Source: Maridesulfovibrio hydrothermalis AM13 = DSM 14728
GTDB taxonomy: Bacteria; Desulfobacterota; Desulfovibrionia; Desulfovibrionales; Desulfovibrionaceae
Reading direction: 5' to 3'
Assembly (NCBI RefSeq): GCF_000331025.1
Contig: NC_020055.1
Coordinates: forward strand, 857,870 to 921,869
Length of the DNA: 64,000 nucleotides
Position numbers and translations under genes: made by a program. Position 1 is the first letter of the stretch. Every line of letters starts with the position of its first letter. The notes beneath the pieces were generated by a model, which ran no database searches, was not told the DNA's origin, and saw only the letters and a list, made by a program, of their open reading frames with translations. Below, piece after piece: positions 1 through 64,000 of this stretch.

Positions 1-1
1 G

Positions 2-1198
2 GATTACAGCGAACTTGTCGCCGATACCGACGCTACTTATGCTGATACGATAAAGATCGACCTTTCCAAACTTGAACCGCTGGTTGCACAGCCGCATATG
101 CCAGACCGGGTTGTAACCGTAAAATCTCTTGCAGGACTTAAAGTCAACCAGTCTGCAATCGGTTCCTGTACCAACTCATCATATTCGGACCTCAAAACCA
201 CCGCACTGATCCTTAAAGATCAACAGCTTCCGCAGGGTGTGGATCTTATGATCTCCCCCGGCTCCAAACAGGTTTTGAAAATGCTTGCTTCTGAAGGATT
301 TATCGCTCCGCTCCTTGATTCAGGAGCCAGACTGCTGGAATGTACCTGCGGCCCCTGCATAGGCATGGGCGGGTCACCCACATCTGCAGGAGTGAGTGTA
401 AGAACCTTCAACCGTAACTTTGAAGGACGCAGCGGAACTCAGGATGCCAAGGTTTATCTGGCAAGCCCGCAAACGGCTGCCAAACTGGCTCTTGCAGGCG
501 AATTTACTGATCCGGCAAGCTGGGGGACTCCGATTGAAAAAATCGATTTCCCTGCTGAGGTTCCTTCAATCCGCCATCTGTTCATTTACCCGCCTGAGAA
601 TGGGGCTGAGGTCGAACTTGTTCGCGGGCCGAACATTGTCCCGCTGGAATCATTTTCTGCATTGCCAGACGAGATTTCTTCTGAAATCCTCTTGAAAGTA
701 GGTGATGATATCACAACCGATCACATTCTTCCGGCCGGCGCGCAGATTACTGCTCTGCGCTCCAATATTCCTGCAATCAGCGAATACATTTTCAGCCGGG
801 TTGATGAAAATTTTGTCAGCCGCATGAAAAATTCTGAAAGCGGAATTATTCTCGGCGGCGAAAACTACGGGCAAGGCTCAAGCCGCGAACACGCTGCTCT
901 CGGCCCCCGTCATCTGGGTGTTGTTGCTGTCATTGTCAAGTCTATGGCTCGCATTCACAGAGCAAATCTTGTCAATTTTGGCATTCTACCCCTTGTACTC
1001 TCTCAAAAGAGCGATTACGACAGACTATCCGAAGGAAGTCATTTAACTTTAAAAACCACCGAAATCACACCCGGCGGTGAAACCGTGGCAACAACTGCTG
1101 ACGGTCTTCAGATTAAAGTTAAAAATGACCTTTCAGAAAAAGAGCTGGCTATTATCATAGCTGGCGGCCTGCTTAACTATGTAGGCAAGCAATTGTAA
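2..1198 (+). CDS. Aconitate hydratase, C-terminal part (5' truncated)
   Basis: This is the C-terminal part, about 398 residues, of an aconitase that interconverts citrate and isocitrate through cis-aconitate in the cytoplasm. The reading frame is open from base 2, so the gene starts before the window. The iron-sulfur ligand motifs GSCTNSSYSDL and CTCGPCIGMG are present. They are followed by the swivel domain, with GDDITTDHILPAG and GENYGQGSSREHAALGPR, the arginine/serine substrate loop typical of the family. The domain order and the compact C-terminus fit the roughly 640-residue bacterial type seen in sulfate reducers. A homoaconitase or isopropylmalate isomerase is less likely, because catalytic and swivel domains are fused in the aconitase order. 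No gene symbol is given because the acnA/acnB class cannot be fixed without the N-terminus. Confidence 0.93.
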   Translation, partial: DYSELVADTDATYADTIKIDLSKLEPLVAQPHMPDRVVTVKSLAGLKVNQSAIGSCTNSSYSDLKTTALILKDQQLPQGVDLMISPGSKQVLKMLASEGFIAPLLDSGARLLECTCGPCIGMGGSPTSAGVSVRTFNRNFEGRSGTQDAKVYLASPQTAAKLALAGEFTDPASWGTPIEKIDFPAEVPSIRHLFIYPPENGAEVELVRGPNIVPLESFSALPDEISSEILLKVGDDITTDHILPAGAQITALRSNIPAISEYIFSRVDENFVSRMKNSESGIILGGENYGQGSSREHAALGPRHLGVVAVIVKSMARIHRANLVNFGILPLVLSQKSDYDRLSEGSHLTLKTTEITPGGETVATTADGLQIKVKNDLSEKELAIIIAGGLLNYVGKQL

Positions 1199-1297
1199 AT
1201 GAGTCCGCAGGGTGTCGGTTGCGTACCGCCGCCCTGCTGATAAAAATAGAATAAACACTGAACGCAGCAAAAGCTGTAAACGGAGAATGAAGAAGTC

Positions 1298-3199
1298 ATG
1301 ATGGACATTCTGCGCCAAAATGCCCAGAACTGGGGTATTAAAATTCTTTTCGCAATCATCATCATTGTCTTTGTATTCGCCTTTGGTATGAGCGGATTCG
1401 AGGGCAACACTGATCCGGTTATCGCCTACGTAAATGATGAGCCGATTCCCACCCGGGAGTTCCAGCAGGTTTACCGCGAAACAGCCGAAGCAATGCGTAC
1501 TCAGAACCCCGGTATCGACTCTGACCAGCTTCAGTCTCCTGACTTTAAAAAAGCTGTGCTGAATCAGATGATCAGCCAGCAGCTTCTTGAAGCGGAAGCA
1601 CAAAGACTCGGTATCGCTGTTTCCAACGGCGAACTGTCATACACCATCAGTACTATTCCCGCTTTTGCTGGAACTGATGGAAAATTTGACCTTACCCGTT
1701 ACCAGAATTTCCTTCAGAGCAGACAGATGTCTGCCGCAACCTTTGAAAGAGATGTCCGCAACAGCAACCTCATTCAAAAATTGCAGCAGTACATAACTCT
1801 ACCTGTCCTCCCTACTGAAGAACAAGCCCGTGAATTGTTTGATACTGCATCTGAAAAAATTCAGATTGATTATGTATACATTTCCGGAGCCGATTTCATT
1901 AAAAAAGCAAAAATCAACGATAAAGCTATTGAAGATTACTACAAGGCTAATCCGGACAAGTTCACTATTCCGGCCCGTGCAGTAATCAAATACATAGCTT
2001 TCACTCCTGAAGATCTGGCTATGTTTGAAGATGTTTCTCCTGAAGAAATGAAAAGCTACTACGCTGCTCAGAAAGATTCTTTTAAACAGGAAGAACAGAT
2101 CAAGGCGCGTCACATTCTGCTTATGGTAGACGAGAACGCGCCAGAAGCTGATATTGCCAAAGTTGAAAAGCGCATCAAGAAGATTCTTGCCAAAGCTAAA
2201 TCAGGTCAGGATTTCGGAAAACTTGCAGAAAAGTATTCAGAAGGTCCCAGCAACGTCAAAGGTGGCGAACTGGGCTGGTTTGGTCGCGGAGCAATGGTTA
2301 AACCCTTCGAAGAAGCAGCTTTCGCTCTCAAAAAAGGTGAAATCAGTCAGCCCGTACGTACCCGCTTCGGATGGCATCTCATCAAAATAGACGACACCCG
2401 CGAAGCCGGTGGAAAAGACTTTGATCAGGTTAAGGATGAAATCCGAGCTGCTATTGCTCAGGAAAAAGCATCTGATTCCATAACAGACAAACTGGACAAC
2501 GCAATCGATCTTCTTGCTTCCGGCATGAAACTGGAAAAAATTGCAGATGAGACAGGCGTAAGCTTCAAAGAAAGTGAGCAGGCAACTATTCAGAACCTGA
2601 CCCGTGCTTTCGGTATGACCGAGGAAGCTGCCAAATCCATACTTGCACTGCCTCTGGGCAGCTCCACTGAAATGCCCATAGCTATCGACAATGGTTATCT
2701 TCTGGCTGAAAAAATACAGGATATCCCTGCCTCCATCAGCCCGCTTGCTGACGTAAAAGAAGACATTAAAAACTTCTTGTCCCAGCAGCAGGCCATGCAG
2801 CTTGCCAAAGTAAAAGCTATGTACACCATAGGAATGCTGACCAGCGAGAAAACCGCTGCAAAAGAACTCAAATCAATCAAGAAAGATCTCAAGACTTCCG
2901 AGCCTTTCGGCCGCGATGGATTTATCCCAAATCTCGGGATGAACCCCAAACTGGCTGAAGCAGCATTTGCCGCATCAAAAGATAAGTGGCTGCCTCAGGC
3001 TTTTGAACTGCCCGGTGGATTCATCGTAGCACGCCTTGATGAGCGCATTCCTCCAAAAGAGGAAGCATGGGAAGCACAAAAAGACATGATTATGGACGCT
3101 CTTGAACAGCAGCGCGCCAATGAAGTGTTCAATGCATTCCTTAACGAATTGCGATCCAAAGCAAAAATTGAAGTTGTCCGCAAAGATCTCCTGAACTAA
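1298..3199 (+). CDS. ppiD: PpiD/SurA-like membrane-anchored peptidyl-prolyl isomerase
   Basis: This 633-residue periplasmic folding factor is anchored by one N-terminal membrane helix (about residues 13-33, rich in Ile, Val and Phe). It has a SurA_N_3-type chaperone region up to about residue 230. A single parvulin domain follows at about 265-365, recognisable from KARHILL, the GGELGWFGRG turn and RFGWHLIKI. A long second chaperone half extends to the C-terminus. The length and single-anchor design match PpiD, which helps newly exported proteins near the Sec translocon. The start is preceded by a GGAGAATGAAG purine run; ATG at 1301 is an equally possible start. The gene stands alone between aconitase and a strong terminator at 3225-3258. 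Confidence 0.9.
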   Translation: MMDILRQNAQNWGIKILFAIIIIVFVFAFGMSGFEGNTDPVIAYVNDEPIPTREFQQVYRETAEAMRTQNPGIDSDQLQSPDFKKAVLNQMISQQLLEAEAQRLGIAVSNGELSYTISTIPAFAGTDGKFDLTRYQNFLQSRQMSAATFERDVRNSNLIQKLQQYITLPVLPTEEQARELFDTASEKIQIDYVYISGADFIKKAKINDKAIEDYYKANPDKFTIPARAVIKYIAFTPEDLAMFEDVSPEEMKSYYAAQKDSFKQEEQIKARHILLMVDENAPEADIAKVEKRIKKILAKAKSGQDFGKLAEKYSEGPSNVKGGELGWFGRGAMVKPFEEAAFALKKGEISQPVRTRFGWHLIKIDDTREAGGKDFDQVKDEIRAAIAQEKASDSITDKLDNAIDLLASGMKLEKIADETGVSFKESEQATIQNLTRAFGMTEEAAKSILALPLGSSTEMPIAIDNGYLLAEKIQDIPASISPLADVKEDIKNFLSQQQAMQLAKVKAMYTIGMLTSEKTAAKELKSIKKDLKTSEPFGRDGFIPNLGMNPKLAEAAFAASKDKWLPQAFELPGGFIVARLDERIPPKEEAWEAQKDMIMDALEQQRANEVFNAFLNELRSKAKIEVVRKDLLN

Positions 3200-3224
3200 T
3201 CACCAGTTCATACAATTACATTCA

Positions 3225-3258
3225 GGGTCTGTTCTTTCGGGAACAGACCCTTTTTTTT
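3225..3258 (+). terminator. Rho-independent terminator after ppiD
   Basis: A perfect 10-bp stem (GGGTCTGTTC with GAACAGACCC) and a six-base loop are followed by nine T residues. It lies 25 bases after the ppiD stop codon. Confidence 0.93.
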
Positions 3259-3400
3259 TACCTTGCTATAAACGGTTCCTTCGAAACCCTATTGTCTCAA
3301 ACGATTCTTTAACTTGCAGAGTACTCGGCAAGAGAGTAATAAACACCTTTCACTCTTTGGCCGCTCGATTGAATTCATAGTATTATAAGAGGTATTCATT

Positions 3401-4585
3401 ATGCTTCCTGTTCCCAAAGGATATAAATTTGCAAGCTTTGCTGCCGGTTTTAAATATAGCGGCCGGGATGATCTGGCTTTAATTTTAAGTGACACTCCTG
3501 CTGCAGCCGCTTCAGTCTTCACCAAAAATAAATTTCAAGCAGCTCCTGTGACTGTCGGCAAAGAGATTCTTGCTGAGTCACGGATTGTACGCGGAGCAAT
3601 TATCAACTCCGGCATGGCTAACGCCTGCACCGGCGCAGAAGGCATTGCTGATTGCAGGGAAAGTCTGGAGCTTGCCGCAAAGGCTCTCGGTATTAATGCT
3701 CGCGATTTACTGCCCTCTTCTACCGGTGTTATCGGCCCGCGTTTTAATATGGATAAGTGGCGCGCAGTTGCTTCCAGACTGGCTGACGGCCTTAATGCTG
3801 TTGATCCGGTTAAAGCAGCTAAAGCGATTATGACCACTGACAAGTTTCCCAAACTGGCTTGGGGCGAAATTAAATGCGCCGGCAAAACGGTCAGAATACT
3901 CGGCATGTGTAAAGGCGCAGGCATGATTTCACCTGATATGGCTACCATGCTCGGATTTATCACCTGTGATGCCGGGGTGGAGCCTGCATGGTGGCAGGAG
4001 GCTTTGCGCAGGTGTGTTGATAAATCTTTCAATGCCATTACCGTTGACGGCGATACCAGCACCAATGATACCGTTATTGCTTTTGCTAATGGGGCTTCTG
4101 AAGTCACTGTTGATAATGATGAGCATCGCACGGCTTTGGAAGCATTGCTTCTGGACGTCTGTCAGCAGCTCTCATATATGATTGTTCAGGACGCTGAGGG
4201 CGGAACCAAGGTAATGACCATTGATGTCTGCGGAGCAGCCAGTGATGCCGATGCGGAGCTGATCGTTCGCGCTGTAGGAAATTCTCCTTTAGTTAAAACG
4301 GCCTTGTTCGGCGAAGATCCCAACTGGGGCAGAATTGTTGCCGCTGCCGGTCGAAGCGGAGCCGAATTTGATCCTGAAAAACTTACTTTAAGTTTTGGAA
4401 AAATTATCGTCTTTGAAAAAGGTAAACCAGTTCAGGGTGATTTAGACGCCCTGCTTGAACCGGTCATGCGCAAACAGGACATTGATATCTTTATTACTCT
4501 CGGCGACGGTGAAGGGCACTCAGTTCTTAAAGCCTCTGACCTTACACGTGAATACATCAGCATTAACGCCGATTATAGATCATAA
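3401..4585 (+). CDS. argJ: Bifunctional ornithine acetyltransferase / N-acetylglutamate synthase
   Basis: ArgJ transfers the acetyl group of N-acetylornithine to glutamate, closing the cyclic arginine pathway. It is made as one chain that cuts itself into two subunits. The 394-residue length is normal for the family. The self-cleavage motif ATML is at residues 181-184, with Thr182 as the nucleophile, after the KGAGMISP segment. SSTGVIG near residue 106 and GDTSTNDT further on are also family landmarks. Start ATG 3401 follows an AAGAGG ribosome-binding site. The gene appears monocistronic; the next ORF starts 36 bases later with a weak binding site. Sequence alone does not show whether it also accepts acetyl-CoA. 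Confidence 0.95.
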   Translation: MLPVPKGYKFASFAAGFKYSGRDDLALILSDTPAAAASVFTKNKFQAAPVTVGKEILAESRIVRGAIINSGMANACTGAEGIADCRESLELAAKALGINARDLLPSSTGVIGPRFNMDKWRAVASRLADGLNAVDPVKAAKAIMTTDKFPKLAWGEIKCAGKTVRILGMCKGAGMISPDMATMLGFITCDAGVEPAWWQEALRRCVDKSFNAITVDGDTSTNDTVIAFANGASEVTVDNDEHRTALEALLLDVCQQLSYMIVQDAEGGTKVMTIDVCGAASDADAELIVRAVGNSPLVKTALFGEDPNWGRIVAAAGRSGAEFDPEKLTLSFGKIIVFEKGKPVQGDLDALLEPVMRKQDIDIFITLGDGEGHSVLKASDLTREYISINADYRS

Positions 4586-4621
4586 TTATTTTACATTTCT
4601 TCAGGTTAAAAACATATCAGT

Positions 4622-5239
4622 ATGATGAAAAATCTTAAAAACAGAGACAAAATGACTCGGCTCGCTGACTTCCTTTTTGAAGTCGGCATGCTCCGTAAAA
4701 CACCTCGAACAGGATATCAGTTTCTAGGTTCAGGTTCTGAATCTGTTGCTGACCACTCATACAGAGTTGCCGTGCTCGGTTATGTTCTAGCTGATATGGC
4801 TGATGCAGATATGGCCCGTACAGTTTTCATGTGCCTGTTCCATGACCTGCATGAAGCCAGAACCGGCGATTTCAACTATGTAAATCGCATATATAACCGC
4901 AGTTATCGTGACAAAGCTTTACGTCATACTCTAGATGGTACAGGACTTGAGGATAAAATATATCCTCACTGGGAAGAACTGGAGGACGCAGAAACTATTG
5001 AAGCAAAGCTTGCACAGGATGCTGACCAGCTTGATTTTATCCTTAACCTCAAAGAAGAACAGGATATGGGCAACCCATATGCCGCCAAATGGCTGGAGTC
5101 TGCTTTAAAGCGTTTGCGCACCGAAGAAGGGCAGAAATTGGCTGATAAAATTGCAGAGACCGATCATAAAGACTGGTGGTATTTAGGGCCGCCGCCAAGC
5201 TGGTGGGAAAATAAAAACGGACTCGATGATGACGACTAG
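4622..5239 (+). CDS. HD-domain phosphohydrolase, YfbR-like
   Basis: This 205-residue soluble protein has an HD metal-dependent phosphohydrolase fold. The N-terminal part carries the paired histidine of the fold (VADHSYRV). The metal-binding HD pair lies in the segment LFHDLHEARTGDF, and a later conserved Asp appears in AQDADQLDF. This arrangement resembles YfbR and related 5'-deoxynucleotidases, so a nucleoside monophosphate phosphatase is a reasonable guess; the substrate is not shown by the sequence. The ribosome-binding site before ATG 4622 is poor, and ATG 4625 or an internal ATG at residue 12 could be used instead. It lies downstream of argJ on the same strand with no terminator between them. 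Confidence 0.8.
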   Translation: MMKNLKNRDKMTRLADFLFEVGMLRKTPRTGYQFLGSGSESVADHSYRVAVLGYVLADMADADMARTVFMCLFHDLHEARTGDFNYVNRIYNRSYRDKALRHTLDGTGLEDKIYPHWEELEDAETIEAKLAQDADQLDFILNLKEEQDMGNPYAAKWLESALKRLRTEEGQKLADKIAETDHKDWWYLGPPPSWWENKNGLDDDD

Positions 5240-5617
5240 CCTGAATGCAGCTAAATGACATTTAAGTTCGTTCATTAATCTTCTCATAAATGCCTTACAC
5301 GCAGAGCTTGGCCGCCGCATTTATATGTTTTCTGGAGACTTCCGTCTTTTGAAAGCTGAGTGAAAAATTTGTTTTTTACCCTTTAACGCCCTTTGCAACC
5401 GGAAAAGATTTATTTCAAAACTTTGATAGATAAATGTTTTCCGTTATCAAATTCTGTTTGCCCGAAGAGCTAAAGCCAAGGCTCCGCCAATAAAAATACC
5501 GGGAATTTTGACAAACTGCCTGTTCCCAACTACTAGGTTTTCTGCAACCCTTGATTTTTTTTATTACATTTCTCTAAACAACTGTTCGGATAAAATCATC
5601 GTAAAAAGGATACCAGC
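5240..5617 (+). other. Intergenic region before hisC, no gene recognised
   Basis: This 378-base spacer has moderate to low GC and several homopolymer T and A runs. I see no convincing hairpin terminator or structured RNA. The last 20 bases contain a plausible ribosome-binding site (AAAAAGGA) for hisC. A promoter for hisC probably lies in the AT-rich 5540-5600 part, but no clear -35/-10 pair can be defended. Confidence 0.5.
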
Positions 5618-6712
5618 ATGTCCACCATCAAAGTCCGTCCTGATGTGATGGAAACCAAGCCCTACGCTCCGGGCCTCACCATCGAAGAAATCAAAGAAAA
5701 ATACGGTCTGGATACAGTTATCAAACTTGCCAGCAATGAAAATCCTCTGGGCGCCTCCCCCATTGCCCAGAAAGCCATTATCCGTCATGCGCCGAATGTA
5801 TTCCGCTATCCCCATAACGGTAACCCCCGCCTCAACAAAGCGATTGCCAGGCGTATCGGGGTTGATGAAAAAAATATCGTCAGCGGTAACGGTTCAGATG
5901 AAGTCATAGATCTTCTGGTGCGTATCAAAGCCCAGCCGGGACAGGATGAAGTGCTGACCTATGATAAATGTTTCAGCATGTACCGACTCATGTCCCGCCT
6001 TTGCGGTGTCACCTTCAGGCAGATCCCGCGCGAAGCCGGTTACAGGCAGCCTGTTAAAGCCCTTGCTGCGGAAGTCTCTGAGAAGACGGCCATTGTGTTC
6101 GTGACAACTCCGGACAACCCGACCGGACTTGCAGTGACTGTGCAAGAAATGCGCGAAATGGCCCGATCTATTCCAGCCCAGACGATTCTGGCCATTGATG
6201 AAGCATACATCGACTTTGCCACTCCGGCTGAAGATTACGATATGCGCACTCTGCTGAATGAATTTCCAAATATTGTGCTGCTGCGCACTTTTTCCAAAGC
6301 ATATGGCCTTGCCGGAATGAGAGTCGGCTACGGAGTCATGAGTCCGGAACTGGCTGATTTTATAATTCGCGCCCGTGCCCCCTTTACCGTAAACATGCTT
6401 GCCGAAGAAGCGGCTGTTGCGGTGCTTGATGATGATGCTTTCTACAACACCACACTGGATGTAGTACTTCGCGGCAGAAAACTTTTTACTGACGAACTGC
6501 GGGCTGCGGGCTGTGAAGTTCTCGACTCACAGGCTAACTTCATTATGTTTAAACCTACCCGCGATGCCGGCGAAGTATTCGAAGAACTGCTCCGGAAAGG
6601 TATCATTGTCCGGCCTCTTAAAAGCTTCGGCCTTGCCGAATATATTCGGGTGAACATGGGAACTGATCATGAAAATAAAGTTTTCCTGAAAACTCTCAAG
6701 GAGATCCTTTAA
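5618..6712 (+). CDS. hisC: Histidinol-phosphate aminotransferase
   Basis: HisC converts imidazole-acetol phosphate and glutamate to histidinol phosphate in histidine biosynthesis. It is a PLP-dependent class I/II aminotransferase of 364 residues, the usual length. The PLP-binding lysine is Lys227 in RTFSKAYGLAG. The substrate and cofactor motifs SNENPLG (39-45), TPDNPTG (164-170) and DEAYIDF (194-200) are all present. The start is supported by AAAAGGA upstream. It overlaps the start of cmk by one base, so the two are translationally coupled. Some HisC-like enzymes in this group also act on aromatic amino acids, which cannot be excluded. Confidence 0.94.
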   Translation: MSTIKVRPDVMETKPYAPGLTIEEIKEKYGLDTVIKLASNENPLGASPIAQKAIIRHAPNVFRYPHNGNPRLNKAIARRIGVDEKNIVSGNGSDEVIDLLVRIKAQPGQDEVLTYDKCFSMYRLMSRLCGVTFRQIPREAGYRQPVKALAAEVSEKTAIVFVTTPDNPTGLAVTVQEMREMARSIPAQTILAIDEAYIDFATPAEDYDMRTLLNEFPNIVLLRTFSKAYGLAGMRVGYGVMSPELADFIIRARAPFTVNMLAEEAAVAVLDDDAFYNTTLDVVLRGRKLFTDELRAAGCEVLDSQANFIMFKPTRDAGEVFEELLRKGIIVRPLKSFGLAEYIRVNMGTDHENKVFLKTLKEIL

Positions 6713-7380
6713 TGACTGCTCCTTTTATCATCACTCTTGACGGCCCTGCCGGTGTAGGAAAATCCACCCTTGCCAAACGTCTGGCCGATCATTTTGAAAT
6801 TGCATACCTTGATACCGGAGCCATGTTCAGAGCTACCGCATGGAAGCTGGGTGAAGGGGCATGGGACTGGGATAAAGATAAACTTGATGCAGCGTTAAAA
6901 GAGCTTGAATTCACGCTTTCAGGGAGTGGAAGCAATTCCACTTTAAGCCTGAACGGTATTGCCCTTACAGATGAAATCCGCACTGAAAAAATTGGCATGT
7001 GGGCCTCTAACATGGCAAAGATTCCGGCTGTACGCACCCTGCAGAAAACGGCTCAGCGGAAGATAGGTGAAACCACATCTCTTATCGCGGAAGGCAGAGA
7101 CATGGGCACAGTCATTTTTCCGCAGGCCCCCTGTAAATTTTTTCTAGATGCCGACCTTGAAGAACGCGCGCGCAGACGCTTTTCTCAACTGGAGGAGATG
7201 GGCAAACCTGCTGATCTTAAAGATCTTATCGAACAGATCGGCGCAAGAGATGATCAGGACCGCAACCGCAAGGTCGCACCTCTGAAACCTGCAAAGGACG
7301 GAATCATTGTCGACACAACAAAGCTTGATATTGACGGAGTCTTTGCCCGCCTCGTAGCCGAAGTCAAAAAGCTGTCTTGA
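6712..7380 (+). CDS. cmk: Cytidylate kinase
   Basis: Cmk phosphorylates CMP and dCMP to the diphosphates in pyrimidine nucleotide salvage. The 222-residue protein begins with the phosphate-binding loop GPAGVGKST (residues 11-19). The substrate region follows with YLDTGAMFRA, then AEGRDMGTVIFP and the lid arginines in EERARRR and GARDDQDRNR. The length is normal. The ATG overlaps the hisC stop codon by one base, a coupling that suggests one transcript. A hairpin at 7409-7436 followed by a T-rich stretch probably ends the operon. Confidence 0.95.
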   Translation: MTAPFIITLDGPAGVGKSTLAKRLADHFEIAYLDTGAMFRATAWKLGEGAWDWDKDKLDAALKELEFTLSGSGSNSTLSLNGIALTDEIRTEKIGMWASNMAKIPAVRTLQKTAQRKIGETTSLIAEGRDMGTVIFPQAPCKFFLDADLEERARRRFSQLEEMGKPADLKDLIEQIGARDDQDRNRKVAPLKPAKDGIIVDTTKLDIDGVFARLVAEVKKLS

Positions 7381-7408
7381 TAAAATAAACTTAAACATCA
7401 TTATATCA

Positions 7409-7446
7409 GGCCGCTTGGACATCATTTCGAGCGGCCTTAATCTTTT
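7409..7446 (+). terminator. Probable terminator after cmk
   Basis: GGCCGCTTG (7409-7417) pairs with CGAGCGGCC (7428-7436), allowing one G-T pair, and is followed by TTAATCTTTT. The T tract is interrupted, so efficiency is uncertain. Confidence 0.65.
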
Positions 7447-7540
7447 GTAACTAAATATAAACTTGACTTTTTATCACTCACCACTACCAAGTGCTATATA
7501 CAATTCAGAATTATTTATGGTCAACCAACCGGAGCACTCC

Positions 7541-8983
7541 GTGAAATTATCATCTATTTTAAAAGCAATTTACCCCGATTCTCTGGCCCCTGCGGCCTCA
7601 AAGCTGACTGATGCACTCGCTGCCTCCTTCTTTCCTGAGGACTCCACCAGACTTGCCCACATGAGGCAGGCATGCTGCACAGCCAAAAGAGTTGTCAGCC
7701 AGATGGGTTACGATGCAGAACTTTCTGAAAAAATCATAACCGCTGCCCTTTTCCATGATATCGGCTACTCCGAACGTATCAACAGAACCGGTTTTCATCC
7801 TTTAGACGGCGCGGTCTACCTCGCTCACTGCAACGCACCGGAAGATATCATTGAAGCAGTGCTTTGGCATTCAAGTACTCCTATTGAAATCAAAGAACTT
7901 CCCGAAATCAATAATATCTACCAGAAATGCCCGGCTCCGGACTTCGAAAATCCAGTGCTGCGCGCAGTCTGCTACTGCGACTTCAGAACTTCTCCGCTGG
8001 GAGAGTCACTCTCTTTCGGACAACGCATCATTGAACTTGAAAGCAGGTTCGGCCTTAACAGTATCCCTCCCGGGATAGCCAGAAAAACTCTTCCTTTCGC
8101 CCGCAGGACTCAGATCTCTTATGCTGAATCAATTTCTAAAGCTCAAAAACGTCCTCTGCCGTGGGTTTTTTGCGACATTGACGGTACACTCATCGAACAG
8201 GGTAAAAGAATCGACACAACCTCTGTCGAGTCCATAAACCGCTACACTGCTGCCGGAGGCAGGGTCTCTTTAGTTACCGGAAAGCATTTGATCAACATTC
8301 AGGAACTTTTGCAGACAGTCAGCAATGACCATCCCCATGCCGGAGTAAACGGCTCCATTATTTCACGCAACGGAACAATTACGCCCTACGGGCCTACTCT
8401 TGAATCATATGAAAGTCTGGAAAATGAGCTTCTGGCAAATGGCATCCACTACGCGACCTACGTCATTGACGGCATCTGGAGCAGAGCTGAGCTAACAGAA
8501 CATGAGTTAAACTCCTTCACTCTGGTGGGCGAAACCCTGCCGCAGTCCGGCGCGACCCCGAAAGACAACGGGGTTATCAAAGTACTCACTTATTCCAATC
8601 GCAAGGACCGCAACAGATGCACTTTTGTGCGCCAACTGGCAAAAAATTACGGCCTAAACTGCGTGCGTACCGCTGAGGAGTTCCTTGAAATAGGGCCTCT
8701 TAACCACGGAAAGCACAGCGCAGTCATGCATATTATGGATGAAGCAGGCTGGCCGGATCTGAACAGCATTGCCATCGGAGACAGTGAAAATGATCTGTCC
8801 ATGTTCAGTCTTGCAGGACTGAGCGCAGCAGTCGCCAACGGAGCACCGGAAGTCCTTCCTGCTGCCGACCTGCATATTCCGTCATGCAAAGAAAACGGTG
8901 TCGCACGCCTTCTTGATGCCCTTGTAGACTCAGCTGAAACCGGAAACTGGACAATACCGCAAGGATGGCTGGCCAAATATTAG
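7541..8983 (+). CDS. HD-domain hydrolase fused to HAD (Cof-type) phosphatase
   Basis: This protein joins two hydrolase modules. The N-terminal part is an HD domain with LFHDIGYSE around residues 70-78 and a later HP(L)DGA segment. The C-terminal part is a HAD-superfamily phosphatase of the Cof type. Its motif I, DIDGT, is near residue 211; motif II is VTGK, and the metal-binding motif IV is IGDSENDLSMF near the end. I chose GTG 7541 because GGAG lies six bases upstream; that gives 480 residues. Earlier in-frame starts are TTG 7463 and ATG 7517, and neither has a ribosome-binding site. Substrates are unknown; the pairing suggests removal of phosphate from small metabolites or nucleotides. It stands alone after the cmk terminator. 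Confidence 0.8.
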   Translation: MKLSSILKAIYPDSLAPAASKLTDALAASFFPEDSTRLAHMRQACCTAKRVVSQMGYDAELSEKIITAALFHDIGYSERINRTGFHPLDGAVYLAHCNAPEDIIEAVLWHSSTPIEIKELPEINNIYQKCPAPDFENPVLRAVCYCDFRTSPLGESLSFGQRIIELESRFGLNSIPPGIARKTLPFARRTQISYAESISKAQKRPLPWVFCDIDGTLIEQGKRIDTTSVESINRYTAAGGRVSLVTGKHLINIQELLQTVSNDHPHAGVNGSIISRNGTITPYGPTLESYESLENELLANGIHYATYVIDGIWSRAELTEHELNSFTLVGETLPQSGATPKDNGVIKVLTYSNRKDRNRCTFVRQLAKNYGLNCVRTAEEFLEIGPLNHGKHSAVMHIMDEAGWPDLNSIAIGDSENDLSMFSLAGLSAAVANGAPEVLPAADLHIPSCKENGVARLLDALVDSAETGNWTIPQGWLAKY

Positions 8984-8988
8984 GCCGA

Positions 8989-9023
8989 TGAATATCCGGA
9001 GGGAAAGAACTTCCGAATATTCA
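8989..9023. terminator. Hairpin between convergent genes
   Basis: TGAATATCCGG (8989-8999) pairs with CCGAATATTCA (9013-9023) with one mismatch. It sits between the HD-HAD gene and the oppositely oriented glf. There is no immediate T run, so it may only be a weak bidirectional stop. Confidence 0.4.
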
Positions 9024-9068
9024 CCGGTTCACGTTACGTTTTTCAAATTTATTATTTCTACAAGGCGA

Positions 9069-10196
9069 TCAACTTTGCACCAGAGCCGTGTCACAAAACT
9101 CCAGTGCGGCCAACACCGCCTTATCCATGTCATAATATTTATACCGGCCTAATCGTCCAAGGAAATGCACTTTATCCAGTTTTGCGGCTTCTTTGCGATA
9201 CAGTTCCATTCTATCCGCATCTTCCTGCGTATTCACGGGGTAGTATGGTTCCTCACCCTGCTGCCACTTCATGGAGTATTCCCGGGCAACGACAGTCCTG
9301 CCGCTCTTGTTCTCTCTTTCAGGGTGCAGATGCTGATATTCATGCACCCTTGTGTACGGCACATCAATATCAGCATAGTTCATAACCGAAGTCCCCTGAA
9401 AATCCGCAACATCTTCCACATCATATTCAAAACGGAGTGACCGCCAGGTCAGTTCACCGTGACAATAGTCAAAATATTTATCAATAGGCCCTGAATAATA
9501 AACAGTGCAATCTTCCCCTGCTTCGCCCTTTATATCAAAAAAATCAGTATTGAGCTGAACATCAATCAGTTCATGATCCAGCATATTTTCAAACATCTTT
9601 TCATAGCCGTCCCACGGCAACCCCTGATAGCGGCAGGTGAAGTAGTCACATTCATAATTATGGCGGAAAGGGAGTCTGGTGATAATCTCAACAGGCAGTT
9701 CTTTAGGGTCGCATTCCCACTGTTTCAAAGTGTAGCCCTTAACAAATGCTTCATATAATTCGCGCCCGATCAGGCTGATGGCTTTTTCTTCAAGATTTTG
9801 CGGATCAGTAATATTTTCTTTTTCACTTTGTTTACGGATAAAACCTTCAACCTCGTAAGGTTTCAGACTAATCCCGAAAAAAGAATTAATAGTCTGCAAG
9901 TTCACAGGCATATGGTAAGTACGACCTTCGTAAGTAGTAACAACCTTGTGCCGATAGCTATTGAACTGCGTAAACCTTCTCAGAAAGTCCCAGACCCTGC
10001 GTTCATCCGTATGAAATATATGAGTCCCGTAACTGTGTACTTCAACACCTGTCTGCGCATCAAACCGGCTGTGACAGTTGCCGCCGATGTGGTCCCGGCT
10101 ATCAATAATCAGCACCCGCTCACCTTTTTCCGCGATGCATCTGGCTATTATTGAACCGGTTATGCCTGCCCCCACAATCAAGTGTTTGTAGTTCAT
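9069..10196 (-). CDS. glf: UDP-galactopyranose mutase
   Basis: Glf is a flavoenzyme that converts UDP-galactopyranose to UDP-galactofuranose for surface polysaccharide or LPS. The 375-residue length matches the family. The FAD-binding GAGITGS is at residues 8-14, followed by the DSRDHIGGNCHS loop. SYGTHIFHTD and the C-terminal GRLGRYKYYDMDKAV are hallmark Glf segments carrying the sugar- and flavin-contacting arginines. It is not in a glycan cluster here: the neighbours are an HD-HAD protein and hflC. Two terminators lie upstream, so it must have its own promoter in 10197-10345. Confidence 0.95.
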   Translation of the reverse strand: MNYKHLIVGAGITGSIIARCIAEKGERVLIIDSRDHIGGNCHSRFDAQTGVEVHSYGTHIFHTDERRVWDFLRRFTQFNSYRHKVVTTYEGRTYHMPVNLQTINSFFGISLKPYEVEGFIRKQSEKENITDPQNLEEKAISLIGRELYEAFVKGYTLKQWECDPKELPVEIITRLPFRHNYECDYFTCRYQGLPWDGYEKMFENMLDHELIDVQLNTDFFDIKGEAGEDCTVYYSGPIDKYFDYCHGELTWRSLRFEYDVEDVADFQGTSVMNYADIDVPYTRVHEYQHLHPERENKSGRTVVAREYSMKWQQGEEPYYPVNTQEDADRMELYRKEAAKLDKVHFLGRLGRYKYYDMDKAVLAALEFCDTALVQS

Positions 10197-10351
10197 TCTT
10201 TACCCTCAGCCGGGCCGGACAAGCCTGCGGCTATATTTACAGATATCTGGATACGCTGCGCACTGTTTATCAGATTGTTTCACCTTCCGACGACCAGAAG
10301 GAATATCCCTTTTGGAAAACGGAGTTAAACAGACCTTGATATTAAAGTATC

Positions 10352-10393
10352 AAAAAAGGTTTCTCAAGTCGCGTAACGCTTCTTTGAGAAACC
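10352..10393 (-). terminator. Second minus-strand terminator below hflC
   Basis: Read on the minus strand, GGTTTCTCAA pairs with TTGAGAAACC (arms 10384-10393 and 10358-10367) and is followed by six T residues (10352-10357). The loop is 16 bases, containing GCGTTACGC. Confidence 0.7.
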
Positions 10394-10400
10394 GGCTCAC

Positions 10401-10444
10401 AAAAAAGCGGGATATTTTGACAAAATCTGCCAAAATATCCCGCT
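10401..10444 (-). terminator. Strong terminator of the hflK-hflC operon
   Basis: Read on the minus strand, AGCGGGATATTTTG (10431-10444) pairs perfectly over 14 bp with CAAAATATCCCGCT (10406-10419). A T run follows (10401-10406). It is 129 bases past the hflC stop codon. Confidence 0.88.
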
Positions 10445-10573
10445 CTAAATTGTCTTTCCTGCACCCCTTAACCTTTATCAAGCATGGAGCTTATCAAAAA
10501 CTTCAGGAGAATTTAAAGAACCTTTTTCTCAAAATGGTCCTATAGTCCTCGAAAGGGGCAGCCGTCAGGCATT

Positions 10574-11431
10574 TTATTTCATATATTTCAAGAACGGGTT
10601 GTCCTGTGAAAGGATAATCCTTGTGTCCTTCTTGAATCCTTTTTCATAGGCTTCAAGCGACTTCTTGAATTCATAGAACCTCGGATCTTTGCCGAAGCTG
10701 TCTGCATATATTTTTGTTGCAATCCCTTCACCTTCACCGCGCAGAATTTCTGCTTTAAGATCGGCATCCGCGAGTGTGATTGCTCTTTCTTTATCAGCCT
10801 GCGCTGTGATGCGGGCTGCAGCCTCGCTACCTTGAGAACGATACTGCTTAGCCATGCGTTCACGCTCAGCCCTCATACGTCCGTAAATAGCACGGGCGTT
10901 TTCAGGCGGAAGGTCGGTACGTTTGATGCGTACATCAAGAACTTCGATTCCGTAAGGTGAAAGCAGCTTGTTCGAAGTTTCAGTAACTTCGGTCATAATC
11001 GAGGTACGGTCACTTGAGATAATCTCAATTAATGAGTAGCGACCGAGGGCTACACGAAGTTCTGCATAGATAATATCATCCAGACGAGCCTGAGCGCGCG
11101 GGATGGAACGAACGGTACGGTAGAACTCTAAAGGATCGCTGATGCGCCATTTGGAGTAGTTATCCACAACCATGTTCTTTTTATCTTTGGTCAGAATTTC
11201 AGCCGGACGGGCATCGTATTCCAGCAGACGTGAATCAAAATAGATCACGTTCTGGACGAAGGGGAGCTTGAAATGAAGCCCCGGTCCCATAGGTCCGGAT
11301 TTAGGTTTACCAAGCTGCAATACAATTGCCTGCTCGGTCTGTTTTACAATGTATGCACTTTGAGCAATCCCCAGTACGACAATAATAATAAGTATTGCCA
11401 GGGGAGCGGAAGCTTTTTTGAGTAAACTCAT
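10574..11431 (-). CDS. hflC: FtsH protease modulator HflC
   Basis: HflC is an inner-membrane SPFH/prohibitin protein that forms a complex with HflK and restrains the FtsH protease. The 285-residue sequence has one N-terminal membrane helix (about 10-28). A band-7 domain follows, starting near AYIVKQTEQAIVLQLGK. A long charged, coiled-coil-rich region contains RMRAERERMAKQYRSQG, a typical HflC segment. The start is preceded by GGGGATAAG. It lies 11 bases downstream of hflK in the same operon, and a strong terminator follows. It is intact, while its partner hflK is frame-shifted in this sequence. Confidence 0.93.
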   Translation of the reverse strand: MSLLKKASAPLAILIIIVVLGIAQSAYIVKQTEQAIVLQLGKPKSGPMGPGLHFKLPFVQNVIYFDSRLLEYDARPAEILTKDKKNMVVDNYSKWRISDPLEFYRTVRSIPRAQARLDDIIYAELRVALGRYSLIEIISSDRTSIMTEVTETSNKLLSPYGIEVLDVRIKRTDLPPENARAIYGRMRAERERMAKQYRSQGSEAAARITAQADKERAITLADADLKAEILRGEGEGIATKIYADSFGKDPRFYEFKKSLEAYEKGFKKDTRIILSQDNPFLKYMK

Positions 11432-11442
11432 ATTCTTATCCC

Positions 11443-12527
11443 CTATTTTTTACCGGTTTGCATGGGAAAGGCTCTTTCGTCCAAAGACAGGAATGGTAAC
11501 GCATTTTTAGCCGCATCACCGGAAAGGATGACCTTTTTAACACCTGGATTGGAAAGAATATTTTCCATTGTTTCAAGATACAGACGCTTGACGGTAATGT
11601 CTTTAGCCTTCTGATACTCGTTATAGACAGCCATAAAGCGTTTTGCCTTACCTTCTGCTTCACGTACTTTCATTTCTTTATACGCTTCAGATTTTTTCAG
11701 GATAACCGCTGCTTGACCTCTTGCTTTAGGCAGGATGTCGTTACGGTAGGCTTCGGCTTCGTTGATGTAACGGCTTTTATCTTCACGGGCACTTGCAACG
11801 TCTTTAAAAGCGTCAACCACCTCGTTCGGTGGATGCACGTTCTGCAACTGCACCGCAAGCACGTTAATACCGAGTCTATACCTGTCTATAATAGACTGTA
11901 GAAGAGCTCTGGTTTCAGTCTGAATCTGCAATTTACCGGTAGTCAGAGCAAGCTCAATATTGGTCTTACCGATAATCTCACGCATGGCTGCTTCTGCTGC
12001 GTCCTGAATAGTCTTAGCCTGATTACTTACCTCAAACAGATATTCAACCGGATCTTTGATCTGGTATTGAACAATAAACTGAACATCAACGATGTTCTCG
12101 TCACCGGTAAGCATAAGGGATTCTTCAGGCACGTTCCGTGATTGCCCCTGAGGTTCCGTGATTGCCCCTGAGTAAAGGAGCGGGAAGAGCCATAGGAGCG
12201 GAAACCTACTTCCACACGTCTGATCTGTGTGACTTTCGGTCTCATAACCGATTCAATAGGAACCGGAAGATGGTAATGCGGTCCAGGTCCGGTAGTAGAT
12301 ACATACTTACCGAATCTTGTTACCACACCGACTTCATCAGGTTCTACAATGTAGACTCCGGAAAGAAACCAGAGCACAATGATGCCGAGTATGATAAACT
12401 TTCCGCCCGGCAAGCCGGTACCGCGAAATTTTCTAATCGTGGAGTTGATATCGTCCACATTCGGTGGCTTAGGGCCGCCGATTTTCCTCTGCCGTTGTTC
12501 GGATAATTTGTCCCAGTCCCAGTTCAT
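11443..12527 (-). pseudogene. hflK: hflK interrupted by a 20-bp tandem duplication
   Basis: HflK normally pairs with HflC to modulate FtsH. Here the gene is split into two overlapping frames. The first part starts at 12527 (MNWDWDKL...) and has the proline/glycine-rich N-terminus, a membrane helix around residues 45-63 and the start of the band-7 domain. It then runs out of frame at a perfect 20-bp tandem repeat (12133-12172). The rest of the band-7 domain, starting VPEESLMLTGDEN, is in another frame down to 11443. Removing one repeat copy joins SFTQGQSRN directly to VPEESLML and gives a normal 354-residue HflK. A GTG at 12132 could start the second part alone, but without membrane anchor. 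It may be a real null or switchable allele, or an assembly error. Confidence 0.9.
12133..12172. repeat. Perfect 20-bp tandem duplication inside hflK
   Basis: Two identical 20-base units lie head to tail at 12133-12152 and 12153-12172, with no mismatch. Because 20 is not a multiple of three, the extra copy shifts the hflK reading frame. Confidence 0.97.
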
Positions 12528-12672
12528 GTTAAATTAATAAGGCACTCAAACGGACATATCAAGGAAAATCGAACATAAGCATCAACTATGTTAATAAAAT
12601 AATAATAACACCTGCCAAAAAATATAAAAATCAATCAATATATGCTTGAAATGAGTAACAGAAAGAGCGTGT

Positions 12673-12689
12673 CCGGTTGACATAACCGG
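12673..12689 (+). promoter_or_regulatory. Palindrome overlapping a -35-like TTGACA
   Basis: CCGGTT (12673-12678), a five-base spacer and AACCGG (12684-12689) form a perfect inverted repeat. It overlaps TTGACA at 12677-12682. The region lies 70 bases before the phosphomannomutase start. No good -10 box is seen at the right distance, so promoter and operator roles are tentative. Confidence 0.35.
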
Positions 12690-12758
12690 CCGATATGGTT
12701 TTACCTTCACCGGAAATGAACACTGTGGCGCAATTTACGACCTTGGAGAAATTCAAAA

Positions 12759-14126
12759 ATGAAAGATATTAACAGCGAAATTTTCAGAGCCTATGATATC
12801 CGTGGCATAGTTGGTCAGGATTTCGATGAAGAGTGGGTGGAAAATCTAGGCCGGTCCTGCGGCACATGGTTTCTGTCCAAGGGCTGGAACCGCGCAGTGG
12901 TGGGCCATGATTGCAGACACAGCTCCCCGGCCTATCAGGCTGCTATTACCAGAGGGCTTAATGCAAGCGGAGTGGATGTTCTTTTTCTGAACCTTGTTCC
13001 CAGTCCCGTGTTATATTTTGCGGCCAGAAAGCTGAACTACAAAGCCGGAGTGATGATAACGGCCAGCCACAATCCCCCTGAATTCAACGGATTTAAAATC
13101 TGGGGTAATGATACAACCATTCATACTGACGATATCCAGCAGATCTGCCAAATCATGAAATCCGGTAACTTTGCCGAAGGTTCAGGCATAGCTTCCCATC
13201 ATGATATTGTGCCTTATTATATTGAAGATCTGCTTTCCGGTATCAAAATAAAACGACCAGTGAAAATTGTTTTGGACGGCGGCAACGGGGCCGGCGGACA
13301 CATAGCCCTAAAACTGCTGCGTCAGGCCGGAGCAGAAGTAATCCCTTTATATTGTACACCGGACGGAGATTTTCCAAACCATCATCCGGACCCTGTAGTT
13401 GAAGCCTACATGGGAGACCTGCTTAAAGCTGTAGTTGAACACGGGGCCGAGGCCGGAATAGGTCTGGACGGCGATGCTGACCGCATCGGAGCCGTTGATG
13501 AAAACGGCAGGCTCATGCCCGGCGACAGACTGCTTGCCATCTATGCCCGAGAAATGCTCAGCCGCAAGCCCGGCGAAACAGTCGTGGCCGATGTAAAATG
13601 CAGCCATCTTTTATTTGAGGACATTGAAAAACATGGCGGCAGGCAGATTATGGCCCGCACAGGTCATTCCATTATGAAAGCAAAAATGGCTGAAACCGGA
13701 GCGGGACTGGGCGGTGAAATGAGCGGGCATATTTTCTTTGCCGATCGTTTCTACGGTTTTGATGACGGAATATACTCCGCCCTGCGGCTGATTGAAATTC
13801 TAGCCCATGAAAAACAGCCCCTGTCAAAAATGCTAAGTGACTGGCCGGAAACTTTTTTCACTCCTGAATTACGCATAGACTGTCCGGAAAAAATTAAATT
13901 TGAGCTGGTTGAAAAAGCTGCGCAGCGACTGGCAGAAGAATACAATGTCATTGATATCGACGGGGTGCGCGTTGTTTTTGAAGATGGATGGGCACTGGTA
14001 AGAGCCTCCAACACTCAAGCGGCACTTACACTGCGTTTCGAAGCGTCATCTGCAAAGCGGATGGAGGAGATCAAAGGTATAATTGAATCACTTCTGGACA
14101 AACTCACGCATGAATTGACTGGTTAA
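12759..14126 (+). CDS. Phosphomannomutase / phosphoglucomutase
   Basis: This alpha-D-phosphohexomutase interconverts hexose 6- and 1-phosphates to supply GDP-mannose or UDP-glucose precursors of surface sugars. The 455-residue length is typical of the AlgC/ManB type. The active-site phosphoserine is Ser103 in TASHNPPEFNG. The magnesium loop is GLDGDADR, with Asp237, Asp239 and Asp241. The sugar-binding loop GGEMSGH is near residue 318, and the C-terminal phosphate-binding RASNTQ completes the four domains. It starts with an ATG after CTTGGAGAA. Which sugar is preferred cannot be read from the sequence. Confidence 0.92.
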   Translation: MKDINSEIFRAYDIRGIVGQDFDEEWVENLGRSCGTWFLSKGWNRAVVGHDCRHSSPAYQAAITRGLNASGVDVLFLNLVPSPVLYFAARKLNYKAGVMITASHNPPEFNGFKIWGNDTTIHTDDIQQICQIMKSGNFAEGSGIASHHDIVPYYIEDLLSGIKIKRPVKIVLDGGNGAGGHIALKLLRQAGAEVIPLYCTPDGDFPNHHPDPVVEAYMGDLLKAVVEHGAEAGIGLDGDADRIGAVDENGRLMPGDRLLAIYAREMLSRKPGETVVADVKCSHLLFEDIEKHGGRQIMARTGHSIMKAKMAETGAGLGGEMSGHIFFADRFYGFDDGIYSALRLIEILAHEKQPLSKMLSDWPETFFTPELRIDCPEKIKFELVEKAAQRLAEEYNVIDIDGVRVVFEDGWALVRASNTQAALTLRFEASSAKRMEEIKGIIESLLDKLTHELTG

Positions 14127-14229
14127 CTAACCCTTTTTACAGAAAAGCAAAGACTTGATACCATTAGACCATACAGGTACACCCTGCTGGATCAGATAAT
14201 AATTTTGCAAGCATAAGAAGGTAATTCGC

Positions 14230-14799
14230 ATGGCTTTTACATTTTCCCCGCAAGGCAAGACCGGCAAAGAAAAATTCCTGAGAATGATCGGGATGTTTGT
14301 AATTTTCGGAATCGTAGCATGGGCGTTCTGGATGAACAACCAGTCCACCCTCGAAAAAATACAGGCTAGAAACGCCCTTTGGGACCAGACCAAAGTACTA
14401 AGCAACTCTGAGCGGGATTATATACAGGGCTTTATCAGAAGCATGCGTAATGAGTACGGAGTAAAAGTTAGAATCCAGATTATGACTGAGCGGATTTCCG
14501 ACCAGCCGGTGAACTCCAACGAGCTTTATATCGGCCTTGCTCCGGTCTATGATGAAGTTGTGATGATATTTCCCGGTCTGGTACGCCATGCTTTAGGCCC
14601 GAAATTCATCTCTGACCTCGAAAATGAACACTTCACAGGTCACTTTTCTGATGATAAATGGCCCACGGCGCTCATGACAACCCTGTCCATGATCTGGGGA
14701 AGGCTGAGCAGTGTTGAATCATCTCAGCCGGCTGCCCCAACCTATGAAGACGACTACGGCAATATGACCGATCCAGAATCAACAGGTCACAAAGAATAA
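14230..14799 (+). CDS. Membrane-anchored TPM-like protein of unknown function
   Basis: This 189-residue protein has one N-terminal membrane helix (about residues 18-36) after a short basic cytoplasmic segment. The rest faces the periplasm. Residues about 57-155 resemble a TPM (YgcG) domain: LSNSERDYIQGFIRSM, a strand with VKVRIQIM, then a helix-rich segment ending FSDDKWPTALMT. The C-terminal 35 residues are acidic and probably disordered. TPM proteins have been linked to membrane protein quality control and to phosphatase activity, but no catalytic residues can be assigned here. AAGAAGG precedes the start. The gene lies 17 bases before rnhA, so the two may share a transcript. Confidence 0.65.
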   Translation: MAFTFSPQGKTGKEKFLRMIGMFVIFGIVAWAFWMNNQSTLEKIQARNALWDQTKVLSNSERDYIQGFIRSMRNEYGVKVRIQIMTERISDQPVNSNELYIGLAPVYDEVVMIFPGLVRHALGPKFISDLENEHFTGHFSDDKWPTALMTTLSMIWGRLSSVESSQPAAPTYEDDYGNMTDPESTGHKE

Positions 14800-14816
14800 C
14801 TATCAAGCAGGTATTA

Positions 14817-15281
14817 ATGTCCAATAAAAAGATTACCATCTACACTGACGGCTCCTGTCTGGGCAATCCCGGACGAGGCGGCTACGGTGCTGTTCTACTC
14901 TTCAACGAACACACCAAAGAGCTTTCACAGGGGTACAAACGCACCACAAACAACCGTATGGAAATGCGGGCCGTAATCGCAGCGCTCACTGAACTTCAAG
15001 AGCCATGCGACGTAACCCTTTACACAGATTCACAATACGTTAAAAACGCCTTCACCAAAAAGTGGATCGACAACTGGCAGAAAAACGGCTGGAAAACCGC
15101 CGCCAAGAAACCAGTCAAAAACAAAGATCTCTGGCTGCAGTTCATACCGCTGCTTGAAAAGCACAATGTGGAATTCCGCTGGGTCAAAGGACATTCCGGC
15201 GACAAATACAACGAAATCTGCGACGACCTCGCACGCAATGCGGCCTCGTCCAGTGAACTGATTGATGATGAAGAAATTTAG
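14817..15281 (+). CDS. rnhA: Ribonuclease HI
   Basis: RNase HI cuts the RNA strand of RNA-DNA hybrids, removing R-loops and primers. The 154-residue length matches the E. coli type. All catalytic residues are visible: Asp11 in YTDGSC, Glu49 in NRMEMRAV, Asp71 in LYTDSQYV, and the final Asp in DDLAR after the histidine-containing loop KGHSGDKYNE. The basic handle region (KKWIDNWQKNGWKTAAKK) that grips the hybrid is complete. A terminator follows at 15355-15400. Confidence 0.96.
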   Translation: MSNKKITIYTDGSCLGNPGRGGYGAVLLFNEHTKELSQGYKRTTNNRMEMRAVIAALTELQEPCDVTLYTDSQYVKNAFTKKWIDNWQKNGWKTAAKKPVKNKDLWLQFIPLLEKHNVEFRWVKGHSGDKYNEICDDLARNAASSSELIDDEEI

Positions 15282-15354
15282 ATAGAACTACGGGATGATT
15301 TGGCGGGGTTGCCCCCCGTTAAGACTTGATGCGTTACGCGTTTAATAAAATATG

Positions 15355-15400
15355 TCTCCGGCGGGCCTTCGGTGATCGAAGACCCGCCGGAGATTTTTTT
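15355..15400. terminator. Convergent terminator between rnhA and the acyl-CoA synthetase
   Basis: TCTCCGGCGGG (15355-15365) pairs with CCCGCCGGAGA (15383-15393), with an inner CTTCG/CGAAG stem. Seven T residues follow on the plus strand. On the minus strand the hairpin is followed by an AT-rich but interrupted T tract, so it may work both ways. Confidence 0.88.
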
Positions 15401-17045
15401 ATGCTTTAGCGTCAGCTTCGTCCCTGGCACGGATTTCAGCGCGTTTGATTTTGCCGCTTATTGTTTTGGGCAGCTCAGCGACGTAATCAATGACTCTGGG
15501 GTATTTGTAAGGTGCTGTGACCTTCTTTACATGATTCTGAAGTTCTCTGGTCAGCTCTTCACCAGCTTCATAACCGGAGGCTAGAACCACTGTGGCTTTT
15601 ACAGCCTGACCGCGCACGTCACAAGGCACACCGGTAACTGCTGCTTCTACAATGGCATCATGAGTGATGAGCGCGGATTCTACCTCGAAAGGTCCGATAC
15701 GGTAGCCGGAACTTTTGATAAGATCATCAGTCCGTCCGAGAAACCAGTAGTAGCCGTCTTCATCCATCCATGCTTTGTCGCCGGTCTGATAATAACCGTC
15801 GACCATGACATTCTCAGTTTTCTGAGGCTCATCGAGATATCCGGTGAAAAGTCCTACGGGACGGGGATCAAGCTTGACGCAGATCTGCCCTTCTTCACCG
15901 GCCGCACAGAGATTGCCTTCGGTATCGATAAGTACAATCTCCCAGCCGGGACAGGGTTTGCCGATGGAACCGGGCTTAGGAGTCATATTTGGGAAAGTTG
16001 CAATTTGCAGGACAGATTCCGTCTGACCATAACCTTCGTAAAGCGGTAGCCCTGTCGCCTCCTTCCATGCCTCATAAACAGAGGCATTGAGCAGCTCTCC
16101 GGCCGTTGTGCAATGTCTCAGAGCAGAAAGATCGTATTTCGAGAGATCTTCACGGATCATAAAACGGTATACTGTAGGCGGTGCACAAAAAGATGTCACT
16201 TTGTGATCGGCAAGTACGGCAAGCAGTTCTGACGGGTCGAATTTGCCGCGGAAATCCCATACAAAAACGACAGCTCCGGCCATCCACTGACCATAATATT
16301 TACCCCATACAGCCTTACCCCAGCCAGTATCGGCAAGGGTGAGATGAACATCGCCGGGATTCAGGTCATGCCAATATGCGCCGGTGGTATAATGCCCTAA
16401 TGGATAGTTATGAGTATGTTCTACCATCTTGGGCGGACCGGTCGTACCCGAAGAGAAAAAGATAAGCAGAGAATCATCTCCGCAGGCACAGTCAGCCGGG
16501 CGGGGAAAAGAGTCTGAAGATTCTGCGCAAACAGTTTCGAGATCAAGCCATCCCGCAGCAGCATCGCTTTCACCGGCTTGAACGAGAACCTCAAGAGACG
16601 GACAGTTTTTGCGTGCTTCCTCAGCCCGGTCAGCAACAGAATCCTCGGCGATGATGCCTTTGATCCTGGCAAAATTAACACGGAACTCAATGTCCTTAAC
16701 AGTCAGCAGATTGGGAGAAGGAACCGGAACAGCACCCACTTTATGACACGCGAGCATAGCCACCCACCAGTCAATACGGCGGTAAAGGATGATCATGATC
16801 CGGTCGCCTTTACCTATTCCGGCAGCGGCGAGTCCGTTGGCAAACCGTGAAGATTCTGTTGAAAAGAATTCGAAATCCTTTTCAACACGGGTTCCGGTCG
16901 GGCCGATGTGTATCATTGCCGTCCGGCGGGGGTCTTCGGCAGCTATTTTGTCTACTACATCAAAGGCAAAGTTAAAATCAGCAGGAACTTCGGTCTTATA
17001 GTTGGCGTAAAAATCTTCATTTGTTTTGAAATTCTGTTTTTGCAT
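15399..17045 (-). CDS. AMP-forming acyl-CoA synthetase (medium-chain/ACSM-like)
   Basis: This enzyme activates a carboxylic acid to its acyl-CoA using ATP. The adenylate-forming motifs are in order: the P-loop SSGTTGPPKMVEH, then GYGQTES, then YQTGDKAWMDEDGYYWFLGR, and the catalytic lysine loop PKTISGKIKR near the C-terminus. The best start is ATG 17045, preceded by GGAGAA; this gives 548 residues. The style resembles ACSM-like enzymes that use medium-chain or aromatic acids, but the substrate is not shown. It is the last gene of a minus-strand block of two regulator-ligase pairs, separated from its regulator by a hairpin-containing spacer. Confidence 0.88.
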   Translation of the reverse strand: MQKQNFKTNEDFYANYKTEVPADFNFAFDVVDKIAAEDPRRTAMIHIGPTGTRVEKDFEFFSTESSRFANGLAAAGIGKGDRIMIILYRRIDWWVAMLACHKVGAVPVPSPNLLTVKDIEFRVNFARIKGIIAEDSVADRAEEARKNCPSLEVLVQAGESDAAAGWLDLETVCAESSDSFPRPADCACGDDSLLIFFSSGTTGPPKMVEHTHNYPLGHYTTGAYWHDLNPGDVHLTLADTGWGKAVWGKYYGQWMAGAVVFVWDFRGKFDPSELLAVLADHKVTSFCAPPTVYRFMIREDLSKYDLSALRHCTTAGELLNASVYEAWKEATGLPLYEGYGQTESVLQIATFPNMTPKPGSIGKPCPGWEIVLIDTEGNLCAAGEEGQICVKLDPRPVGLFTGYLDEPQKTENVMVDGYYQTGDKAWMDEDGYYWFLGRTDDLIKSSGYRIGPFEVESALITHDAIVEAAVTGVPCDVRGQAVKATVVLASGYEAGEELTRELQNHVKKVTAPYKYPRVIDYVAELPKTISGKIKRAEIRARDEADAKA

Positions 17046-17136
17046 CTTAAAAATTCTCCACGGATGATGGCTGTCCATCCTGATAATTGCTGTTTTCGTT
17101 CTATCCCCTATAGGTGTAAAAACCGTGCTTTTTACC

Positions 17137-17193
17137 GCAGGCCGCTTGTACTGCTCCGGAAAAACATCCGGTAGTACATTTCAGGCGACCTGC
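17137..17193 (-). promoter_or_regulatory. Nested hairpin between regulator and acyl-CoA synthetase
   Basis: Nested inverted repeats lie between the cupin regulator stop and the ligase start: an outer GCAGG/CCTGC (17137-17141, 17189-17193), a middle GTACT/AGTAC and an inner CCGGA/TCCGG. No T run follows directly, so it is more likely an RNA processing or attenuation structure than a simple terminator. Confidence 0.45.
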
Positions 17194-17750
17194 TAGAGAA
17201 TGACGTCCAGCATACGGGCGGACTTGCCGTCTAAACCGCGCAGGGCGTGAGGAGTATTGGAATCAAAATAGAGGGAATCTCCTACTTCAAGTTCGACCAC
17301 ACTCTTATCAAGTCTAAGTTCCAGCCGGCCTTCAAGCACATAAATAAATTCCTGACCGCGATGGGTAGTGAAGTTCATGTCAGCCACTTCCTTAGGAGGG
17401 ACATTGACCATAAAAGGCTCCATCCGGCGTCCAACAAAGGTGGCTGCAAGGTTCTTGTAGTCGTAGTCCTTGCGGCGGTCCACGTTAAGACCTTTACCCT
17501 TGCGTACCAAAGCGTAGTTTTTGAGGTATGCTTCATTGCCGGAAATCAGCACAGTAAGACTTACTCCGCAAAGGTGAGCCACATCCATGAGGTAGCTGAC
17601 CGGAATTTCTACTGTGCCGGATTCGTACAGAGCGGCTTTTTCAGCTGTAACGCCTGTCTTTTCAGCCAGCTCTTCAATGCTCATGTCCATTGCATCACGC
17701 AGACCTTGTAGTCTAGGTGCAATTTCTTTGTATGCCTCATTATTACTCAT
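17193..17750 (-). CDS. XRE-family regulator with C-terminal cupin domain (copy 1)
   Basis: This 185-residue cytoplasmic regulator has an N-terminal XRE helix-turn-helix (about residues 10-65, IEELAEKTGVTAEKAALYESG). A C-terminal cupin fold spans about 110-182, with THRGQEFIYVLEGRLEL and GDSLYFDSNTPHALRG. Such proteins sense a small molecule in the cupin barrel and control adjacent genes. GGGAGG precedes the start. The gene sits 28 bases after the first acyl-CoA synthetase gene and ahead of the second, so it probably controls one or both ligases. It is a diverged paralogue of the regulator at 19438-20004. Confidence 0.88.
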   Translation of the reverse strand: MSNNEAYKEIAPRLQGLRDAMDMSIEELAEKTGVTAEKAALYESGTVEIPVSYLMDVAHLCGVSLTVLISGNEAYLKNYALVRKGKGLNVDRRKDYDYKNLAATFVGRRMEPFMVNVPPKEVADMNFTTHRGQEFIYVLEGRLELRLDKSVVELEVGDSLYFDSNTPHALRGLDGKSARMLDVIL

Positions 17751-17778
17751 ACCGCCTCCCTGATGCGGTTAAAATGTT

Positions 17779-19425
17779 CTATGCGTCGGGGTACAGTTCC
17801 TGCGCCATGTCCCTCAGTTTGTATTTCTGAATCTTGCCGCTTGCTGTCATAGGGTAAGCATCAAGGAAAGTAATAAACTTTGGAATCTTATAACGGGCGA
17901 TCTTACCGCGGCAGAAATCAATTACATCCTGAGAAGTCATTTCCACTCCATCTTTAAGGATGATGAATGCGCCGACCTGCTCGCCGAACTTTACGCTGGG
18001 CACACCTGCGACCTGAACATCAAGAATCCCGTTCATGGTGTACAGGAATTCTTCAATTTCACGGGGGTAGATATTTTCCCCGCCACGAATGATCATATCT
18101 TTGAGACGTCCGGTAACTGCAACGTAGCCACCTTCATCCATAGTTCCGAGGTCACCGGAATGAAGCCAGCCGTCAACATCAACCGCAGAAGCCGATGCCT
18201 CAGGATTGTTGTAATATCCCTTCATGACGTTATAACCACGGCAGCAGATTTCTCCGGTTTCACCATGGGCGCATTTTTCACCTGTTTCGGGATTGAAGAT
18301 AGCAACTTCAATTTCAGGCATAGCCCGCCCGACAGATTCAGTACGGCGAACGATATCGTCCTCCATACGGGTCTGAGTCATAACCGGAGAAGCCTCGGTC
18401 AGACCGTAGCAGATGGTGATATCCTTCATGCTCATTTTATCCATGACTTTCTTCATCACTTCAACGGGACAGGGAGAACCTGCCATGATTCCGGTGCGCA
18501 GTGAGGAATAATCAAACTTCTCGAAAAACTTGTGCTCAAGAATGGCAATGAACATGGTCGGCACGCCGTAAAGAGCGGTACATTTTTCCTGATCAATTGA
18601 AGCCATAACCAGCAAGGGATCAAAACCTTCAAGGATGACCATGGTAGTACCATGATTAACCGCAGCCAGCACGCCGAGAACGCAGCCGAAACAGTGAAAA
18701 AGAGGAACAGGCAGACAAAGACGGTCACCGGGCTGAAAATCCTGATTCCTGCCGATCCAGTAACCGTTGTTTCCGATATTGTAGTGAGTGAGCTGTACTC
18801 CTTTCGGAAATCCGGTGGTGCCGGATGTGTACTGCATATTAACTACGTCATGCGGATCAAGAGTGGCCTGTCTTTCTTCAAATTCTTCATCGCTGACAAC
18901 GGAGGAGAGGTTGACAACTTCGGACATGGAGTACATACCGCGATGCTTTTCCTGCCCCAGAAAGAAAACTCTTTTAAGGTCCGGGAACTTTTCGCTTTTA
19001 AGGTAACCGCGTTCCTGAGTACGCAGTTCCGGAATAAGTTCGTAGGTGGTCTGGAGGTAGTCAATTTCCCTGAATCCATCGATGATGACCAGATTTTCGC
19101 ACTCAGACTGCTTGAGCAGGTACTCAAGTTCGGTTGTGCGGTAGAAAGTATTGACTGTAAGCAGAATAGCCCCGATCTTGGCGGTGGCGAACTGCAATGC
19201 CACCCAGTAAGGCACGTTGGTAGCCCAGACAGCAACTTTTTCACCTTTTTTGATGCCCAGAGCCATAAGGCCCATAGCCAGCTCATCCACCAGTTCACCG
19301 AATTCACGGTAAGTGAGACGAAAATCGCGATCAACGTATACTACAGCTTCATTGTCTGGCCATTTTTCAACAGCCTCATCCAGAAGCCCACCGAGTGTTA
19401 TTTCCCTGAGATGTGTTTTTTCCAT
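17779..19425 (-). CDS. AMP-forming fatty-acid/acyl-CoA synthetase
   Basis: This 548-residue adenylate-forming enzyme makes acyl-CoA from a free acid, ATP and CoA. It carries the P-loop [15 protein letters not shown], then [10 protein letters not shown], then [20 protein letters not shown] with the hinge region [17 protein letters not shown], and the C-terminal catalytic [11 protein letters not shown]. The overall pattern is closer to the FadD/YngI group than to the ligase at 15399-17045, so the two probably use different acids. It starts 12 bases after the stop of its own XRE-cupin regulator. Degradation or re-use of branched-chain or aromatic acids from amino-acid fermentation is a reasonable guess, not shown here. 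Confidence 0.9.
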
Positions 19426-19437
19426 GAAATGCTCCGC

Positions 19438-20004
19438 CTATTCCGGAAAATAAAGTACTGCGTAAATATCACACTTCTCACCGTTTGCAGCGGCTACATA
19501 ATGCGGAACAACAGAATTGAAATATACACTGTCGCCTACTCCAAGAGTGCTTTTCTCCTTGCCGTAGACAACATCAAGTTTACCGGAAACAACTATAATA
19601 AACTCCTCGCCTTCGTGAGAAGTCATTTTGTGTTCACCGTCTTCAGGCTGAATCTCAATGAAGAACGGTTCCATATGGCGGTCGCTTTTGCCCTTTCCCA
19701 GAGAAAAATACTTCATGGAAGCAACTTTTTCTTTATCGGAATGCATGGTGAATTCTTCCTGACGTTCACCAAGGCGGGTAATGAGCGGATCTTTGCTGAC
19801 CTGATCATCAAGGAAAGTTCCAAGTCTTACGCCTAAAGCTCTAGCAATTTTGAGCAGCGGTCCCAGTGAGGGGTATTTGTCTTTTTCTTCGACTGCATCA
19901 AGAAATTCAAGTCCAAGTCCGGTGCGTTCGGAAAATTCTTCAAGGCTGACACCCTGTTTTTCTCTGAAAGTTTTAATCCGCTGTCCTACTTTTGCTTTGG
20001 TCAT
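19438..20004 (-). CDS. XRE-family regulator with C-terminal cupin domain (copy 2)
   Basis: This is the second XRE-cupin regulator, 188 residues from ATG 20004, which is preceded by GAGGGGA; a longer frame to 20037 lacks this support. The helix-turn-helix is at about residues 8-62 (VSLEEFSERTGLGLEFLDAVE). The cupin barrel lies at about 110-186 (TSHEGEEFIIVVSGKLDV and GDSVYFNSVVPHYV). It is the first gene of the minus-strand block, 12 bases ahead of an acyl-CoA synthetase. A likely model is autoregulation and control of the ligases in response to an acid or acyl-CoA. The spacer upstream (20005-20328) must hold its promoter. Confidence 0.88.
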   Translation of the reverse strand: MTKAKVGQRIKTFREKQGVSLEEFSERTGLGLEFLDAVEEKDKYPSLGPLLKIARALGVRLGTFLDDQVSKDPLITRLGERQEEFTMHSDKEKVASMKYFSLGKGKSDRHMEPFFIEIQPEDGEHKMTSHEGEEFIIVVSGKLDVVYGKEKSTLGVGDSVYFNSVVPHYVAAANGEKCDIYAVLYFPE

Positions 20005-20328
20005 ATTCCCCTCTACTGGTCTAAGCCCGCATTTCACGGTATTCTGGATGATATAATGAAATAAACGTTAGAAATGAGTGCTTACATTATTAACAAATAT
20101 TTGTCATCATTTGCGATATGCTGGCGTTAAATTCAAATAAATATGCAAACAGCGCGCAGAATAAATCGTTGCGCTGCAAAAATGAAGAACTAAATTTACC
20201 TCTGGAAATATTAATTGCTGCAAGAGATAAATCAGTTATTTGCAGTTATAATTTTGCTATTGGCCTTTTTTATAAAAATTATCTATAGTTCGCTCTACAT
20301 TATTTTTTATAAGGGTAAGGAAATATAA
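20005..20328. other. Divergent, AT-rich promoter region
   Basis: This spacer lies between the divergently transcribed XRE-cupin regulator and the TPR gene and is strongly AT-rich. A possible plus-strand promoter is TTGGCC at 20260-20265 with TATAGT at 20284-20289, about 40 bases before the TPR start; it is only a partial match. No palindromic operator for the cupin regulator stands out. Confidence 0.4.
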
Positions 20329-21081
20329 ATGGCCCCTGCAGAACAAGCGACTGACAGAAAAAAAATACAGGGAGTTTTCTCCAGCCAGAATGTTCAGAAA
20401 ATCGGAACAGGTACAACTGTCCGTAGAACAATCAGCAAGATGTACTGGATGGCGAAAGAACTTGATGACGGAACAGTAGAAGTGCAGGCTCTTAACACCA
20501 GTTATATTCCTGCCGGTCCTAAATCGACTGTTCCCTTGGAAGAATTCCTTTCAAAATATTCTCCAGAACCTGAATTTTATGTATCAACCGTTTTTCCCAA
20601 AATGAAAGAGCTTAACAGCACCATTGAGCGCGGTGAAAAAGCAAGACAAGCCGGAGCAACCTACAGCGCCGAGTTTGAATTTCAAAATGCAGTCAGCGTT
20701 GATGAAGATAATGTAAAAGCAAATTTCGGTCTGGGCCTTACCTATATGGAACGGGGCGAAACAAACAAGGCCAACGATATTTTTGAAAGACTGGTCAAAC
20801 TAGATGCAGCCTTCCAAACCGAGCACAAGCATCTTTTCAATGAATTCGGCATCAACCTGCGCAAGACCGGAATGCAGGATCAGGCTCTTGATTATTATGA
20901 ACGCGCACTTGAAATGACCAAGCAGGATGAAAATCTGCACTACAACATCGCCAGAGCTTACTTTGAAAAAGGAATGCTCGATAAGTGTGCTGATCACCTG
21001 ACCAAGGCTCTCGCGATTAATAAAGATCATCCTGAAGCAGGAAAATTTCTGGAATTCGTCAAAAAGGCCCAGCAGGCATAG
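20329..21081 (+). CDS. TPR-repeat protein of unknown function
   Basis: This 250-residue soluble protein has no signal peptide. Residues about 1-95 form a small unrecognised domain (TTVRRTISKMYWMAKELDDG and SKYSPEPEFYVSTVFPKM). The C-terminal half has three to four tetratricopeptide repeats, seen in KANFGLGLTYMERGE, LFNEFGINLRKTGM, LHYNIARAYFEKGM and the helix ending EAGKFLEFVKK. TPR arrays mediate protein contacts, so an adaptor role is likely. AAGGGTAAGGA precedes the start. It is monocistronic, with a divergent regulator upstream and a terminator-like hairpin after it. Confidence 0.8.
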   Translation: MAPAEQATDRKKIQGVFSSQNVQKIGTGTTVRRTISKMYWMAKELDDGTVEVQALNTSYIPAGPKSTVPLEEFLSKYSPEPEFYVSTVFPKMKELNSTIERGEKARQAGATYSAEFEFQNAVSVDEDNVKANFGLGLTYMERGETNKANDIFERLVKLDAAFQTEHKHLFNEFGINLRKTGMQDQALDYYERALEMTKQDENLHYNIARAYFEKGMLDKCADHLTKALAINKDHPEAGKFLEFVKKAQQA

Positions 21082-21188
21082 TATATTTTTCGATGCGCAA
21101 ACGACCATTGACCTCTTCTTTTTTTACCGTCCAAGCTTAGATAATCGAACATGAGTGCGCAGCACTTGATAACAAATCTTTCCCGTTA

Positions 21189-21226
21189 AAAGCCCGCCCC
21201 GGACAGACTGGAGCGGGGCTTTATTG
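21189..21226 (+). terminator. Probable terminator after the TPR gene
   Basis: AAAGCCCGC pairs with GCGGGGCTTT with one bulged G, then TTTATT. It lies about 110 bases after the stop codon, which is far but on the right strand. Confidence 0.55.
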
Positions 21227-21325
21227 TACGGAGCAAAGTCAGGTTCTCCCCTGCTTAATCCGGTAATATACCGGCAGAGATTCGACTGGCAGGAGACTGA
21301 CGTTTTTTTATTAACTTAAGCTCTG

Positions 21326-22609
21326 CTAATTTTTTTCGATCAGGGCTGAATAGAAAAATTCCCGCAGCTCAGATTCAGGCGGCGTGGTCCATTCTTTTAC
21401 CAGCTTTGCATCCTTATGCTTCTTGAGAAACGAGGCAATCTGAACTTCATTTTCAGCAGGATTAAGGGTGCAGGTGATATAAGCCATGCGTCCGCCGCTG
21501 CGCACAGTCTTCCAGCTGTTTTCCAGAATTTTTGACTGGAGGCGGATGAGCGATGCAACATCATCGGGAGTTCTTTTAAATTTGGTATCCGGCCTTCTTG
21601 ATAAAACTCCAAGCCCGGAGCAGGGAACGTCCAGCAGAGCTGTACCGATAGAGCTATATGCCAATGGCGGATTAATTGCCGATGCCCTGAATGCCGAAAT
21701 AGACGGGGTCTCTCTTTTCAAGGCAGAAAGACGTCTCAGGTGCGGATCACTTGCAATAATGGGTGATACACCTTTGCTGTTTAAAAATCTTAATTTTCCA
21801 CCACGACCGGCACAGGCATCCCATACCGGAACAGCCCATTTTACAGGCTCAAGAACCGACAGGGCTTCTCGGGCAGCGTAGCTCTGTCTGGCGAAAACTT
21901 CTTTAGGAAGCTCTTTAAAAACCTGCGGACGGTAGCCGGAATAAAAAGCAAAAGCCTGCCCGTCGGATTCAATGAAGTCATTTTCCTCCATCAGAGTAAG
22001 TGCTGCTTTTCTGGCTTCTTTATCCTTTGTGTTAAGGACAAATCCGGCTGCGGGAGGGCAAATCTGAGCATCAAGATACATCTCGGCTTTTTCACGACCG
22101 TAACTGTCAAGCCACAACTCAACTATCCACTCAGGACAGGAGTAATAAGCAGAAAGGTATTCAACATCACCTTGCGTCTGACGGCGGAAAAAGTCTTCGT
22201 CAGCACCGTCTTCTGCCAGCCTTGCTACTTTACGGAGCACTGCATTGGCCAGTCCGCCGAGCTTGCCGCGGGAAAGACGTTTTGCAGAATCAACCCCCCA
22301 GTCAACGGAAGCATAGGCAGGAACATCCATATGCATTATTTCGTATGAAGCCATACCCAGCACCCTGAGCACCGGAGCCGGCAGTCCGTCAGGATTGGAA
22401 AGGAAACAATTTAAAACTGTCTGCAACCGGATTCTCATACGCAGGTAACCATAGAGAATTTCAGTTACAAATCCCCGGTCACGCTGATCAAGATCAGAAG
22501 ACGAAAGGGCGTCATCCAGTACGGCCTGAGCATCTGCGCCGCCGTCAAGTGAACGGGTTACGCAATCAAAAGCAAGCCCTCTAGGCCCCGGCAGGGAAAA
22601 TTTTTTCAT
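21326..22609 (-). CDS. rsmB: RsmB-like rRNA cytosine-5 methyltransferase
   Basis: This enzyme probably methylates a cytosine of 16S rRNA using S-adenosylmethionine. The N-terminal 140 residues form a NusB-like RNA-binding domain. The C-terminal half is a Rossmann methyltransferase with DACAGRGGKLRF (SAM binding), LDVPCSGLGVLSRRPD (Cys motif) and YITCTLNPAENE with the catalytic cysteine. The 427-residue length fits RsmB/Sun. It starts 19 bases after the DUF116 gene and is the last gene of a minus-strand run including def and fmt. Another m5C rRNA methyltransferase specificity is possible. Confidence 0.9.
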   Translation of the reverse strand: MKKFSLPGPRGLAFDCVTRSLDGGADAQAVLDDALSSSDLDQRDRGFVTEILYGYLRMRIRLQTVLNCFLSNPDGLPAPVLRVLGMASYEIMHMDVPAYASVDWGVDSAKRLSRGKLGGLANAVLRKVARLAEDGADEDFFRRQTQGDVEYLSAYYSCPEWIVELWLDSYGREKAEMYLDAQICPPAAGFVLNTKDKEARKAALTLMEENDFIESDGQAFAFYSGYRPQVFKELPKEVFARQSYAAREALSVLEPVKWAVPVWDACAGRGGKLRFLNSKGVSPIIASDPHLRRLSALKRETPSISAFRASAINPPLAYSSIGTALLDVPCSGLGVLSRRPDTKFKRTPDDVASLIRLQSKILENSWKTVRSGGRMAYITCTLNPAENEVQIASFLKKHKDAKLVKEWTTPPESELREFFYSALIEKN

Positions 22610-22628
22610 CAGTTATATTTCCGTTTTT

Positions 22629-23447
22629 TTAAAGACCGGTAATTGGTGTCATAGCAACATTTTTGTCAGCATCTTCGGGAAGTCTATCTTCCTTGATGAA
22701 ACGACGCAAAGCTTCCTCCACTGCCAGCAGCGATACTTCCGTATCAAGGCAGGGGCCATGCGGACGTTCATTAAGCACTCCAAAAACGGGAAGCGGATAG
22801 GTATCCTGAATTCCGCTGGCAAGGTCGCGCTCACAGGCAATGGCAATAATAAGGCGGGGACGTTTCTGCACAACCAGACGGCGGGCAATAGTTCCTCCGG
22901 TGGCTACGGCAAAATGAGATCCATACTTGTCGCGCAAATCAAGCAGCCCTTTGATAGTACAGAGTCCGCAGCGTTTACAGTTATCCACGTCGTAAGTCAG
23001 GCGCATATCGCAGCGGCTGTTCTGCAAACAGTGCGGAGTAAGAATCATAATCTTTTCAGGATCATATTTACCGGTCTCGGAGAGTACCAGTTCATTATTA
23101 ACCTTGATAAAGGAAGACCTGATCTTACGCTTAGAAAGACCGAAAAGCCGGCCCAGAATAGTCATAAGAGGGAGAAATAATTTAACGGTCAGGCCCCGCG
23201 CTTTCTGAGAAAAAGGAAAGGTACGCCCAAGCACTACATTGGCAAGCAGTCCGGCATAAGCCCAGCCGACCGTCAAAATAAGTGCCAGAACAATAAGCCC
23301 CAGAGTCCACGATGCCCAGGCTCCGAAAGAGGAAAGACCTACGTACGGTACGTACCAGAGCATAGCAAAAAACAGGCAAAGCAATCCACAGGTTCCGGTG
23401 ATCAGCCCTATAAACAAACGTTTTTTAGAATCTTTTTCTACACTCAC
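22629..23447 (-). CDS. DUF116 membrane protein with cysteine cluster
   Basis: This 272-residue protein belongs to DUF116. Two N-terminal membrane helices (about residues 12-32 and 40-68) are followed by a cytoplasmic domain. That domain has HCLQNSRC, then NCKRCGLC, which looks like a metal or Fe-S binding cluster, and later IACERDL and GVLNERPHGPC. The family is common in anaerobes beside translation genes, as here between fmt and rsmB, but its function is unknown. A role in tRNA or rRNA modification or lipid metabolism is only speculation from context. Confidence 0.87.
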   Translation of the reverse strand: MSVEKDSKKRLFIGLITGTCGLLCLFFAMLWYVPYVGLSSFGAWASWTLGLIVLALILTVGWAYAGLLANVVLGRTFPFSQKARGLTVKLFLPLMTILGRLFGLSKRKIRSSFIKVNNELVLSETGKYDPEKIMILTPHCLQNSRCDMRLTYDVDNCKRCGLCTIKGLLDLRDKYGSHFAVATGGTIARRLVVQKRPRLIIAIACERDLASGIQDTYPLPVFGVLNERPHGPCLDTEVSLLAVEEALRRFIKEDRLPEDADKNVAMTPITGL

Positions 23448-23491
23448 TTTTTTACCTATACTTGTTTACGCTTTGCGCGGCCCCCTGCGGC

Positions 23492-23516
23492 CAAAAAGGG
23501 TAATCAGTTTTACCCT
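23492..23516 (-). terminator. Small terminator after fmt
   Basis: Read on the minus strand, AGGGTAA (23510-23516) pairs with TTACCCT (23497-23503) and runs into TTTTTGG. It lies between fmt and the DUF116 gene and may only reduce readthrough. Confidence 0.55.
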
Positions 23517-23618
23517 CTGATATCCATAAAGTTCAAAGCAAACCTTCCCGTCTAAAGGCTCTCGGCCTTTGATTCCCGAAAGAACTTCCGGCAGGAACGG
23601 CGGATGAACATTAAAGTC

Positions 23619-24575
23619 TTAGGAACATTTGGCCATGTAGCCGCACATGAAGGACTTGCCGTCCATTTCTTTTTTACCGGCCGGCTTGACCTTTTCGGCG
23701 AGGTATATTTTATCGGCGCAGGCAATGCCCAGCATCGAATCAAATTCACCTACGATGGTTCCGGGTGCGTGATCACCTACAGGTTCTTCACTGACCTTGC
23801 CGGGTGTTATCACGAGCCGGATAGGATCTTTATCACCTTCTGGCTGCCAGAAGAAATATGAACCGGGCCAAGGGTGCATGGCTCTGATCTGGGTATCCAC
23901 TTTTGCAATCTCACGATTCCAGTCAATAAGACCGTCTTCTTTGGTCAACTTGGCCGCGTATGTGGCAAGAGAATCGTCCTGCGGCATCATGGCAAGCCTT
24001 CCGTCCTGATAGCGGAGCAGGGTCTCCATAACCAGCGGTCCACCCATTTCAGCAAGCTCATCATGAATTTTACCGGCGCAGTCATTCCAGGCGATGCCCA
24101 GAGCCTGCTGCACCAGAATAGGGCCGGTATCAAGCCCGGCTTCCATCTTCATGATGGTAATTCCGGTAGCGCGGTCTCCTGATTGAACAGAACGCTGAAT
24201 AGGTGCTGCTCCGCGGAATTTCGGCAGCAGGGAGGCATGCACGTTGATAGGCAGCACAGACGGGATATCAAGCACTGCCTGAGGCAGGATGAGTCCGTAA
24301 GCTGCGACCACCAGAAAGTCCGGTTTAAGGGCTTTGAGCTGTTCAACGTCTGCTTCATCTTTAAAATTAAGCGGCTGATATACGGGGATGCCGTATTTCA
24401 GGGCCACTTCTTTAACTGCGGACTGCCTGACTTTCTGCCCTCGTCCGCCGGGACGGTCAGGCTGGGTATATGCTCCGATAACATCACATCCATCCCATTC
24501 CTGCAGGTATTCAAGAATGGTGGACGCAAAGTCCGGAGTGCCCATGAAAACTATTTTCCAGTGCTTTTCTGCCAT
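23619..24575 (-). CDS. fmt: Methionyl-tRNA formyltransferase
   Basis: Fmt formylates the amino group of methionyl-tRNA(fMet) using 10-formyl-tetrahydrofolate. The 318-residue protein shows FMGTPDFASTILEYL at the N-terminus and the formyltransferase catalytic motif HASLLPKFRGAAPIQ, with Asn, His and a later Asp in MEAGLDTGPIL. A C-terminal tRNA-binding domain follows from about 210. Its start overlaps the end of def by 25 bases, so the two are translationally coupled. This is the usual pairing of formylation and deformylation genes. Confidence 0.96.
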   Translation of the reverse strand: MAEKHWKIVFMGTPDFASTILEYLQEWDGCDVIGAYTQPDRPGGRGQKVRQSAVKEVALKYGIPVYQPLNFKDEADVEQLKALKPDFLVVAAYGLILPQAVLDIPSVLPINVHASLLPKFRGAAPIQRSVQSGDRATGITIMKMEAGLDTGPILVQQALGIAWNDCAGKIHDELAEMGGPLVMETLLRYQDGRLAMMPQDDSLATYAAKLTKEDGLIDWNREIAKVDTQIRAMHPWPGSYFFWQPEGDKDPIRLVITPGKVSEEPVGDHAPGTIVGEFDSMLGIACADKIYLAEKVKPAGKKEMDGKSFMCGYMAKCS

Positions 24576-25060
24576 TTTTTGATCTTCTTGTCGTACATTG
24601 CACGTTTAAGGCGGCCCACTCTGTTTACGATGAGGGTTCCGTCAAGGTGATCTATCTCATGCTGCAACACAATAGCCAGAAATTCATCGGCTTCAATCTT
24701 GATATCATTTCCGTCAATATCCTGTCCGGTGACAGTCACTTTTTCACTGCGTTTAATAACGCAACGGAAAGAGGGACAGGAAAGGCAGCTCTCTTCAGAG
24801 TCGACCTTGCCTTCACTGGCGATAATTTCAGGATTGATAATAACCTGAAGTGCGGTTCGCTCTTTGGGACCGGAAGGATCAATGACGATCAGACGCTTTT
24901 GCAATCCGACCTGCGGAGCGGCAAGGCCCACACCATCATCATCGTACATGGTTTCAATCATGTTATCGATGGCTTCCTTCAGCTCAGGAGTAACTTCTTC
25001 CACCCTTGTGCAAACTTCATTAAGGGAAGCTTCAGGGTATTTTAATATTTCTAGTCTCAT
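24551..25060 (-). CDS. def: Peptide deformylase
   Basis: Def removes the formyl group from the first methionine of new proteins. The 169-residue enzyme has all three metal-site motifs: GVGLAAPQVG, EESCLS (the usual EGCLS with a one-residue change and the metal-binding Cys kept) and QHEIDHLDG, with two metal-binding histidines and the catalytic Glu. Its end overlaps the start of fmt by 25 bases. It is separated from aspS by a 275-base spacer containing a hairpin and a repeat element. Confidence 0.95.
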   Translation of the reverse strand: MRLEILKYPEASLNEVCTRVEEVTPELKEAIDNMIETMYDDDGVGLAAPQVGLQKRLIVIDPSGPKERTALQVIINPEIIASEGKVDSEESCLSCPSFRCVIKRSEKVTVTGQDIDGNDIKIEADEFLAIVLQHEIDHLDGTLIVNRVGRLKRAMYDKKIKKWQKSTGK

Positions 25061-25088
25061 AAAAATTTCCTTAAAGGCTTAAGACCTG

Positions 25089-25130
25089 ATTAATGCACTG
25101 CGCACTTTTACAGGCGATTTCGCCTCCGGC
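25089..25130. repeat. Dispersed intergenic element, copy A
   Basis: The segment TGCACTGCGCACTTTT followed by GGCGATTTCGCCTCCGG strongly resembles the intergenic segment at 43519-43563. Similar shorter fragments lie near 15327. It appears to be a short non-coding repeat family. Confidence 0.45.
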
Positions 25131-25173
25131 TTTCAAGTAGGATAACCCCCTTTAAAAGCCCTATTTAGGGGAA

Positions 25174-25205
25174 ATTCTCCGGCCCGCAAGTGTGGACCGG
25201 AGAAT
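25174..25205. other. Intergenic hairpin upstream of def
   Basis: ATTCTCCGG (25174-25182) and CCGGAGAAT (25197-25205) form a perfect 9-bp stem. No T run follows on either strand, so it is not a standard terminator. It lies about 130 bases after the aspS stop and 114 bases before def. Confidence 0.55.
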
Positions 25206-25335
25206 CATTAACCATTTCATCAACTGTTCAAAAATGTGCCAGACACTCTAAAAAAGCAAGACCGAAATGCACTGAGGGTACACAGGAGTTTGAACTTTTT
25301 TAAAGTAATTAAGCAATCACGCACTTTTCAACAAT

Positions 25336-27159
25336 TTAAGCTTCTTTTTTCTCGCGAAGTCTAATGCCCAGATCACGCAGCTGCGTGCTGGCAACTCCCG
25401 AAGGAGCCTCGGTCATCAGGCAGGTCGCTTTCTGAGTTTTAGGGAAAGCGATTACATCTCTGATGGATTTAGCCCCGCACAGAATCATAATAAGTCTGTC
25501 CAGACCAAAAGCAATCCCGCCATGAGGCGGCGCACCGAATTTCAGAGCATCCATGAGGAAACCGAACTTGGCGCGTGCTTCTTCTTCATCAATTCCCAGA
25601 GCAGCAAACATTTTTTCCTGCATCTCCGGAGTATGTATACGGATGGAACCGCCGCCGATTTCATAACCGTTGATTACGAGGTCGTAGGCACGGGCAAGAG
25701 CATCGCCGGGTTTTTCAGCCAGCTCGTCAATCTGTCCAACCTGCGGAGAGGTGAAAGGATGATGTCTTGCCACATAGCGTTTTTCATCCGGATTGTACTC
25801 AAGAAGAGGAAAGTCAGTAACCCACAGGGGAGCAAATTTGGACTCGTCGATGAGTTCAAAGCGTTCGCCGAGTTTGAGTCTGAGCGCAGCAAGAGCGGCG
25901 TTGACAATATCAGCTGCTCCGGCCTGAAAGAAAAGAATATCGCCGGGCTGACAGCCGGTAAGCTCCTGAAGCTTCGTGCATTCTTCTTCGCTGAAAAATT
26001 TAACAATCGGAGACTGCCATGTGCCGTCTTCTTTGACTTTAATCCAGGCGAGTCCCTTGGAACCGTAGATTTCGACAAATTTTGTGTATTCATCAATTTC
26101 TTTACGGCTGAGCTGAGCACCATCAGGTACGCGTAGAACTTTACAAAGCTCCGCTTTGCCGAAGACCTTAAAGTCGGAACCGCGGAAGATATCAGAGGCT
26201 TCCTGCAGTTTCAGGTCAAAGCGGACATCCGGTTTATCACAACCGTAATCACGCATGGCATCAGCAAAAGTCATACGTGGAAACTCAGCGGGAAGTGCTG
26301 TTTCAATGGTTTCATTAAAAACAGTGCGGATCATGTTTTCAGCCATGCCCATGATCTGCTCTTCATCAACAAAACTCATTTCGATATCAATCTGAGTGAA
26401 CTCAGGCTGGCGGTCAGCGCGAAGATCCTCGTCACGGAAACATTTAACAATCTGGAAATAACGGTCCAGACCGGAAACCATCAGCATCTGCTTAAAGAGC
26501 TGCGGAGACTGAGGCAGAGCGTAAAACTCGCCGCTGTTCATACGGCTTGGAACCAGAAAGTCACGTGCGCCTTCAGGAGTGGACTTGGTCAGAACCGGAG
26601 TCTCAACTTCGAGAAATCCCAGTCCGTCAAGGTAGCGGCGTACAGACTGCGCGGCTTTGTTGCGAAGAATAAAGTTTCTGGCAAGGGCGGGACGGCGCAG
26701 ATCCAGAAAACGGTATTTGAGACGCAGCTGCTCCGCGGCATCAGTACGGTCTTCAATTGCAAACGGAGGTGTTTCGGAGGTGTTGAGAAGTTTCCACTCA
26801 TCAACAACAATTTCGATTTCGCCGGTGGTCAGGTTTTTGTTGATCATGCCGTCAGGACGCTCACGCACCTGACCTTTAATGGCAACAACATACTCAGAAC
26901 GGATAGCGTGAGCGCGTTCATGCGCATCCACATTATGCTCCGGACTGAAGACAACCTGAGTCAGACCTTCACGGTCACGCAGGTCAATAAAGATAAGTCC
27001 ACCGTGGTCACGGCGAAACTGAACCCAGCCCATGATCAGAATTTCTTCACCAAGATTCTTAGCGGTGATTTCGTTGCAGCTATGGGTTCTTTTCCAGTCT
27101 CCGAGCGGTTCAATCACTCGGTATTCATCATAATCGCGTTCTTCGATCTGTTCAGACAT
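25336..27159 (-). CDS. aspS: Aspartyl-tRNA synthetase
   Basis: AspS charges tRNA(Asp) in translation. This is the long bacterial class II type with an N-terminal anticodon-binding OB fold (GWVQFRRDHGGLIFIDLRD). Motif 2 is FRDEDLRADRQPEFTQIDIE, the bacterial insertion (GAD) domain lies in the middle, and motif 3 is GGIAFGLDRL. I chose ATG 27159, preceded by GGGAGAG, giving 607 residues. A longer frame starting inside the end of hisS has no such support. It starts 19 bases after hisS and shares its operon. Whether it also charges tRNA(Asn) cannot be decided here. Confidence 0.96.
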   Translation of the reverse strand: MSEQIEERDYDEYRVIEPLGDWKRTHSCNEITAKNLGEEILIMGWVQFRRDHGGLIFIDLRDREGLTQVVFSPEHNVDAHERAHAIRSEYVVAIKGQVRERPDGMINKNLTTGEIEIVVDEWKLLNTSETPPFAIEDRTDAAEQLRLKYRFLDLRRPALARNFILRNKAAQSVRRYLDGLGFLEVETPVLTKSTPEGARDFLVPSRMNSGEFYALPQSPQLFKQMLMVSGLDRYFQIVKCFRDEDLRADRQPEFTQIDIEMSFVDEEQIMGMAENMIRTVFNETIETALPAEFPRMTFADAMRDYGCDKPDVRFDLKLQEASDIFRGSDFKVFGKAELCKVLRVPDGAQLSRKEIDEYTKFVEIYGSKGLAWIKVKEDGTWQSPIVKFFSEEECTKLQELTGCQPGDILFFQAGAADIVNAALAALRLKLGERFELIDESKFAPLWVTDFPLLEYNPDEKRYVARHHPFTSPQVGQIDELAEKPGDALARAYDLVINGYEIGGGSIRIHTPEMQEKMFAALGIDEEEARAKFGFLMDALKFGAPPHGGIAFGLDRLIMILCGAKSIRDVIAFPKTQKATCLMTEAPSGVASTQLRDLGIRLREKKEA

Positions 27160-27178
27160 GTCAGTCTCTCCCGGGATT

Positions 27179-28417
27179 TTACTTGAAATATTCATCACGC
27201 GGCAGGACTTGCTGTCCGCCGTCTTCGGTCATGTCTTTGACAGTAACCGTTCCGTTTTCAAATTCATCAGAGCCGAATATAAAACATTTCTTTGCGGCAA
27301 TTTTATTTGCATGACGCAGTTGCGCTTTCATGCTCTTAGCTACAAAGCCCACTTCACCTTTAAGACCGGTTCTGCGCAGTTTCTCAGCAAAAATCAAAGC
27401 GTCTTTGGCAGATCTTTCATCCACCAGAGCAACATAGAAATCCATAGCAGCCTCGAATTTTCCATCCATCAGCATGGCCAGACGTTCCATGCCGCAGGCA
27501 AAACCGATACCCGGAACCTTTTTGGCTCCGCCGAGACTTTCAACCAGACCGTCATAACGGCCCCCTCCTGCAACCGCAGTCTGCGCGCCGATATCACCGG
27601 AGGTCACTTCAAAAGTAGTTCTCTGATAATAGTCAAGACCGCGCACAAGGCGTGGATTCAGGGTGTATTCGAGACCGGCTTCATTAATTAGGGTGATCAC
27701 TACATCAAAGTGATCACGGCACTCCTGACAAAGGTGATCAGGAATGGAGGGAGCATCCACAGTGAGTTCTTTGCACTTCTTATTCTTGCAATCAAGGACT
27801 CGAAGCGGGTTGGTGGCTACGCGACGTTGACAATCATCACAGAGCTGCTCCTTATCTATACCGTTGAAGAAATCATCTAAAGCTTTACGGTAAACAGGAC
27901 GGCACTCGGGGCAGCCCAGTGAGTTAAGCTCAAAAGAAAGTTTTTCCAGTCCGATTTCCTTAAGAAAATTGGAAAGCATAAGCAGGACTTCTGCATCAGC
28001 CTGCGGTTCACTTGCGCCGAAGACCTCAGCATTAATCTGATGGAACTGGCGCATACGTCCGGCCTGCGGCCTTTCATAACGGAACATGGGACCGAATGTA
28101 AAAAATTTGCTGACTTTACCCGGCTGGTAGATTTTATTTTCCACATAAGCGCGGACAACTCCGGCTGTGGCTTCAGGGCGCATAGTCAGGGAGCGGCCCT
28201 TGCGGTCAGGAAAGGTGTACATTTCTTTTTGCACAACATCAGTTTCTTCACCGATGGAGCGGCAGAAAAGTTCAGTTTTTTCCAGAATGGGAGTTCTAAG
28301 CTCGCCAAAACCATATGCGGAGAACACATCTCTACCGGCCTTTTCCATGAAAGCGTAGCGTGCACTGTCTTCTGGAAAAAGGTCTGCAACGCCTTTAATT
28401 TTTTGTATTTTTGCCAT
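27179..28417 (-). CDS. hisS: Histidyl-tRNA synthetase
   Basis: HisS charges tRNA(His). The 412-residue class II synthetase has motif 2 in FRYERPQAGRMRQFHQ, the histidine-specific signatures LVRGLDYYQRTTFE and GGRYDGL, and motif 3 in GIGFACGMERL. The C-terminal anticodon-binding domain covers about residues 320-412. A pair of CxxC groups (CDDCQRR... and CQEC) lies in the insertion region around residues 190-235. It heads the hisS-aspS operon. Confidence 0.96.
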   Translation of the reverse strand: MAKIQKIKGVADLFPEDSARYAFMEKAGRDVFSAYGFGELRTPILEKTELFCRSIGEETDVVQKEMYTFPDRKGRSLTMRPEATAGVVRAYVENKIYQPGKVSKFFTFGPMFRYERPQAGRMRQFHQINAEVFGASEPQADAEVLLMLSNFLKEIGLEKLSFELNSLGCPECRPVYRKALDDFFNGIDKEQLCDDCQRRVATNPLRVLDCKNKKCKELTVDAPSIPDHLCQECRDHFDVVITLINEAGLEYTLNPRLVRGLDYYQRTTFEVTSGDIGAQTAVAGGGRYDGLVESLGGAKKVPGIGFACGMERLAMLMDGKFEAAMDFYVALVDERSAKDALIFAEKLRRTGLKGEVGFVAKSMKAQLRHANKIAAKKCFIFGSDEFENGTVTVKDMTEDGGQQVLPRDEYFK

Positions 28418-28494
28418 ATCACTTCTCTTTGCGGATTTCCGGGATAATTTTTAAATAACAGTTCCGATCCCGGTACGGAGCGTGGAACCAAATT

Positions 28495-28523
28495 TCGTTA
28501 GTCCATTTAGTTATGAATGTCAA
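28495..28523 (-). promoter_or_regulatory. Possible hisS promoter
   Basis: On the minus strand a perfect -35 box TTGACA (28518-28523) is 17 bases before TAACGA (28495-28500), a poor -10. It is 78 bases upstream of the hisS start. Confidence 0.35.
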
Positions 28524-28656
28524 AAAACGGGGACAGTTCAAAATGCAAATTATTAACCTTCTATTGCCAATTATCAGAAGCTGCGGCATGAACAGTTATC
28601 TGATTTCTTAATTTTTAAACTTAACAATTCCATACAAATAATCCGGAGAAAAATAT

Positions 28657-29127
28657 ATGCAGTTTGTCACCTCTGACGATTACGTTGACTTCACAGGCCC
28701 CAATGCGGGAAAATATCTTTTTAATTTTGCTAAATTTCAAACCCTGCGTGACGGCTTTACCGTGACATGGCATTGGCCTGCTTTCCTGTTCGGATTCTGG
28801 TGGTTTCTGTATCGCAAGATGTATTTCTGGGCCTTTGTGACTTTTCTGGTCGGATTTCTGCCCTTTGGTAATTTTATTGCCCAGATCGGATACGGGCTTA
28901 GTGCATATTACTTTTACTACCGCGACAGTACCTCCAAGATCGGAGCCATCAAAGCCACGGTCCCGGAAGGCAGAGCAAGGGATGTCATACGCGAGACCGG
29001 AGGAGTGCATTGGTGGGTTAAAATTGCTGGGGCAGTATGCTTTTTCCTGCAACCTCTGTGGATTTTTGTAATGTCTTTGCTTTTTGGCAGTGCTTTCATT
29101 TTTTCTTTTCAACAAGTTATGCTATAA
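28657..29127 (+). CDS. DUF2628-type small membrane protein
   Basis: This 156-residue inner-membrane protein has about three membrane helices (roughly residues 43-52 with 55-73, 76-90 and 123-150). The aromatic-rich segment WPAFLFGFWWFLYRKMY is typical of DUF2628. The function of the family is unknown. A strong CCGGAGAAA ribosome-binding site precedes ATG 28657. The caspase-like gene follows after 45 bases on the same strand, so the two may be co-transcribed. Confidence 0.75.
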   Translation: MQFVTSDDYVDFTGPNAGKYLFNFAKFQTLRDGFTVTWHWPAFLFGFWWFLYRKMYFWAFVTFLVGFLPFGNFIAQIGYGLSAYYFYYRDSTSKIGAIKATVPEGRARDVIRETGGVHWWVKIAGAVCFFLQPLWIFVMSLLFGSAFIFSFQQVML

Positions 29128-29172
29128 AGGAAGTCTCAACTCAAATAAGTCTATTTCTGAAGGGGGTCGTAA

Positions 29173-30069
29173 ATGAAAACGGGATTATCTTTTAGGTCGG
29201 CAGGAATATTCTTTCTGGTTATTTTCTCTGCCCTGCTGCTCGCAGCAAACGATTCTTTGGCACAGTCCCGGCTTGCCTTGCTGATTGGTAACTCCGCTTA
29301 CAAAAACGGTCCGCTTCGCAATCCTGTCAACGATGTTTCAGCCATGCACAAGTCGCTTAAACAGTCCGGCTTTGATGTTATGGTTGTCAAGAACGCCGAC
29401 CGCGCCACAATCGGCAAAGCCATTGATGAATTCGGGCGTAAGCTGAAAGGATATGACGTGGGCCTTTTCTATTTTTCCGGCCACGGGTTGCAGGTTAATG
29501 GTCGCAACTATCTGGTCCCGCTGCATATGAAAATTCAGGGACAGGCTGATGTCCAGTATGAAGCCATTGATGCAGGCAAGGTTCTCGCCAAGATGGAGGA
29601 TGCCGGCAACAGAATGAACATCGTCATTCTGGATGCCTGCCGTAACAATCCATTCAAGCGCAGTTTCCGCTCTGCATCTAACGGCCTTGCCCAGATGGAT
29701 GCGCCTACAGGATCATTTATCGCTTTCGCTACCGCCCCCGGTGATGTGGCTCTTGACGGGCGCGGAAGCAACAGCCCCTACGTTGCCAACATGCTCAGCA
29801 ATATGAAAAAGAAAAATCTGACTATCGAGCAATTTTTTAAAAAGGTCCGCAGAGGAGTCATGAAAGATACCAACAAAAAGCAGGTTCCGTGGGAATCCTC
29901 TTCACTGGTAGGTGATTTCTATTTTGGCGGAAAAGGGGCCTCTTCCGGATCATCCGCAAGTCAGCAAACCAGCAGCCAGCAACAGGCTGCACCGGCCGCC
30001 GCCCCCGCGCCAAGGCCGAAGCCTCGCAAATCCAAGAGCGGGCAGGCTATGGACAGTTTGCTGAATTAA
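29173..30069 (+). CDS. Secreted caspase-like (C14) peptidase, orthocaspase
   Basis: This 298-residue protein has a signal peptide (cleavage after about residue 30, DSLA-QS) and a caspase fold of peptidase family C14. The catalytic pair is visible: His104 in YFSGHG and Cys156 in LDACRNNPF. The start of the domain, RLALLIGNSAYKNGPLRNP, is also typical. The last 45 residues are rich in Ser, Gln, Ala and Pro and end in a basic tail, probably disordered. Export to the periplasm is likely. Bacterial homologues often cleave after Arg or Lys; the physiological target is unknown. It lies 45 bases after the DUF2628 gene, and a strong terminator follows. Confidence 0.9.
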   Translation: MKTGLSFRSAGIFFLVIFSALLLAANDSLAQSRLALLIGNSAYKNGPLRNPVNDVSAMHKSLKQSGFDVMVVKNADRATIGKAIDEFGRKLKGYDVGLFYFSGHGLQVNGRNYLVPLHMKIQGQADVQYEAIDAGKVLAKMEDAGNRMNIVILDACRNNPFKRSFRSASNGLAQMDAPTGSFIAFATAPGDVALDGRGSNSPYVANMLSNMKKKNLTIEQFFKKVRRGVMKDTNKKQVPWESSSLVGDFYFGGKGASSGSSASQQTSSQQQAAPAAAPAPRPKPRKSKSGQAMDSLLN

Positions 30070-30094
30070 CGTGAATATAAAGTATGACAGATTT

Positions 30095-30133
30095 AAAGGC
30101 CGGACCTCCGTAAGGAAATCCGGCCTTTTTATT
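30095..30133 (+). terminator. Terminator after the caspase-like gene
   Basis: AAAGGCCGGA (30095-30104) pairs perfectly with TCCGGCCTTT (30119-30128), followed by a T run and TATTT. The convergent trmI end lies 60 bases beyond. Confidence 0.92.
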
Positions 30134-30187
30134 TATAACAAATCAACTTCGAACAACAGCTAAAGCAAAAATCTATTCAGATTTTAT

Positions 30188-31180
30188 TTACTCTGCTGAA
30201 GTTCCCTCTTTCGGCTCTTTCGGTTCTTCGGCGGAGTTTTCAACAGCTGTTTCTACAGTGGTTTCAGCTTTTGCTTTTGCCTCTGCTTCCTGCGCTGCCT
30301 TGAGTGCTTCTGCCGGAGTATCGATCATATCTTCTTTTTTTACTTTGTACTTATCAGCCGGCGGCTTGCCTCTATTATCTCTTTTTTTCCTGCTGGCCAG
30401 CTCGGGCATCATATCACAACCTTCTGTGGAACGAGCGAAAATCAGAAAACCGGTGTGCCCTACCATACGGTCTTCGGGACGCAGTCTTTCTGCTATAGGC
30501 TTGTATCGACGCAGCATAATTTCAACCACTTCGAGATCGGAAAAAGATGCTTTTTCCAGAGCAGCAAGAAGCTCGCTGACCTGATTGGTTGTCGGCAGCA
30601 GAAAACCGCACATTGCGCCCGGGATTACTGCTTTAGGAATATGGTGCAGAAACTCCCACGGATTCGGCACGTCCAGAAACAGTGCATCACAATCAGTAGC
30701 CTGAAAGCCATCTTCGATATCCAGATTGAACTGCTCAACACGATGATCAAGTCCGGCCCATTCCATATTGCGCTTTACCAGCTTATAAAATTCGGGACGT
30801 TTTTCGTGGGTGTAGACTTTACCGGTATCCCCGACATAATATGCCAGAGCAGTAGTCAGCCCGCCGGAACCGGAACCGGATTCAACAACCCTTACACCGG
30901 GACCAATTCCCAGCTTGAGCAGCAGATAGCCGATTTCCTTGGGGTACATAATCTGAGTCTGACGCTTAACGCCTTTGATGAGATCATGCACTGTGGGTTT
31001 CAAAATCTGATATTTGCGGCCCATATGGGTTTCCACAATTTTTCCGTATCCCGCAGCGGCAATATCGTCCATAAGGATCTTGCCGTCGTGTGTATGTATT
31101 TCATCCCCTTCTTTGAGCACGCGCAGATAACGCTTACCCTGAGGGTTAACTAGCAATATAACTTGTCCTGCATTAAGCAT
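30188..31180 (-). CDS. trmI: tRNA (adenine-N1)-methyltransferase TrmI-like
   Basis: TrmI methylates N1 of adenine 58 in the T loop of tRNAs. The protein has an N-terminal small domain (QVILLVNPQGKRYLR) and a Rossmann domain with VVESGSGSGGLTTALAYY as SAM site. LFLDVPNPWEFL carries the catalytic Asp-Val-Pro motif. The C-terminal 70 residues are charged, ending in a Glu/Lys-rich tail probably not needed for catalysis. ATG 31180 is preceded by AGGAGG, which decides the start (330 residues); a longer frame to 31249 has no support. It is convergent with the caspase-like gene. Confidence 0.93.
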   Translation of the reverse strand: MLNAGQVILLVNPQGKRYLRVLKEGDEIHTHDGKILMDDIAAAGYGKIVETHMGRKYQILKPTVHDLIKGVKRQTQIMYPKEIGYLLLKLGIGPGVRVVESGSGSGGLTTALAYYVGDTGKVYTHEKRPEFYKLVKRNMEWAGLDHRVEQFNLDIEDGFQATDCDALFLDVPNPWEFLHHIPKAVIPGAMCGFLLPTTNQVSELLAALEKASFSDLEVVEIMLRRYKPIAERLRPEDRMVGHTGFLIFARSTEGCDMMPELASRKKRDNRGKPPADKYKVKKEDMIDTPAEALKAAQEAEAKAKAETTVETAVENSAEEPKEPKEGTSAE

Positions 31181-31741
31181 TGACTTCCTCCTGAATAAAT
31201 ATCTCGCCGGATTACGAATGAAACGGGCCAAAGTCAATGCTAAAAGCATATCAGGGGTCTATTTCAAGCCTTTTTATCCCCTGTCTGCAATCCTTTAGCA
31301 TTACATAAAAATAATGCATATTTTAATTTTTATAATGCGTTGGACTTGCTTCTGCGGTGTAATCGGCTTATTTACTGACTACTATAATTAATAGCTTGAG
31401 TTTTTTGTGTAATCAGAATAAATGCATGACTTCCCAAAAAGAATAGCGGACCATCCTGCTGCTTTTGCCTGCGTGATAAAAGATCATACTTTAAACGGTG
31501 TAAAGCTTTCGTTCTTCCCGCAAATCCGGTTTTACTTTTACTGACAGGCAGCCCCTGCCTGCAAATGCAGTACTGCGCTTGCCAGATGGTTATCAGATAT
31601 TAATATATCAGAAACGGGAAAATATTTATGTAAAAAGCCGGCCAGATAGATCTATGCCAGTTTGATTTTTTTTGTTCTTGCAGGCAATATTGCTTAAGTA
31701 ATTTCAATCAATTTTATTTTTTGCTTCTTGATGGAGCTATT
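31181..31741. other. Large divergent spacer, no gene recognised
   Basis: This 561-base region separates divergent trmI and the radical SAM gene. I see no coding frame with a ribosome-binding site. It contains a TATAAT at 31383-31388 without a good -35, and a 7-bp perfect hairpin CAGGCAG-CCC-CTGCCTG at 31545-31561. It could host a small RNA or a long leader; nothing in it identifies one. Confidence 0.5.
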
Positions 31742-32728
31742 ATGGGTTATGAGTATGTCTTCGGGCCGGTTTTTTCCGGTAGGTTAGGCCGTTCACTTGG
31801 TCTTGATCTTCTTGGCAAAAGAATTTGCTCTATGGATTGCGTTTACTGCGAAGTGGGGAAAACCGATACTTTGACAGATGAACGCAAGGCTTACGTATCT
31901 GCTGCAAAGATTCTTGAAGAACTAGGCAGATGGAAACAGGAAGGCCATCTTCCCCCCGAAGTAATTACTTTAGGAGGTCTGGGTGAACCCACCCTGAACT
32001 CTGATATGCCCGAAATTATACGAGGTGTTAAAAAACTTTTCCCGTCAATGAACGTGGCTGTGCTGACAAACGCAACCACAATGACGGACCCTGAAGTACG
32101 CAGGGAATTACTGGAGGCAGATGTGGTGCTTCCATCAATGGATTCTCTGGTTGCTTCTGAATTCCGGACCATAAACAGGCCATGCAAGGGGACTGACCCC
32201 GAAGCCATAGCCAAGGCCCTGATCGAATTCCGCAAGGAGTTCAAAGGTAAGATTTTTCTGGAAGTGCTCCTTTCATGGGGATACAATGATTCGGAGGAAA
32301 ACCTTTCTAAAATGAAAGATTTTTGTACCGAAATTTCCCCGGACCGCATTGATGTGGTCACACTTTCACGTCCCGGTACTCTGGATAAGGCTGGTCCGGT
32401 TGACCCCGGAACTTTAAGCCGTTGGAAAAAGGTTCTTGACGCCGCGCCCTGCAAAGACAGGGAATGCGGGCCAGATACAGACGTGAAAAAAGTGAGCAGC
32501 ACGGATACATCCACTCATGTGCAAGGTGGAGACTCCGCTGCATTTGACCGGATTCAGGCTTCTCTCATGCGACGGCCGCAAACAGCGCAACAGCTTTCTA
32601 AAGCCCTTGAAGTGCCGCTTTCAAAAGTGGACGAGGTGATTAAAGAGCTGGACATAAGCGGCAGATTAAACGTCAGGCAAACGGGTGATGAAATTTATTA
32701 CGATTGCAGGCTTGACGACAATTCATGA
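31742..32728 (+). CDS. Radical SAM protein with C-terminal winged-helix-like domain
   Basis: This 328-residue enzyme binds a [4Fe-4S] cluster through Cys29, Cys33 and Cys36 (CSMDCVYC) and uses S-adenosylmethionine. TLGGLGEPTLN corresponds to the glycine-rich SAM motif. The last about 70 residues, after a linker with HVQGGDSAAFDRIQ, look like a winged-helix or MarR-like module. ATG 31742 is chosen because GGAG lies five bases upstream; a TTG at 31721 has no support. The fold resembles the wyosine-type radical SAM group, but the substrate is unknown. It lies 50 bases before the RNase G gene. Confidence 0.82.
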   Translation: MGYEYVFGPVFSGRLGRSLGLDLLGKRICSMDCVYCEVGKTDTLTDERKAYVSAAKILEELGRWKQEGHLPPEVITLGGLGEPTLNSDMPEIIRGVKKLFPSMNVAVLTNATTMTDPEVRRELLEADVVLPSMDSLVASEFRTINRPCKGTDPEAIAKALIEFRKEFKGKIFLEVLLSWGYNDSEENLSKMKDFCTEISPDRIDVVTLSRPGTLDKAGPVDPGTLSRWKKVLDAAPCKDRECGPDTDVKKVSSTDTSTHVQGGDSAAFDRIQASLMRRPQTAQQLSKALEVPLSKVDEVIKELDISGRLNVRQTGDEIYYDCRLDDNS

Positions 32729-32778
32729 TTTTAGCTCCTGAATCCCGGGAATTTTAAACTTTTCCTGGAATTAGGATA

Positions 32779-34257
32779 ATGACAATAATTAATAGTAGTA
32801 AGAAAAGAAAAGAGAAAATGTTCATCAGCGTGCTTCCCGGCGAACAGGTCGAAGTCGCGCTCACTCAGGAAGGTCAGGTCATCGAGTATTACGTAGAAAT
32901 GCTCCATCAGGCCAAGACCAAAGGTAACATATACAAAGGTTACATCCATAACATCGATGCTGCGCTTCAGGCGGCTTTCATCAACTACGGGTCCGAACGT
33001 AACGGATTTTTGCAGGTTGATGAGGTGCATCCTGAATATTATCAGGGCACATATAAACTAAAAAAAGGGCATAGATATCCTCTTTTGCAGAAGGTTCTTA
33101 AACCCGGACAGGATATTTTTGTTCAGGTTGTAAAGGAACCCACCGGCAAAAAAGGTGCTTTCCTTTCCTCCTACCTTTCACTTCCGGGCCGTTACTTTGT
33201 ACTCACCCCCGGACGTGAACAGATCGGCATTTCCCGCAAGATCGAGGATGAAAAAGAACGCGCCAGACTCAAGGATCTGATCAATGAAGTCAATCCCGGT
33301 GACGGGGTGGGCGTTATCGTACGCACAGCAAGTAAAGGGCAAAGCAAATCCGCGCTCAGACGTGATTTTAAATTTCTGACCCGCCTCTGGAACGATGTTC
33401 GTGAAAAAGGTCAGGATGCCAAGCCGCCGTCTTTGGTCTACGAAGAGATGGGACTGGCTTCACGCGCTGTACGTGACTACCTGTCCTCTGACGTGTCCGA
33501 AATCTGGGTGGATGATAAAGAGACAGCTGAACAGGTCAAAAAACTTGCAACACTCTCTTTTCCGCGCCGCAATAATCTGGTCAAGGTCCACAACGATACC
33601 GATAAATCCCTCTGGGAACGGTTCAATCTGGTCAAACAGATCGAGCAGATATACGGGCGTGAAGTTAATCTGCCCTCCGGTGGAAGACTGGTTTTCGACC
33701 AGACCGAAGCTCTGACTGCAATTGATATCAACTCCGGTAAAATCGGCGGCGAACGCAATTTCAAAGAGATGGCTCTTAAGACCAACAAAGAAAGTGCCGA
33801 AATGATTGCCCGCCAGCTCAAGCTGCGTGATCTGGGCGGTCAGGTCGTTATCGACTTTATCGAGATGAAAGATCCCAAACATTGCCGCGAAGTGGAAAAA
33901 ACCATGCGCGCAGCACTCAAAGGAGATCGAGCCAGAACGGATGTAGGACGCATATCCCGCTTCGGACTTATGGAACTTGTCCGTCAGCGTCTCGGGTCTT
34001 CCGCCATCGCAGTCAGCACGGAATCCTGTCCCAGCTGTGAAGGAACAGGCATCAGGCGTAACATGGAATGGCAGTCCATGCAGGCCCTTAAAGATATTTA
34101 CAGAATGCTCAGACGGCCCGGCTGCCCCGTCCCGCTTGCTTATGAGGCTGAGGAAGAGCTTGCGCTCTATCTGCTCAACCACAAACGCGATGCAATCATC
34201 CAGTACGAAAAGATGTTCGACACAAAGATCAACATTGAAATTCAATGGGCTGAGTAA
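32779..34257 (+). CDS. rng: Ribonuclease E/G family endoribonuclease
   Basis: This RNase G-size enzyme (492 residues) cuts single-stranded AU-rich RNA and matures rRNA ends. An S1 RNA-binding domain (about residues 45-130, GNIYKGYIHNIDAALQAAF) precedes the 5'-sensor and DNase I-like parts. The catalytic metal ligands are Asp316 in LTAIDINSG and Asp359 in QVVIDFIEM. The zinc-link cysteines are in CPSCEGTG. It lacks the long C-terminal scaffold of RNase E. ATG 32779 adds a lysine-rich start; ATG 32818 is an alternative. It ends at a strong terminator. Confidence 0.93.
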   Translation: MTIINSSKKRKEKMFISVLPGEQVEVALTQEGQVIEYYVEMLHQAKTKGNIYKGYIHNIDAALQAAFINYGSERNGFLQVDEVHPEYYQGTYKLKKGHRYPLLQKVLKPGQDIFVQVVKEPTGKKGAFLSSYLSLPGRYFVLTPGREQIGISRKIEDEKERARLKDLINEVNPGDGVGVIVRTASKGQSKSALRRDFKFLTRLWNDVREKGQDAKPPSLVYEEMGLASRAVRDYLSSDVSEIWVDDKETAEQVKKLATLSFPRRNNLVKVHNDTDKSLWERFNLVKQIEQIYGREVNLPSGGRLVFDQTEALTAIDINSGKIGGERNFKEMALKTNKESAEMIARQLKLRDLGGQVVIDFIEMKDPKHCREVEKTMRAALKGDRARTDVGRISRFGLMELVRQRLGSSAIAVSTESCPSCEGTGIRRNMEWQSMQALKDIYRMLRRPGCPVPLAYEAEEELALYLLNHKRDAIIQYEKMFDTKINIEIQWAE

Positions 34258-34274
34258 TATTTAGCTGATTTCAC

Positions 34275-34305
34275 AGGGCAGTACTTAGCGGTACTGCCCT
34301 TTTTT
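34275..34305 (+). terminator. Terminator after the RNase G gene
   Basis: AGGGCAGTAC (34275-34284) pairs perfectly with GTACTGCCCT (34291-34300), followed by six T residues. Confidence 0.94.
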
Positions 34306-34381
34306 GATTTTGTTAAATAAAGATATGCACTGCTCAAAGCATCATCACCTATAAAAAACGCATAACGTAACAAAAGAACAA

Positions 34382-34927
34382 ATGTCCTCCAAACGAATTT
34401 TATTGCATGCCTGCTGTGGCCCCTGTTCTATCACCACGATAGATATTTTGCATGATCAGGGCTTTGAGATCTGCGCTTTTTTCTACAACCCCAACATCCA
34501 CCCTTTGCAGGAATATGTTCGGCGCAGGGACGGTTTTCTGGAAGTTGCTGAAAAAATGAATGTGAAGGTGATCGGCAGTCTTGCGGAATACGACTCAAAA
34601 AGATGGTTCCGCTCAATCGCTTATCGCGAAGAAAACCGCTGCTTTCATTGTTATGCGGACCGGCTGGAGCGTACTTTGTCGCTTGCAAAACGCGGCGGGT
34701 TTGATTTTTTTACCAGCACCTTGCTTTATAGCAAATTTCAACAGCACAAACGCATTGCAGAGCTTGGAAAAGATATGGCAGGTGACGGCAGATGTGCGTT
34801 CTATTATTATGATTTTCGCGAAGGCTGGAAAGACGGCATTGAACGCTCGAAAAAAATGGGCATTTATCGTCAGCAATATTGCGGTTGCCTTTTCAGTGAA
34901 AACGAAAGATTCACAAAAGAACTGTAA
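34382..34927 (+). CDS. queH: Epoxyqueuosine reductase QueH
   Basis: QueH reduces epoxyqueuosine in tRNA to queuosine, the last step of the pathway, and replaces QueG in many anaerobes. The 181-residue protein has the N-terminal HACCGPCS cysteines (Cys11, Cys12, Cys15). It also has RCFHCYADRLERT in the middle and YCGCLFS at the C-terminus, which bind the Fe-S cluster and a further metal. The length is normal for the DUF208 family. The ribosome-binding site is weak. No other queuosine genes lie in the window. Confidence 0.92.
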   Translation: MSSKRILLHACCGPCSITTIDILHDQGFEICAFFYNPNIHPLQEYVRRRDGFLEVAEKMNVKVIGSLAEYDSKRWFRSIAYREENRCFHCYADRLERTLSLAKRGGFDFFTSTLLYSKFQQHKRIAELGKDMAGDGRCAFYYYDFREGWKDGIERSKKMGIYRQQYCGCLFSENERFTKEL

Positions 34928-35126
34928 CCGCTATGAAATTATAAAGCTGAGCTGTACAAGTTTTATCCGTAGCCTTTAAAGTAACCTTTGCCGGAAAACA
35001 TTTATACAGTGCTCCAAAATCTTCGCTTGTTATAATAAATTTATCCCGTTATTCTAGTATAAAATAGTAGTCCGGTTAGAAACACTATTTGTTCAGAATA
35101 TACTATAGCAAGCAGGAAAAGTGAGT

Positions 35127-35963
35127 ATGGAAAAACATCTAATGGTCTGTGTCTGCGCAGATGGCGCAGCATCATATGCGGTCCGGTTCATTAAGGATTT
35201 TTTTAATTCACCTTGTGATGTGCGTATCACCTTATTTCATGTTGCTCCTCCTAAAGGATCATGGTGCACCGTCAATCCTCTAAAAAAAGGACGGCAGCTT
35301 CTGGAGGAAACCCGCGAATGGTTCATCAACCACAGCTTCTGCGATGAAAGCAGGATTGATATCAAAAGCATCCATTCACGCGGCAGTACTGCCCGTGAAA
35401 TAGTTCAGGAAGGATATAAGGGAATGTATGACGCAGTCCTCATGGGCCGCCAGACTCCATCCATGCTTGAAGAATTTTTTGATTACAGCGTGGGTAATAA
35501 GGTCATTTGGGAACAGATTGATTTTCCGTTGTGGTTCTGCAAATGTCCGCTTGATATTCCTAAAAAAGATATCCTGCTTTGCGTGGACGAGGACGCCCCT
35601 TCGCAGAGGATTGCTGATCATGTCGGATATATGCTCAGCGACAACCTCAACCATGATATAACCATGCTTTATGTATACAACCCCAAAAAAGAGGGAGCTG
35701 CAACCGCTGAAGATGTGTTTGCACTTTCCAGAAAGCATCTTGTTGCTAATGGGATTGATGCGCAGCGTATCAAGGAGCTGGTTCTTGAAGGCAGCAATGT
35801 TGCCCAGACTATTCTGGATCATACTGCCGAGAAGAATTATGCGGTTGTTGCGGCCGGACGCGGTGTTCACGATCAAACTGCCAGAGAAAAACTTTTTCCC
35901 CGTTCAGTCTGTGTAAAATTGTTGCAGGGACTCGAAGTAACCGCATTGTGGATCAGCAGATAA
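35127..35963 (+). CDS. Universal stress protein with two UspA domains
   Basis: This about 278-residue cytoplasmic protein consists of two UspA-like halves, about residues 3-145 and 148-278. The second half carries GRGVHDQTAREKLFPRS, similar to the nucleotide-binding G-x2-G-x9-G(S/T) pattern with changes. The first half ends in GRQTPSMLEEFFDYSVGNKV. Such tandem Usp proteins respond to stress or growth arrest. ATG 35127 is chosen; GTG 35121 fits the AGGA spacing slightly better and is an alternative. It lies 22 bases before hemW, perhaps co-transcribed. Confidence 0.82.
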   Translation: MEKHLMVCVCADGAASYAVRFIKDFFNSPCDVRITLFHVAPPKGSWCTVNPLKKGRQLLEETREWFINHSFCDESRIDIKSIHSRGSTAREIVQEGYKGMYDAVLMGRQTPSMLEEFFDYSVGNKVIWEQIDFPLWFCKCPLDIPKKDILLCVDEDAPSQRIADHVGYMLSDNLNHDITMLYVYNPKKEGAATAEDVFALSRKHLVANGIDAQRIKELVLEGSNVAQTILDHTAEKNYAVVAAGRGVHDQTAREKLFPRSVCVKLLQGLEVTALWISR

Positions 35964-35985
35964 GACTGCCTCGTAAGGATAATTA

Positions 35986-37182
35986 ATGGCTTTACCCCCT
36001 GCTTTTTTCAACACGCCGCTTTTACAGGGTGACGGTAAGGAGGCTAAAAACCTCCTGCTTTATATTCACGTGCCTTTTTGCAAACGTAAATGCAACTATT
36101 GCGCATTCCATTCACAGGGATTCAATCAGGTTACCTTTGCATGGTATCTTAAAACTCTGCTTACAGAAATTGAACTCTGGGGTAAAAGACTCAAAAAACC
36201 AAAAATCGGCACAATCTTTTTCGGTGGCGGAACCCCGAGTCTCATCCCTCCGTTTCAGCTTGAGCTGATCATGGATACCTTGCGCAAGAATTTCACCTTC
36301 ACCAAAGGCATGGAAGTCACCCTTGAAGCCAACCCTGATTCGGCCAACGATCTTTCATATTTTCAAGCTCTGTTTTCGATGGGCATAAACAGACTCAGCC
36401 TAGGTTTTCAAAGTCTGGATGACCGCAATCTTGAAACACTCGGCCGTCCTCACTCCGCAAGGCAGGCTACTGAAGCATACTATCTGGCCCGTAAAGCAGG
36501 CTTCGGCAACATCAGCATCGATCTTATATGGGGACTGCCGCGCCAGAAGCCCAAAGAATGGAATAACGAACTCAAGGCCGTTGTAAAACTTAAGCCGGAA
36601 CACATTTCCTGCTACGGCCTGACCATTGAGCCTGATTCTGTTTTCGGTCAGCGCGAAAAAGAGATGGACCTCGAACTGCCGCCGGACAGTGAGCAGGCCC
36701 GTATGTTCATCTATGGTGCGGAATTTCTGGAGGCAATGGGCTACATCCAGTACGAAATTTCCAATTTTGCCCGTATGGGATTTATATCACGCCACAATCA
36801 GGGGTACTGGGACAGATTTGATTATCTGGGTTTAGGACCATCCGCAGTATCCACAATAGGAAACCGCAGATTCACCAATCCCCTCTTCATGGACGAATAC
36901 GACGCTGCTGTACGCGGTGGTTTCCTCGGCGAAGATTTCGAAGAATTGACTGACAAAATCAAAACGCAGGAGCTGATCATGCTAAGCCTGCGCACCTCCA
37001 AAGGCCTCAATCTTTCAGACTACAAAGGTCTGACCGGAAAAGAACTGACAAAAGAAAAAAGTCAGCTCATCAGCGCGTTACATCAGAACGGGCTGATCAG
37101 GATGAGCAACGGGTTCCTGCGATTAACCAAAAACGGCATGCTCGTATCCAACTCCATTTTGCAGTCACTTGCATTTGATTAA
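35986..37182 (+). CDS. hemW: HemW-like radical SAM protein (heme chaperone family)
   Basis: This 398-residue protein belongs to the HemN/HemW family. The cluster motif CKRKCNYC (Cys32, Cys36, Cys39) is followed by Ala-Phe rather than the extra cysteine of true coproporphyrinogen oxidase HemN. That points to HemW, which binds and passes on heme. Further family marks are FFGGGTPSLI, GFQSLDDRNLETLGR, and SIDLIWGLPRQ. The C-terminal HemN domain starts near residue 300. AAGGAT precedes the start. It converges with cysE. Confidence 0.9.
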   Translation: MALPPAFFNTPLLQGDGKEAKNLLLYIHVPFCKRKCNYCAFHSQGFNQVTFAWYLKTLLTEIELWGKRLKKPKIGTIFFGGGTPSLIPPFQLELIMDTLRKNFTFTKGMEVTLEANPDSANDLSYFQALFSMGINRLSLGFQSLDDRNLETLGRPHSARQATEAYYLARKAGFGNISIDLIWGLPRQKPKEWNNELKAVVKLKPEHISCYGLTIEPDSVFGQREKEMDLELPPDSEQARMFIYGAEFLEAMGYIQYEISNFARMGFISRHNQGYWDRFDYLGLGPSAVSTIGNRRFTNPLFMDEYDAAVRGGFLGEDFEELTDKIKTQELIMLSLRTSKGLNLSDYKGLTGKELTKEKSQLISALHQNGLIRMSNGFLRLTKNGMLVSNSILQSLAFD

Positions 37183-37213
37183 GGAAGAACGCCACCGGCC
37201 GTAAATCAGGCTG

Positions 37214-38101
37214 CTACTTACTCTGAAGCAGCCTTTCACCGGCAGGTATAGACCGGGTCACCCAGACGTTTCCGCCGATCACTGAACCTGCACCTATAGT
37301 TACACGGCCGAGGATAGTTGCCCCGGAGTAGACGATAACATTGTCTTCGACAATAGGATGACGAGCAATGCCTTTAATGAGCGTACCCGACTCATCCTGT
37401 GGAAAACTTTTTGCTCCGAGAGTTACGCCCTGATACAGACGCACGTTGCGGCCGATGATGCAGGTTTCTCCGATAACTGTCCCCGTTCCGTGATCAATGA
37501 AAAAATGCTCGCCGATCCGTGCACCGGGATGGATATCGATTCCGGTTTTGGAATGAGCCATTTCACCGATAATACGCGGAATGAGATCCACATTCAGTTT
37601 ATACAGCTCGTGTGCGATACGGTGATGCGTCAGAGCTGTAATGCTGGGGTAGCAGAAAATAGTTTCACCGGGACTTTTAGATGCGGGATCACCAACGTAG
37701 GCAGCCTGCACGTCAGTCGCAAGCAGCTTGCGCATCTCAGGCAGCTTAGACATAAACTCCGAAGCGATGCGCTTAGCATCGGACTCACAGTCAAAACAGT
37801 TCAGCTCGTCAGCTTTGCAGAAAAAGCAATGCCCGCGCAAAATCTGTTCTACTAAAATACGGTAAGCAACATCAAGATTGCCGCCGATATGATAACGCAT
37901 CGTTTCAGGCTGGATTTCGGAATCACCGAAGTAACCGGGGAAGATTACCGCTCTCAACCGTTCAACAAATTCACTCAACGCCTCAAGAGAAGGCATCGGA
38001 CGATCATGTTCCGGCATGTGATAAACAGACTGATACGACTCTTCTTCACAGAGAGCTTCCACAACATCCGCCAGCAGCGGTGCACCTATTTTGCTAACCA
38101 T
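37214..38101 (-). CDS. cysE: Serine O-acetyltransferase with an inserted cysteine cluster
   Basis: CysE makes O-acetylserine from serine and acetyl-CoA, the substrate for CysK. The C-terminal part is a left-handed beta helix of hexapeptide repeats with the catalytic DIHPGARIG and FIDHGTGTVIGE segments. The N-terminal part is helical and carries an unusual cluster, Cys92, Cys95, Cys102 and Cys105 (CFFCKADELNCFDC), able to bind a metal. Such a zinc-finger-like insert is absent from E. coli CysE. The 295-residue length is longer than the short SATs. It starts 10 bases after cysK and belongs to the cysK-cysE operon. Confidence 0.92.
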   Translation of the reverse strand: MVSKIGAPLLADVVEALCEEESYQSVYHMPEHDRPMPSLEALSEFVERLRAVIFPGYFGDSEIQPETMRYHIGGNLDVAYRILVEQILRGHCFFCKADELNCFDCESDAKRIASEFMSKLPEMRKLLATDVQAAYVGDPASKSPGETIFCYPSITALTHHRIAHELYKLNVDLIPRIIGEMAHSKTGIDIHPGARIGEHFFIDHGTGTVIGETCIIGRNVRLYQGVTLGAKSFPQDESGTLIKGIARHPIVEDNVIVYSGATILGRVTIGAGSVIGGNVWVTRSIPAGERLLQSK

Positions 38102-38111
38102 TTTTTATGAC

Positions 38112-39035
38112 CTAGTCCTGAAAAAGAGCAGTACTCAAATAACGCTCCCCGGTATCAGGGACGATGAACACTACAAGTTTATCTTTATTTTCTTCACGTT
38201 TTGCTATTTCAATTGCCGCATGGGCTGCTGCCCCGGCAGATATACCGCACAAAATACCTTCTTCCTGAAGCAGTCTGCGAGACATGGCTACAGAATCTTC
38301 ATCTGTGACTTTCACAATCTCATCAATGAGTTCTGTCTGCAAAACCTCCGGTACAAATCCGGCCCCGATCCCCTGAATACCATGCGGCCCGGGATCACCA
38401 CCAGAAAGAACCGGAGACTTAACAGGCTCTACAGCAACAATCCTGATATCAGAATTACGCTTTTTAAGCTCCTCGCCCACACCGGTAATAGTTCCCCCTG
38501 TACCGACACCTGCAACAAAAATATCTATTTTCCCGTCAGTATCTTCCCATATTTCATTGACGGTCTTCTCGCGGTGAACCTTTGGATTATCAGGATTGAC
38601 AAACTGCATGGGCAAAAAAACAGCCGGATCATTCTCTGCAATTTCTTCAGCCTTATTAATTGCTCCGGTCATTCCTTTAGCCGCAGGCGTAAGTACCAGC
38701 TCTGCGCCAAACCCTTTAAGCAAATCTCTACGCTCCCGGCTCATGGATTCAGGCATGGTCAAAATCAATTTATAGCCCTTGACTGCGCAAACAAAAGCCA
38801 GCCCGATTCCGGTATTGCCGCTGGTAGGCTCTACCACAGTAGCACCGGCTTTAAGCACGCCACGTTTCTCGGCCTCCTCAATCATCGAAACACCAATACG
38901 GTCTTTCACAGATGAACAGGGGTTAAAAAATTCAAGCTTGGCAACAACCTGCGCAACGCAGCCTGCACTAACTTTATTCAACCTGACCAGCGGGGTGTTG
39001 CCCACCAAAGAAATCATAGAATCATGAATGTTCAT
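38112..39035 (-). CDS. cysK: Cysteine synthase A
   Basis: CysK replaces the acetyl group of O-acetylserine with sulfide to make cysteine, with PLP bound to Lys44 (in [10 protein letters not shown]). The substrate loop [11 protein letters not shown] and the phosphate loop [10 protein letters not shown] are both present. I use ATG 39035, preceded by GGAGG, giving 307 residues; the longer frame to 39107 has no support. The downstream cysE is in the same operon. This pairs sulfide, the product of sulfate reduction, with serine. Confidence 0.95.
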
Positions 39036-39116
39036 TGCGTGCCTCCGGCGGCCCCTGAGGGCCGAAGTAGAAGAAAAAAACTTCCCGAAATACTTTACGT
39101 TGTACAAAGTTAATAA

Positions 39117-39157
39117 GAAAAAAGGGACGGGAATCTTCTAATGATAATATCCCGTCC
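39117..39157 (-). terminator. Terminator of the nifU-nifS operon
   Basis: Read on the minus strand, GGACGGGA (39150-39157) pairs with TCCCGTCC (39125-39132), followed by CTTTTTTC. It lies just after nifS and before cysK. Confidence 0.88.
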
Positions 39158-39198
39158 GCAAAATGCAACTATGTGTAACCACTCTTTATTAAAATGGC

Positions 39199-40392
39199 TT
39201 AATTATCGTGATCATCAACCCAGTCAAGCCCCTCGTCCCCGCGGCGGAAAGGAGACATCTGACGCAGCCTGCTGATAATGGGCGGAAGCTCCTTCAGCAC
39301 CAGATCAATATCTTCTTCAGTGTTGTAAACAGACAGGGAGAAGCGCAGCGATCCGTGTGCGTAAGTGAACGGAACACCCATAGCACGCAGCACATGAGAA
39401 GGTTCGAGAGACCCTGAGGTACAGGCTGAACCGGAACTGGCACAGATGCCGAACCGGTCAAGCATGAGCAGCATGGCCTCACCTTCGATATATTTGAACG
39501 CAATTGAAAGTGTATTGGGCAGTCTTATCGCGGGATCACCATTGATAATGGAATCCGGAATAGCAGCCATGAGTCCCTTTTCAAGACGGTCACGCATGCC
39601 GCGCACTCTGGAGTTTTCATCACCGATATGCTTGACCGCAAGTTCCATTGCAGCACCAATGCCGACGATACCGGGAAGATTCTCAGTTCCTCCTCTGCGC
39701 CCCTGTTCCTGATGCCCGCCGAGCATGAAAGGTCTGAACGGGGTATTGCGGCGCAGGAACATAGCACCTATGCCCTTGGGGCCGTGAATTTTATGCCCGG
39801 AAAGAACAAGGTAATCAACAGGCAGCTTCTTGAGGTCGATAGGAATCTTGCCCACAGCCTGCACTGCATCGGTATGGAAAAGAACACCGTTGTCCTTGGC
39901 TATCGCAACCATTTCTTCAATAGGAGAAATTACACCGGACTCGTTGTTTGCATACATAACTGAGACGAGCGCGGTATCCGGCCTGAAAGCAGCACGATAC
40001 TGATCAAGGTCGAAACGCCCGTCAGAGTCAACGCTGAGATAAGTCACATCATAGCCTTTGCGCTCGTAATGCTTAGCAACATTGAGCACAGCCGGATGTT
40101 CAATACGGGTAGTGATAAGATGCTTCTTATCCGGCTGTGATTCGAGGGCGGAAAAAATAGCGGTATTATCACCCTCGGTTCCACAGGAGGTAAATATTAT
40201 CTCATCAGGTGCGCAGCCGAGTCCTGCGGCAATCTTCTGCCGGGCCTGCTCAAGGAGCAGACCGGACCTGCCGCCCAGACCATGCATGCTGGAAGGGTTG
40301 CCATACTCCTCGCCGAGCAGAGGCAGCATAGCTTCACGCACTTCCGGAGCAACCATTGTTGTTGCGTTGTTATCCAAATATACAGGACACAT
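39199..40392 (-). CDS. nifS: Cysteine desulfurase NifS
   Basis: NifS takes sulfur from cysteine, via a persulfide, for Fe-S cluster assembly. The 397-residue protein is a class V aminotransferase. The PLP lysine is in LSGHKIHGPKG, and the catalytic cysteine in SSGSACTSGSLEPSHVL. TEGDNTAIF and the substrate histidine in FHTDAVQAVGK are also present. Its start is one base after the nifU stop, so the two are translationally coupled. The pair works in general Fe-S supply; no nitrogenase gene lies nearby. Confidence 0.96.
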   Translation of the reverse strand: MCPVYLDNNATTMVAPEVREAMLPLLGEEYGNPSSMHGLGGRSGLLLEQARQKIAAGLGCAPDEIIFTSCGTEGDNTAIFSALESQPDKKHLITTRIEHPAVLNVAKHYERKGYDVTYLSVDSDGRFDLDQYRAAFRPDTALVSVMYANNESGVISPIEEMVAIAKDNGVLFHTDAVQAVGKIPIDLKKLPVDYLVLSGHKIHGPKGIGAMFLRRNTPFRPFMLGGHQEQGRRGGTENLPGIVGIGAAMELAVKHIGDENSRVRGMRDRLEKGLMAAIPDSIINGDPAIRLPNTLSIAFKYIEGEAMLLMLDRFGICASSGSACTSGSLEPSHVLRAMGVPFTYAHGSLRFSLSVYNTEEDIDLVLKELPPIISRLRQMSPFRRGDEGLDWVDDHDN

Positions 40393-40393
40393 A

Positions 40394-41233
40394 TTACGCC
40401 TCCCGCACGGTTATAGCTTCTTCTACGGTTTCCTTGAGTCTGCGTTCAACGAACTCCTTGATAGTATGTCCGCTGGAAGGACAGCCTACGCAGGCTCCGC
40501 GCAGAGAAACAATTACTTCACTGCCTTCAATATCGATGAGTTCAATATCGCCTCCGTCCTTGTTCAAAGCAGGACGGATTTCTTCATCAATGGTCTGGCT
40601 GACAAGCTGAAAACGCTTGATGTTGGTAAGCTTTACAGCCTTTTCCGGTTCAGCGGCAGGCTCAGCAACCTTTCCAGTGCGAACCTCGGTAATAATTTCC
40701 TGAATCCGGCCATGACACTCTTCACAACCGCCGCCGGCCTTCGTGAAATTGGTTACCTCTTCAAGGGTGGTCAGCTTATTTTCGAGCACCGCACGCTTAA
40801 TCTGCAGATCAGTGACTCCAAAGCACTTACAGACAATTTCACCTTCGGGAGCCGGAATTGCTTCAAGGCCGCGATACTTGCGGATGGCATCTTCAAGGGC
40901 TTCCTGCCCCATAACGGAACAGTGCATCTTCTCCTTGGGCAACCCGCCGAGAGCCTCAGCTATATCCCTGTTGGAAACCTTCTCAGCTTCTTCAACAGTC
41001 ATCCCCTTAATCATCTCAGTAAGGATGGAACTGGAGGCAATCGCGCTGGCGCAGCCAAAGGTCTGGAACTTGGCGTCTTCGATGCGTCCGTCTTCGTCTA
41101 TCTTAAGAAACAGACGCAGTGCATCACCGCAAGAAAGGGAGCCTACCTCACCGACCGCATCAGCGTCATCGATAGTTCCTGCATTTCTGGGGTCAAGAAA
41201 GTGCTCTCTAACCTTTTCAGTATATTCCCACAT
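40394..41233 (-). CDS. nifU: Fe-S cluster scaffold protein NifU (three modules)
   Basis: NifU holds Fe-S clusters during assembly and passes them to target proteins. The 279-residue protein has all three modules. The IscU-like N-terminus carries the scaffold cysteines in SLSCGD, TFGCASAI and MHCSVMG. A central permanent [2Fe-2S] BFD-like domain has CKCFGV and GGGCEECH. The C-terminal Nfu domain has GACVGCPSS. GGAGG precedes the start. The full NifU-NifS pair replaces the Isc system here, as in many anaerobes. The leader contains a small hairpin just before the ribosome-binding site. Confidence 0.96.
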   Translation of the reverse strand: MWEYTEKVREHFLDPRNAGTIDDADAVGEVGSLSCGDALRLFLKIDEDGRIEDAKFQTFGCASAIASSSILTEMIKGMTVEEAEKVSNRDIAEALGGLPKEKMHCSVMGQEALEDAIRKYRGLEAIPAPEGEIVCKCFGVTDLQIKRAVLENKLTTLEEVTNFTKAGGGCEECHGRIQEIITEVRTGKVAEPAAEPEKAVKLTNIKRFQLVSQTIDEEIRPALNKDGGDIELIDIEGSEVIVSLRGACVGCPSSGHTIKEFVERRLKETVEEAITVREA

Positions 41234-41247
41234 GATATCCTCCGAAT

Positions 41248-41260
41248 CCCCGTAACGGGG
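41248..41260 (-). promoter_or_regulatory. Hairpin in the nifU leader next to the ribosome-binding site
   Basis: CCCCG (41248-41252) pairs with CGGGG (41256-41260) over a three-base loop. On the minus strand it ends four bases before the GGAGG of nifU and could affect its translation. Confidence 0.5.
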
Positions 41261-41368
41261 TGAACTTTTTTTGATGAAATCAACGGAACAGGTCCGGACT
41301 TCGTTTTATTATTTTAAATATACGCGCTTCTCAAATATTGTTAAGTAGAAAAGCACCTGTCTCATAAC

Positions 41369-41400
41369 GAAATGTGCAATTTCATACCATTTTAGTATGA
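41369..41400 (-). promoter_or_regulatory. Two adjacent palindromes upstream of nifU
   Basis: GAAAT-GTGCA-ATTTC (41369-41383) and TCATAC-CATTTTA-GTATGA (41382-41400) are both perfect inverted repeats and touch each other. They are 136-167 bases upstream of nifU and may be operators for an Rrf2/IscR-like or other regulator. Confidence 0.4.
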
Positions 41401-41550
41401 TTTATTCTACGCTCTATGCCCTTTGTCTGCAAGAATTATATACCTGCACAGTCTTATTTTAGTTCCGATCAGGCAAATATCAAGGGGCTGATAATAAAAA
41501 AGTTATATTTCTCTGAATAATCTAAGCTGAATTTTAAAAAAACCGTTCAG

Positions 41551-42642
41551 CTACCCGGCCTGATAAACCTGCGGGATAAGTTCACCACGCAGAACAGCAA
41601 GCCCTCCGCGGCCCATGACTTCCATCTCTTCAAGGCCGGTTACAACCTTGACCGGAGCGATAAATCCAACAATATCTTCAACAGCCTTGACCAGCATTTC
41701 ACTGCGGGCAACGCCTCCGGTAAGAATAATTGCATCCACAGGACGCTTTTCCGGATCATCTTTCATCAAAGCCGGAATAAAAGAGCAGATATGCTTGCCG
41801 GCATTGTAGACCAGCGATTCAAAGACAAGCAGAGCTTCTTTATCGCCGTTTTTAATACGGGCCTCAACTTCACGCATGTCATTTGTCCCCAGCAGCCCCA
41901 AAAGCCCGGAACCGGAAGTAATCAGCTTACGCATCTGTGCAAAGGAATATTTACCGGATTCCACCAGATCAAGCACAGGAAGGATGGGCAGTGTACCGGA
42001 TCTCTCCGGACTGAACGGACCTTCTCCGTCAAGAGCATTAAGCACATCCACAACTTTTCCATAACGATGCGCGCCGATAGAAACACCTCCACCCATATGC
42101 CCCACGATGAATTTGGCTTTCTCATACTCTAACCCCATCCGGGCTGCGACACTTCGGGCAACACCTCTTTGGCTCAGCGCATGGAAAACGCTTCTGCGTC
42201 TGATTTCAGAAAGTCCGGTCACCTTGGCGACAGGGTCCATCTCATCCGTCACCACCGGATCCATTATCATGGAGGGGACCGACCACTTTTCCGCAAGATC
42301 CTGAGCTATGATTGCTCCGAGGTTGCATGGATGGGAGCCATACTTTTCACCGGCCAGATCAGCAATCATTTCATCATTAATCGAATAGGGACCACCGGGA
42401 ATAGCTTTAAGAAGCCCCCCTCTCCCTACCACCATATCGGGCCTGCCTTTTGCCACTTCATCTTTGATAAGAGACATTACGGCTGCACTGCGGAAATCTT
42501 TTTGCTCCATTACAGTAGAAAATTTATCTATACTTTCACGGGGGTGGCGGACCTCTGCGTCAAAACAAAGTTTTTCATCACAAAAAACAGCCACCTTTGT
42601 GGAAGTGGAACCGGGATTGATCACAAGAATTTTTAAAGCCAT
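41551..42642 (-). CDS. buk: Butyrate kinase
   Basis: Buk makes butyrate and ATP from butyryl phosphate and ADP, or the reverse for related branched-chain acids. The 363-residue protein has the acetokinase-family start INPGSTSTKVAVF, the central HMGGGVSIGAH and late ILTGGVARSEML. Butyrate kinases differ from acetate kinases in length and by the segment SGSGLLGLLGTND seen here. ATG 42642 is chosen because GGAG lies eight bases upstream. The partner phosphate butyryltransferase is not in the window. A divergent TetR gene lies upstream and might control it. Confidence 0.92.
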   Translation of the reverse strand: MALKILVINPGSTSTKVAVFCDEKLCFDAEVRHPRESIDKFSTVMEQKDFRSAAVMSLIKDEVAKGRPDMVVGRGGLLKAIPGGPYSINDEMIADLAGEKYGSHPCNLGAIIAQDLAEKWSVPSMIMDPVVTDEMDPVAKVTGLSEIRRRSVFHALSQRGVARSVAARMGLEYEKAKFIVGHMGGGVSIGAHRYGKVVDVLNALDGEGPFSPERSGTLPILPVLDLVESGKYSFAQMRKLITSGSGLLGLLGTNDMREVEARIKNGDKEALLVFESLVYNAGKHICSFIPALMKDDPEKRPVDAIILTGGVARSEMLVKAVEDIVGFIAPVKVVTGLEEMEVMGRGGLAVLRGELIPQVYQAG

Positions 42643-42801
42643 CAAAAATCTCCGTAAGTTCAGTGCAATAATTTTCCGCTATTATGAGCTAAAACAGGAA
42701 AAAACTAAAGCGGCCGGTACAACCATGCCCTCCACCTGTCCAGTGCCATACAACTTTTTGTATTTCCTTGACTAAAATCAGGCTGCCATTAATTTCTAAA
42801 A

Positions 42802-42831
42802 TTGATACACTGATGCTGAGAGCTATTTAAT
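42802..42831 (+). promoter_or_regulatory. Probable sigma-70 promoter of the TetR gene
   Basis: TTGATA (42802-42807) and TTTAAT (42826-42831), five of six matches each, are spaced by 18 bases. They lie 55 bases before the TetR start. Confidence 0.4.
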
Positions 42832-42885
42832 ACAGCTTAAAAGATAATCCCCATCGACCGAAACTCACTATAAAGGCGGTTCACC

Positions 42886-43512
42886 ATGACTTTAAAAGTT
42901 GTGCCTATTAACACCCTGACAGCCACACGCCGTAAAATTCTTCACGCAGCATACAAGTGCGTTTCCAAAACAGGCTTCGAAAAACTTGATGTGGATAATA
43001 TAGCTCTAAAGGCAGGTGTTTCCAGAAAGGTACTCTACAGCTACTTCAACGGGCTGGAAAACCTGATGGCTGAACTCGGCGGGTCAGGAATATACTGGCC
43101 CTCCACCGAAGAACTGCTTGCCAATGCACCGCCGGAATTCCCAGATATCAAGCCGGAAAAACAGGTCGGATCATTTTTCATCGCCCTGCGCAGAACACTC
43201 GAAACACGACCGGATACCCTGCGCATATTAGCATGGGAAATGCTTGAACGATCACCCGTTTCCGAAGAGCTGGAAGATATCCGGGTACGCACTGCCCTTG
43301 AATTTTTCGAGCATCTTAATCCTGATGTGCCCGATGACGTGGACCTTGCCGCAGCTGTCGCCATTCTGGGCGGGGCGATATCCTATCTGGCCATCCGCTC
43401 ACTGAACACCAAGACCTTCGGCGGAGTAAGTTTGCAGGACGAAATCGGATGGGAACGCATGGAACATGCCATGAATCAAATGCTAAAAGGATTGCTTTTC
43501 CCTGACAAATAG
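42886..43512 (+). CDS. TetR-family transcriptional regulator
   Basis: This 208-residue regulator has an N-terminal TetR helix-turn-helix (about residues 12-60, ARRK-like start TRRKILHAAYKC, KLDVDNIALKAGVSRKVLYSYF). A helical ligand domain follows. Its ligand is unknown. It is divergent from buk with a 243-base spacer between, so buk is one candidate target, and itself another. A repeat element follows its stop codon. Confidence 0.88.
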   Translation: MTLKVVPINTLTATRRKILHAAYKCVSKTGFEKLDVDNIALKAGVSRKVLYSYFNGLENLMAELGGSGIYWPSTEELLANAPPEFPDIKPEKQVGSFFIALRRTLETRPDTLRILAWEMLERSPVSEELEDIRVRTALEFFEHLNPDVPDDVDLAAAVAILGGAISYLAIRSLNTKTFGGVSLQDEIGWERMEHAMNQMLKGLLFPDK

Positions 43513-43518
43513 CAAAAC

Positions 43519-43563
43519 CGTGATGCACTGTGCACTTTTGAAAGACAATTTCGCACCGCCTGC
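43519..43563. repeat. Dispersed intergenic element, copy B
   Basis: The segment GTGATGCACTGTGCACTTTT followed by AATTTCGCACCGCCTGCGG is very similar to 25089-25130. It lies between the TetR gene and a convergent small gene. Confidence 0.45.
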
Positions 43564-43594
43564 GGCATACTGCCCCCTGTGCTGTTCACAAAAA

Positions 43595-43894
43595 TTACTT
43601 GCGCATTCTGAAAAGCATCACCAGCGGTGATGACACCAGCATTAAAAGCATTGCAATATTTGCCGGCAGCAGTTGCTGTGCTCCGATCATTACACCCAGC
43701 AGGATAAGCACCCACGGCAGCCATCCTTTCACATAAACCTGCCCGACAGGACCGAAAAGAACACTGAGCAGCATACCGATCCAAAGCAGTCCCGGTTTTG
43801 TTCTACGCAACCTAAATCCCAGCCAGACAGGAAATAAGGTCGCACCAATCAGCAGGATCAATAAAAATATTTCGTTCACTCCGATTCCAGACAT
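43595..43894 (-). CDS. Small membrane protein of unknown function
   Basis: This 99-residue protein has about three membrane helices (roughly residues 7-25, 36-53 and 60-92, the last perhaps split in two) and a short basic C-terminus. The family is not recognised. GGAGA precedes the start. It converges with a TetR gene and is divergent from the next TetR gene, with a 259-base spacer. Confidence 0.7.
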   Translation of the reverse strand: MSGIGVNEIFLLILLIGATLFPVWLGFRLRRTKPGLLWIGMLLSVLFGPVGQVYVKGWLPWVLILLGVMIGAQQLLPANIAMLLMLVSSPLVMLFRMRK

Positions 43895-44153
43895 GATAAT
43901 TCTCCTTTTATTTCCAACCGATGCAGGAGTCTGAAACTACCATGTCTTTTACAGCCTCACAAGGAAACACCGTTTCTAAGTCCAGACTCTTAAGTTGTTT
44001 CCTAAGTGCATTAAATTTCAATTAAAACTGAACAACCGCATTTCTATGTGAAATCATTGCAATTTACCGTCCGGTTTGACCCCGAAAGGAAAGAATACTA
44101 ATAGAAATATCAAGCGAGCAAATATAAAACCTCAACTGTGCCAGCGAGGGGCC

Positions 44154-44738
44154 ATGAAAGGTAAAAACAAAAAAGACGCAATTTTATATGCTGCTCAAGA
44201 GACATTCGGACGTTACGGCTATGCCGGAACAACTGTTAAAATGATCTCCGAAAGAGCAGGCGTGGCATTCGGACTGGTTTCCCATTATTTCGGATCAAAG
44301 GAAGAACTGTTCGTCACCGCAGGTGTCGCGCTGGTTGAAGACCTTATGGAGTACCTGAACGAAGAAATACGTAAGGCCCATTCCGGAATTGACGGTATCC
44401 AGATGTTCATGAAAAGCTACCTGAGTTACACCTTGCAGCACCGCAATACCTTCCCGGTACTGCTGCGCTGCTCCCCGTTTTCCGATGTTCAGATAGATAT
44501 GGACCGCACCAGAATTTCCATAAAATTCCAGCAGCTCCTGAATATCATCAGGGAATGCGTAGAACGGGGCATTGAAGACGGTTCCATCAGGGATTTATCC
44601 ATTGATGACACCACTACCATTGTGTACTCCAACATAGTCGGTACGGTCAGAACCAGATTTCTTTCCCCCTACGACCTGCCGAACCTATATGAGGAAACAA
44701 CCGAATTTGTAGTCAGAAGTATTAAGGCCAGAGATTAA
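44154..44738 (+). CDS. TetR-family transcriptional regulator
   Basis: This 194-residue regulator has the TetR helix-turn-helix at about residues 8-55 (KDAILYAAQETFGRYGYAG and ERAGVAFGLVSHYFGSKEELF). A C-terminal helical domain binds an unknown ligand. ATG 44154 is chosen because GAGGGG lies just upstream; a longer frame to 44076 adds a lysine- and asparagine-rich stretch with no support. A terminator follows. The adjacent downstream metal-transport pair is a possible target. Confidence 0.88.
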   Translation: MKGKNKKDAILYAAQETFGRYGYAGTTVKMISERAGVAFGLVSHYFGSKEELFVTAGVALVEDLMEYLNEEIRKAHSGIDGIQMFMKSYLSYTLQHRNTFPVLLRCSPFSDVQIDMDRTRISIKFQQLLNIIRECVERGIEDGSIRDLSIDDTTTIVYSNIVGTVRTRFLSPYDLPNLYEETTEFVVRSIKARD

Positions 44739-44759
44739 ATTTTCTTCCTTTTTCCGCAC

Positions 44760-44796
44760 AAAAAAGCCGTCCGCAAAATTCCCGGACGGCTTTTTT
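44760..44796 (+). terminator. Terminator after the TetR gene
   Basis: AAAAAGCCGTCCG (44761-44773) pairs with CGGACGGCTTTTT (44783-44795). A T run is part of the right arm. It may work in both directions. Confidence 0.93.
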
Positions 44797-44855
44797 GTGT
44801 CCATATGCTTTGAACCGGACTTGACAGTTTTTGCATCCTCTTCCATGTTGCCCAC

Positions 44856-45476
44856 ATGAAATCAGAAATCAAATTAAATTGCTGCTGTATATTCATATTG
44901 CTCGCTGCGACACTTCTTAATCTGCTCAGCCCGGCAAAAGCGTCAGCTCACCCCCACGTTTTCATGGACTGTTCCCTGACCTTCGAGTTCAGTGACAGCG
45001 GACTGAAAGGAGTTCGTCAGAAGTGGTGGCTTGATGAAATGTTTTCAGCAATGATTCTGGGGGAGTTTGACAGAAATCATGATCAGACCCTTTCCCCTGA
45101 TGAGGCAAAAGCCCTTGAAGAAGGAGCTTTCGTCAATCTTAAAAATTTTGATTACTTCACCCGCATTTTTATCGATGGATCAGCTGTAAAACCCATTACT
45201 GCCACTGAATTTAAACCCTCTGTTGAGGGGGGCACTCTTATTTATGAATTCTTTGTGCCCCTTGATTTAGGCGGAGACAAGCGCAAACATGTTGTGATGG
45301 TTGCCATCTTTGATGAGAGCTTTTACACCTCTGTACAAATGGACCCGAAAAATAAAATTCTCAATCTGCCAAAATGTTTCAAATCCACGCTTGAGCTGGA
45401 ACCGGTTATGGAAATGGCCTACTTTTTCGACCAGATAATCCCTGAAGCCGCAGTGTTGACCCTGCTTCCTGAATAA
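44856..45476 (+). CDS. Exported DUF1007 protein with an EF-hand
   Basis: This 206-residue protein has a signal sequence (about residues 1-30, ending KASA-HPHVF). DUF1007 proteins are found beside Ni/Co transporters and are thought to act in the periplasm with them. The His-rich N-terminus AHPHVF is typical. A canonical EF-hand loop is at residues 72-83 (DRNHDQTLSPDE), so a divalent ion may be sensed. No ribosome-binding site is seen before ATG 44856. The stop overlaps the start of the NicO gene by one base. Confidence 0.85.
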   Translation: MKSEIKLNCCCIFILLAATLLNLLSPAKASAHPHVFMDCSLTFEFSDSGLKGVRQKWWLDEMFSAMILGEFDRNHDQTLSPDEAKALEEGAFVNLKNFDYFTRIFIDGSAVKPITATEFKPSVEGGTLIYEFFVPLDLGGDKRKHVVMVAIFDESFYTSVQMDPKNKILNLPKCFKSTLELEPVMEMAYFFDQIIPEAAVLTLLPE

Positions 45477-46417
45477 TGAAAAACATACTCCCCCTTATCC
45501 TTCTGATACTTACTTTTGCATGTGCAAGCCTTGTGATCGCACCAGCGGCACAGAGTGCAAATAATCCTTTTCTGACTCGCAGCAATGAACCGGCTAAACA
45601 GACTGTTCAGCCGGCCGCTCCCGTTAAAATAACAAAAAAAGACGGCTCCGGCGGAATATACGGTCTGATCATGAGCAAGGTGTCCTTGCTGCAAAAAGAA
45701 ATCAGAACTCAGCTCACCGGATTTGCCAGAGAAATCAAAAAGAATCCTTACGGTAAATCGTTATGGCTTTTCATGGGATTCGCCTTTGTTTACGGAATCG
45801 TACACGCAGTTGGACCGGGACACGGAAAGGCGGTGGTATGTGCTTACTTTCTTTCCCGGGGCGGAAACATGTTTACGGCCTCATTTATGTCCTGGGTCAT
45901 AACTCTTGTACACGTAGGTTCTGCTGCTGTGGCGGTCTGTCTTGCCTACCTTTTCCTCCACAGCGGCATGTCCGGTTTTGAAGAATTCAACCGCCACCTG
46001 CAAACGGCCAGCTTTGCACTGGTAACTATTATGGGAATCTGGCTGACTGCTGAGGCCCTGCGTTCTTTCAAAAGAAAAGAAGAAAAGTGCTCTCCGGTAA
46101 AGCAAAGCTCCCTCAAAGAGATCATCACCGTAGCTCTGGTCACAGGACTGGTTCCCTGCCCCGGAGCAGCTATTATTTTAGTCTATACCCTTTCCACCGG
46201 AATACTCTGGGCAGGACTCATTGCCATGCTTTTTCTGGCAACAGGCATGGCCGTTACCACATCGCTCTTTGCCTTCACCGCGGCGAAAACCAGATGTATA
46301 ATGGATAATGCCGCTGCAACAAGCAGACTGGCCGTCATCTATTCTTTCCTGTCTCTTACCGGAGCACTCATCATTGCAGCTTTCGGCGCATTAATGCTCA
46401 GTGCCCACCTTGCATAA
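45476..46417 (+). CDS. NicO/RcnA-type nickel-cobalt transporter
   Basis: This 313-residue membrane protein belongs to the high-capacity Ni/Co transporter family (NicO/RcnA). It has a signal-like N-terminal helix, a linker of about 60 residues, then about six membrane helices. The metal site motif HAVGPGHGK has His110 and His116. A second motif, LVPCPGAAIIL, is typical of the second half. RcnA exports Ni and Co, while others in the family import. Direction is not shown. It is translationally coupled to the upstream DUF1007 gene. Confidence 0.88.
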   Translation: MKNILPLILLILTFACASLVIAPAAQSANNPFLTRSNEPAKQTVQPAAPVKITKKDGSGGIYGLIMSKVSLLQKEIRTQLTGFAREIKKNPYGKSLWLFMGFAFVYGIVHAVGPGHGKAVVCAYFLSRGGNMFTASFMSWVITLVHVGSAAVAVCLAYLFLHSGMSGFEEFNRHLQTASFALVTIMGIWLTAEALRSFKRKEEKCSPVKQSSLKEIITVALVTGLVPCPGAAIILVYTLSTGILWAGLIAMLFLATGMAVTTSLFAFTAAKTRCIMDNAAATSRLAVIYSFLSLTGALIIAAFGALMLSAHLA

Positions 46418-46629
46418 CGCGCCCGCGATAACGCCGCCTGCATAACCTGAATGCTGTTTACATAAGTTCAACTCTTTTCATGACACAGCTCTCCATTGAT
46501 GCTATTTATACTATAAGATTTAGTCCTCCGCTCTAAGTACGGAACGTGAGAATATGCAGCTCGGCATATCGAAAGGACTCTATGCATCCAGAACAGTATA
46601 TATAGTAATTTCGGGGAGAAGAATTGGGA

Positions 46630-49600
46630 ATGATCAATCTTGCCGGCTATGAAAATGTGAACTCACTCCATGAAGGGGAGGACTTGACCCTGTTCCGGGC
46701 AATTAGAAGTTATGATGACATTCCAGTGCTCATCAAATACCCTAATTCGAAGCAGCCTTCCCCGCGGATTCTTTCGGGTCTGAAAAATGAATTCGCAGCT
46801 TCTCAAGAAATCGGCAACAACGGCATCATCCAGACTGTAAGCCTGCACCGCACCGACAACTCGCTGGCATTAATTCTTGAAGATAAAGACTATCAACTGC
46901 TTGGCAGTCTGGTGCGAAATAACGAAACAGATCTGCGCAAAAAGATTAAATTAGCCATTAAGATCGCAAAATCTATGGAAATGATCCATTCCAAAGGTTT
47001 TCTACACCGCAATATCCGTCCGCAAAGCATTGCTGTTTCAGGTGATTTAAGCGAAGCGGTTCTGACCAACTTGCAATTCAGCTCCCGCATCTCAGATTCT
47101 TATTCCGGCGGAGGGACCAGCCTTCTTTCTGATGAAAATATTACGTACATTTCCCCGGAACAAAGCGGAAGAATAAGCGGAGAACTTGACCGCCGTTCAG
47201 ACTTCTATTCACTAGGAGTCACCTTCTTTGAACTGTTCACCGGACGCCCCCCGTTCATTGCCGATGATGCTCTTGAACTTATTCACAGCCATCTTGCAAA
47301 GGAACCTCCGGTTCCCTATCATTTAAACCCTGAAATTCCTGAATCAGTTTCAGCTGTTATTTTAAAACTGCTGGCTAAAAATCCGGGCGACAGATACCAG
47401 TCCGCTCATGGAATAATTCAAGACCTGAAAGCCTGCCTCAGGATTATTAAAAATCAGGAACCGCCTGAAGGTTTTACAGTGGGCAATCAGGATATTTCTG
47501 ATACTTTCACTCTTTCCAGACGGCTCTTCGGGAGGAAAGATGAAATAAAACTGCTCCAGAATTCATACAACAAAGTATCACTTGGAAGCTGTGAAATAAT
47601 TGTGGTCCGCGGTGAGCCGGGATGCGGAAAAACGACTCTGGTCCAAGCCATAAGAAAAAAAGTTATCAGAGACAGGGGTGAATTTATTTCCGGCAAGTTT
47701 GACCAGTTCAGGCGTAACCGCCCGTACAGTGCCATCATTCAGGCTTTTCAGGAAATACTTCGCAAAAGGATGACCAGCCCGGCTCCGGTTATCAATGCCT
47801 GGGAAAAACGCATAACTGATGCACTGGGTCAAAACGCTGGACTCATTACAGAGGTTATCCCGGAGCTTGAGCAACTGATCGGCCCGCAAAAAAGACCTCA
47901 TAAACTACCCTCGGCAGAATCGCGTAACAGGTTTAACCTGACATTTAAAAATTTTATCAAGGTTTTTCCAAGTATGGATAAACCACTGGTTCTCTTTCTC
48001 GATGATCTGCAATGGGCTGATCCGGCAACAATCCACCTCATTAAAAGGCTGCTCGAGGACAACGAAACCTCATACCTGATGCTGATTACCGCCTACAGGA
48101 CCAACCATCCTCTTGATAAAAATGTTTTGTCCATGCTCACCGAGATTGAAGAGCTTAATTCTAATGCTAAAACCATTACTCTGGACAAACTCAAATTACG
48201 CCATGTTCATGGTTTTATCAGCCGGACCCTGCGCTCTGACCGCAAAAGCACCGAGGAACTTGCTAAGCTTGTCTATAATCGCACTGGCGGCAATCCACTC
48301 TTTGTACGGGAATATCTGCGCAACCTGCACAGAGGAAAATTCATCGAGTTCAATTATACCAAAAACCGTTGGGACTGGGATTTAAAAGCCATCCGGAATA
48401 TTTCTATTGACGGTAATATCGTAGAACTCATGGCAGACAAAATCATGTCCCAGCCGCTTGAAGGACAGGATATCTTAAAGGCAGCTTCATGCATCGGTGG
48501 AAAATTCGATCTCCGCATACTGATGGCTGTAACTGATATATTAGATGATGTGGTTATCAATTATATGAATCTGGCCTTGCAGGAAGGGCTTATCGTTTCA
48601 GATGAAGACTCAGATACTCACATTATCAGCCTTGAAAATGATACCGAACACAGCACTTACCTGTCTTTCATGCATGATCGGGTACAGCAGGCAGCATACT
48701 CCATGCTAAACGCGGCTGAAAAGAATAAGCTGCACCTGAGAATCGGGCGCGCAATGCTTGAGATCTATAACGATTCAGAAATAAACGATCTGGTTTTTGA
48801 AATTGCAACGCAGTACAATTTCAGCATTAACGAAATTACTGATGAGGTTGAACGGACCAAAGTTTCAGACATTTTTTTAAAAGCCGGACGAAAGGCTAAA
48901 AGAAGTTCTGCCTTTGAACTGGCCACCAAATACTTTGCTACAGCTTCCCGTTTAATGGACACTGACAGCTGGTCAACACACTATCAGGAATTTTTAGACC
49001 TGCATCTGGACTGGTTTGAATGTAATTACCTCAGCGGTGCTACAAAACACTCTGAGCAAATATTCAAAACAATCATTGCACACGCGATGACACGCAATGA
49101 CCTTGCAAAGGCCAATCTAGCAAAAATTCAACTCTATTTTGATCAAAGCAGATACCATGAAGCTGTAAAGCTGGGCCTTAAAATGCTTGAACTTTACAAA
49201 ATGCACATCCCCATCCGCCCCGGCAACATAGCAATACGGGCCGAACTGATTAAGACAAAACTGATACTGAGAAACAAAACTGCGGACACCCTTTTAGACC
49301 TGCCGGAGATGTCCGACCCTGATCATCAGGAAACAATGCGGTTATTGATGTATACAATTGCCCCCGCATATATGTTTAACAAAAAGCTTGTTTTCTTCAT
49401 GATTCTCAAGATGATACAATTCTCCGTCAAACACGGGAATGCGCCTTCCTCGGCTTTCGGGTATATGTTTTATGCCATGTTTCTGGCCGCGAAGGATTTT
49501 TCATTCAACAAATCCAAAGAGTTCACCAGACTGGCAGTGGATCTAAACAACCGCTTCAACAATTCAGAGCTGGAAACTAAAATCAATATGCTCAGAGGAG

Positions 49601-52600
49601 CCATGCATGACCACTGGCATGAACCTCTTGCCCGAAATGTTAGTACACTTGAAAAGGCATTCCAAACCGGCCTGCTGCATGGAGACAACGCCTACGCAAG
49701 ATATTCTGGATATTTTGCCGTTTACTACAAATTTCTGCAAGGCGGCTCCATAGCCGATGTTTATGATTCATCTGAAAAATTTGCCGGCTTCATCCGCAAA
49801 AACAAAAATTCGCTCAGCTCCGGCGCACTAAACCTTGCCCTTCAAATGTGCAAAAGCATGGAAGGCAAAACCTATACCCCGGGTTATCTTGATGATGATA
49901 CATTTCAAGAAGCTAAACTGATCGCAGTAGCCAGAAGCAGCGGATCTGAAGTGGTAGAATACTGGACCGGCCTCTCTAAAATAATTACCCTTTCATTATT
50001 TAACTACCACGCCAAAGCCTTGGAATATATTGATTACCTTTACGACACGTTGGAACAGACCCTTTTCGGCATGTACGTAGTACCCATATTCCACTTCTTC
50101 AGCATCATCAATATGAGCGCGGAATTTGAAGATGCTGCTGCCAATACACAAAAAGAATATTCAAGCCGTATCAACGCATCTTTATCCAAACTGGAGAAAT
50201 GGCAGAACAACTGCCCGGACAACTTTCGTCATCTGTATCTGATTGCCAAAGCTGAGAACTCCAGACTTACAGGTAAAATGAATGAAGCCATATACTTGTA
50301 CGAAGAAGGCATCCGCAGCTGCATAAAAATTGACTCCAACATCTTTGCTGCTCTTGCCTGCGAACTTGCAGCCAGATTTCACTTCACCATAGGCGGCAAA
50401 CGGTCCGGCATGGCCCTGCTTGCCGAAGCATGCCAGTATTACCGGAGATGGGGAGCCACAGCCAAAGTTCAAAGGCTTATGCATGACCATCGTCTCCTGC
50501 AAAACAGCCTCACTTCACAATTTACAGCTGATGAAAGTGAAGAGCAAAGCGGTGCTAGCAAAACCAATTATTCACTTGATATTTCGGCCGTTGTTAAAGC
50601 GTCACAGGCTATTTCAGGGGAGATAGTTCTGGACAGGCTGCTTGATAAACTTATGCGAATTGTTATCGAGAATGCAGGAGCGCAGAAAGCCACGCTTCTG
50701 CTTAACAATAAAAATGCATTAGAGCTGACAGCCCATGCTTTTGTTTCCAAACATGGCATTACCACCCGAGTTAAACCGGAATCAAATCAGGAGCTTTACT
50801 GTAAAAGTATTGTTAACTACGTCCTGCGCTCCAAAGACAATATCGTGCTGCGTGATGCCGGTGCACAAGGCCCCTTCACCATCGACAGTTATATCATCAG
50901 GACTAAACCCAAATCGATTCTGGCCATGCCTGTGGTCAACCAGCAGATTATGCGCGGAGTCCTGTATCTTGAAAATAATTTAAGTCCCGGCGTTTTTACC
51001 GAGGACCGTCTGGAAGTGCTCAACCTGCTCTGCTCACAGGCAGCTATCTCCATTCAGAATGCACGGTTGTATTCAGATCTCAGAGATTCAGAAACCCAGC
51101 ACCGTACCTTGCTGGAAAATATTAATGTCGGAGCCTTCCGCGCCGAAGCGGACCTTGATGGACGGCTTTTAAAAGGAAACCGGGCATTAGCGGAAATGTT
51201 CGGCTATCATAGCTGGAACGAATTTAAAATGACACCGATACGCTCTCTCTACGTCAACCCTAAACTCTACCACTCTATTTTAAATGATCTTGCTGACGGT
51301 GCAATTATCAGAGACCGCGAAGTCAAGATGCGCCGTCAGGACGGAACTCCGATCTGGGTAAATATGACCGCTTCTTTACATCAGGACGGCAGTGAAAGAG
51401 AAAATTGCATTGAAGGGGTTTTCGAGGATGTAACGGAAAAAAGAAAGGCACAGGAACTCGAACGGGCCAAGGTTGCCGCAGACGCAGCCAACAAAGCTAA
51501 AAGTGACTTCCTTGCAAGTATGAGTCACGAAATCCGCACCCCCATGAATGCTATTCTGGGAATGGCTGACATGCTATGGGAGTCACGGCTCAGTAAAGTT
51601 CAACGCAACTATGTAAAGCTTTTTAAAAATGCCGGCGAAAATCTGCTGCTGCTGATTAATGATATTCTTGATCTATCCAAAATTGAAGCAGGACAGATTA
51701 CCCTCGAAGCAATAGACTTCAATCTTGAAGATCTTTTTGAAGAAATAGGCTCCATCTTCGCACTTAGAGCGCAGGCTAAAAAGATAGACTTCTGCTGGTA
51801 TATCTCCCCGCAGGTACCTAAAATTATCACCGGTGACCCGACAAGAATACGCCAGATTATTGTAAACCTTGTGGGCAATGCACTGAAATTCACAAAATCA
51901 GGGACCATTACCTATGAAGCAGGGCTGACCCAAAAAGGCCTGCTCAGAATTATTATCAAAGACACCGGACTTGGAATACCGAAGGCAAAAATGAATACAG
52001 TCTTTGATACTTTCTCACAGGCAGATTCCTCTACAACCAGAAACTTCGGCGGAACCGGACTGGGGCTTTCCATCTGCTCCCGTATGGTCACCAGCATGAA
52101 AGGAGGACTCTTTGTCAGCAGTGAAGAGGGTAAAGGCTCTTCGTTTGCATTCACCATCCGCATCGAGATCCCCATACAACCGAAACGGCCGCTTCCCCTG
52201 AAGAATACCTCCATACTCATGGTCGACCAAAAACATGTCTGCCGCGATTTTCTGGAGCAAAGCCTAAAGGATATCGGGGCAGCCGTATATGTTGCTGAAG
52301 ATTTCAGCAGAGCGGCTGCCAAAGCGGCTGAAATGTCGCTTGCCAATGCCGCTAACAAAGTTCTCGTGGTCGGAATTCCCGCCGGAGAGGATGACCGTTT
52401 TGAAGTGCTCAAAAAACTTAAAAGAGACCTTTGCAAAAACTGGAAGCTAATCATGATAATGCAAGCCAAGCCGGAACCGAGGGCAACATCGCGAGCAAAA
52501 CAGCTTGGAGCTTCCTACGTGCATAAGCCGGTACACTCGCTGGCGATAGCTGAAATCGTCAAGGATACAAACACTGACTATATAGAACAGGTTGAACCGG

Positions 52601-53028
52601 TTGAAATCATCTGTAAAGAAGAGCCTGTAAACAAAATAGAAAACACAAACAATTCCATTCTTTTGGTGGAAGATTCCGAAGACAACAGAATGGTTATTGA
52701 TCTTTTTTTAAAAAAATCACCCTACAACATAGACTACGCGATGAATGGAAAGGAAGGGCTGGAAAAATTCATCGCCGGAGAATACAGTATTATCCTGATG
52801 GATATCCAGATGCCAGTCATGGACGGATATGAAGCCACAAAAGCTATCCGTGAATATGAAAAGAAAAACAATATGCAGGAAATCCCCATTCTGGCTCTTA
52901 CAGCCAATGCTTTTCAGGAAGATGAACAAAAATGTCTGGAATGCGGATGCACTGCCCATATGGCTAAACCGGTAAAGAAGAAGAAACTGCTCAAGACGCT
53001 GGAAGAACTGTTACCCTCCGGTAAATAA
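46630..53028 (+). CDS. Giant hybrid histidine kinase with degenerate Ser/Thr-kinase head
   Basis: This cytoplasmic signalling protein is about 2,132 residues. Domains in order: a protein-kinase-like domain (about 10-275), an AAA/STAND ATPase with P-loop GEPGCGKTT near 330, a long helical repeat region (about 640-1300), GAF (about 1320-1480), PAS (about 1490-1610), histidine kinase with SMSHEIRTPMNAILG (His near 1634), ATPase boxes NLVGNALKF and GGTGLGLSI, and two receiver domains. The kinase head is degenerate: the catalytic Asp of HRD is Asn (HRNIRP), and DFG reads NLQ. The first receiver lacks its phospho-Asp; the second keeps it (LMDIQMP, near 2060). ATG 46630 or TTG 46624 may start it. 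It converges with the next gene, which ends 6 bases away. Confidence 0.93.
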   Translation: MINLAGYENVNSLHEGEDLTLFRAIRSYDDIPVLIKYPNSKQPSPRILSGLKNEFAASQEIGNNGIIQTVSLHRTDNSLALILEDKDYQLLGSLVRNNETDLRKKIKLAIKIAKSMEMIHSKGFLHRNIRPQSIAVSGDLSEAVLTNLQFSSRISDSYSGGGTSLLSDENITYISPEQSGRISGELDRRSDFYSLGVTFFELFTGRPPFIADDALELIHSHLAKEPPVPYHLNPEIPESVSAVILKLLAKNPGDRYQSAHGIIQDLKACLRIIKNQEPPEGFTVGNQDISDTFTLSRRLFGRKDEIKLLQNSYNKVSLGSCEIIVVRGEPGCGKTTLVQAIRKKVIRDRGEFISGKFDQFRRNRPYSAIIQAFQEILRKRMTSPAPVINAWEKRITDALGQNAGLITEVIPELEQLIGPQKRPHKLPSAESRNRFNLTFKNFIKVFPSMDKPLVLFLDDLQWADPATIHLIKRLLEDNETSYLMLITAYRTNHPLDKNVLSMLTEIEELNSNAKTITLDKLKLRHVHGFISRTLRSDRKSTEELAKLVYNRTGGNPLFVREYLRNLHRGKFIEFNYTKNRWDWDLKAIRNISIDGNIVELMADKIMSQPLEGQDILKAASCIGGKFDLRILMAVTDILDDVVINYMNLALQEGLIVSDEDSDTHIISLENDTEHSTYLSFMHDRVQQAAYSMLNAAEKNKLHLRIGRAMLEIYNDSEINDLVFEIATQYNFSINEITDEVERTKVSDIFLKAGRKAKRSSAFELATKYFATASRLMDTDSWSTHYQEFLDLHLDWFECNYLSGATKHSEQIFKTIIAHAMTRNDLAKANLAKIQLYFDQSRYHEAVKLGLKMLELYKMHIPIRPGNIAIRAELIKTKLILRNKTADTLLDLPEMSDPDHQETMRLLMYTIAPAYMFNKKLVFFMILKMIQFSVKHGNAPSSAFGYMFYAMFLAAKDFSFNKSKEFTRLAVDLNNRFNNSELETKINMLRGAMHDHWHEPLARNVSTLEKAFQTGLLHGDNAYARYSGYFAVYYKFLQGGSIADVYDSSEKFAGFIRKNKNSLSSGALNLALQMCKSMEGKTYTPGYLDDDTFQEAKLIAVARSSGSEVVEYWTGLSKIITLSLFNYHAKALEYIDYLYDTLEQTLFGMYVVPIFHFFSIINMSAEFEDAAANTQKEYSSRINASLSKLEKWQNNCPDNFRHLYLIAKAENSRLTGKMNEAIYLYEEGIRSCIKIDSNIFAALACELAARFHFTIGGKRSGMALLAEACQYYRRWGATAKVQRLMHDHRLLQNSLTSQFTADESEEQSGASKTNYSLDISAVVKASQAISGEIVLDRLLDKLMRIVIENAGAQKATLLLNNKNALELTAHAFVSKHGITTRVKPESNQELYCKSIVNYVLRSKDNIVLRDAGAQGPFTIDSYIIRTKPKSILAMPVVNQQIMRGVLYLENNLSPGVFTEDRLEVLNLLCSQAAISIQNARLYSDLRDSETQHRTLLENINVGAFRAEADLDGRLLKGNRALAEMFGYHSWNEFKMTPIRSLYVNPKLYHSILNDLADGAIIRDREVKMRRQDGTPIWVNMTASLHQDGSERENCIEGVFEDVTEKRKAQELERAKVAADAANKAKSDFLASMSHEIRTPMNAILGMADMLWESRLSKVQRNYVKLFKNAGENLLLLINDILDLSKIEAGQITLEAIDFNLEDLFEEIGSIFALRAQAKKIDFCWYISPQVPKIITGDPTRIRQIIVNLVGNALKFTKSGTITYEAGLTQKGLLRIIIKDTGLGIPKAKMNTVFDTFSQADSSTTRNFGGTGLGLSICSRMVTSMKGGLFVSSEEGKGSSFAFTIRIEIPIQPKRPLPLKNTSILMVDQKHVCRDFLEQSLKDIGAAVYVAEDFSRAAAKAAEMSLANAANKVLVVGIPAGEDDRFEVLKKLKRDLCKNWKLIMIMQAKPEPRATSRAKQLGASYVHKPVHSLAIAEIVKDTNTDYIEQVEPVEIICKEEPVNKIENTNNSILLVEDSEDNRMVIDLFLKKSPYNIDYAMNGKEGLEKFIAGEYSIILMDIQMPVMDGYEATKAIREYEKKNNMQEIPILALTANAFQEDEQKCLECGCTAHMAKPVKKKKLLKTLEELLPSGK

Positions 53029-53034
53029 TTAAAG

Positions 53035-54009
53035 CTACCAACGACGGGTCAAAACGGCAGACCATGCTCCCGAGATGAATTTTTCATAAGAACTGCCCAC
53101 AGATTCAAGCGGAGTCATGGTTCCGGAAAGGCTGATTGCATAAGGCTTCATAAGTCTTAACGGATACTCCTCACTTTCAAGCTGAAAACCGTTTGCACTG
53201 TTTAAAATTGTGAGCATTTCTGTCGGGCTGCGCCCAACCAGAACTGCTTCCGGAAAATAGCTTGTCCCTGAGGTCCGGGAGGAAGGCATCTCAAAAAGAG
53301 TTTTACAAATAAAAATAAAATCCTCTTTCCAAAGACTTCTGTTTACGCCGGGCAGGGTTTCATTTGTAATATAATGCAGCTTTTTATTTTCCAGAAAACC
53401 ATAACTGTCCGCTTTTTTAGCATCTGCGACCAGTACATTCCCCAACCCCATTCTGCCTAGAACATCATTGGTTCTGTCCGCTACAATCTGATTGCGCTCT
53501 ATACCCACAAGCGATACTCCGGAAAAACCGTTGCGCTTCGCCTGTACGCTCATAGCCAGCATCAGTATCCCAGTGCCTGATCCAATATCAAGACCGGTAA
53601 AAATTTCACCGCCAAACCGGGTTCTTGACTCCGCTATCACCTTAAAAATATGAGCACTTTTAGACAGATCGGCAAGCATACACAGAGCAAATCCGTAGGC
53701 AAGCAGATCCTTACGCAGGGAAGCACAATTCTCCAGCACATCACTGCCCAGCCTCCGGTGCACAAACTGATCAAAAAGAAGAGAAACATCCTGTAATCGA
53801 AGTTCCTCTTCATGAGAACCGGGATACACATAGGCATGGAAAAATTTCACCAGAATATTCATCAGCAACGGGCCGTCGATTTTCACTTCCGGATTTCCGG
53901 CCTCCTCCAAGTCTCTGCTCAAAGAAGTCTTGCGATAGATTTCATCTGAAATCACGGTTTCCGACATGGCCGGACGCTGCAATAAACGTAAGCTGGCTTT
54001 TTGAATCAT
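53035..54009 (-). CDS. Methyltransferase-like protein of unknown function
   Basis: This 324-residue soluble protein has a SAM-binding motif in LDIGSGTGILML (about residues 141-152) and GIERNQI as the acidic loop after the second strand, so it is a Rossmann methyltransferase. Its flanking N-terminal part (about 130 residues, helical) and C-terminal part (ISLSGTMTPLESVG) are not recognised, and no substrate motif is seen. ATG 54009 is preceded by ACGGAAA; ATG at residue 15 is an alternative start. It converges with the giant kinase gene. Confidence 0.7.
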   Translation of the reverse strand: MIQKASLRLLQRPAMSETVISDEIYRKTSLSRDLEEAGNPEVKIDGPLLMNILVKFFHAYVYPGSHEEELRLQDVSLLFDQFVHRRLGSDVLENCASLRKDLLAYGFALCMLADLSKSAHIFKVIAESRTRFGGEIFTGLDIGSGTGILMLAMSVQAKRNGFSGVSLVGIERNQIVADRTNDVLGRMGLGNVLVADAKKADSYGFLENKKLHYITNETLPGVNRSLWKEDFIFICKTLFEMPSSRTSGTSYFPEAVLVGRSPTEMLTILNSANGFQLESEEYPLRLMKPYAISLSGTMTPLESVGSSYEKFISGAWSAVLTRRW

Positions 54010-54369
54010 TTTCCGTACCTTGCATTATTGAATTGTCAGTATGAACGTTATTCATACCCTGTTTTAAAATCTATTGCCACAAATCAAGCATATTCTCTAC
54101 GCTGACAACAGGATGCTAACCACAGGAAGATCAACATTATTATGCAGAGTCCGCCAGTTAAATGAATCTGCTTTAAAATGCAAAAGAGTTAACTCAGCCA
54201 TGCGCGATACACAAACTAGCACTTGACCTTTTTGTCAATCCTGATACGGACTTTCCAACACCTGCGGTGAACCGACATTTATATATCTGACCAAGCAAGA
54301 TGCTTTACTGCATTTCGGAACCGCTAATTAAAATAAAATTTACATATCCAAGTACAGGAAGCTATAGAC
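54010..54369. other. Divergent spacer before prfC
   Basis: This 360-base region lies between a divergent methyltransferase-like gene and prfC. It holds an inverted repeat TTGAC-CTTTTT-GTCAA at 54223-54238, of which TTGACC could be a -35 box, but no good -10 follows. I see no gene in it. Confidence 0.5.
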
Positions 54370-55971
54370 ATGTCTGAACAGATAGATCCCATCCTTAAAA
54401 AAGAAGTTGAGCGCAGAAGAACTTTCGGCATTATCAGTCATCCTGATGCCGGTAAAACGACTTTAACTGAAAAACTCCTTCTTTATGGTGGTGCTATTCA
54501 GATGGCCGGGACAGTAAAATCCCGCAAAGCAAACCGCCATGCGACTTCCGACTGGATGGCAATGGAGCAGGAACGTGGAATTTCCGTTACCACATCGGTT
54601 ATGAAGTTCAACTACAAGGATTATGAAGTAAACCTTCTGGACACCCCCGGCCATCAGGATTTCTCCGAAGATACCTACCGCGTGCTCACTGCTGTTGACT
54701 CCGCCCTTATGGTTATCGACTGTGCAAAAGGTGTTGAAGTTCAGACCAAAAAGCTCATGGAAGTCTGCCGCATGCGTGACACTCCCATTATCACTTTCAT
54801 CAACAAGATGGACCGTGAAGGAGTTGATCCGTTTGACCTGCTTCAGGACATTGAAGACACCCTGCACATTGAATGCGCGCCGCTTAGCTGGCCGATCGGT
54901 ATGGGGGCTGACTTCAAAGGCACTTACAATATCCACAAAGGAGAGCTGCACCTGTTCTCCGCCATACACGGCGGAGCTATCCAGAAAGGTGAGATAATTA
55001 AAGATCTTTCAAGCTCCCGCCTTGATGAACTGCTCGGCGATCAGGCTGACCAGCTCCGCGATGAACTGGAACTGCTTGAAGGCGCCGGTTATCCCTTTGA
55101 CAAGGAACGTTATCTCGCCGGCAAGCAGACCCCTGTATTTTTCGGTAGTGCCATCAACAACTTCGGCGTGCAGGAAATGCTGGATTCATTTGTTGAACTG
55201 GCTCCCCATCCACGCCCCAGAGCCACAACCACACGCGAAGTTTCTCCGTTCGAAAGCGATTTTTCAGCTGTAGCCTTTAAGATTCAGGCAAATATGGACC
55301 CCGCCCACCGTGACCGCATTGCATTTGTCCGCATCTGTTCCGGTCAGTTCAAAAGAGGCATGAAAGTCCGCCATCACCGCATCGGCAAAGAAGTACAAAT
55401 TGCCAACGCCACTATCTTCATGGCGCAGGATCGGACCGGTGTTGAAGAAGCATGGCCCGGTGATATCATCGGTATACACAACCACGGGACCATCAAAATA
55501 GGTGATACTTTCACCTCCACCAAAGAAGAACTCAAATTCACCGGAATTCCCAACTTTGCACCGGAACATTTCCGTCGGGTTATTCTCAGGAATCCCCTCA
55601 AGAGCAAACAGCTCAACAAAGGACTGCACCAGCTTGCTGAAGAAGGTGCAGTGCAGCTTTTCAAACCGCTCGGAAATAACGACAATATCCTCGGAGCTGT
55701 CGGTTTGCTACAGTTTGATGTCATCATGTCACGCCTTAAAGATGAATACAGCGTAGATGCTCTATACGAGCCGGTGGAATATCACACCGCAAGATGGATT
55801 TGCAGTGACGACGCAAAACAGATTGATGGGATCAAAAAACGTTACCCCCGCTTTGTCGCCCTTGATGGAGACGGCAACCTGACTTTTCTTGCCCCGAGTC
55901 AGTGGCGTTTGCAACAGGCTGAAGAAGAATGGCCGAAAATTGATTTCAACAAGACAAGGGAGCATGAATAA
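54370..55971 (+). CDS. prfC: Peptide chain release factor 3
   Basis: RF3 is a GTPase that removes RF1 or RF2 from the ribosome after termination. The 533-residue length is normal. GTPase motifs are [15 protein letters not shown] (G1), a switch with [22 protein letters not shown] (G3) and NKMDREG (G4). The EF-G-like domains II and III follow; the lack of domains IV and V separates RF3 from EF-G. AGGAAGC precedes the start. It stands alone, with a spacer rich in hairpins downstream. Confidence 0.95.
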
Positions 55972-56172
55972 GCCTTTTTCAGAGCAAAGAGCGTACTGAA
56001 TTTGCTGCTGAGGGTTGACGAACCCTTGATAGGTTAATAACCAAAGCAGATAAATGTAAGCTTCCGGTTCGGGGATTGGGGCGGTTTACAAAGAGGGCTG
56101 CCCTTAATCCGGCTGTTAACACGGTCAGGCTCAATTTATTTTTTTCTTAAAAATCAGTACATTATCCTGCTC
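55972..56172 (+). other. Spacer after prfC with small hairpins
   Basis: This spacer holds AGGGTT-GACG-AACCCT and GGTTA-A-TAACC, two small adjacent hairpins around 56010-56042. Neither has a clear T run. No coding frame is believable. Confidence 0.45.
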
Positions 56173-56271
56173 GCCCGTGGTTTTTCAGGTGTTTAAAAAC
56201 CTGAAGCACCACGGGCCGGTAGGAATTATTTGCTGTTTTAAAAACAGCATAATATTTTCAACTACTACCGG
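56173..56271 (+). promoter_or_regulatory. Highly structured leader upstream of the RNase D-like gene
   Basis: Two large hairpins stand next to each other. Hairpin 1: GCCCGTGGT/ACCACGGGC (56173-56181, 56208-56216), with inner TTCAGGT/ACCTGAA (56184-56190, 56199-56205). Hairpin 2: CCGGTAG/CTACCGG (56216-56222, 56265-56271), with inner GCTGTTTT/AAAACAGC (56232-56239, 56241-56248) and an ATTAT/ATAAT step between. The last arm touches GGAAG, the only ribosome-binding-site-like bases before the start at 56287. Confidence 0.7.
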
Positions 56272-56286
56272 AAGCCGTTCTAATTT

Positions 56287-56883
56287 ATGCAAGTACCTGA
56301 AGAATACAAAAAAAAATTTACTAAAGCTGAAATCAATGAACTTCCTTTGCGGCAATATGAAGGCCCTATCAAGCTCATTGACAATGAAGAAGATGTTCCC
56401 GATGCCATTGCGAAGCTAAGCAAATGCAAACTGCTCGGCTTTGATACCGAAACCAGACCTGTTTTCAGGAAAGGACTGTCCTATCCTCCTTCTCTTATCC
56501 AGCTTGCAACAGATGACTGTGTCTACCTGCTGCATTTAAGCCACATTTCTTTATCAGACTACATTAAGAAGCTTCTATCTTCTGCCGATATAATCAAAAC
56601 AGGCGTGGCTGTTATCAATGATGTTAAGGAACTCCGGCAGGTTTCCCCATTTGACGGCAAAGGATTTGTCGACCTCGGGGATCTTGCCAGAAGTCTTGAA
56701 ATGCAAACAAACGGACTGCGCAATCTTGCTGCGAACCTGCTTGGTTTCCGTATTTCCAAAGGAGTGCAATGCTCTAACTGGGGCCGCAAAGAACTGACCC
56801 CGCAACAGCTGACTTATGCGGCTACTGACGCATGGGTCAGTAGAGAAATATACCTGAAATTTAAAGACCTTGGGATTCTATAA
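56287..56883 (+). CDS. RNase D-like 3'-5' exonuclease
   Basis: This 198-residue protein is a DEDD-family exonuclease domain without the HRDC domains of full RNase D. Motif I is GFDTETRP (Asp53, Glu55), motif II is in VAVINDVKEL, and motif III is YAATDAW, with the Tyr-x3-Asp arrangement of the DEDDy type. Such single-domain proteins degrade or trim structured RNA or single-stranded ends. The only ribosome-binding-like bases (GGAAG) are 12 bases upstream and lie at the foot of a hairpin. The exported repeat protein follows 57 bases later. Confidence 0.85.
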   Translation: MQVPEEYKKKFTKAEINELPLRQYEGPIKLIDNEEDVPDAIAKLSKCKLLGFDTETRPVFRKGLSYPPSLIQLATDDCVYLLHLSHISLSDYIKKLLSSADIIKTGVAVINDVKELRQVSPFDGKGFVDLGDLARSLEMQTNGLRNLAANLLGFRISKGVQCSNWGRKELTPQQLTYAATDAWVSREIYLKFKDLGIL

Positions 56884-56940
56884 GTATTCTCAGCACAATT
56901 AACCCTGTTCTCCGGTTAAAACCGGGCAAGGTGATATAAA

Positions 56941-58101
56941 ATGAAAGTCAGACTGATCCTTATTACTCTATTTATTCTCATCGTTACCGCTCTGCCCGCC
57001 TTGGCGCAGGACGACTGCCCTTCTATTTTCAAGGCTGAACTGGAAAATCTTCCCGGCATCAAATCCGTTGTACAAGACCAAAACGGCTTTTTGGCTATTC
57101 TTGATTCTGCTGAAAAAATAGAAGCCACCAGAAAAGTATCCAGCATCAAAGCCCTGCGCAAAAAAACCAACCCCGGCCAGTGCGATTTTTCCGGCGTAGC
57201 CGTTGCAATCATGGACAGCAATCTCCAGCTTGTAAAAAGCAGCACTGACTCTGCGCTAAATCGCGATGACGTTACCAAACTGCTCTATAAATATGTATAT
57301 GATCTCAGTCCGGTTGAAGTTGAAGAGAATCTCAAAGGTTACGAAAGACTTTCCGAACGCTCTCCACAAAACAGTTACTATGCCGCCCGTAAAAAGCATT
57401 ACATAAAACGTATCAATTTAATCAAAGCCAGAAATGAATTCATTGCTCAATGCTTGAAAGAAGCCCGCAAAGACAAAAGCATCGTTGACCTTAAGGTCAA
57501 AAAGGACTTCTACCTTTTCGTAACAGCAACTGAAAACGCTGCTGAAACAGCCGCCGCCTTTCTGGAAAAAGTTGTTGCAACAACACAAAAACCTGAAAAA
57601 AAATTGTGCGTCATAGCCTACAGCAAAGACCTCAGCAGCAAAGAGACCAACTGCCCTGATGAGTATAAAAAAAACCTCGTAGAGACTGAAGAGGAATTGC
57701 TTATGCGTCATGTACAATCTTTGCCCAGCTATCAGATTCAGAGGAATATCAACGGCTACAAGGCACTAAAAGCACTCAACCCGAATTCCACTCTCTACAC
57801 CAGAAAACTTGCAGCCTACGAAATAAAACTGCAAGGACTTAACAAGTTCCTAAATATCAGCTTCGTAAACGGCAACAGAGTTTTCACCAAGAGCAGCTCC
57901 AAGGGATCAACACTTTTCGCAAGCGTTAACAAAGAAGCCCTCAAAGGAAAATCACAATCCGCAAAATTAAAGCTGTTCAAAACTTTAGCCGCATACTACG
58001 CGCACACCGGCAAAGCCTATCCAAGGTGTGTACTTAAAAATTCCGCAGGCAAAACCCTCGGGACAATATCCTGCGGCAAAACCCGTTGCAGCTTCAGATA
58101 A
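56941..58101 (+). CDS. Exported protein with internal repeats, function unknown
   Basis: This 386-residue protein has a signal peptide (residues 1-22, ALA-QD). It contains an internal duplication. Residues 114-163 and 253-302 share the pattern N-x-x-G-Y-x-x-L-x-x-x-x-P-x-x-x-x-Y, each following a small strand-rich segment (about 36-100 and 178-235). A third, decayed strand-rich segment forms the C-terminus, which ends in a Cys- and Arg-rich tail (SCGKTRCSFR). I do not recognise the family; the helical parts look like a TPR-like pair. AAGGTGAT precedes the start. Confidence 0.72.
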   Translation: MKVRLILITLFILIVTALPALAQDDCPSIFKAELENLPGIKSVVQDQNGFLAILDSAEKIEATRKVSSIKALRKKTNPGQCDFSGVAVAIMDSNLQLVKSSTDSALNRDDVTKLLYKYVYDLSPVEVEENLKGYERLSERSPQNSYYAARKKHYIKRINLIKARNEFIAQCLKEARKDKSIVDLKVKKDFYLFVTATENAAETAAAFLEKVVATTQKPEKKLCVIAYSKDLSSKETNCPDEYKKNLVETEEELLMRHVQSLPSYQIQRNINGYKALKALNPNSTLYTRKLAAYEIKLQGLNKFLNISFVNGNRVFTKSSSKGSTLFASVNKEALKGKSQSAKLKLFKTLAAYYAHTGKAYPRCVLKNSAGKTLGTISCGKTRCSFR

Positions 58102-58140
58102 CCTGCCTTGTCAGTATCCTTCGGCAACCCTCCGGAGACT

Positions 58141-58162
58141 AACCCTTTTTGAAAAAAGGGTT
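58141..58162 (+). terminator. Hairpin after the exported repeat protein
   Basis: AACCCTTTTT (58141-58150) pairs perfectly with AAAAAGGGTT (58153-58162), followed by TTAATAAT. The loop is only two bases, so it is probably a weak terminator. Confidence 0.55.
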
Positions 58163-58223
58163 TAATAATCCCAAAACCTTTTAGCTGGGTAGAGTTAGAT
58201 CTTAACTTTCTTCGCTGCGTCAT

Positions 58224-58274
58224 TAAAAAAACGTCGAAGCTGAATTTGATAATTCAACTCCGACGTTTTATTTT
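58224..58274. terminator. Convergent bidirectional terminator
   Basis: AAAACGTCG (58228-58236) pairs with CGACGTTTT (58261-58269) with an inner TGAATT/AATTCA stem. T runs follow on both strands, ending the exported-protein gene and the Gate-domain gene. Confidence 0.9.
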
Positions 58275-58294
58275 GTCATCAGGATTTCAATAGA

Positions 58295-59260
58295 CTACAT
58301 CGTAACAACAAAATACACAGCCCCGACCAGCATCAGGCTTACCGCACGCAGCCCTTGATTGTAGATAATGAGCTTGATAGCCATTTTCCCTCTGAATATT
58401 CCGGCATAATATGGAAGCTGATGGCGTACAGCACGCATGGGTGTGGACAAAATATTTCCGACCATGAGAGCCAGTACAATCTCTCTTGGTTCAAGCGTTC
58501 CGGCCCCGAGAAGTGCTCCGGCAGCGGCAAGCCCTGCGGTGAACTCCGCTGCTATACTGAAAGCTATTACGCCGAATATTTTAGGATTAAGCCATGAAAG
58601 AAAGGTAAGATGATCACTCAAGTATGCTTGAAAAGCCTCAAAATAACCATATTGGCGCAAAAAGAAGAAAACTATGTAGATAGGAATAGTTATGTAGATT
58701 ACGCGAGGCAGTCTTTTTTTTAATCGCTTTAAAGCCTTGGCAAGAATCTCGGAAAAGGATTTCGATTCCTGTTCTTTCAATTTACTGAGCACATTGCCGC
58801 ATACTTTATCTTCCGGTAACGCAAAACGGCCCCAGAGCACAATTGCCGCAGTGCGGACAAAAGCAGCGAGAAGCGTTAAGCCTACATAAATAAAAGCCAC
58901 GCTGCCGATAAACGGAGCGGCAATGAAAAAGACCGTGGGCATATGCAGAAAATAAGTAGGCAAGCTGTTAAAAAGGTTTGATACCACAAGTTCACGGTCA
59001 GAGATTTCACCTTTCTCATAAGCTTCAGAAAGCATGGAGTTCGCAGCTACTCCGGAAAAAAAGGCTAACGCAAAACTTGCGCCGCTGATATCTTTGAGCC
59101 GTCCAGCGCGGATGAGCGGAGTTGCAACCTTGCCCATAGCCCTTGTCCAGCGAAGACCTTCAACAATATTACCGACAAACAGGCCGAGACTGATAAATAA
59201 AATGAGCCGGATCAACGGCCAGCCGAGTCCGCTCCAGAGAATTTCAGGGGAAAGAGACAA
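58295..59260 (-). CDS. Nucleoside-recognition (Gate) domain membrane protein
   Basis: This 321-residue inner-membrane protein has about eight membrane helices. It shows the Gate/nucleoside-recognition pattern, with FFSGVAANSMLSEAYEKGEI in the first half and FTAGLAAAGALLGAG with MVGNILSTPMRAVRHQLP in the second half. The family includes spore-maturation-like and YjiH-like proteins of uncertain transport function. Two separated halves with a central basic loop (KALKRLKKRLPR) are typical. It lies seven bases after a small gene, so the two are co-transcribed. Confidence 0.82.
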   Translation of the reverse strand: MSLSPEILWSGLGWPLIRLILFISLGLFVGNIVEGLRWTRAMGKVATPLIRAGRLKDISGASFALAFFSGVAANSMLSEAYEKGEISDRELVVSNLFNSLPTYFLHMPTVFFIAAPFIGSVAFIYVGLTLLAAFVRTAAIVLWGRFALPEDKVCGNVLSKLKEQESKSFSEILAKALKRLKKRLPRVIYITIPIYIVFFFLRQYGYFEAFQAYLSDHLTFLSWLNPKIFGVIAFSIAAEFTAGLAAAGALLGAGTLEPREIVLALMVGNILSTPMRAVRHQLPYYAGIFRGKMAIKLIIYNQGLRAVSLMLVGAVYFVVTM

Positions 59261-59267
59261 TTAAAAC

Positions 59268-59537
59268 CTACTTAGTTTTCCATGCTGCGGGTTTAGTGGT
59301 CCCGAGTTCAGAATTATTATCTTTGATTGCCCCGACAGCAAGCAGTTCGCTTAACGCTCTTTTAAAATCCGCATCTTCACCGTTCCACTTAGCAAGGCAT
59401 ATGTCAGCAGTAATATTTGCAGATTTAGCTGTACAGTTTTTATCAGGGTCAATCTTGGAACCTTCCAATCCTTCAATAAGCAGAAAAAGAGAGACGGCCT
59501 CAACAGAAAGGCCGAGATCGAAAATGGTAGCAGCCAT
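59268..59537 (-). CDS. Small conserved-looking protein, function unknown
   Basis: This 89-residue soluble protein starts at ATG 59537, preceded by GGAGGAAGTA; a longer frame to 59630 has no support. The pattern of helices with TADICLAKWNGEDADFKRAL and a C-terminal LLAVGAIKDN looks like a small winged helix, but no family is recognised. It lies seven bases ahead of the Gate-domain gene and probably belongs to its operon. Confidence 0.72.
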   Translation of the reverse strand: MAATIFDLGLSVEAVSLFLLIEGLEGSKIDPDKNCTAKSANITADICLAKWNGEDADFKRALSELLAVGAIKDNNSELGTTKPAAWKTK

Positions 59538-59713
59538 TACTTCCTCCGAATTTAATAGTGTTGCAGAGAAAGTATACTCGAACCCGATCAAGTGCCAGCG
59601 AAAAATAATTTCAATAGAAACAACATCCATTGAAAATTTTTAAAAGCACACACAGGTATCCTGCAGGGCTGTGCAGTTATGTGCCAGCCCGCAGGGTTGC
59701 CGGGGACTTATGT

Positions 59714-60562
59714 TTAAATACGTTCGCGGAGTAAGGTTTTAAACTGCTTGAGTTCTTCGTCCTTCATTTTGCTAAAATTTCCTTCGGCTGGAAATGCTCC
59801 GCTAGCGACTTCATCGACATAACTTTTGATGGCATCAATACTTTCGCCGCGCAGCTGAGCATATTTTTTGACAAACGCAGGTACGAAACGGTCAAAAAGG
59901 CCGAGGATGTCATGATAAACAAGCACCTGCCCGTCTGTATGCGGTCCTGCTCCGATACCGATAGTGGGGATACTAATCCGCCCGGTTATCTCCTGAGCAA
60001 CCTCACAGGGCACAGCTTCAAGGACAATAGAAAAACATCCGGCAGCTTCAAGGGCAACGGCCTCGTCAACGAGCGCGGCAGCAGAACGGGCACTTTTGCC
60101 CTGCGCTTTAAATCCACCAAAACGAGCAACATGCTGCGGAGTTAAACCGATATGCCCCTGCACCGGCACACCGGAATTAACAATGGCGGTGATATGATCC
60201 AGAAAAGGAAAACCGCCTTCCAGCTTTACCGCACGCGCTCCTGTTCTACTTAAGAATCTGCCGGCATTTTCCACCGCCATTGCAACAGAAGGCTGATAGG
60301 ACATAAACGGCATGTCACCGACGATGAGTGCTCTTTTAGCACCTCGGGAAACTGCGGCTCCGTGATGCAGCATGTCCTCCATCGTTACAGACAGAGTATC
60401 ATCATAGCCGAGGACAACCATCCCGAGAGAATCACCGACAAGAATCATGTCCACCTCAGCCGCATCAGCAATCTGGCCGGATGGATAGTCATAAGCGGTA
60501 ACCATTGAAATTTTACGCTGTCCTTTAAGTGCCAATATATCTGGAGCTGTAATTTTTTTCAT
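59714..60562 (-). CDS. panB: 3-Methyl-2-oxobutanoate hydroxymethyltransferase
   Basis: PanB makes ketopantoate from 2-oxoisovalerate and methylene-tetrahydrofolate in pantothenate (vitamin B5 and CoA) biosynthesis. The 282-residue protein has ISMVTAYDYPSGQIAD, VGDSLGMVVLGYDDT with the metal-binding Asp, VKLEGG with the catalytic-site Glu, and GHIGLTPQ. ATG 60562 is preceded by GAGGAAT; a longer frame to 60574 is less likely. The other pan genes are not in the window. Confidence 0.95.
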   Translation of the reverse strand: MKKITAPDILALKGQRKISMVTAYDYPSGQIADAAEVDMILVGDSLGMVVLGYDDTLSVTMEDMLHHGAAVSRGAKRALIVGDMPFMSYQPSVAMAVENAGRFLSRTGARAVKLEGGFPFLDHITAIVNSGVPVQGHIGLTPQHVARFGGFKAQGKSARSAAALVDEAVALEAAGCFSIVLEAVPCEVAQEITGRISIPTIGIGAGPHTDGQVLVYHDILGLFDRFVPAFVKKYAQLRGESIDAIKSYVDEVASGAFPAEGNFSKMKDEELKQFKTLLRERI

Positions 60563-60703
60563 TTTATTCCTCATAAATTAAAATCAGATGAATATTTTCA
60601 GGTTTGAAGAATCTGGAACCGTAAAGAAGCCCATAACTGAGTGCTGCGCGATATGAGCAGGAGAAGGAAGAATCGTCAACCCAAGTGAAAAAGATATCAT
60701 TGC

Positions 60704-60746
60704 GCATAAAAAAGGCCCGGCATAAAGCCGGGCCTTTTAAAAAAAC
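60704..60746. terminator. Bidirectional terminator between the S24 regulator and panB
   Basis: AAAAGGCCCGGC (60710-60721) pairs perfectly with GCCGGGCCTTTT (60727-60738). T runs follow on both sides; on the minus strand it ends the S24 regulator gene. Confidence 0.93.
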
Positions 60747-60761
60747 ACATAAAGTAAAAAC

Positions 60762-61448
60762 CTAAAGTTCCTGCATAACCCATACAACTCGTCCCACAAC
60801 AAATTTATCCTGATCTTCAACGGCAATATACTGTTCAGGATGCTGTGAATCTTCGGGCCGCAATATGAAACGGGAATTTTCAGGATCAAAAAAGACCCTG
60901 CGAATCACGACACCCTGATGAGGAACATAAATGGCGTAGATATCACCAGCCATAAGCCTTTTCTGGGTATCATCTATTCCCGCAAAAGCGTCTCTCCTGA
61001 TGGCCGGCTCCATGGATGAACCTTCCACCCTGAGAACCACAAGAGAAGAACGATAAAAAGTTTCAGGAATGTTCAGCTCTGATACCTGCTGTGGCATCCA
61101 TGTCTGGGAGCTGACATCTTCACCGGCCATGGATGAAACAGGAACAATTCTTCCCCGCGACTGTACCTGCCCGTACTGGGCAGTAGTTTCGCTTAAAATT
61201 GTATCAGCTGCAATTTTACCCTTACCCGGCTTCAGATACACAGGCTCAATACCGTCAGACAACCACTCGGGGTTCAGGCCGTGGGTTCTGTACAGCTTGA
61301 TATACCATTCAGCTGGGATAGAACTCCGCCTCTTTGCATCAGAGATACTTGACTGCCGTATATTAAGAATCTCGGCAAGCTGAACTTGAGTTCTAGTACC
61401 GGTAGCCTTTTTAATTCTTTCCAAACTTTCATCAAACCACTTTGACAC
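60762..61448 (-). CDS. CI/LexA-like regulator with S24-type domain
   Basis: This 228-residue protein has an N-terminal helix-turn-helix (about residues 12-65, TQVQLAEILNIRQSSISDAKR) like phage CI repressors. The C-terminal domain is of the S24 type (about 125-228). The nucleophile serine is in VEGSSMEPAI. At the position of the catalytic lysine the chain reads VVIRRVFF, with Arg in place of Lys, so self-cleavage may be lost. GTG 61448 is chosen because AGGAGG lies seven bases upstream; a longer ATG frame to 61478 has no support. A perfect palindrome lies 74 bases upstream. No prophage genes are nearby. Confidence 0.88.
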   Translation of the reverse strand: MSKWFDESLERIKKATGTRTQVQLAEILNIRQSSISDAKRRSSIPAEWYIKLYRTHGLNPEWLSDGIEPVYLKPGKGKIAADTILSETTAQYGQVQSRGRIVPVSSMAGEDVSSQTWMPQQVSELNIPETFYRSSLVVLRVEGSSMEPAIRRDAFAGIDDTQKRLMAGDIYAIYVPHQGVVIRRVFFDPENSRFILRPEDSQHPEQYIAVEDQDKFVVGRVVWVMQEL

Positions 61449-61521
61449 GCCTAAACCTCCTGCGAAAACACAGTGCAAATTGTATTAATATCACAAAACA
61501 ATACAACTCAGAAGAGTGTAT

Positions 61522-61542
61522 AGAAATAACACTGTTATTTCT
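61522..61542 (-). promoter_or_regulatory. Perfect 21-bp palindrome, likely operator of the S24 regulator
   Basis: AGAAATAAC (61522-61530), a three-base centre ACT and GTTATTTCT (61534-61542) form a perfect inverted repeat. It lies 74 bases upstream of the start codon of the CI/LexA-like regulator, where an autoregulatory operator would be expected. Confidence 0.6.
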
Positions 61543-61988
61543 TAAGAATTTAGTTCTGGTTACAATTAACCTAAAACACAGTTACCATGAAAAATTTAAA
61601 GTAGCAAAGTACTAATGCAGCACAGCAATACACAGCAATAGGCCCTCACAATACAACTCTTGCAGTTATTCTACAGCTGCGCCAGACCATTCATCTCAGA
61701 CATAAAACCACAAAGCAAATATAGACTCTGCTACAAAAGCAACAATACTTTCGTAAAACGCATAGGACAAATAAAGCAAACTAAATAAAACAATCCAAAT
61801 ATCTATTTTTAAAACAGGTAAGACGACATGCAAGAGCTTCACAAATTATATACAGTGCACACACTAATAACAGCAACTAACACACTACAAGTCTAAATAA
61901 CTCTACATTTCGTCAGTTACTGCTTAATAGATACTCCAAAATATTTTAATTCTCCAATGGAAAATATATTATAACGAATATTGCCAAG
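61543..61988. other. AT-rich, repeat-containing spacer without a gene
   Basis: This spacer between the histidine kinase and the S24 regulator is rich in A and C on the plus strand, unlike its neighbours. It holds a tandem CACAGCAATA x2 (61621-61640). ACAATACAACTC at 61648-61659 repeats exactly 150 bases after a first copy at 61498-61509. No reading frame with a ribosome-binding site was found. Confidence 0.55.
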
Positions 61989-63380
61989 CTACTCATCGCC
62001 TAAGGGGAGAATAAAAAAGAAGTTATTTCCGCCATCCTGAGCTTCATAACCAACTTCACCGCCATGAAGTTCCACAACCTGACGAACAAAAAACAACCCA
62101 TGACCGGAACCATACTCATTCCCGACATTTTCACTGCGGAATCCGGGCTGAAAAAGTTTATCCCGATCATCTTCAGACAAATGCGGGCCGGTGGTAAAAA
62201 CGTTCAATTTAAGGCCGTCCCAGCCATTTTTAAAATGATCAGGAACATCCTCCCATCCATAAGCTGTAAACTTATCTTTCCGGCCATCCCCCATTGTTGC
62301 TTCACGGGTATATTTAACGGCATTCGAAAAAAGATTAGCATAAACTTGCGAAATCAACCCCACATCGGCAACGATAATCACTTCCAGATCGGGCACGCCG
62401 CCCATACTGATGTCCAGCCGTATGCCGCGCTCTTCAAACCGTGACCGATACCTCTCCAGTTGTGGTTCGATTATTTTCTTCAGAAGATTGCAAGGACGCT
62501 TTTCTACAATGTAACGTCCCTCTTCAAAGTGCTGCCGCCGGAGCAGAGTTTCTAAAAAGAGACTGGTCTGCTCGTAGTGGCTGTGTATTTCATTAAATTG
62601 CGAAACCAGACCGGAATAAAGCTGCTCAAGGTCATTACGGAGCTGCTCGGCCGGCTTATTTTCAACTTCACCCTCAAGTTTGTGGATGTTCTCTATTCTG
62701 TCGCGCAGTCGATTATAGAAAAGTTTAAAATACATGTTGGGAACAATTACGTTATGGCCCACGTCTTTGACCAGATTACGGACAAAATCAAGATGTTCCT
62801 GCCCTTTACGGCGAAGAAGTTTGCTGTGGAGCTGAAACCCGACGCGGTTTACGAATTTTTCAAAAAAGAGAGATTGATGCGGTGAAAGATTTTCTATTTT
62901 ATACAGTTCAAAACAGCCTATCACATCTCCGGCCGGCTTAAACGGCAACTGGTCAACCAGTTCGATATTACCACGGATGGGAACGAAAAGGTGCTCTCCC
63001 CGGTATTCTTTCACAAGAGGCACGGCACTGCATACCGGGGCTTTATTTTCAGTTCTTCCCACAGGAACAAACTCGTCAGGACCGATGGCAAGATACAGCC
63101 GGCAATCAAGGTCGAACAAAAATTTAGGAACAGCGGTACAGATGGTAAAAAACTCCTCAAGAGAATCAAACTCCTGAGCCAGATCAAAAAAGATCATCAA
63201 GGCCCGCTTTTCAGTGGCTGAAAAGCTGTAATCCTTGTAATCGTCCATCTTTTCATGGATCCTGCGCTGGATGGATAACAGCTTTTCAGGACCAAGTTCT
63301 GCTGAAAGGTGAAAGCCTTCACCAAGCATGCCTACCGGTTCTAATGAATATACATCTGCACTTTTTTTCCGATTTCCCAT
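61989..63380 (-). CDS. Soluble histidine kinase-like protein
   Basis: This 463-residue protein has no membrane helix. Residues about 1-200 form a sensor-like region (GAF-like, seen in FFDLAQEFDSLEEFF and GCFELYKIENLSPHQ). A helical phosphoacceptor region with a candidate histidine in VKDVGHNVIVPN follows. The ATPase domain has the N box NLFSNAVKY and G box GSGHGLFFVRQVVELHGGEVG. It lacks the receiver or output domain, so a separate response regulator is expected, and none lies beside it. It is divergent from the serB-like gene. Confidence 0.85.
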   Translation of the reverse strand: MGNRKKSADVYSLEPVGMLGEGFHLSAELGPEKLLSIQRRIHEKMDDYKDYSFSATEKRALMIFFDLAQEFDSLEEFFTICTAVPKFLFDLDCRLYLAIGPDEFVPVGRTENKAPVCSAVPLVKEYRGEHLFVPIRGNIELVDQLPFKPAGDVIGCFELYKIENLSPHQSLFFEKFVNRVGFQLHSKLLRRKGQEHLDFVRNLVKDVGHNVIVPNMYFKLFYNRLRDRIENIHKLEGEVENKPAEQLRNDLEQLYSGLVSQFNEIHSHYEQTSLFLETLLRRQHFEEGRYIVEKRPCNLLKKIIEPQLERYRSRFEERGIRLDISMGGVPDLEVIIVADVGLISQVYANLFSNAVKYTREATMGDGRKDKFTAYGWEDVPDHFKNGWDGLKLNVFTTGPHLSEDDRDKLFQPGFRSENVGNEYGSGHGLFFVRQVVELHGGEVGYEAQDGGNNFFFILPLGDE

Positions 63381-63543
63381 AATATATTCCTGAGGTTCAA
63401 AAAGAGGAGACTACTTTCTACCATACGTCCCTGAGCAAAAAGGAGCAAGCTGGAAACATCTTTTTTTTGCTCAATGTTACAATGTTTACTGCGCATGGAT
63501 TTTATGCGAAAGTCCGCCATCATAACCTACCACGGAAATAAAC

Positions 63544-64000
63544 ATGCCTGAAATAATACTTATTCAAATATCCGGCGAAGACAAACCCGGTCTGACCTCC
63601 TCACTTACCGGAGTTCTGGCGGGCTACGGAATTGATATTCTTGATATCGGCCAGAGCGTTATCCACAACCAGCTGGTTCTCGGGGTGCTTATCCGCATAC
63701 CCCCTGAAGCGGAATCAGCACCGGTGCTCAAGGATATAATGTTCAAAGGTTACGAACAAGGCGTTAACGTTAAGTTCAAACCAATTGAAGGTGACAAATA
63801 CATGGACTGGGTCAGTGCGCAAGGCAAACCCAGACACATCATCACTCTGGTGGGCCGTAAAGCCAGCGGAACAGCCATTTCAAAAGTTGCAAATATCATT
63901 GCTGAAAATGGTCTGAACATTGACATGATTCACCGCCTGTCAGGCCGAATCCCCATGAACGGGGAACCGGCTCCGCGTCACGCCTGCGTAGAATTTTCTG
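63544..64000 (+). CDS. serB: SerB-like phosphoserine phosphatase, N-terminal ACT domains (3' truncated)
   Basis: The first 152 residues of this gene are in the window. Residues 1-80 form an ACT domain (IILIQISGEDKPGLTSSLTG). A second one begins at about residue 97 (HIITLVGRKASGTAISKVAN). Two ACT domains ahead of a HAD phosphatase is the layout of the longer SerB proteins, in which the ACT part binds serine. The HAD part is beyond the window end, so the identity rests on this layout. CCACGGAAATAAAC precedes ATG 63544. Confidence 0.7.
   Translation, partial: MPEIILIQISGEDKPGLTSSLTGVLAGYGIDILDIGQSVIHNQLVLGVLIRIPPEAESAPVLKDIMFKGYEQGVNVKFKPIEGDKYMDWVSAQGKPRHIITLVGRKASGTAISKVANIIAENGLNIDMIHRLSGRIPMNGEPAPRHACVEFS

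Follow-up and report, generated by a model that had tools for sequence, protein, structure and literature searches.

The hflK gene of Maridesulfovibrio hydrothermalis AM13T, a sulfate reducer from the deep sea, is split over two reading frames by a perfect head-to-tail duplication of 20 bp. We consider it somewhat more probable than any other reading (probability about 0.55) that a recent, strain-private and spontaneous tandem duplication inactivates hflK in the AM13T culture that was sequenced. The duplication lies in a 64-kb stretch of the chromosome record, which was analysed as a whole and is referred to below as the window (C2:857870-921869). The genome comprises 3,708,362 bases, with a small contig of 5,328 bp (C1) and the chromosome record of 3,703,034 bp (C2); positions given without a prefix are those of the window. 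The features concerned, from hflC upstream, are as follows:

10574-11431, minus strand: hflC, intact, 285 codons, directly downstream of hflK (TIGR01932, 258.3 bits)
11443-12132, minus strand: 3' part of hflK in the other frame, 229 codons; the GTG at 12132 is its first ATG, GTG or TTG
12027-12527, minus strand: 5' part of hflK with its own ATG (12527), 166 codons, of which the last 41 or so are out of frame
12133-12152, minus strand: copy 1 of the 20-bp tandem duplication, a perfect repeat with a score of 80 in Tandem Repeats Finder (TRF)
12153-12172, minus strand: copy 2, identical to copy 1 and abutting it (from TRF and from the alignment with 16 genus relatives, which have a single copy there)

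A 20-bp tandem duplication splits hflK

The unit CTCAGGGGCAATCACGGAAC occurs twice, head to tail, at 12172-12133 on the minus strand of hflK with zero mismatches, exactly as the initial annotation had described. TRF recovered the same pair when run over the 64-kb window (12133-12172, period 20, 2.0 copies, 100% matches), and its score of 80 is the highest of the 16 rows reported, the next being 53. The repeat measures exactly 40 bp, the flanking bases on both sides stop matching, and microhomology at the breakpoints is 0 bp. Among 100 Markov-1 control sequences of 64 kb (period 10-59), the longest perfect tandem pair was 10 bp, found in six; the other 94 held no perfect pair, and none exceeded 10 bp. 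The 20-mer has no further occurrence in the genome at up to three mismatches. One other perfect pair with a period of at least 10 is present in the window, the 10-bp pair CACAGCAATA at 61621-61640.

Because 20 is not a multiple of three, the frame of hflK is shifted, as had also been proposed. Frame 0 departs from HflK sequence after SFTQGQSRN and reaches a stop at 12029, and the remainder of HflK is found in the -1 (+2) frame, which is open from 12252 to 11443. The HflK model TIGR01933 matches the 5' frame over profile positions 1-47 (33.1 bits) and the 3' frame over positions 49-261 (252.7 bits; cut-off 159.4). The family model is therefore covered over its length but split across two frames, and AM13 has no single open frame for the whole of HflK. 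Apart from the duplication, no further stop or frameshift was found in the two pieces.

The duplication is private to the assembly of AM13

A DNA search matched hflK in all 17 genus genomes, AM13 included. In the alignment, each of the 16 relatives has one copy of the unit, opposite a 20-base gap, and its hflK frame stays open for 354-359 residues; the 16 genes all differ from one another within the 1,060 bases compared. Two MAG loci (L019 and L020) also have one copy; their hflK is identical to that of L007 and L014, and they were excluded from the count of relatives. The duplication is private to the AM13 assembly, which represents the one sequenced strain of the species. This comparison, which the initial annotation had proposed, supports its view that the duplication breaks the gene: the one-copy form with an intact frame is present in 16 of 16 relatives and the two-copy form in none.

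The window was also queried with the ORFs of 40-kb syntenic stretches from five relatives, of which 22, 26, 4, 27 and 19, respectively, gave a near-full-length match at 50% identity or more. Among the conserved genes of the window, hflK alone was clearly divided between frames, and this held for the queries from all five relatives. Two other apparent splits were set aside as spurious or too diverged, namely that of a G010 ORF antisense to hflK and that of a 160-codon G013 ORF against 28984-29441 (54% and 42% identity).

Across the family, an HflK profile search was positive for 254 of the 288 genomes, AM13 being matched in part, over model positions 119-354; no internal stops were seen among the matches listed, although other broken hflK genes may occur in the family. 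HflK was matched in 43 of 44 genera, the apparent exception being genus g25 (G168-G182). All 11 genomes of g25 tested have Band_7 proteins, and the missing match may in part reflect a limitation of the initial search step.

hflC, ftsH and the expected effect on the cell

The broken hflK is followed in the same operon by an intact hflC, whose frame is open in all 16 relatives. One ftsH scores above the cut-off of its family (C2:2580815-2582551). A genome search with Band_7 gave four matches, comprising hflC, the two hflK pieces and one other SPFH protein at C2:1039616-1040125, and thus found no second HflK elsewhere in the genome. Promoter-like and terminator-like sites around hflK numbered 4 and 4, against 2.4 and 1.5 expected, and were given no weight in the interpretation.

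HflK/C of E. coli is a large assembly with FtsH. According to a 2025 study, it enhances the degradation of certain membrane substrates (PMC12048511), and a second report states that E. coli requires HflKC at high aeration and that loss of hflKC impairs growth at high oxygen (PMC12005517). For B. burgdorferi without HflK/C, no phenotype was reportedly detected (PMC4850261).

If the AM13 duplication is real, an error of replication or repair would have created it, and the cell would be predicted to make a product of 166 residues that comprises the membrane anchor and the beginning of the SPFH region, and no normal HflK. The HflK/C assembly around FtsH would then be lost or altered. Such a loss would have been tolerated, and was perhaps acquired in laboratory culture; a strict anaerobe in culture may tolerate it, because high aeration is a condition that it would not encounter and because no phenotype was detected in B. 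burgdorferi. One copy could also be lost again, which would allow reversion, as for any perfect tandem pair. The event is of an ordinary kind, and revertibility of this sort is not evidence of a switch.

A real duplication would mean that the reference strain for pressure transcriptomics is without a normal FtsH modulator, which is relevant to studies of membrane adaptation; if it is not real, an error in the reference sequence masks an intact hflK. A literature search found no paper naming the species together with hflK, and the term 'hflK' is absent from the main texts of two transcriptome papers that use AM13.

Age of the duplication

Between AM13 and G016 (L003), dN/dS is 0.086 for the pre-break piece and 0.054 for the post-break piece, and hflK has therefore been constrained for most of its recent history. 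Amino-acid changes were then assigned to the AM13 and G016 branches (given as AM13:G016) with G013, G014, G010 and G002, in this order, as outgroups. The post-break piece gave 11:4, 13:3, 11:4 and 12:6, and the sums over neighbouring genes were 127:154 (9 genes), 61:75 (5), 113:158 (9) and 133:197 (12). The excess over the neighbours has Fisher p values of 0.06, 0.007, 0.03 and 0.05, from four tests that share changes and are not independent. No excess is seen in the pre-break piece (4:4, 5:3, 3:4 and 4:4) or in hflC (10:6, 7:10, 7:10 and 6:10).

A branch codon model gave omega values on the AM13 branch of 0.294 against 0.060 for the pre-break piece (p 0.034) and 0.098 against 0.060 for the post-break piece (p 0.19). 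The rate tests thus disagree on the place, with the counts putting an excess after the break and the codon model a raised omega before it. For the whole of hflK, omega on the AM13 branch was 0.136 against 0.061 with six taxa (p 0.013) and 0.138 against 0.060 with 17 taxa, where five of the 17 tips were tested. A three-parameter model applied to all 17 tips gave 0.134 against 0.062 for AM13 (p 0.013), the highest of the 17; two other tips reached p<0.02, both with a lowered omega. hflC is not raised on the AM13 branch (0.069 against 0.060, p 0.71). Eleven neighbouring genes, hflC included, were tried in the same way, of which two had too few relatives and nine were tested. The p value of 0.013 for hflK is lower than that of any of these nine, and two of them have a foreground/background ratio (2.30 and 3.46, one with p 0.022) above the 2.23 of hflK. 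With two of nine neighbours exceeding the ratio and the tests mixed, relaxed selection was rejected as a clock and decay specific to hflK is not claimed. The lack of stops bounds the time since the break at no more than 34% of the terminal branch, which is a weak bound. Decay is not shown, and the duplication is either recent or not real.

Mutation or assembly error

A false duplication is a serious alternative, although we give it less than an even chance. Here two contig ends sharing 20 bases would have been joined end to end, or a gap closure mis-edited, and the organism itself would carry a single copy, with hflK intact. Such an error would suit a duplication that is perfect, blunt and private to the AM13 assembly, in a gene without other damage. 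The genome was assembled with Newbler from 454 reads at about 19x coverage with 1,038 gap-closing PCRs, and the quality of the assembly was checked with 36-bp Illumina reads at about 1,000x (PMC3587943). A 40-bp repeat plus flanking sequence is longer than a 36-bp read, and an extra copy could therefore have escaped a check made base by base; if looked for, however, missing 36-bp reads from copy to copy would betray a false duplication. The 454 reads, at several hundred bases, are long enough to cross 40 bp with ease, provided that the site was not a gap. The post-break excess of amino-acid changes, if real, would likewise be unexpected for an artefact.

The location of the known join also speaks against this alternative. 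The published chromosome amounts to 3,702,934 bp, divided between contigs of 284,269 and 3,418,665 bp (PMC3587943), and a run of 100 N begins in C2 right after the first 284,269 bases. This reported join (C2:284270-284369) is far from the window, in which no N is present.

A survey of 463,869 bp of the AM13 genome, made up of the window and 20 further stretches and including 7,500 N, covered 12.5% of the genome and found no other perfect tandem pair of at least 12 bp without overrun, although shorter pairs and a 15-bp pair that overruns by 9 bases are present. In the part sampled, duplications of the hflK type therefore do not recur as an error of the assembly. In samples of 399,869 bp from each of G015 and G013, the non-composite perfect pairs reached periods of at most 12 and 13 bp, respectively, and the G013 sample also contained a blunt 12-bp pair.

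An indication that the assembly could contain such an error comes from elsewhere in the genome. C1 contains a perfect loxP site, and the same 45 bases occur at C1:205-249 and C2:153-197 with unrelated flanks. This sequence agrees with the linker of 454 Titanium mate-pair libraries, and library linker sequence has very probably survived in the finished assembly, where it was retained twice. Its retention counts against a real mutation in hflK and makes an assembly error plausible. Both probable linkers are, however, sited unlike hflK, one in the small contig and the other close to where the chromosome record begins.

C1 itself was published as a circular plasmid (PMC3587943). Plasmid records matching it numbered 668, and the 20 listed all match only within 208-253, at the loxP site. 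An ORF of the contig that starts at the loxP sequence encodes the C-terminal part of a Baseplate_J protein, matching positions 112-254 of the 255 in the model. The contig further contains a large ORF rich in glycine and a Tail_P2_I gene; no replication gene was found among the four ORFs scanned. A second Baseplate_J is located on the chromosome at C2:233085-233513. Bases 260-4000 of C1 have no close chromosomal copy, the one match being 105 bp at 70%. The 5,328-bp 'plasmid' may be a prophage tail fragment that was circularised by the assembly.

The preferred reading, a spontaneous duplication in the sequenced culture, draws on the comparison with the genus, in which 16 of 16 relatives have one copy and an open frame, and on an hflK that is otherwise undamaged. 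Slipped-strand replication usually leaves microhomology, and its absence here counts against the preferred reading.

Switching and frameshifting

The initial annotation had suggested that gain and loss of a unit by strand slippage would switch HflK off and on. A reversible switch that is selected as such (phase variation) is very improbable, even though the pair is perfect and its unit is not a multiple of three, so that loss of a copy could in principle restore the frame. The repeat has two copies only, and the breakpoints, with 0 bp of microhomology, offer no repeat from which a lost copy would often be regained. Folding of the single strand is unremarkable, as 184 of 200 shuffled sequences fold at least as well; a DNA hairpin promoting slippage was rejected accordingly, the fold being weaker than the shuffle mean (z 1.25). 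Copy number does not vary among the relatives, with exactly one copy in 16 of 16 and two or more in none. The proposed slipped-strand switch is thus unsupported.

Similarly little weight is given to the possibility that full-length HflK, with about seven extra residues, is still made by ribosomes that shift frame by -1 within the overlap at 12252-12029. The two hflK frames do share more than 200 nt, and -1 is the shift required, but this stretch has no XXXYYYZ heptamer in phase, and its longest homopolymers have four bases (GGGG, twice). The second frame has no ATG, GTG or TTG upstream of the GTG at 12132 within the overlap. With no slippery heptamer in phase, programmed -1 frameshifting was rejected. 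Least credible of all is that the pair is a real reversible allele through which a piezophilic sulfate reducer loses HflK in culture and regains it in the deep sea, tuning FtsH-dependent turnover of membrane proteins.

Comparison with known systems

Contingency loci share with the hflK pair a tandem repeat in coding sequence, with a unit length that three does not divide. They are long arrays of short units, whereas hflK has two copies of a 20-mer and shows no variation in copy number among 16 relatives. Duplications left by contig joins resemble the hflK pair in being blunt, perfect, short and confined to one assembly, and the probable linker was kept twice in this assembly; against this, no other blunt pair of at least 12 bp was found in the 463,869 bp sampled. 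A precedent for this type of mutation comes from lrp of Xenorhabdus nematophila, where tandem duplications of 26-116 bp are reported that the authors did not regard as phase variation (PMC6786866). They were found in cultures, whereas the 20-bp hflK duplication is known from one assembly only. None of eight lrp mutants tested reverted genetically, and the duplication mutants were not necessarily among the eight (PMC6786866). What lrp and hflK have in common is a short head-to-tail duplication that knocks a gene out in one lineage (PMC6786866).
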